Shown: in pieces, positions 1 through 20,966 of the stretch
How positions within the stretch are numbered: the stretch's first letter is position 1
How the letters are laid out: each line of letters opens with the position of its first letter
Source: a virus
Virus record (IMG/VR): IMGVR_UViG_3300032304_002340
Coordinates: 1 to 20,966 of that record
Reading direction: 5' to 3' (one strand)
DNA: 20,966 nucleotides
Made by a program: the position numbers and the translations under genes
The notes under the pieces: model-generated
Seen by the model: only the letters and a program-made list of their open reading frames with translations
What the model was told of the DNA's origin: nothing
Databases searched by the model: none

Positions 1-1298
1 TCAGCTGTAAGTCCATATAGAGTAGCACTTTGATATACACTAGTTAAATTTCCTGAGGCCATTACTACTGAACTTCCAGTGTAGACCGTAAGAGTATCTG
101 AAGCTGGGGATCCTAAATTGTATATTCCTGGATCTATTAATGCCCAATATCCTGATGTGCTAGTGCCTGAAGAACTAACAAATGTTAATCCGGCTATTGG
201 TTGGTCATTAGAAATGGGTTGTTGGTAGGCTTCAAAGAAATTACCATTTGAGTTATAACCAGGCTGGCCTGCAACATCTTGAAGACTTACAAATGCGGGG
301 AACGGGGAGCTACCTTGAGTTGTGCGTGCATATACTCTAATTTGTTCATTAGGGCCAAATGATTGGAGGCCTGTATCTAGATCAATTGTTACTACTTGAT
401 TAGAATTATCGGTATTAAAAACCCCTACACCATATGCTAGCCAATTATTAGGATCATCTGCTAGAGGTTCGGTTGAGCCACCACTCCATACTCCAGTGCG
501 GGATCTTAGTATAATTACTTCAAAAGTAGTAGGTTCACTCTCAAAAGAATATCGGATATAAGTACCTCTAAACCTAAATCCAACCTCACAGTTAGCTGAG
601 GTTGTGGAAATACCTGCAAATGTATATGTACCATCGGCAAATACACCTGCTGTGCCACCGAAATGAGTTGGATTGGGTAAAGGTCGGTTTGCTGATTGGG
701 CGAGGTGTTGGGCCCTCCATGTTGTGTCAAATACATTATATGTAGGCCATACATCAGGAGGCGTTTGACCTCCTGAGTTTCGGCTAAATCCTCTAAAGGT
801 CATATTAGATACTCCTACGGCTCCAGGTGCATAAAAATTAATTACTGTAGAGAAATCAGATGGCTCAGAACCAAGTTCAGAAGTTGCAAGTAAAGCAATT
901 CGTCCTACACCCGTTATAAGATGTTTACCTGTTAATGAATTATCATTAGGATTTGATGTTAATAAAGGATCAAGTCCTATTAATTTAACTACAGCATATT
1001 TTCCTGCTTCAAAATTATCTTTCAAATTAAATAAAGGAACAGATTGAGGTTTAGTAATATCAGTAACACCTTCTGGGTTTGTAATATTACCTTTAGAATC
1101 AATTAAATATTTAATAATATAAGCTGTTTGATCTATGAGTTCAGGACCCGTACCTCCTACACCATCAAAATACGCAAAAAATGTTTGATTTTGATCAGTA
1201 ATAGAAATTAAAGAAACAGTACCATAATTATAATGTTCCTCATTCAAGGTAATTAATCCTTGACTCATAAGATTTAATACTTCAGAAGAAACTCCCAT
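1..1298 (-). CDS. Putative tail fibre / receptor-binding structural protein (C-terminus cut off by window edge)
   Basis: An open frame runs from an ATG at 1298-1296 to base 1 with no stop, giving 432 complete codons. The start follows the stop of the upstream gene by 11 nt and is preceded by an A/T-rich leader. I do not recognise the family. The first ~155 residues look like a mixed alpha/beta attachment domain; the rest is rich in Gly, Ser, Thr, Asn and aromatics with predicted beta strands, as in phage fibres and adhesins. It is the last gene seen of the baseplate/fibre series, where T4-like phages place host-recognition proteins. From about position 830 to the left edge the codons carry many more C/G third positions than in the first part, which suggests a separately acquired distal domain. 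The role in receptor binding is inferred from position and composition only. Confidence 0.7.
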   Translation of the reverse strand, partial: MGVSSEVLNLMSQGLITLNEEHYNYGTVSLISITDQNQTFFAYFDGVGGTGPELIDQTAYIIKYLIDSKGNITNPEGVTDITKPQSVPLFNLKDNFEAGKYAVVKLIGLDPLLTSNPNDNSLTGKHLITGVGRIALLATSELGSEPSDFSTVINFYAPGAVGVSNMTFRGFSRNSGGQTPPDVWPTYNVFDTTWRAQHLAQSANRPLPNPTHFGGTAGVFADGTYTFAGISTTSANCEVGFRFRGTYIRYSFESEPTTFEVIILRSRTGVWSGGSTEPLADDPNNWLAYGVGVFNTDNSNQVVTIDLDTGLQSFGPNEQIRVYARTTQGSSPFPAFVSLQDVAGQPGYNSNGNFFEAYQQPISNDQPIAGLTFVSSSGTSTSGYWALIDPGIYNLGSPASDTLTVYTGSSVVMASGNLTSVYQSATLYGLTA

Positions 1299-1309
1299 AT
1301 ATTTATAGT

Positions 1310-2332
1310 TTATTGACGTGTAATAAAAGGTTGATTAAATCTATAAGAACTTACTCGGGATCCTTTATATCTAATGTCAGACCAAGTACGTGAATAGTAA
1401 TTTGAATCTTGTACTGCTGCTCTATCAGCTGTACCTGAAACAAGAAGTTCAAAATTGACTGGAGTGGGGGAATCTAAAGCATAATCTATATCCATATATT
1501 TTGTAGAAAGTTCAGGTTCAAATGCATTTCCTAAAGAAATATTATAATCACTTACATCCCAATTATTTCCATCAGGTTCAAAAACTACTATATCATATGA
1601 TCCAGAGGCAGGGTATTGAGATCCAGAAAATTCAAGTGTTATTTTGTTTAAAGTTAAAGGAGAAGGAGTAGCATTTCTAATAGCTAAATAATAAGGCTGT
1701 TCAACAACGCTTTGGCTCATTTGGATATTAAACACAGTAAGTTTACTATCACCAATAGTACCATTAACACTCTGAGAATATTGCCATGACCCAGGGAAAA
1801 AATTACCTAAATCATCATTGTGTTGGCCGAATTGATAAAAAATATTTCCGGTTCCTACTGAAGTAAATGATGCTGTGATCCCTAGAAGCATATTGACATT
1901 AGGAGTTTGGAAAAATTTAAAGTTCCCAGTTCCATTACCGTCGGGGAGCATGCTAGAATTTCCACGATTAACTACCCATCCATCAGCATTTGTAGGGCCA
2001 AGGTCCCAAAATCCTACAGGACCTACAATACCTGTTTGAGATGCAGGAATAGTCCAAGTTGTATTATTAACTAGTGTAACAAATTGTTTAGGTAAATCAA
2101 AATCTACAGATTGAGTTGGATGAGATCTAGGAGCCGTTGTATAAGCATAATATGACCCCATATCTTGTCTAGATAAAATTTGATAGTCAATTGGGCCTAA
2201 ATCTGAGTAGTCTATAGTGATAGATTCAAGAGATCCAAGATAAGCAGATCTATCCATTCCCCCTGAATCAATTTTATTGATTTTTAGGTTGGTAGCTCCT
2301 TGGACATATACTAAACCGTAAGTATCAGACAT
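1310..2332 (-). CDS. Putative tail fibre or baseplate-attached structural protein
   Basis: This is a 340-residue protein with no signal peptide or membrane segment, starting MSDTYGLVYVQGATNLK. It is rich in beta-type sequence with many Asn, Ser, Tyr and Pro. The middle part (residues about 85-235) reads like a jelly-roll or lectin-like beta sandwich. I do not recognise a named family. It lies between the giant 1443-residue baseplate/fibre gene and another fibre-like gene, so a role as fibre or fibre adaptor is a reasonable inference. The 48-nt gap before it is the widest between adjacent genes in the structural block and holds a promoter-like site. No Shine-Dalgarno sequence precedes the ATG. 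Confidence 0.65.
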   Translation of the reverse strand: MSDTYGLVYVQGATNLKINKIDSGGMDRSAYLGSLESITIDYSDLGPIDYQILSRQDMGSYYAYTTAPRSHPTQSVDFDLPKQFVTLVNNTTWTIPASQTGIVGPVGFWDLGPTNADGWVVNRGNSSMLPDGNGTGNFKFFQTPNVNMLLGITASFTSVGTGNIFYQFGQHNDDLGNFFPGSWQYSQSVNGTIGDSKLTVFNIQMSQSVVEQPYYLAIRNATPSPLTLNKITLEFSGSQYPASGSYDIVVFEPDGNNWDVSDYNISLGNAFEPELSTKYMDIDYALDSPTPVNFELLVSGTADRAAVQDSNYYSRTWSDIRYKGSRVSSYRFNQPFITRQ

Positions 2333-2344
2333 ATTTAATTATGC

Positions 2345-2374
2345 TTAATATAATAAATTAATTTTTTTTAGCAA
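2345..2374 (-). promoter_or_regulatory. Tentative Bacteroidota-type promoter for the two fibre-like genes
   Basis: On the minus strand CTTG (its TTG at 2374-2372) is followed after 19 bp by TATATTAA (2352-2345). This fits the Bacteroidota geometry TTTG-N19-TAnnTTTG imperfectly (6 of 8 in the -7 box). It lies in the only roomy gap of the structural block. The region is very A/T-rich, so a chance match is quite possible. Confidence 0.3.
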
Positions 2375-2380
2375 GTTTTT

Positions 2381-5300
2381 TTATATAGGATTGTAACTTC
2401 CTGTATCGTAATATACATATATTTCTCCAGGGTTTGGGGAAGTAAGGATATTGGTAAAGCTACTTGCAGGAGTAATATCTTTTCGGTAAAAAATAACTTT
2501 ATAAAGGATATCATTTGTTAAAGGATATTTAAATTCGTTAGCAGAATTTAATTCTCCATTAGATGCTTTTATAATAGATCCAGAAAGTTCACCATTATAA
2601 AATTCTCGTTGATCAACTCGTCCATATACTGTAGAACCTGAGGGGCCAAGGGTAGATTCTCCCCACGATTGTTCAGAATATGGGTATATTTCTTGAAGAC
2701 CAAAAGTCATTTTAACGGATGTATCAATGGCAAATGTAAAATCATACATTCTAATAAAAAACTCTTCTCCATAAGAACAATTTGTAAACCAATTTCCAGA
2801 ATTAAAAACTGCATTAAGGGGTGCTCCGGGTCTTGAAAAGGAAGAAGAAAAGGCGTATGCCACTAGATTAGTAGTACTAGCTGAGTAAAAGAGTTTTATA
2901 GTTCCATCAAAATATGTGGTTAAAGTTCCTTTATTAAAATCCCATTTAACAGCATCTGTAGGGTAATAAGTGGTTATGTAGGTATTACTGGAGGAAATTT
3001 GGAAATAGTTTTGAGCATCTGTAGGAGAAGCAGCATATGCTACAGGATCAAAACTTCCAGAAATTACAAATGGGTAGTTTGTTTGAAGAGTAGATAATTT
3101 ATTAAATTCATTAAAAGTTCCTCCAGTACTGCCTGATATAGTTTCAATTAAAGAGGTAACAATGCGTGTGTCTTCTAATTCAGAATCCCATACTTGTTGG
3201 GAATAAACAGAGCCAGTTAATGTAACATTTTCTTGGTCTACTTGAGGTTGAGGGTATCTATTTCTTTCTAATAGGTGAGGTTTAACTACAACTCCTGATC
3301 TAAGGTTTGTTCTAGCAGGAACAAAATCTTTAATCATTTTAAATAAAGAATTGTCGAAAAATTTAATTAATCTTATATAATCAAATAAATCATATCTGCT
3401 ATAATATTTTTTAAAATAATCTTCTCCTAGCTTAGTTAGATCAGGGTAGGTAGTATATGGAGAGGATACAAATCTAGGATCACCTATATATTCACCTATA
3501 TTAAAATAACCTAATGAAGATATAATATCATCATCAACTTCATTTTGAGGTGAAAACGCAACTTCTAATGCATTTACATCCGGTATTTCACTATATTGAG
3601 AAAGATATTGTTGTTCAATACTTCTATATTGAGATAAAGTATTACCAGATTGAGTGTATTGTAAATTTATTGCAGGGTAGCTTGAAGATATAACTTGGAT
3701 TTTATCGTTAGTACGATTTTTTAAACCTACTATAGGTTGATTAAAATAGTATGTTTCTATATTAGGTTCAACATAACTTTGAGAAGTAAATGCTGAGGGG
3801 AGCATTGCTCCATATACTATAAAGCTTCGACTAGAAGTAGTAGAAGCTGAGCCTGATCTAATAAAAGAAGAAGTGGTTAGTATATTAGCTGATCCTGTTA
3901 TAGATGGGTGGAAGGAATTGAAGCTACTGCTATTAATGGCAGCTGTAGAAGAAGTGTATTGGTTTTCTAAAAGATTTCCTAATGGAGCTCTATATGCTAA
4001 AGTATTAAATGAACTTAGTGATCCAGTATATGTTAATCCTTCGATTGATCCCGGGTTCATAGTGTAATCTATAAACTGGGATTCACTTAGGGCACGGGTG
4101 TAGTATTTGAGTTCTTGGTAGGATCCTAAAAATACTCGTCTGTATGGGAGTTGAATATATCCTCCAATGTCTATTTTACTATAGTGGGAGAGATAAAGAC
4201 ATCTATCAATTCCAAATGAAGAATATAGATTTTTATTCCATGCTTCATTTACAGAAGATTTGGTAGTTCCATTAACATATATGCTAGAAGAAGCTATATA
4301 TCCTATTACATTTCCTTCATTACTATCATATGTTTTATTAGCAACATAAAGACTATATGTTGTATTTAAATTGTTAGTATCAACACCAGGATGTTGGTCT
4401 CGCTGTAGCATTACACTCCACCATCCTCCATCAAAAAATGGTAATGATATTGGAGATGAAAAAACATATCCCCCATCTGCAATATTTCCTGAGATATAGA
4501 ATCGTAATTGACCATATTCAGCATAAGGATCTGTTGAGCCTTGGTAGTTGGTAGTACTTGACCCAGAATAAACTAATATTATACCAAAATCTGGGGACAC
4601 ATTTGAACTTAAGGGTTGACCATCATTGACATCGGCCATAGTCTTCATCATTAAAGACTGAGTGTATGGGTTAGGAAGTCCAGTATTACTATATGAATTA
4701 GAGATAGGGATACCGTCTGTTTTGAATCTAAATTGAATGCAGTCTGGTACTATGTAGGCACCAGATTCGAGGTAATTTTTAGTAAGAGGCTGCCATTGAG
4801 ATGCGACTATAGAATTATATCGAGTTTTAAAAGCATAAGAATATCTATCATAAAAATAATCATATGTAGTAACTTCTGTGTCTCTACCCCCAAATTCACT
4901 AATTCTTAAAATAGTGTCTGGGATACCATATACATTAATGAGATTTCTTAGTCCAGTAGTAGTACCTTTTTGTTTAAGTAATAATGGTAAATTATGATAT
5001 AAACGTTTATATATTTCTTTAGTTATATCATCTGTAGGAGTATATAAAGCTTTTTTAGAAGCACTTACATAATTAGTAATAAGTTCGGTAGATGATGGTA
5101 GATAATTAACATCATCAACAAAATACCCAAATGGGCCCTCTGATAGGGATTCTACAATATATGGATTAACAACGTATACATTACCATCATCTATTAAATT
5201 ACTGCCTGGAGAACCTGAGGGTAAGAAATTATAGCCGGCAAACGCATTGAAGAGATCATCTGTAGAAAAATTATTTTGGTAGATTTTTAAGCCAAAAGAT

Positions 5301-6712
5301 CTTAAAGCATCTGATACTAAATCTTTAGATATGCCATAATCTAGGCGATTATCTCCATTATATCTATTAGTTACATCTTTATAATAAATCCAGATATTGT
5401 CATAATGTTGTCCTATCATGTTAATAAACACAGAATAGGGTTCATTTTGAGGATCATCCTTTAAATAATCAGGAATAGTATTAGATAAATAATCAGGATT
5501 ATCTCTATCGTATAATGAAGCACTTTCTAGTAAGTCTGTGTACCAACTTAAAACAGGACCTGAGGTACTACTTTGGAGTGAGTATGGAGGATTTGTGGTA
5601 CCTTTAGGATAAGCTCCTGACTCAGATGAGAAATAAAGAAAATACTCATATCCATCAAAATTTTCAATAAGATTATTAATTTTATTTTCTAATATAGAAA
5701 TACTAGAGGAAAGTGAAGCAGAGGCAGCTGCTGGGACTAGTCCATTAGTAATACTAGAGTTGTATTGTTCTATGAGTTGTACTTTATAATAAAAATTTTC
5801 AACTCTAGTTGTGGCTGATGAGAAATGAACAAAATCTGAGAAATCAGTATAATCTATGCTTATGTTGATACTGTTTTCATTTAAGTAGGAAGCAATTTGT
5901 TGGTATGAAGATAAAAATCCTGTAGATAAAAGTTGACTATAGTCAATATAATTAGAGGAATTATTGATTTTATCTTTTATGTTTAAATCATAATTAGGAC
6001 CACTAATAGTAGGATTATCAATATTAAAAACTATAGGTTCAGGAGTGAACTGCACATTAAATGCAAGTGAATCTGCTACTTCAGTTACTACCCAAAGTGT
6101 AGTTTTTATATTATATCTGCTAGGAAGAGGATCATATAAATTAACTAATATTTCATATTGAGGTTTAGCATCATCAATTAAAATATTATTAGCAATAATA
6201 AGATTATTTCCACCAAAATTAAGATAAAAATCTTGAAAGTATGGAGTAGAGTTTAATTTATTTTCAAATCCATCTATTATTGATTTTAAATCAATATTAT
6301 TAATGGCATTAGTGCCTAATCTTATTTCAGTTCTATCTGATGAAATTTCCTTAATGTAATATATAGGAGCTTCAGCTGATGAGCTAATTTCATTATTAAG
6401 AAATCTATATATTGTATTCCACTCTCCTTCAGAAAATCCTCTAGTAGTTAAATCTCTTTCAGGATCTATGTTTATATCATAAAGTACAGATGCACTAGAT
6501 GGAGCTGTATTTTGATCTACTGAAAATGCAAGATAATTAGAGTAAGAAAGACTAAAAGATCCATCTGAAGAAAATATATTGTATTCAATGTAATTCTTAG
6601 TAGGGTCAAATTGTGAGGGAACAATTTGGGAAGAAATCAGGTTAGTATCCTGTGAAGAATAAACTTGAGCTTCTAGGTTAAGAGGATCTATAGATGTAAT
6701 TATTGATGCCAT
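2381..6712 (-). CDS. Giant baseplate wedge / fibre-network protein with LamG-like domain
   Basis: This 1443-residue protein is the largest product in the window. Around residues 565-610 it has a conserved-looking segment with NLPLLLKQKGTTTGLRNL followed by NVYGIP and EFGG, which I recognise as typical of large structural proteins of aquatic T4-like phages. Residues about 655-890 resemble a concanavalin/LamG-like beta sandwich, ending with a typical YTRALSESQF segment. Near residue 1127 is another conserved segment, with FKMIKDFVPARTNL and then KPHLLERNRY. The order gp25, gp6, DNRLRE-like protein, coiled coil, giant protein places it where T4 has gp7-gp10, so a baseplate-periphery or fibre-attachment role is inferred; I cannot assign it to one T4 protein. 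The start is 1 nt from the upstream stop, indicating translational coupling. The LamG-like part may bind host or environmental glycans. Confidence 0.8.
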   Translation of the reverse strand: MASIITSIDPLNLEAQVYSSQDTNLISSQIVPSQFDPTKNYIEYNIFSSDGSFSLSYSNYLAFSVDQNTAPSSASVLYDINIDPERDLTTRGFSEGEWNTIYRFLNNEISSSAEAPIYYIKEISSDRTEIRLGTNAINNIDLKSIIDGFENKLNSTPYFQDFYLNFGGNNLIIANNILIDDAKPQYEILVNLYDPLPSRYNIKTTLWVVTEVADSLAFNVQFTPEPIVFNIDNPTISGPNYDLNIKDKINNSSNYIDYSQLLSTGFLSSYQQIASYLNENSINISIDYTDFSDFVHFSSATTRVENFYYKVQLIEQYNSSITNGLVPAAASASLSSSISILENKINNLIENFDGYEYFLYFSSESGAYPKGTTNPPYSLQSSTSGPVLSWYTDLLESASLYDRDNPDYLSNTIPDYLKDDPQNEPYSVFINMIGQHYDNIWIYYKDVTNRYNGDNRLDYGISKDLVSDALRSFGLKIYQNNFSTDDLFNAFAGYNFLPSGSPGSNLIDDGNVYVVNPYIVESLSEGPFGYFVDDVNYLPSSTELITNYVSASKKALYTPTDDITKEIYKRLYHNLPLLLKQKGTTTGLRNLINVYGIPDTILRISEFGGRDTEVTTYDYFYDRYSYAFKTRYNSIVASQWQPLTKNYLESGAYIVPDCIQFRFKTDGIPISNSYSNTGLPNPYTQSLMMKTMADVNDGQPLSSNVSPDFGIILVYSGSSTTNYQGSTDPYAEYGQLRFYISGNIADGGYVFSSPISLPFFDGGWWSVMLQRDQHPGVDTNNLNTTYSLYVANKTYDSNEGNVIGYIASSSIYVNGTTKSSVNEAWNKNLYSSFGIDRCLYLSHYSKIDIGGYIQLPYRRVFLGSYQELKYYTRALSESQFIDYTMNPGSIEGLTYTGSLSSFNTLAYRAPLGNLLENQYTSSTAAINSSSFNSFHPSITGSANILTTSSFIRSGSASTTSSRSFIVYGAMLPSAFTSQSYVEPNIETYYFNQPIVGLKNRTNDKIQVISSSYPAINLQYTQSGNTLSQYRSIEQQYLSQYSEIPDVNALEVAFSPQNEVDDDIISSLGYFNIGEYIGDPRFVSSPYTTYPDLTKLGEDYFKKYYSRYDLFDYIRLIKFFDNSLFKMIKDFVPARTNLRSGVVVKPHLLERNRYPQPQVDQENVTLTGSVYSQQVWDSELEDTRIVTSLIETISGSTGGTFNEFNKLSTLQTNYPFVISGSFDPVAYAASPTDAQNYFQISSSNTYITTYYPTDAVKWDFNKGTLTTYFDGTIKLFYSASTTNLVAYAFSSSFSRPGAPLNAVFNSGNWFTNCSYGEEFFIRMYDFTFAIDTSVKMTFGLQEIYPYSEQSWGESTLGPSGSTVYGRVDQREFYNGELSGSIIKASNGELNSANEFKYPLTNDILYKVIFYRKDITPASSFTNILTSPNPGEIYVYYDTGSYNPI

Positions 6713-6713
6713 A

Positions 6714-7067
6714 TTATATAGATGGGGAAATGCTAGATGATAGTTGGAATCCTAAAAGTTGTTGATTAGCAACTAATAGTTCTTGTCTCAAAGAAGTTAT
6801 TTCATCCAATAAAGCCTGGATGTCTTCGGCTATGGCTTCTGCTCCTATATATTCACTACTCTGCTCCACCAAATATTGGTGTGAGTTGATAGATCCACTT
6901 ACGGGAATGTCATAAAAAAGACTATCGTAGAGGCTAAAAAACTCAGGAATAGTAATAGTATCTTCTATAGGAAGGGTAGGAGAAGATATCTGAGAGAAAG
7001 AAGTATCTATGGTTTTTTCATAGTCATTTCTATTAAAGACAGTTCTATTTAAAGGATAATTAGCCAT
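6714..7067 (-). CDS. Small coiled-coil baseplate-associated protein
   Basis: This 117-residue protein starts MANYPLNRTVFNRNDYEKTI. Residues about 80-105 form a helical segment with heptad-like spacing (EDIQALLDEITSLRQELL), suggesting a short coiled coil. The N-terminal half is extended and Pro-rich. The start overlaps the upstream gene by 8 nt and the stop lies 1 nt from the next ATG, so it is embedded in the structural operon and probably translated in fixed ratio with its neighbours. Similar small proteins sit beside the giant baseplate protein in other aquatic T4-like phages as far as I recall. A function as wedge linker or chaperone is inference only. Confidence 0.7.
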   Translation of the reverse strand: MANYPLNRTVFNRNDYEKTIDTSFSQISSPTLPIEDTITIPEFFSLYDSLFYDIPVSGSINSHQYLVEQSSEYIGAEAIAEDIQALLDEITSLRQELLVANQQLLGFQLSSSISPSI

Positions 7068-8181
7068 TTACAATTTTAAAATAATATTCGTTATCAAAAA
7101 TTATAGTTGACCCTCCTATTACAGATTTAATAAGAATCTTATAATATCTTTCAGGTTCTAAACCATTCATATATAATGTAAAATAACTTCCTACATCATC
7201 CAAACTTAGTTGAGTAAATTGTTCATCAAAATCAATTACATATTCATTAGTATCTAAATCTTTTACAGCATAGTATGAAGATGTAGGGAGATAATAATTT
7301 TTTACATAATATGAAGATGTAGAAAATATTCTAGGAGGATATGTAGGACGTGAATTTATCCTAAATTTATTTATGCTGTGAGGGTAAAATATTCCAGGAT
7401 TTTCTGTGATAGATACAGTAGCTATTGAAGTATCTAAAGTGGTAATATTTGAAGAACCAGTAGATACATTATAATCTCTCCATTTAAATTCTAGTTGAGG
7501 AGGATAAATAGTATGAGTATCACGAGAAAAAAATCTCATTTTTATTTGATAATCAGTACTATCAACAAACTCAGTAGATTGTTTTGCTATAAAACCATCA
7601 TTCTCTATAGTTCCACTATACCATGCTTTAACCATATTAGTGATATTAGTATTAATATCACCCGAGTCAAAATAAGCAAAGCTTTGGGTTGAATATATAG
7701 GTAATACGGTTAAATTTGAAGAACCAGTATACCATGTTCCTCCTCCTGCTTCTTGTCCGTATGAAGCTGTTGTATAAGAAGAAAAACTTGAAGTAGCCCA
7801 AGCATTGTTCCCAGAATATGATCTCCACCCCCAACTAACCCCATTAGTATACTCAGGATCATATAAATATTTACCTGTACCCATGTCCCATGACCCTGAG
7901 ATGGGGTAGAAGTCAAGGGTAGTGGTGAGATTTAGTCCTTCAAGGTTAGCTATAAATCCTCTAAAGTTAGCTTGCCATAAAGAGGATCCAATTTTATTAG
8001 TAAGAATATCATTAATTTCCTCAGTAGAAAATTTAACTAAAAATCTGCTAGTTTGAGGAAATGAAGTTATATCACTAAATAAAGTAGAGGTTTCTATTAT
8101 TTCATCTAATCCGGTATTTCTAGAGGGGTAAAGAGAATATATAGAAGCATCTTGAGTAGGGAATATTTTGTAAACAGCCAT
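7060..8181 (-). CDS. DNRLRE-like beta-sandwich structural protein
   Basis: This 373-residue protein begins MAVYKIFPTQDASIYS. The first ~220 residues look like a DNRLRE-type beta sandwich: an opening strand with a 'DASI' motif, an ISGSWDMGT strand, repeated aromatic/Ser loops (WGWRSYSG, WATSSFSSY), and a late INTNITNMVKAWYSG segment followed by GFIAK, matching the usual closing 'DVT..V..W..G......GF.L' pattern. The C-terminal third is further beta-rich sequence. DNRLRE domains are known in bacterial surface and carbohydrate-active proteins. Here the position directly after gp6 suggests a baseplate-periphery or fibre-attachment component. The assignment is from motif memory and needs a profile search. 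It overlaps the next gene by 8 nt. Confidence 0.7.
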   Translation of the reverse strand: MAVYKIFPTQDASIYSLYPSRNTGLDEIIETSTLFSDITSFPQTSRFLVKFSTEEINDILTNKIGSSLWQANFRGFIANLEGLNLTTTLDFYPISGSWDMGTGKYLYDPEYTNGVSWGWRSYSGNNAWATSSFSSYTTASYGQEAGGGTWYTGSSNLTVLPIYSTQSFAYFDSGDINTNITNMVKAWYSGTIENDGFIAKQSTEFVDSTDYQIKMRFFSRDTHTIYPPQLEFKWRDYNVSTGSSNITTLDTSIATVSITENPGIFYPHSINKFRINSRPTYPPRIFSTSSYYVKNYYLPTSSYYAVKDLDTNEYVIDFDEQFTQLSLDDVGSYFTLYMNGLEPERYYKILIKSVIGGSTIIFDNEYYFKIVNG

Positions 8182-8204
8182 TTTTTGTTTATAAATATTA
8201 AATA

Positions 8205-10073
8205 TTACAAAGGTACCACACGACCTTTAATGTCAGTATCAGGGTATTTTACTTCAAAAATCATAGGATCTAGTGAAGGATAGATAACATTATTTAATGT
8301 TCCTCCTTTTATATCATATGCATACGCAGAGTATCCAAGGTTAACTCCTACATTATTTACTATGTTTATATTTTTAACTGTTTGGACTCCGTCTGTTTTA
8401 TCTAATAGAATATATAAATCTTTTAATAATATAGGTTCATTTATTTGCCATTTATCTATAGCAAAATAATCTTTTAATGCTTTAATACAACTAAAAATTA
8501 CTTCATTATTGTTATATTCAGGAAGTACTATAATATCAAATTCTACTCCAATGTTTATAATAAAAGCATTTTTAATATTAATAGCATCATTAACAACTCT
8601 GTATTGGGATAAATATGTTTTTAAATTATTTTTGAGAGCCCCAGATGCTATTGTTAAGTGTTTAACATTATCATACGCTAAAACATATAAATCTAAAGAT
8701 GCAGGTGTTTCTCCAGGGAAAAGATTAGCTAATTTTTGAGGTTCAATATATGCTTTAGCTATAGAACCATATTGAGAAGGTAAACTTAAAGCTCTTATTA
8801 AATAATCATCTTGAGTTACACTTCTTAATTGAGTTGTAAATGACGAAAGAGAATTAAATCTTAATTCATCAACTGTATCCCCATCTTGTCCCCCAGATGC
8901 GGCTGCAGGATTATTTACTGTTACTGAATCAAATATCGTTTCTGCTAGGATAGAATCTAAGGTATTAGATTGGAATTTTATTTTTTCGGGCGTGTTAATA
9001 GATGTTAAAGATCCAGCAGGGACATTAGCTGATACTCCTCCTCCTACTAGGTATCTAACAGTTAATGTGGTATTATAGGGAGCAATACCATAAGTATCTG
9101 TGTATAAAAAATTAGCAGGTGCAAAAGCAGTTGTTAATAAAGATCTTTTAGATGGTAAACCTAATCCAACATTATCTGGGTTGGGGATAATCTCTTCATC
9201 ATTATTTTGAGTATTAGTACCTGCACCAAACTGAATTTGGAGATTTGTGGGGGAAGTAAATCGAGTAACAAATCTTTTAGGAACTTTTTTTAATTGAAGC
9301 AAATAAGGAACTTCACTCTCATCTGAGTAGAAATTAGGGTCATTAGGATTGGTATTTTTGATAGTATCAAAGACCATTTCTTGGGCTAAATAAGGGACTT
9401 CATACCATTCATGATTATCACTATCAACAATATCTAATACTTGTATTATATTAGAATCACTAATTTCTATGGTTTGGAATCTTTCTGGAGAGGTAAAAGA
9501 AAAAGTAGTGGTTTTAATCTCAGCAGAAATAGCTTTTCGGGTTTTTTTAAGAAGATAAAAATCAGGAATGTTGCCTGTAACACTATATATGGATACCTGA
9601 GTAGGATCAGAAGAACTAGAGAAAGTAAAATCTACAGGATCTTGTACTAAAAATCCAGTATTACCAGTTAAATCTGATCTTATAGAAGTATTTTCTTGGA
9701 TTTGGAGGGCATAAGAATAGTCTGGGAAGTATTCATTTCCAACTAATATTGAAGGAACCTGTTGATAGAAATCAATATCTACTGTAGCAACACCTGTAAC
9801 CTTGGGTCTATAACCTAACATGTATGCTAGAGTATAGAGATTATTTTGTTGGCGTGCGAATTGAGCAAAGTTTTCTTGAATTTGATTATCTAAATAAAAT
9901 GACAGTACATCACCCACATATGCTGACATCTCCATAAAAAGCATGCCAGGAGAAGATGGGGAAAAGTCATTATATGTAGAGGGAAAATAAGTTTTGGTAA
10001 ATTCAATTAAAGAATTTCTAAGTTCACCAAAATCTTTATTTATGTATTTTATATCTCTATTTTCAGTCGCCAT
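8205..10073 (-). CDS. gp6: Baseplate wedge protein, gp6/J-like
   Basis: This 622-residue protein is close in length to T4 gp6 (about 660). Residues 37-95 carry the gp6 signature seen across T4-like phages: the stretch FSPSSPGMLFMEMSAYVGDV, then LSFYLDNQIQENFAQFA and LGYRP. The middle contains the baseplate J-like core, with SGGQDGDTVDELRFNSLSSF near residue 400 followed by TQDDYLIRAL. Family knowledge: gp6 forms the inner wedge ring of the baseplate, bridges gp25 and gp53, and drives the sheath-contraction trigger. It follows gp25 by 4 nt, a common pairing in contractile systems. No truncation or frameshift is visible. Confidence 0.92.
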   Translation of the reverse strand: MATENRDIKYINKDFGELRNSLIEFTKTYFPSTYNDFSPSSPGMLFMEMSAYVGDVLSFYLDNQIQENFAQFARQQNNLYTLAYMLGYRPKVTGVATVDIDFYQQVPSILVGNEYFPDYSYALQIQENTSIRSDLTGNTGFLVQDPVDFTFSSSSDPTQVSIYSVTGNIPDFYLLKKTRKAISAEIKTTTFSFTSPERFQTIEISDSNIIQVLDIVDSDNHEWYEVPYLAQEMVFDTIKNTNPNDPNFYSDESEVPYLLQLKKVPKRFVTRFTSPTNLQIQFGAGTNTQNNDEEIIPNPDNVGLGLPSKRSLLTTAFAPANFLYTDTYGIAPYNTTLTVRYLVGGGVSANVPAGSLTSINTPEKIKFQSNTLDSILAETIFDSVTVNNPAAASGGQDGDTVDELRFNSLSSFTTQLRSVTQDDYLIRALSLPSQYGSIAKAYIEPQKLANLFPGETPASLDLYVLAYDNVKHLTIASGALKNNLKTYLSQYRVVNDAINIKNAFIINIGVEFDIIVLPEYNNNEVIFSCIKALKDYFAIDKWQINEPILLKDLYILLDKTDGVQTVKNINIVNNVGVNLGYSAYAYDIKGGTLNNVIYPSLDPMIFEVKYPDTDIKGRVVPL

Positions 10074-10077
10074 AATA

Positions 10078-10479
10078 TTATAAGGTAATTTGAATAGTTT
10101 CAGATGTGTTATTAAGAAGAGAATAAACTAATACTAATTGTATAGCATTTTGTTCATACACTGGGGAAAGAGTTAATTGTTGGATTTTAATTGAGGGGAA
10201 ATTAGTGGTAATATCACTAATAAGTTTTAGTTCAAGAGCACTCAGTGTAAGATCATCTATTTGATCAAATAATTTAGCTCTTAAATTAGCTCCAAAATTA
10301 GGGTTAAGGACTCTTTCTCCACTATTAGTTAGTATATAGTTTATTAGATTAGATTTAATCTGTTCAGTAGTAGTGTAATTAGAAATAAAGACAGCAGGTC
10401 CTGAAAATGGGATGGCAACACCAACGGCTACTCGTTGATTTAAATCTAAAGGATTTTGGTTGGGTATTCTGTATGCCAT
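10078..10479 (-). CDS. gp25: Baseplate wedge protein, GPW/gp25 family
   Basis: This 133-residue protein matches the length of T4 gp25 (132). It has the family layout: an N-terminal strand region (LNQRVAVGVAIPFSG), a helix starting TEQIKSNLINYILTNSGERV, the core LNPNFGANLRAKLFDQID, a long helix, then C-terminal strands. The GERV....FG.NLR segment holds the conserved Glu and Arg of the gp25 core. Family knowledge: gp25 joins the inner baseplate to the first sheath ring and starts sheath polymerisation; despite old annotations as lysozyme it is structural. It is followed by gp6 at 4 nt and preceded at 1 nt by a small structural gene, so all are cotranslated. Confidence 0.93.
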   Translation of the reverse strand: MAYRIPNQNPLDLNQRVAVGVAIPFSGPAVFISNYTTTEQIKSNLINYILTNSGERVLNPNFGANLRAKLFDQIDDLTLSALELKLISDITTNFPSIKIQQLTLSPVYEQNAIQLVLVYSLLNNTSETIQITL

Positions 10480-10480
10480 T

Positions 10481-10822
10481 TTATTTCATTAATCCCATTA
10501 TTTGGTCTAAACTTACTTCACCACCGGGCAAACTTGATCCTTCACCTGTAGTGTTAACTGGTGGGGGGGTATAAGCAGGTTGAGCATGGGATGAGTTAGC
10601 AGTGACTACTGTATCAAATTCACCTCCAATCATATTTCTTAGATTACGTCTAAGATCATGATTTATTGTTGTTGTTGGTGTTGGTAAAGGAGCAGTAGTA
10701 TAAGTTTCTTGTACTATTGTTTTAGGTGATTTAACTGCTTCAAGAAGTATATCTTTAATTTCTTCTTGGATAGCTTCACGTACTGCTTCTTTAATTAGTT
10801 TTTTTAAAATATCTGTTTTCAT
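10481..10822 (-). CDS. Small helical/proline-rich virion-associated protein
   Basis: This 113-residue protein starts MKTDILKKLIKEAVREAIQE. Residues 1-32 form a strongly amphipathic, charged helix; residues 35-60 and 80-100 are Pro/Thr/Gly-rich and likely disordered; the C-terminus (GGEVSLDQIMGLMK) is a short helix. No enzyme motif or membrane span is present. Such short proteins with an amphipathic N-terminal helix occur beside gp25 in other aquatic T4-like phages as I remember them, but no function is known to me. Its place between the hub-region protein and gp25, with 1- and 16-nt gaps, suggests a minor baseplate component or assembly factor. Confidence 0.65.
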   Translation of the reverse strand: MKTDILKKLIKEAVREAIQEEIKDILLEAVKSPKTIVQETYTTAPLPTPTTTINHDLRRNLRNMIGGEFDTVVTANSSHAQPAYTPPPVNTTGEGSSLPGGEVSLDQIMGLMK

Positions 10823-10838
10823 ATATATAAATATTTAA

Positions 10839-12596
10839 TTACCCAGCTGTTAATTGAGGATTTGAATCTATAATAAATTTTAGTTGATCCAAAAGTACTT
10901 GAGGATCAGAAGCAAATGATGATTCGGTTTTAAGTACAGGTACTCCTTGAGTAGTTAGAGCCTGGGCAAAGCGTTTAGGGTATTTGTTTAAATTAGCTTC
11001 ATCTAGTTTAATTTCTAAAGTAAATCCTTTATAAGTATTAGCTGCAGAAACACCAGGTTGTTGGAGAGATTGAATTACATCACTATTTTTTAATCCAGTA
11101 GATTGATTTACAAAACTAGCTAATTCATTGTTAATTTTTTCAAAAGGTATATCCTTATCTATAGCACATTCTTGAATTAAACCATCTAACATTTGAAGAA
11201 AATATAATAAAAATGCTAAAACACCAGCAGCATACGTAAGTGCAAATTCAATTCCTTTTAACCCTGTAGTAAATTTATCTAAAGAAACTTTAATTGCTTC
11301 TTTAGCAGATTCAATTCCACTTATTACCCCTTGGGTTAATGGAGGTAGTACTGGGGGTACTCCGGTTGCAGGGTATGGTATAAGGGGGAAAAGTTTAAAA
11401 GCAGTGTTTAAAGCAGTAGTAAGAATATTTAAAGCATTAGCTACTTTAGCTAAAAGATTTACAAATTTGTATATATTATTAATTTGTCTAGCTAATTTAT
11501 TACGCTTGTTAATTACATCTAATAATTTATCTTCTTTGGGGCATATTTTAGTTAAAACAGGTCTACGATTAAGTATAGCTAAAGCAGCTTCAATACCAAA
11601 AACTAATAAAAGTTTAATGATAAAAGGTAAAAGTTTTTTAAGAGCATCCTGTATAAATTTTAGTATTTTAAATAGTAGGGTTTGATCCCAGGCTAATTTA
11701 GGTTTAGGAATGGGTACCGCTTGACTTATATCAGGTTCAGGAGGTGGGGGAGGAAGAGGTAAAACAATTCTTCCTAAATCAAATACTCTATATTCTACTC
11801 CTTCCTCAACAACCGTTTTAGGTGATATTGCAGCTAAATCTGAGTCAATGGATAAGTATTCGGAGGTATATTGATTACTATTGATATTATTGAAAGAAAT
11901 ATTACTAATGTTTTTAGTAATTTGGGAAGATATTAGCTTAAGAGAAGTATCAATAGGTAATTTAAATTCTCCTTTTCTGTTAGTAGAAACTTCGTCACTA
12001 TAAGGAAGTTGCACATATGTACTTTCTAAAGGTACATAATCTGGAGAAGGAGTAATAGATATTTTTACAGATATACTTTTAAGTTCTTTTCCTTTACTAT
12101 TAACAACAAAACCAGTAACTATAGCTCTTGGAATTTCTTCTTGGATCGTTACTGCTGAGAAAACAGCATTGCTTTCTAGTTCTATTGTAAAATCTCCTCC
12201 AGAACTTAATATATCTATTTCAGCATCCTTATAACCAACAGAAGTAGCAATGTATTTACCTGGGGGGTAGGAATTTAGATCGATGGAAGCATTTCCATCT
12301 ATATCTGTTTGAACACCAAAACTAGTATTAGGAAGATATATATTAGCAAAAGGAATAGAATCTCTAGTTTCCTTATCAATTAATTTAATTGTGGCTTTAC
12401 CTGCAGATAAATTTGAGGAAGAGTTATTAGTAGAATTATTTGATTGATTAATTAATCCTTCACGATAATTAAAAGCTTGTTTTCTAGCTGATTCTCTATC
12501 TAGACTTGAAAATTCTTTATCTCCTACTTTAAATATGTAATTAGTACCATCATAAAATGGACCAGTTACTGGGGGTATAGTTGTTGGGTCTGCCAT
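10839..12596 (-). CDS. Baseplate hub-region protein with carboxypeptidase-regulatory-like domains and hydrophobic helices
   Basis: This 585-residue protein has a clear multi-part layout. Residues 66-140 match the carboxypeptidase-regulatory-like beta sandwich (KATIKLIDKETRDSIPFANI, then GVQTDIDGNASIDL and YIATSVGYKD). Residues 156-280 look like a second, more divergent copy, with STNRKGEFKLPID. A proline-rich linker (about 280-298) follows. Residues 306-343, 378-405 and 450-475 are long hydrophobic helices (for example FIIKLLLVFGIEAALAIL). The C-terminal ~60 residues (KRFAQALTTQGVPVLKTESS region) recall a segment shared by aquatic T4-like phages. No signal peptide is present. It lies between the gp5-like spike and gp25, so a hub or injection component is inferred. 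The hydrophobic helices could be buried in the virion and insert in the host membrane on ejection, but this is speculation. Confidence 0.75.
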   Translation of the reverse strand: MADPTTIPPVTGPFYDGTNYIFKVGDKEFSSLDRESARKQAFNYREGLINQSNNSTNNSSSNLSAGKATIKLIDKETRDSIPFANIYLPNTSFGVQTDIDGNASIDLNSYPPGKYIATSVGYKDAEIDILSSGGDFTIELESNAVFSAVTIQEEIPRAIVTGFVVNSKGKELKSISVKISITPSPDYVPLESTYVQLPYSDEVSTNRKGEFKLPIDTSLKLISSQITKNISNISFNNINSNQYTSEYLSIDSDLAAISPKTVVEEGVEYRVFDLGRIVLPLPPPPPEPDISQAVPIPKPKLAWDQTLLFKILKFIQDALKKLLPFIIKLLLVFGIEAALAILNRRPVLTKICPKEDKLLDVINKRNKLARQINNIYKFVNLLAKVANALNILTTALNTAFKLFPLIPYPATGVPPVLPPLTQGVISGIESAKEAIKVSLDKFTTGLKGIEFALTYAAGVLAFLLYFLQMLDGLIQECAIDKDIPFEKINNELASFVNQSTGLKNSDVIQSLQQPGVSAANTYKGFTLEIKLDEANLNKYPKRFAQALTTQGVPVLKTESSFASDPQVLLDQLKFIIDSNPQLTAG

Positions 12597-12598
12597 AG

Positions 12599-13828
12599 TT
12601 ATCTAGTTTTTACGATAGAAGATAAATAATTAGAACTAAGCATAAGATTACAAATCCCCTCAAGTGAAAGCAAAGTTGGGGCAATCTGAGGGGCTATAAT
12701 AACTACTGGTTGGAGTTGGAGAGATAATGCTTTAATTTGATTAAGGAGTTTTCCAAAATCACTTATGAAAAGATCTCCTAAAATAAGACTTTCTGTGGCT
12801 TTTCTATCCCCTAAATATATTTCAGGGGAAGCAATTGCTACTCTTTTACTTCCATCTATATGTACTCCTTCTAAACTAGATAAATGTACGTGTTTTTGAG
12901 CTCTTAATATAATAGAATCCGATTTAGCATTAAATAATAATCGGCCGGAGTTAAGAATGATTTGGGCTTTTTCGTATTGTAAAGAAGGTGGTGAATCAGT
13001 ACCCGAATCAAATGAGGCTATATTGTTGGAGGCTAAATCAATATCTATCTGTTGGGTAGAAGTTAAATATAAAGATGATGGATCAGTATTAACATTTTCC
13101 AAAGTAGGTACCCATGGAAAAGTAGAAACCTCTCCTTGACCATTTCTTATTAAAGTAATAGGATCACCATTTTTATTTGCAGATCCAGTAGACCATGGAT
13201 TAGGAATACTAGAGTTTTTAACAGTAGAACCAAATCTAATAGAATTACCAAATCTTCCTTCATATAACATATCTCCTTCGTATGGTAAAAGAGGATGTAT
13301 ATTAATAGTATTTTCTTCGTTAAAGGTTTTTCCTAAATTGATTTCAGTAGAATTATCTTCTACACGTCTAACCGAACCTGCTTCTACTTGTTCATAATCA
13401 TCAGCAGACGTTTGAGATAAAGTTGCTTCTGAGGGTACAGCATTGTGGATGGTGCTATTCCAAATGTTTATAGGAGGAAGATAATAAGCAGATTTAGCAG
13501 ATGAATCAGAAGTAATATCACTATCTGATAAGTATATTATGGGAACAATCTCGTTTTTAAGAGGATATTGTTTTATATTAGGAAAAAGAGGATAAGCTGG
13601 TATAAGAGAATATGTTTTGCTAAGGATTGGGTTTTGTGTAGGTTCAATAAATATAGTACCAATACCATTCCATTGCCCATAAGCATTGAATAAGTCATGT
13701 GAGTCATCCAAAATGATATCCCTAACTCTACTAGAGATAATTGTACGAGATTTAGTAGAAGTATTTCGACTTGTTGGAGGGAGTATTACTGTGGATAAAC
13801 CCCTTCCTCCATATTTTAAAGAGGCCAT
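12599..13828 (-). CDS. gp5: gp5-like baseplate central spike/hub protein, without lysozyme domain
   Basis: This 409-residue protein has an OB-fold-like N-terminal part (about residues 50-100, GQWNGIGTIFIEP and NEIVPIIYL), the segment EGDMLYEGRFGNSIRFGST at 184-202 with GDPITLIRNGQ at 221-231, which I recognise from gp5-like proteins of aquatic T4-like phages, and a C-terminal beta-helix-like stretch (about 288-352, ILNSGRLLFNAKSDSIIL and ASPEIYLGD) like gp5/VgrG spikes. Family knowledge: the trimeric spike sits at the tip of the tail tube and pierces the outer membrane. T4 gp5 carries a lysozyme domain in its middle; no such domain or its Glu-Asp-Thr triad is seen here. The gene stops 2 nt before the next ATG. 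Confidence 0.8.
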   Translation of the reverse strand: MASLKYGGRGLSTVILPPTSRNTSTKSRTIISSRVRDIILDDSHDLFNAYGQWNGIGTIFIEPTQNPILSKTYSLIPAYPLFPNIKQYPLKNEIVPIIYLSDSDITSDSSAKSAYYLPPINIWNSTIHNAVPSEATLSQTSADDYEQVEAGSVRRVEDNSTEINLGKTFNEENTINIHPLLPYEGDMLYEGRFGNSIRFGSTVKNSSIPNPWSTGSANKNGDPITLIRNGQGEVSTFPWVPTLENVNTDPSSLYLTSTQQIDIDLASNNIASFDSGTDSPPSLQYEKAQIILNSGRLLFNAKSDSIILRAQKHVHLSSLEGVHIDGSKRVAIASPEIYLGDRKATESLILGDLFISDFGKLLNQIKALSLQLQPVVIIAPQIAPTLLSLEGICNLMLSSNYLSSIVKTR

Positions 13829-13830
13829 AG

Positions 13831-14169
13831 TTAGGGTTTATTAGTAAATTTATCTAACTCAGAAAGTAATTGAGCTTTTTCTTCTTCAGAAATGTTAATA
13901 CCTCCATCTGATGTGGATGAAGATTGGACAGCACGTTGTATTATGGTGGCCATTTTAATTAATTGTTCATCATTTTTTACCCCTATTTCCATATATTCTT
14001 TAATTAGGGGAACAATTAATGTAGCGTCTCCAATTTCATTTATCAGAGGTTTTAGTTCTGATATTAGGGCCGAGATTTGTTTTTCTTTTTTCTTTTGGTT
14101 GTTATATATTTCTTCTAAAAGATCAGAAAATTTTTTATCTCCGAATATTACATTGTCTAAAGCACTCAT
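13831..14169 (-). CDS. Small helical protein of unknown function at head of the structural operon
   Basis: This 112-residue protein is almost wholly alpha-helical and charged, starting MSALDNVIFGDKKFSDLLEE. Residues 20-45 (EEIYNNQKKKEKQISALISE) and 60-80 read as helices with possible coiled-coil character; a Ser/Gly-rich break near 88-95 precedes a final helix. I do not recognise a family. It ends 2 nt before the gp5-like gene, so it is cotranscribed with the baseplate genes and may be a minor structural protein or an assembly chaperone. The leader before its ATG is A/T-rich with no Shine-Dalgarno sequence. Confidence 0.65.
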   Translation of the reverse strand: MSALDNVIFGDKKFSDLLEEIYNNQKKKEKQISALISELKPLINEIGDATLIVPLIKEYMEIGVKNDEQLIKMATIIQRAVQSSSTSDGGINISEEEKAQLLSELDKFTNKP

Positions 14170-14198
14170 GATATTTTTTCATATAAATATGAGTTTAC

Positions 14199-14897
14199 TT
14201 AGAATTTTATATATCCATTTTCTAAATAAAATACATATCCTTCTCTAAAAATAGTATAGAGTTGATTAGCTATTTTAGTAATTTTGGGAGTTTTAGCATC
14301 TACCATTTCTCGTATATAGATATATAATGCTTTTTTATTAAAAATATCTATATTTTCTCGTTTTCTAAATAATTCTAATATAGCATCTGCTATTTGTACA
14401 TCTTGTTCTTTTGGAAAAAGTTCAAATATATTTTCACTACAATATTCAATAAATTTATCTGTATATGTAGATAATAATTCATTTTTAGGTGAGTCGTCTA
14501 AAGAATAAGAAAAATTTTCATCTTGCTCTAAATCTTCAATCGGGATAGAATCAACTCGTTTCTTGTAGTTTTTGGTATTATGTAAAATTAAATACCGTTT
14601 AGCTATAGTACCAAAATATGAATATGCTTTTGCTCCTCTTTCAGGATTGAATAAATGTAATTTTGATAAAAGAAAAGTAATTACCTCATGTTGAAGATGT
14701 TCAATATTATCTACTTCAGTATAATAAAATTTAAAAGTATGGATAATATTTTCGGTAAGTTTAAAAAAAGCATAATGAATCTCATTATTATATAGTTTAT
14801 TTCGTACCTCTAGATCCTGAGTGTTGTTATATTTAACAATGGCATTTTCAGTATCTTGGGTAAAGTACACATTGCTTTTTTTTACTTTGGGTTCCAT
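14199..14897 (-). CDS. gp55: Late-transcription sigma factor, gp55-like
   Basis: This 232-residue protein resembles sigma-70 region 2 as seen in T4 gp55. The key part is residues about 65-115: a helix with EHLQHEVITFLLSKLHLFNP, then ERGAKAYSYFGTIAKRYLI and a basic NTKNYKKR, matching the gp55/sigma pattern of 'FNP.....AY.YF..I....'. The C-terminal half is helical, with KITKIANQLYTIFREGYVFY as a possible DNA-contacting helix. T4 gp55 is about 185 residues, so this version is longer. Family knowledge: gp55 joins host core RNA polymerase to read late promoters (TATAAATA in T4). It lies directly upstream of the late structural genes. The C-terminal extension may replace a co-activator function, which is inference. 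Confidence 0.8.
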   Translation of the reverse strand: MEPKVKKSNVYFTQDTENAIVKYNNTQDLEVRNKLYNNEIHYAFFKLTENIIHTFKFYYTEVDNIEHLQHEVITFLLSKLHLFNPERGAKAYSYFGTIAKRYLILHNTKNYKKRVDSIPIEDLEQDENFSYSLDDSPKNELLSTYTDKFIEYCSENIFELFPKEQDVQIADAILELFRKRENIDIFNKKALYIYIREMVDAKTPKITKIANQLYTIFREGYVFYLENGYIKF

Positions 14898-14903
14898 AAT
14901 GTG

Positions 14904-15176
14904 TTATTTGTTAATGTTAAATTGATTTAATTGGCTTTGAATTTCTTTAACATAACCAAAGAACCATCCTATTTCATCATCACTATCAAATAATCCTTTT
15001 TGATCAATTTCTTTTAGTTTAGTATCAGCAGTGTGTATAGTAGAGGTTAAGTTTTTAATATAACTTTCATATGACACAATTATATCTTCAGCCTTTTCAT
15101 TTTTCTTAAGAAGATTATAAGTAGTATAACCTAACAATACTACTAAACACACTAATATTATACAAAATGTTATCAT
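14904..15176 (-). CDS. Small single-span membrane protein with helical cytoplasmic tail
   Basis: This 90-residue protein has one hydrophobic segment at residues 2-22 (ITFCIILVCLVVLLGYTTY), then a charged helical tail with possible coiled coil (residues 25-60), and an acidic/aromatic C-terminal part with FDSDDEIGWFFGYVKEI. No lipobox or cleavage site is apparent, so it is likely an N-anchored membrane protein with the tail inside. The ATG overlaps the TGA of the upstream HD-domain gene by 3 nt (ATGA), so the two are translationally coupled. Short proteins of this build occur near gp55 in other aquatic T4-like phages as I recall; the function is unknown. Confidence 0.72.
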   Translation of the reverse strand: MITFCIILVCLVVLLGYTTYNLLKKNEKAEDIIVSYESYIKNLTSTIHTADTKLKEIDQKGLFDSDDEIGWFFGYVKEIQSQLNQFNINK

Positions 15177-15949
15177 AAACTATCTAACATGTTTTTTAAA
15201 CCTTCACTTTTAACACTACCTAAAGCTTTAGTTTTGATAGGGGTCTTTTTTTCTTCTTTATTTATAGAAAAACTTGTTCTTTTAGAATCAATTTCATTTT
15301 TAAACTTAGGTAACCATTCTTTTTCAAATTCAATACGAGCAGCCATTAAATCTGCTTGATGAACAATAAAAGGAAGTGCAGTACGAGGTTTTTGTTCAGG
15401 TGACCAAGTCATTAAATATTTTTTATTTCCTTCGTCATAAAGTCCATCATGAGTCTGGATGGCAATCATTTCATTAAATGAATAAACAACCCCGTGTTGT
15501 TGGAGTAAAAATAAACCTCTATCAGGGACTGAAGCAAATGCTAGTTTATTGTTAAAGGTATAATCTTCTCCAAGTTTTTCTTTGCGCCATTGATCTGTTT
15601 GGGGCACATATGATTCATTTTGTTCATCACCTACTTTACCTAGATCATGGTTTAAAGCAGCAAATACTAGTTCTTCAACGGTATATGTGGAAGTATCAAC
15701 TCCCATTTCTTCCCATATTTGATGGAGTTTAATAGCACATTGTACTACTCGCAGTACGTGATCTACATAACCGCCAGGGAAGGCATTATGATATTCTTTT
15801 TTATGAGAAGCAGGCATAAGCATAATACGCTCAGCATATTGTTCATAAAATGATTTTAATTGAGAACCTCTAGTTCCGGGGATATGGGTATCAATTATAG
15901 ATAAAAAACTACCCCAATTATCTTGGATTTGCTCGGCTGTTAATTTCAT
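15173..15949 (-). CDS. HD-domain metal-dependent phosphohydrolase
   Basis: This 258-residue protein carries the HD-superfamily metal ligands in order: His54 and His64 in EYHNAFPGGYVDHVLRV, the HD pair His101-Asp102 in NHDLGKVGDE, His167 in QTHDGLYD, and Asp200 in VHQADLMAARIEFE. The N-terminal motif 'YH.AFPGG...H' is like that of the YhaM-type HD exonucleases and related phosphohydrolases rather than the RelA/SpoT type. The C-terminal ~40 residues (221-258) are Lys/Ser-rich and likely disordered. Family knowledge: HD proteins hydrolyse nucleotides, cyclic nucleotides or RNA ends. The substrate here cannot be read from sequence; nucleotide turnover or RNA processing are both plausible. It is coupled by ATGA overlap to a membrane protein and lies just upstream of the late sigma gene. 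Confidence 0.85.
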   Translation of the reverse strand: MKLTAEQIQDNWGSFLSIIDTHIPGTRGSQLKSFYEQYAERIMLMPASHKKEYHNAFPGGYVDHVLRVVQCAIKLHQIWEEMGVDTSTYTVEELVFAALNHDLGKVGDEQNESYVPQTDQWRKEKLGEDYTFNNKLAFASVPDRGLFLLQQHGVVYSFNEMIAIQTHDGLYDEGNKKYLMTWSPEQKPRTALPFIVHQADLMAARIEFEKEWLPKFKNEIDSKRTSFSINKEEKKTPIKTKALGSVKSEGLKNMLDSL

Positions 15950-15964
15950 AACTTATTAGGATTT

Positions 15965-16162
15965 TTAAATTCTATTTAACTCTTGATTTACAATAGGTTC
16001 ACTATTGACATAACCACGGATTTGGTCTAACAATTCTCTAGTAGATTCAATTTTAGAAATAAAATCTTCTACAGGTTCTTGTCTAGATACCATAAATCGC
16101 AATGTATTTAAACTAGCCTCAGCTGAGTCTAATTTATTTAGGATGGTTTCTCTGTTTCTCAT
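15965..16162 (-). CDS. Small helical conserved phage protein of unknown function
   Basis: This 65-residue protein starts MRNRETILNKLDSAEASLNT and is predicted to be two antiparallel helices, residues about 3-28 and 33-52, with a short turn at QEPVEDF. Charged and hydrophobic residues alternate with heptad spacing, so a helical hairpin or dimer is likely. I recall similar short proteins ('MRNRE.I..KL...E..L') in other aquatic T4-like phages, without known function. It is 15 nt upstream of the HD-domain gene and so in the same transcription unit. The leader is A/T-rich. Confidence 0.65.
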   Translation of the reverse strand: MRNRETILNKLDSAEASLNTLRFMVSRQEPVEDFISKIESTRELLDQIRGYVNSEPIVNQELNRI

Positions 16163-16219
16163 ATGATTAATTTTTTAATATTGGGGGTAATATAATAATG
16201 GATGATGTTGGATCCACGT

Positions 16220-16648
16220 TTATTTGAAGATATCTTCCAATTCAGATTTAATTTTAGCTAAATGAGCACATTTTTCATACTCTTCAGCCTGCTCAAAGTA
16301 TTTTATAGTTACATTAAGAGAAGGAATAGTATCAGGAGTACTTCCAAGGATTAAATTTTCAGCATGGAATGGAATTGAAACATCTAGTTTTTCTATATAA
16401 TACCATGCCTTATTAAAGATAATCCAATTTCCTAGTTCTTCAGATTCTTTTAAATCAGTACTAGGATCAATATTATTAAATATATCCCTAATGTATTCAT
16501 CAAATCCTCTATAATTTTTTATTATCTTTGTAAACATCCCAACCCAGTATACCGGGTGTTCAGTAAAATCTAAAATAGGAGGTTTATCCTTCTTTAGAGC
16601 ATTATCCTCACTAGCAAATAAATTAAAAAGATCTTCGACAGTCATCAT
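16220..16648 (-). CDS. Hypothetical protein with C-terminal helical pair
   Basis: This 142-residue protein is acidic and soluble and begins MMTVEDLFNLFASEDNALKK; the second Met may be the real start. Residues 36-75 are aromatic-rich and helical (YWVGMFTKIIKNYRGFDEYI). The C-terminal segment NVTIKYFEQAEEYEKCAHLA followed by a charged helix looks like the helical UVR-type hairpin ('AA..EDYE.AA.LRD.I'), a protein-protein contact element seen in UvrB, UvrC and Clp adaptors. With a ClpP-like protease 0.9 kb upstream in the same block, an adaptor role is conceivable, but the evidence is one short motif. The 30-nt spacer before it and 57-nt spacer after it show no terminator. Confidence 0.6.
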   Translation of the reverse strand: MMTVEDLFNLFASEDNALKKDKPPILDFTEHPVYWVGMFTKIIKNYRGFDEYIRDIFNNIDPSTDLKESEELGNWIIFNKAWYYIEKLDVSIPFHAENLILGSTPDTIPSLNVTIKYFEQAEEYEKCAHLAKIKSELEDIFK

Positions 16649-16678
16649 ATATATACATATATGTAGTCTTGAAAAAAA

Positions 16679-17206
16679 TCAATCCCACCATTTATCTATA
16701 TTTTTAGCTATAAATTTGTAAGCGTCTTTTTTATCTTTTCTATATTGTTTACGAGCAGTATCAAGTGCTTTTCCAAACTCTATACGATATTGCTCTTCCT
16801 CTTCCTCAGTATTTACTTTTTCAGTTTTTGATTTCATCTCATAAGTAAGTACTTCACCATTCTCATTACACTCATAAGGTTCAAAACTAAAAGCTGTTAG
16901 ACCCCATTTTTGTTCCAATTCCTCCATAGCTGGGGCTTCATGAAACTCCCAACTATCTCGAGTCATATGTAATCGTTCAATTGCGTCTTGAATCTCTCTC
17001 GCAATATTGCCAGCTTCAACACTATGTGCTTTGCCTGAGAGATAAAAGTCTCTAGTGAATTCAAGTTTCCTAATAAGAATCTCTGTTATATAGTTATTAT
17101 CCCAATCTCTATCTTTCCAAATGGTGGGTAACCATCGTAGTATATTCTTGATTCGACGATAGAAGTTTTTAAATGGGTAAGTGATATTACTGATTGTGGG
17201 GAGCAT
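16679..17206 (-). CDS. Conserved phage protein of unknown function (WKDRDWD family)
   Basis: I place the start at the ATG at 17206, giving 175 residues. The frame stays open to 17335, but that extension lies wholly inside the upstream gene and is unlike the rest. The segment LPTIWKDRDWDNNYITEI (residues 26-43) followed by KLEFTRDFYLSGKAHSV is a pattern I recognise from many tailed phages, where 'W.DRDWD..Y....L..KL......F......'  marks a conserved protein of unknown function. The C-terminal part has a Glu run (TEEEEEQY) and a basic helix ending in DKWWD. With this start the gene overlaps the upstream gene by 20 nt. No enzyme motif is visible. Confidence 0.72.
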   Translation of the reverse strand: MLPTISNITYPFKNFYRRIKNILRWLPTIWKDRDWDNNYITEILIRKLEFTRDFYLSGKAHSVEAGNIAREIQDAIERLHMTRDSWEFHEAPAMEELEQKWGLTAFSFEPYECNENGEVLTYEMKSKTEKVNTEEEEEQYRIEFGKALDTARKQYRKDKKDAYKFIAKNIDKWWD

Positions 17207-17519
17207 TTTTAATGTAATTATTAGTGAGTAAATATTGGTATAAACTTGGTAAATCATAGCAAATAGGAATTTTATCATTATCCCAAGCAAGTAGATCTTC
17301 TCGCCCACCGTTACCTTCAATATAATTCTTTTCATAGAGGAACCAACTCAACCAATCATAACCAGATTCAGTTAATACTTGCCTCCACAGTAAATCTATT
17401 ACATAATTGTTATCATCAAATGCTTCTACTAAATCAATTTTGAGTTTATAGGCATCCTCAACCATTTCGTGGTGACTCATCATCCTATTGATGATTTGCT
17501 CAAATTCTAAATACGTCAT
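17187..17519 (-). CDS. Conserved phage hypothetical protein
   Basis: This 110-residue protein starts MTYLEFEQIINRMMSHHEMV. It contains an internal segment SGYDWLSWFLYEKNYIEGN and then LLAWDNDKIPICYDLPSLYQ, a layout I associate with small conserved proteins of T4-like aquatic phages ('YDWLNWFLYE'). It is acidic, rich in aromatic residues, and has no membrane span. It follows the ClpP-like gene by 17 nt and overlaps the next gene by 20 nt. The pairing with the WKDRDWD protein appears in other phages as far as I recall, which suggests a joint role, but none is known. Confidence 0.72.
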   Translation of the reverse strand: MTYLEFEQIINRMMSHHEMVEDAYKLKIDLVEAFDDNNYVIDLLWRQVLTESGYDWLSWFLYEKNYIEGNGGREDLLAWDNDKIPICYDLPSLYQYLLTNNYIKNAPHNQ

Positions 17520-17536
17520 AACCTTTTAAATTTAAT

Positions 17537-18115
17537 TTATATAATTTCATCTACCAACCCATACTTTAATGCTTCTTCAGCACCAAAATACCAATCATAC
17601 TTAGCTTTTTTAACCTCATCTAGCTGTTTACGTTTAAACCCAGTCTTAGATATTAAATAATCATCGTATGTTTTCATCAAACGTTTTACTTCCTCAATGT
17701 TTTCAACTATAATGGAAAGCTTATCATCAGGGATACTATCAGAACACTCATGATACATAAACGTAGATAATCTATAACCAAAACGTTTATGACCAGAAGC
17801 CAAGATCAGCAAAGCCATAGACATAGCCGAACCATAACAATACGTATATACGGGAGTTTTTGATGTTTCTATAGCACCTATAAGACCAAAACCATCATAT
17901 ATCGAACCACCAAAACTATTAATAATAAACTTAATGGGTTTACGTTCGTAGTGATTTACACTATCCTCATTCTCGTCGTCGTACTCATTTATATCAAAAA
18001 TAAATTGAATAGCTTCTTGAACGGTTGATTCATCAACATAATCACTAAACACTATACTTCTTACCGGATTATCTCTATCAAATATCCTATTATGTTTATG
18101 CAACTGTTGAGCCAT
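17537..18115 (-). CDS. clpP: ClpP-like serine protease
   Basis: This 192-residue protein has the ClpP fold and a complete catalytic triad: Ser99 in YGSAMSMALLILASG, His122 in STFMYHECSD, and Asp174 in KKAKYDWYFGAEEALKYGLVD. The oxyanion-type motif SFGGSIYDGFGLI (residues 67-79) matches 'S.GG....G..I'. Length is that of host ClpP (about 195). Family knowledge: ClpP forms tetradecameric barrels that degrade proteins delivered by ClpX/ClpA-type unfoldases; some phages use ClpP-like enzymes as capsid maturation proteases. No capsid or scaffold gene is near, so I favour a role in remodelling host or phage proteins, with mixing into host ClpP barrels possible. It is the first gene of its block, with a Bacteroidota-type promoter just upstream. 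Confidence 0.88.
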   Translation of the reverse strand: MAQQLHKHNRIFDRDNPVRSIVFSDYVDESTVQEAIQFIFDINEYDDENEDSVNHYERKPIKFIINSFGGSIYDGFGLIGAIETSKTPVYTYCYGSAMSMALLILASGHKRFGYRLSTFMYHECSDSIPDDKLSIIVENIEEVKRLMKTYDDYLISKTGFKRKQLDEVKKAKYDWYFGAEEALKYGLVDEII

Positions 18116-18151
18116 GTTGATACATATATTAATGTTAAATAGTTTGCACTA

Positions 18152-18182
18152 TAAAGATATGACCTATAGTTTAATCTCCAAA
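18152..18182 (-). promoter_or_regulatory. Bacteroidota-type promoter of the clpP-led block
   Basis: On the minus strand TTTG (18182-18179) is followed after 19 bp by TATCTTTA (18159-18152), matching the Bacteroidota consensus TTTG-N19-TAnnTTTG except for the last base. Initiation would fall near 18146, leaving about 30 nt before the clpP ATG. The first 13 bases, TTTGGAGATTAAA, recur on the plus strand at 18764-18776 at the head of a similar promoter. Confidence 0.65.
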
Positions 18183-18240
18183 CTAACTTAGATTTTCTTT
18201 AGCATACACCAAATCCCCTACCCCCACATCTTTCCTACTC

Positions 18241-18254
18241 ATATCCGTATATAC
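18241..18254 (+). repeat. 14-nt direct repeat, copy 1 (ATATCCGTATATAC)
   Basis: An exact 14-base copy of the sequence at 18892-18905, 651 bp away. The two copies flank the small membrane-protein gene and lie in the non-coding stretches on each side of it. It could be a protein-binding site or the trace of an insertion or duplication. The rest of 18116-18296 holds the clpP promoter and no gene that I can see. Confidence 0.6.
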
Positions 18255-18296
18255 ATTAATATACAATTAGTAAAACGTTATACTACCTTATGCGTA

Positions 18297-18635
18297 TCAA
18301 TCCATAAACAATTGCACACACACGATTACTACCGCTAATAACACGCATATTAACGTTTTAAGTTTAAATGGTTCAGCAAAAACATAATGCGACATTATCA
18401 CAAACATCACAGTACCAATGGCGAAACCTATGAGACGTGAGGGCCAAATTTCACCACCAAAATGTACTACCATATGTCGTACTGAAGCTATAAAAAGGTA
18501 GGAAATTGGGATTCCCATTAGTACCATTAGGTGGGGGTGTTGTTTTGCCCAGGGCCATTTGAATTGGCCTTGTAACTGGATAAATGTGATTGCTTGGGCG
18601 AGAGCACCAAGGAGGATTCCTATAATAAGATTCAT
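18297..18635 (-). CDS. Small multi-pass membrane protein
   Basis: I choose the ATG at 18635 (112 residues); the frame can be extended to a GTG at 18698, but that extension is poorly protein-like. There are four hydrophobic segments: about residues 2-20 (NLIIGILLGALAQAITFI), 36-53 (LMVLMGIPISYLFIASV), 69-87 (LIGFAIGTVMFVIMSHYVF) and 94-110 (LICVLLAVVIVCVQLFM), with a charged/aromatic loop QFKWPWAKQHPH after the first. There is no signal peptide cleavage site or enzyme motif. I do not recognise a named family. The gene stands alone between two non-coding stretches, so it may be separately regulated. A role in the inner membrane, such as superinfection exclusion or membrane remodelling, is possible but unsupported. 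Confidence 0.68.
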   Translation of the reverse strand: MNLIIGILLGALAQAITFIQLQGQFKWPWAKQHPHLMVLMGIPISYLFIASVRHMVVHFGGEIWPSRLIGFAIGTVMFVIMSHYVFAEPFKLKTLICVLLAVVIVCVQLFMD

Positions 18636-18763
18636 GGGCTGGAATATAATAAGGCTACTTTCATAAAGCAAGTATATTTGTATATCTCTTTCCGACACAC
18701 TATAGGTGTAGTACTCTACGAGAACGCCCCTTTGAATTTTTTTGCGAAATCCCTATAGGTAAA

Positions 18764-18795
18764 TTTGGAGATTAAAAATAGCGTGCGTATCTTTA
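18764..18795 (+). promoter_or_regulatory. Bacteroidota-type promoter facing into the non-coding interval
   Basis: On the plus strand TTTG (18764-18767) is followed after 20 bp by TATCTTTA (18788-18795). The first 13 bases, TTTGGAGATTAAA, and the -7 box are identical to those of the clpP promoter on the other strand; the spacer is one base longer. A transcript starting near 18801 would run rightwards through the repeat-rich interval and antisense to the lipoprotein gene. Confidence 0.5.
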
Positions 18796-18891
18796 GAGTA
18801 CGGGAGAAAAAGAAAATAAGGATGTGGATGAAAATGTGTGAGTGATACGGGGGTGGGGTAATATTAAGGGATAACAAGGGTGTTTGGTGTT

Positions 18892-18905
18892 ATATCCGTA
18901 TATAC
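18892..18905 (+). repeat. 14-nt direct repeat, copy 2 (ATATCCGTATATAC)
   Basis: Exact match to 18241-18254 in the same orientation, on the other side of the small membrane-protein gene. The bases just outside the repeat differ between copies, so the identity stops sharply at 14 nt. Confidence 0.6.
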
Positions 18906-18952
18906 TAATCGACCTGCTATAGTTATACTTTATATATTAATTAATCTAAACT

Positions 18953-18998
18953 CACCACGGCATGGCTATACGCGTCATGGACGGCGGCGCACGTGGTG
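18953..18998. repeat. GC-rich inverted repeat
   Basis: CACCACG at 18953-18959 pairs with CGTGGTG at 18992-18998, a perfect 7-bp stem around a 32-nt GC-rich loop containing CATGG and CCATG-like half-sites. Such GC content is unusual in this A/T-rich genome. It could be part of a structured RNA read from the plus-strand promoter at 18764, or a protein-binding site. Confidence 0.4.
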
Positions 18999-19049
18999 GT
19001 ACAATACTACTATACGCATACCGTATGTATACGCCATATATATATACGC
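18967..19049 (+). repeat. Cluster of four TATACGC motifs
   Basis: TATACGC occurs exactly at 18967, 19011, 19028 and 19043, all in the same orientation, with related GTATAC and CGTATA sequences between them. Four copies of a 7-mer in 83 bp look like iterated protein-binding sites (iteron-like). The spacing is irregular (44, 17 and 15 bp), so a regular array is not formed. Confidence 0.45.
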
Positions 19050-19070
19050 CACACCTACTCAGTAACACAA

Positions 19071-19086
19071 TGGGGCTCTCGCCCCA
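19071..19086 (-). other. Stable GNRA-type hairpin downstream of the lipoprotein gene
   Basis: Read on the minus strand the RNA would be UGGGGC-GAGA-GCCCCA, a perfect 6-bp GC-rich stem closed by a GAGA (GNRA) tetraloop. It lies about 36 nt after the lipoprotein stop. There is no U-tract after it, so it is not a standard intrinsic terminator; it may block 3' exonucleases or end transcription inefficiently. Confidence 0.5.
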
Positions 19087-19121
19087 CCATGTCTAACCAC
19101 TTAAATCCTAAAAAACAACTA

Positions 19122-19313
19122 CTAACGACTCCAACCACAACCACCATTATCACGCTTGATAAAATTATCATGATGGGTGGAACGCAAATGCTTTTGGTAA
19201 CCATAATCAACATGCGACGATGATGAACATGATGTTAACATCGCAGCAGCAATAACAATTACTAATACAGCAAAAACAACACGACAAATAGATCCAACGT
19301 TTTTCATACTCAT
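19122..19313 (-). CDS. Small predicted lipoprotein
   Basis: This 63-residue protein has a lipoprotein signal: residues 1-28 are a short basic start, a hydrophobic core (VVFAVLVIVIAAAM) and the lipobox Leu26-Thr27-Ser28-Cys29. The mature part of about 35 residues is Ser-, His- and Gly-rich and ends GGCGWSR. A second ATG two codons in (19307) may be the start. The residues after Cys29 are Ser, not the Lys/Asp/Glu of the Bacteroidota surface-export signal, so a periplasmic-facing anchor is more likely. It has its own phage-type promoter at 19340-19375. Function is unknown; envelope-located phage lipoproteins often act in superinfection exclusion, which is inference here. The fold of the mature part is not recognisable. 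Confidence 0.72.
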   Translation of the reverse strand: MSMKNVGSICRVVFAVLVIVIAAAMLTSCSSSSHVDYGYQKHLRSTHHDNFIKRDNGGCGWSR

Positions 19314-19339
19314 TATATTTTTAATTATTAAACTTATGA

Positions 19340-19375
19340 TGTAAAAATAATATATCTATTTAAATTCTCTCGGGT
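19340..19375 (-). promoter_or_regulatory. Phage-type promoter, copy at lipoprotein gene
   Basis: ACCCGAGA (19375-19368) is followed after 13 bp by TATATTATTTTTACA (19354-19340) on the minus strand, about 26 nt before the lipoprotein ATG. The same pair with the same 13-bp gap precedes three other small genes. The leader ends with AATAATTAA, shared among the copies. Confidence 0.7.
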
Positions 19376-19410
19376 AGCAAATATGAATGCTTAACTGACA
19401 CACCCACTAA

Positions 19411-19617
19411 TTAAGATATCTCAGCCAAATGCTCTGCAGCATAAGCTGTGAATATCATTGATATAAAAAACATGATTACACCATATATTGGAGACATAAT
19501 CCAAGACATATAAATGTTTAAATCAAGTGTAATAATGCTTGCAACAGCAGCCGGCGTAATAAACACACCCATAAACACAACACATACTTTCCAGTAAATT
19601 GAGAATAGCTTTTTCAT
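19411..19617 (-). CDS. Small two-span membrane protein
   Basis: I place the start at the ATG at 19617 (68 residues, MKKLFSIYWKVCVVFMGVFI). The frame is open up to 19686, but that extension covers the promoter at 19646-19681, so it is not translated from that promoter. There are two hydrophobic segments, about residues 8-30 (YWKVCVVFMGVFITPAAVAS) and 40-60 (SPIYGVIMFFISMIFTAYAA), with a short Asp-containing turn between them and an acidic C-terminus (EHLAEIS). The first segment may act as a signal anchor. No family is recognised. It has its own promoter and seems to be one of a set of singly transcribed small genes. No terminator hairpin is seen between its stop and the next promoter. Confidence 0.65.
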   Translation of the reverse strand: MKKLFSIYWKVCVVFMGVFITPAAVASIITLDLNIYMSWIMSPIYGVIMFFISMIFTAYAAEHLAEIS

Positions 19618-19645
19618 AATCGTAATTATTATATTTAATTTATAT

Positions 19646-19681
19646 TGTAAAAATAATATAAATAATTTCACAATCTCGGGT
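19646..19681 (-). promoter_or_regulatory. Phage-type promoter, copy at two-span membrane-protein gene
   Basis: ACCCGAGA (19681-19674), 13 bp, then TATATTATTTTTACA (19660-19646) on the minus strand, 28 nt before the ATG at 19617. It begins 3 bp after the T-run of the terminator at 19685-19711, so the end of one unit and the start of the next abut. Confidence 0.72.
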
Positions 19682-19684
19682 AAC

Positions 19685-19711
19685 AAAAAGGGGTATCATT
19701 ATTGATACCCC
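19685..19711 (-). terminator. Intrinsic terminator after the RGRP-repeat gene
   Basis: The minus-strand RNA folds as GGGGUAUCA-AUAA-UGAUACCCC, a perfect 9-bp stem with a 4-nt loop, followed by UUUUU. It lies 27 nt after the stop of the RGRP-repeat gene. The stem is nearly the same as that of the terminator at 20464-20492. Confidence 0.85.
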
Positions 19712-19738
19712 CCTTTGATTATATAACTAACCCCTTAA

Positions 19739-20083
19739 TTATATATCCAGCTTTGGTAATGCTGGGCGACCACGCTTCACTTCATAACCACTAGCAATTA
19801 ACTGTTCACGGACTGCTAAACGTTGTTGACGTGCACTATCAGCCACTACAGGGCGACCACGTCTTGCAACACCACCATTCGCTGCAGCACGCTCAGCTTG
19901 TTCAGCTAATCGCTTTTGACGTTCACTGTCAGCAACAACTGGGCGACCACGTTTCACTTCAACACCCGCGGCTTTACGAGCTTCAATTGCGGCGAGTCGT
20001 TGTTGGCGGACACTGTCTGGATTAACTGGGCGACCCAAGGTTACTACTACTTGATTTTCGGTGTTTTGGAACTGTGTGTTCAT
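19739..20083 (-). CDS. RGRP-repeat (AT-hook-like) putative DNA-binding protein
   Basis: This 114-residue protein is built from repeats of about 29-30 residues. Three near-complete units each start with GRP and continue with V..DS.RQ.RLA (for example RGRPVVADSERQKRLAEQAE), and a fourth partial RGRP unit ends the protein. The GRP cores lie at about residues 17-19, 46-48, 76-78 and 105-107. The last three read KRGRP, RRGRP and KRGRP, the core of the AT-hook, which binds the minor groove of A/T-rich DNA. Between hooks are short Ala/Arg/Glu-rich helices. The gene has its own promoter and a strong terminator. A role as nucleoid-like or transcription regulator on this A/T-rich genome is inferred. 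Similar RGRP-repeat proteins occur in other aquatic phages as I recall. GC content is higher than in its neighbours. Confidence 0.78.
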   Translation of the reverse strand: MNTQFQNTENQVVVTLGRPVNPDSVRQQRLAAIEARKAAGVEVKRGRPVVADSERQKRLAEQAERAAANGGVARRGRPVVADSARQQRLAVREQLIASGYEVKRGRPALPKLDI

Positions 20084-20124
20084 AACTTTTTTAATTATTA
20101 ATTATTATTATTTAAAATTTACAC

Positions 20125-20160
20125 TGTAAAAATAATATAAATACTTGCTTTATCTCGGTT
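20125..20160 (-). promoter_or_regulatory. Phage-type promoter, copy at RGRP-repeat gene
   Basis: AACCGAGA (20160-20153; one base differs from ACCCGAGA), 13 bp, then TATATTATTTTTACA (20139-20125) on the minus strand, 41 nt before the ATG at 20083. The downstream leader contains AATAATTAA like the other copies. Confidence 0.7.
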
Positions 20161-20178
20161 AAGAATTGTGTATTCTTA
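20160..20178 (-). terminator. Weak hairpin at the end of the small alpha/beta gene
   Basis: On the minus strand TAAGAAT and ATTCTTA form a 7-bp A/U-rich stem with a 5-nt loop, starting at the stop codon. There is no U-tract and the stem abuts the next promoter, so it may only slow transcription. This gene lacks the strong GGGGUAUCA terminator seen at two other units. Confidence 0.3.
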
Positions 20179-20385
20179 CTTACACTCTTTTATACTAATA
20201 CAATCAACACCCATGTCTTCATAATGTGTTTTATGGGTAGTGACTTCATCTTTGATTAAACTGCTTAAATCATGATTATGAGACATCATAGCTAATGCTA
20301 TAGCTGAATCAGCAGAGGCTGCTTCAATCGTGAATTCAACAGTAGTTGTAGCGGGAAGAATTTTTTTAATGATAAACTTTGGCAT
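20176..20385 (-). CDS. Small alpha/beta protein of unknown function
   Basis: This 69-residue protein starts MPKFIIKKILPATTTVEFTI. The pattern is two strands (residues 3-9 and 14-21), then EAASADSAIALAMM as a helix, and a final strand CISIKE. The 'V.FTIEA.S.D.A..LA' run is reminiscent of small DpnD/PcfM-like or similar phage proteins, but the match is weak. No membrane segment is present. It has its own phage-type promoter at 20426-20461, with a 40-nt A/T-rich leader and no Shine-Dalgarno sequence. I cannot assign a function. Confidence 0.65.
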   Translation of the reverse strand: MPKFIIKKILPATTTVEFTIEAASADSAIALAMMSHNHDLSSLIKDEVTTHKTHYEDMGVDCISIKECK

Positions 20386-20425
20386 AACGTTGTTTTTATT
20401 AATTATTTATATTTTTAATTTATAC

Positions 20426-20461
20426 TGTAAAAATAATATAATTATTTGCTTCATCTCGGGT
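20426..20461 (-). promoter_or_regulatory. Phage-type promoter, copy at small alpha/beta gene
   Basis: ACCCGAGA (20461-20454), 13 bp, then TATATTATTTTTACA (20440-20426) on the minus strand, 40 nt before the ATG at 20385. It follows the terminator of the preceding gene by 2 bp. The 15-base box is identical to those at 19340, 19646 and 20125. Confidence 0.72.
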
Positions 20462-20463
20462 AG

Positions 20464-20492
20464 AAAAAAGGGGTACCATTATATGATACCCC
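20464..20492 (-). terminator. Intrinsic terminator after the acidic-protein gene
   Basis: The minus-strand RNA folds as GGGGUAUCAU-AUA-AUGGUACCCC, a 10-bp stem with one G-U pair and a 3-nt loop, followed by UUUUUU. It lies about 29 nt after the stop at 20522. Confidence 0.85.
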
Positions 20493-20521
20493 CTTCTAAA
20501 TTAAATATAATAAACCACTAA

Positions 20522-20911
20522 TTAATCATCCCAACCTTCACCATACATTTTATTATCAATATCATCCACTTCAAATAAACCATAACTTACTCCAAAATCA
20601 TTATCATATATTCCAAAACTATCTCTAAATAAATCTTCTAAACTATATTCATACCAAGTCAATCCTAAATCATTTTCAATTATAAAATCACTTCCAAACC
20701 AATTACACATCATTTTATATAAAACACCATTATCCCTATCTAAATCTTCCAATACAATTTCTCTATCTTCTACTTCCTGGTCACAAAATTCATTTAACAA
20801 ATTAATATATTTATCTTTTAATTCATTATTTAAATTTAAATCATTAACATTTAACAATTCACTTTCTTTAAAATCTACCAAAAAATCCTTTAATTTAACT
20901 TGCTTTTTCAT
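20522..20911 (-). CDS. Small acidic protein of unknown function
   Basis: This 129-residue protein is strongly acidic (many Asp, Glu and Asn) and starts MKKQVKLKDFLVDFKESELL. The first ~60 residues are helical (NELKDKYINLLNEFCDQEVE); the second half is aromatic- and Asp-rich with a C-terminal EVDDIDNKMYGEGWDD. No membrane span or enzyme motif is present. Small acidic phage proteins of this kind often act as inhibitors or DNA mimics, but nothing here specifically shows it. The gene is bounded by its own promoter (box at 20951-20965) and a strong terminator, so it is transcribed alone. I do not recognise a family. Confidence 0.65.
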   Translation of the reverse strand: MKKQVKLKDFLVDFKESELLNVNDLNLNNELKDKYINLLNEFCDQEVEDREIVLEDLDRDNGVLYKMMCNWFGSDFIIENDLGLTWYEYSLEDLFRDSFGIYDNDFGVSYGLFEVDDIDNKMYGEGWDD

Positions 20912-20950
20912 AATTTTAATTATTTATTTATTATTATTTAAAACTTATAA

Positions 20951-20965
20951 TATAAAAATAATATA
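20951..20965 (-). promoter_or_regulatory. Phage-type promoter, partial copy at window edge
   Basis: TATATTATTTTTATA on the minus strand matches the 15-base box of the other copies in all but one position. It lies 39 nt before the ATG at 20911. The upstream ACCCGAGA, expected near 20979-20986, is outside the window. Confidence 0.6.
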
Positions 20966-20966
20966 A

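Follow-up and report, generated by a model that had tools for sequence, protein, structure and literature searches.

We found that a series of short genes in an uncultivated T4-like Bacteroidota phage stands behind closely similar bipartite boxes which, judging from their sequence and arrangement, are very probably promoters of a phage-specific class, with CCGAG at the place where other phages carry TTTG. The CCGAG element may be read by a separate, probably phage-encoded factor, a reading to which we give slightly better than even odds (about 0.55). The window, which is the whole 20,966-bp virus record analyzed here (G+C 32%), is a piece of this phage, and its baseplate and late genes are related to those of Flavobacterium phage immuto (MW353175). 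Its minus strand carries four full copies of (A/C)CCGAGA-N18-TATTTTTACA and a fifth cut by the contig end, each lying 28-43 bp ahead of one small ORF.

20951-20965, minus strand: promoter copy 5, the -7 half only (TATATTATTTTTATA, one change), with its upstream part past the contig end; before the 129-aa ORF
20426-20461, minus strand: promoter copy 1, ACCCGAGA at 20461-20454 and TATTTTTA at 20435-20428; before the 69-aa ORF
20125-20160, minus strand: promoter copy 2, AACCGAGA at 20160-20153 and TATTTTTA at 20134-20127; before the 114-aa RGRP-repeat ORF
19646-19681, minus strand: promoter copy 3, ACCCGAGA at 19681-19674 and TATTTTTA at 19655-19648; before the 68-aa ORF
19340-19375, minus strand: promoter copy 4, ACCCGAGA at 19375-19368 and TATTTTTA at 19349-19342; before the 63-aa ORF
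20522-20911, minus strand: acidic small protein of 129 aa without family match, downstream of copy 5
20176-20385, minus strand: small protein of 69 aa without family match, downstream of copy 1
19739-20083, minus strand: protein of 114 aa with four RGRP (AT-hook-like) repeats, downstream of copy 2
19411-19617, minus strand: hydrophobic protein of 68 aa, probably membrane, downstream of copy 3
19122-19313, minus strand: lipoprotein-like small protein of 63 aa, downstream of copy 4

The original prediction had placed five boxes here, one for each consecutive short gene, and all five were found where expected, though on the minus strand. Matches to ACCCGAGA-N13-TATATTATTTTTACA lie at 19340-19375, 19646-19681, and 20426-20461, with the AACCGAGA variant at 20125-20160; the predicted 13-bp gap, the variable spacer bases between conserved parts, and the 18 bp from CGAGA to TATTTTTA were borne out in these four full copies. 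The bipartite pattern had no match in 100 dinucleotide shuffles and no further copies elsewhere in the 20,966-bp window. Two details changed. Of the downstream TAA(A/G)TTT said to be kept, TAA(A/G)TT is retained, but the final T is present in only three of the five copies, and the box is not shared as a whole, its front TATAT falling outside the core in relatives, where the common unit is CCGAGR-N18-TAnnTTTA. Because spacers and downstream proteins differ, the conservation resides in the box and not in duplicated sequence. Directly before copies 1 and 3, an inverted repeat followed by a T run (GGGGGTATCATATAATGGTACCCCTTTTTT and similar) can be read on the minus strand, which suggests separate promoter-gene-terminator units; an automatic terminator scan listed neither repeat on that strand. 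An Rfam search of the window gave no match.

When the -7 box is numbered so that its first T is -12 (PMC6847099), CCGAGA spans about -36 to -31, the place of TTTG in other phages, and the anticipated -33/-7 geometry holds, with an upstream element that is not TTTG and a -7 box that fits the Bacteroidota element TAHHTTTG (-12 to -5; PMC6847099) save for a final A. Across the window and its relatives, CCGAG[AG] is at the -33 place in 37/37 exact sites, and any TTTG that occurs lies at a distance of 26-28 bp. In other relatives, small genes of this class use TTTGG-N19-TATATTTA, and thus CCGAG sits where TTTG sits. TA-HH-TTT is kept in the exact sites with A rather than G as the last base, these sites having been searched as TAnnTTTA. 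A further conserved CC lies 14 bp upstream of CCGAG, 38 and 37 bp before the T of the -7 box (about -50/-49); in two of the four window copies these C residues are part of apparent terminator hairpins, which counts against our preferred explanation. Between this CC and CCGAG, the weight-matrix sites conserve AAYTYYTTA. Sigma region 4 contacts 4-6 bp, and the roughly 21 bp of upstream conservation exceeds this, which would point to a separate DNA-binding protein.

An exact-motif scan of IMG/VR returned no match beyond the window's own record, and a relaxed scan with CCGAGA-N18-TATWTTTACA led to two incomplete relatives, IMGVR_UViG_3300007734_000749 (G016, 66.6 kb) and IMGVR_UViG_3300032331_003707 (G017, 100 kb), with which the window is syntenic (18-19 ORF matches). 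Exact CCGAG[AG]-N18-TAnnTTTA sites number 4 in the window, 11 in G016, and 22 in G017, all on one strand and none on the other, and every exact site in the two relatives has an ATG 4-45 bp downstream. When spacings of 8 to 30 were scanned, only 18 occurred in the window and G016, G017 adding two overlapping chance matches at 9. By weight matrix there are 4, 23, and 29 sites, respectively, with none on opposite strands or in shuffles; the expectation that copies occur beyond the original cluster is thereby confirmed at the level of the phage group, in two contigs. The box variants found (CCTAGA, CCTAGG, CTGGGA) are of the kind expected of a protein-read box. Elsewhere, the weight matrix found one further good site in the T4-like contig L093, where genes for a DnaB-like helicase and ribonucleotide reductase are present (names read from sequence), and weaker sites in L168/L169, with no others in 1.6 Mb of other phage loci. 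Contig L218 was rejected as a member, since it fits the relaxed pattern but fails the weight matrix. No cultured phage has a match across most of the promoter, and the CCGAG dialect is rare. A tree of three neighboring proteins neither demonstrated nor rejected a single origin of the dialect (p-AU 0.068).

Each phage examined uses one largely uniform early-promoter dialect. The small early genes of most other relatives have the canonical Bacteroidota form, TTTGG with its 19-bp spacer, and in the TTTGG-type contigs CCNAGRT-N17-TAnnTTTA has 0 sites. The sequences themselves show the copies, their fixed spacing and -33 position, and the one-strand arrays in relatives, as well as the absence of this class from TTTGG-type relatives and, above chance level, from host genomes. 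Phage immuto has GTTG-N20-TATATTTAGGTATCAATAATTAAAA (also given as GTTG-N20-TATATTTAGG). A third dialect was seen in L100/L101, GTTCGTATATTGAAC, a palindrome around the -7 box without TTTG. Canonical TTTGG promoters also stand alongside the CCGAG class in the window, G016, and G017, which suggests that the host sigma-A probably still reads TTTG. The two canonical-type sites of the window are as follows.

18152-18182, minus strand: canonical-type host promoter, TTTGG ... TATCTTTA, before a ClpP-like gene; the other promoter class of the same phage
18764-18795, plus strand: second canonical-type site, TTTGGAGATTAAAAATAGCGTGCG-TATCTTTA, with no clear ORF behind it

The TTTGG-type relatives carry a CC-R-A-R-A element in the promoter spacer, beside an intact TTTGG and 9 bp nearer the -7 box. 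At -15, it matches at least four of five core bases in 15 of 38 unbiased TTTGG-type sites (expected 0.7; at most 4 in shuffles). In sequence this spacer element is similar to the CCGAG element, and the two may be homologous. Across the predicted start of many TTTGG promoters (L036, L021, L041, L072, L073, and others), we also observed an inverted repeat with a variable center, ATTTAC-nnn-GTAAAT, a possible operator. In immuto (L006, 17665-23856), L114, and L123, some promoters have hairpins such as GCCCCTTCGGGGGC and GCCCCGAAAGGGGC within the -33/-7 spacer, an arrangement that looks like an overlap between a promoter and the terminator of the gene before it.

The window also encodes a predicted sigma factor, and its late genes have a box of their own.

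14199-14897, minus strand: predicted phage sigma factor of late-sigma, gp55-like type, with sigma-2 and sigma-4-like parts (structure comparison, weak family match)
14182-14189, minus strand: late-gene box TATTTATA, before ORF 13831-14169
10826-10833, minus strand: late-gene box TATTTATA, before ORF 10481-10822
8190-8197, minus strand: late-gene box TATTTATA, before ORF 7060-8181

The matches to the structural model of this protein (mean pLDDT only 70) are nearly all sigma factors, with Z about 9-11, and include two-domain fits to sigma-B, sigma-S, and WhiG. Pfam missed it, and 18 of 29 relatives match the late sigma family PHROG 234, each weakly alone (best E 0.0023). The ORF is encoded in ~600 IMG/VR stretches related to the window, and its sequence, a C-terminal HTH-like region (KTPKITKIAN) included, differs little between CCGAG- and TTTGG-type phages. 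The TATTTATA(A) box precedes many late genes of G016 and G017 by 3-30 bp. Either TATTTATA or ATTTATAA is found at 10 of 45 late ORFs in G016 and 8 of 62 in G017 (shuffled means 1.6 and 1.9); among early ORFs, the counts are 3 of 34 and 0 of 46, with shuffled means of about 1.1. This phage group probably uses TATTTATA(A) as its late promoter, and the TATTTATA/ATTTATAA box is a plausible target of the late sigma. Being common to TTTGG-type phages, and with a different box before late genes, the window's sigma is unlikely to be the reader of CCGAG.

We propose that the five boxes would act as phage-specific promoters, one per small gene, at which the host RNA polymerase with its primary sigma (sigma-A) would bind the -7 element (TATTTTTA here, TATCTTTA in relatives), while the usual contact of sigma region 4 with TTTG at -33 would be replaced by another, probably phage-encoded, DNA-binding factor. 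This factor would recognize a stretch of about 21 bp, with CCGAG(A/G)T (-36 to -30) as its final part, and touch the polymerase there, and the gene set could then be switched together, at an early or middle time. Promoter activity, the factor, and its phage origin are what we infer from the sequences, and the timing is guessed from gene type. The dedicated recognition system of the original prediction is upheld in its promoters with a non-TTTG upstream element; of the readers it named, a phage sigma is unlikely, and the 21-bp upstream conservation favors an activator. Its suggestion to look for either one yielded a sigma common to both dialects and no activator gene. In family scans of the G016 and G017 early regions, no HTH or MotA/AsiA-like gene emerged as a candidate confined to CCGAG-type phages, and Pfam and PHROGs showed no regulator among the best-conserved early proteins; with a 21-kb fragment and incomplete relatives, the factor may lie outside. 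A DksA/TraR-like zinc finger and HTH/HNH gene in G017 were considered and rejected, since a similar pair is annotated in immuto, without the CCGAG class. More tentatively, and at less than even odds, a group of T4-like Bacteroidota phages may have an undescribed sigma-appropriation system of its own, in which a phage DNA-binding factor reads a CCGAG element; in some lineages this would lie in the spacer of normal TTTGG promoters, and in others it would have moved 9 bp upstream and assumed the -33 role, making the whole early gene set dependent on the phage factor.

Alternatively, a phage (or host alternative) sigma might by itself recognize the -7 box and the CCGAG at -33, without a separate activator. 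The rigid 18-bp spacing is as expected for a single protein reading both boxes, and ORF 14199-14897 of the window does code for a sigma factor. We consider this unlikely, however, as the near-identical sigma of TTTGG-type phages leaves the -33 change unexplained, the late genes carry the different box TATTTATA that would be the expected late-sigma target, the -7 box is host-like, and conservation reaches 14 bp upstream of CCGAG, beyond sigma contact; as for a host alternative sigma, the CCGAG pattern is at chance level in 149 Flavobacteriaceae genomes. The host-like -7 box would also suit plain host-type promoters in a Bacteroidota lineage whose primary sigma prefers CCGAG at -33, and an unusual sigma-A region 4 in such a lineage would give much the same picture. 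Close phage relatives using TTTGG in the same register could mean different hosts, and the -33 element is weakly conserved in F. johnsoniae (PMC6847099). This reading is somewhat less probable still, given that TTTGG promoters persist in the window (18152-18182 and 18764-18795), G016, and G017, that a GTDB scan of 84,980 species' genomes gave 17 exact single matches, mostly coding or chance, and that the 32 matches in the 149 Flavobacteriaceae genomes, not above a reversed-pattern control, argue against a host lineage or host regulon alike.

CCGAG could instead be an operator through which a phage regulator represses or times promoters that fire mainly from a strong -7 region. Such a role would accord with the CC-R-A-R-A element of TTTGG-type phages, which lies in the spacer, where a bound protein would normally hinder the polymerase. 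Yet no other suitably spaced -33 element is left in the CCGAG class, which means that the contact there has to be supplied by something, and an element that keeps its place in every copy looks more like an activating contact; we regard the operator as improbable. Least probable by far is that the likeness reflects only recent gene-cassette duplication and that the box is without function. Small-gene arrays often grow by duplication, but here it is the box, its spacing, and its position that persist between genomes ~60% identical in the sigma protein, and the spacers, leaders, and downstream proteins are not alike.

A phage-encoded factor at -33 can be compared with several known systems. Bacteroidota primary-sigma promoters (-33 TTTG/-7 TANNTTTG) share with the CCGAG class a -7 TA-HH-TTT-A in the same register, a fixed upstream distance, and a short A/T-rich leader without a Shine-Dalgarno sequence. 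The CCGAG class differs in having CCGAG(A/G) for TTTG at -33, extra conserved bases near -50/-49, and a -7 box that ends in A, a feature also of related phages' TTTGG promoters. In immuto, too, there is one strongly conserved promoter per gene and a small-gene array in syntenic position, but its promoters are of the GTTG type, with no CCGAG class. T4 late promoters (TATAAATA) are read by gp55; similarly, a related late sigma is predicted here and late genes have the short A/T box TATTTATA, whereas the CCGAG promoters form a class apart, which has an upstream element and stands before small non-structural genes. The best fit appears to be host polymerase with its own sigma at -7 and a phage factor at -33, like T4 middle transcription under MotA/AsiA (PMC2988021), where a phage box replaces the host upstream element and a host-type downstream element is kept, with many copies and tolerated box variants; for our promoters, this likeness is by sequence only. 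The T4 MotA box is wwwTGCTTtA at 12+/-1 bp from the -10 element (PMC2988021), in contrast to CCGAGRT at 18 bp from the downstream element here. Family scans of the G016 and G017 early regions revealed no MotA/AsiA relatives, in genomes that are incomplete and for proteins that diverge fast. With a different box, different spacing, and no visible MotA/AsiA relative, we did not file these sites as MotA promoters.

We found no paper on promoter recognition by large T4-like phages infecting Bacteroidota, a subject that is almost undescribed. If the proposal is true, these phages would have replaced the host promoter in its -33 half only, as T4 does for its middle genes, though their box and geometry are unrelated to those of T4. 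A CCGAG signal at the exact place of the host upstream signal suggests an undescribed way of redirecting the host transcription machinery. As close relatives use different dialects for the same kind of gene, how a gene set changes its promoter code becomes a testable question.

The RGRP protein is the best conserved among the window's small early proteins. It has orthologues in both CCGAG-type relatives (77% identical in G016), and its gene stands behind a CCGAG promoter in the window and in G017. We considered and rejected this protein as the CCGAG-reading factor: strong relatives occur in CCGAG-type phages and L100/L101, and weaker ones in the TTTGG-type G002 and G010, so it is not specific to CCGAG-type phages. 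A conserved non-coding stretch separates the small-gene array from the ClpP block (window 18700-19121, minus sense; G016 13830-14700; G017 55701-56120). It shows 83-85% identity over 113 and 96 bp when G016 is compared with G017, is partly present in the window, and is possibly a replication origin or structured element.
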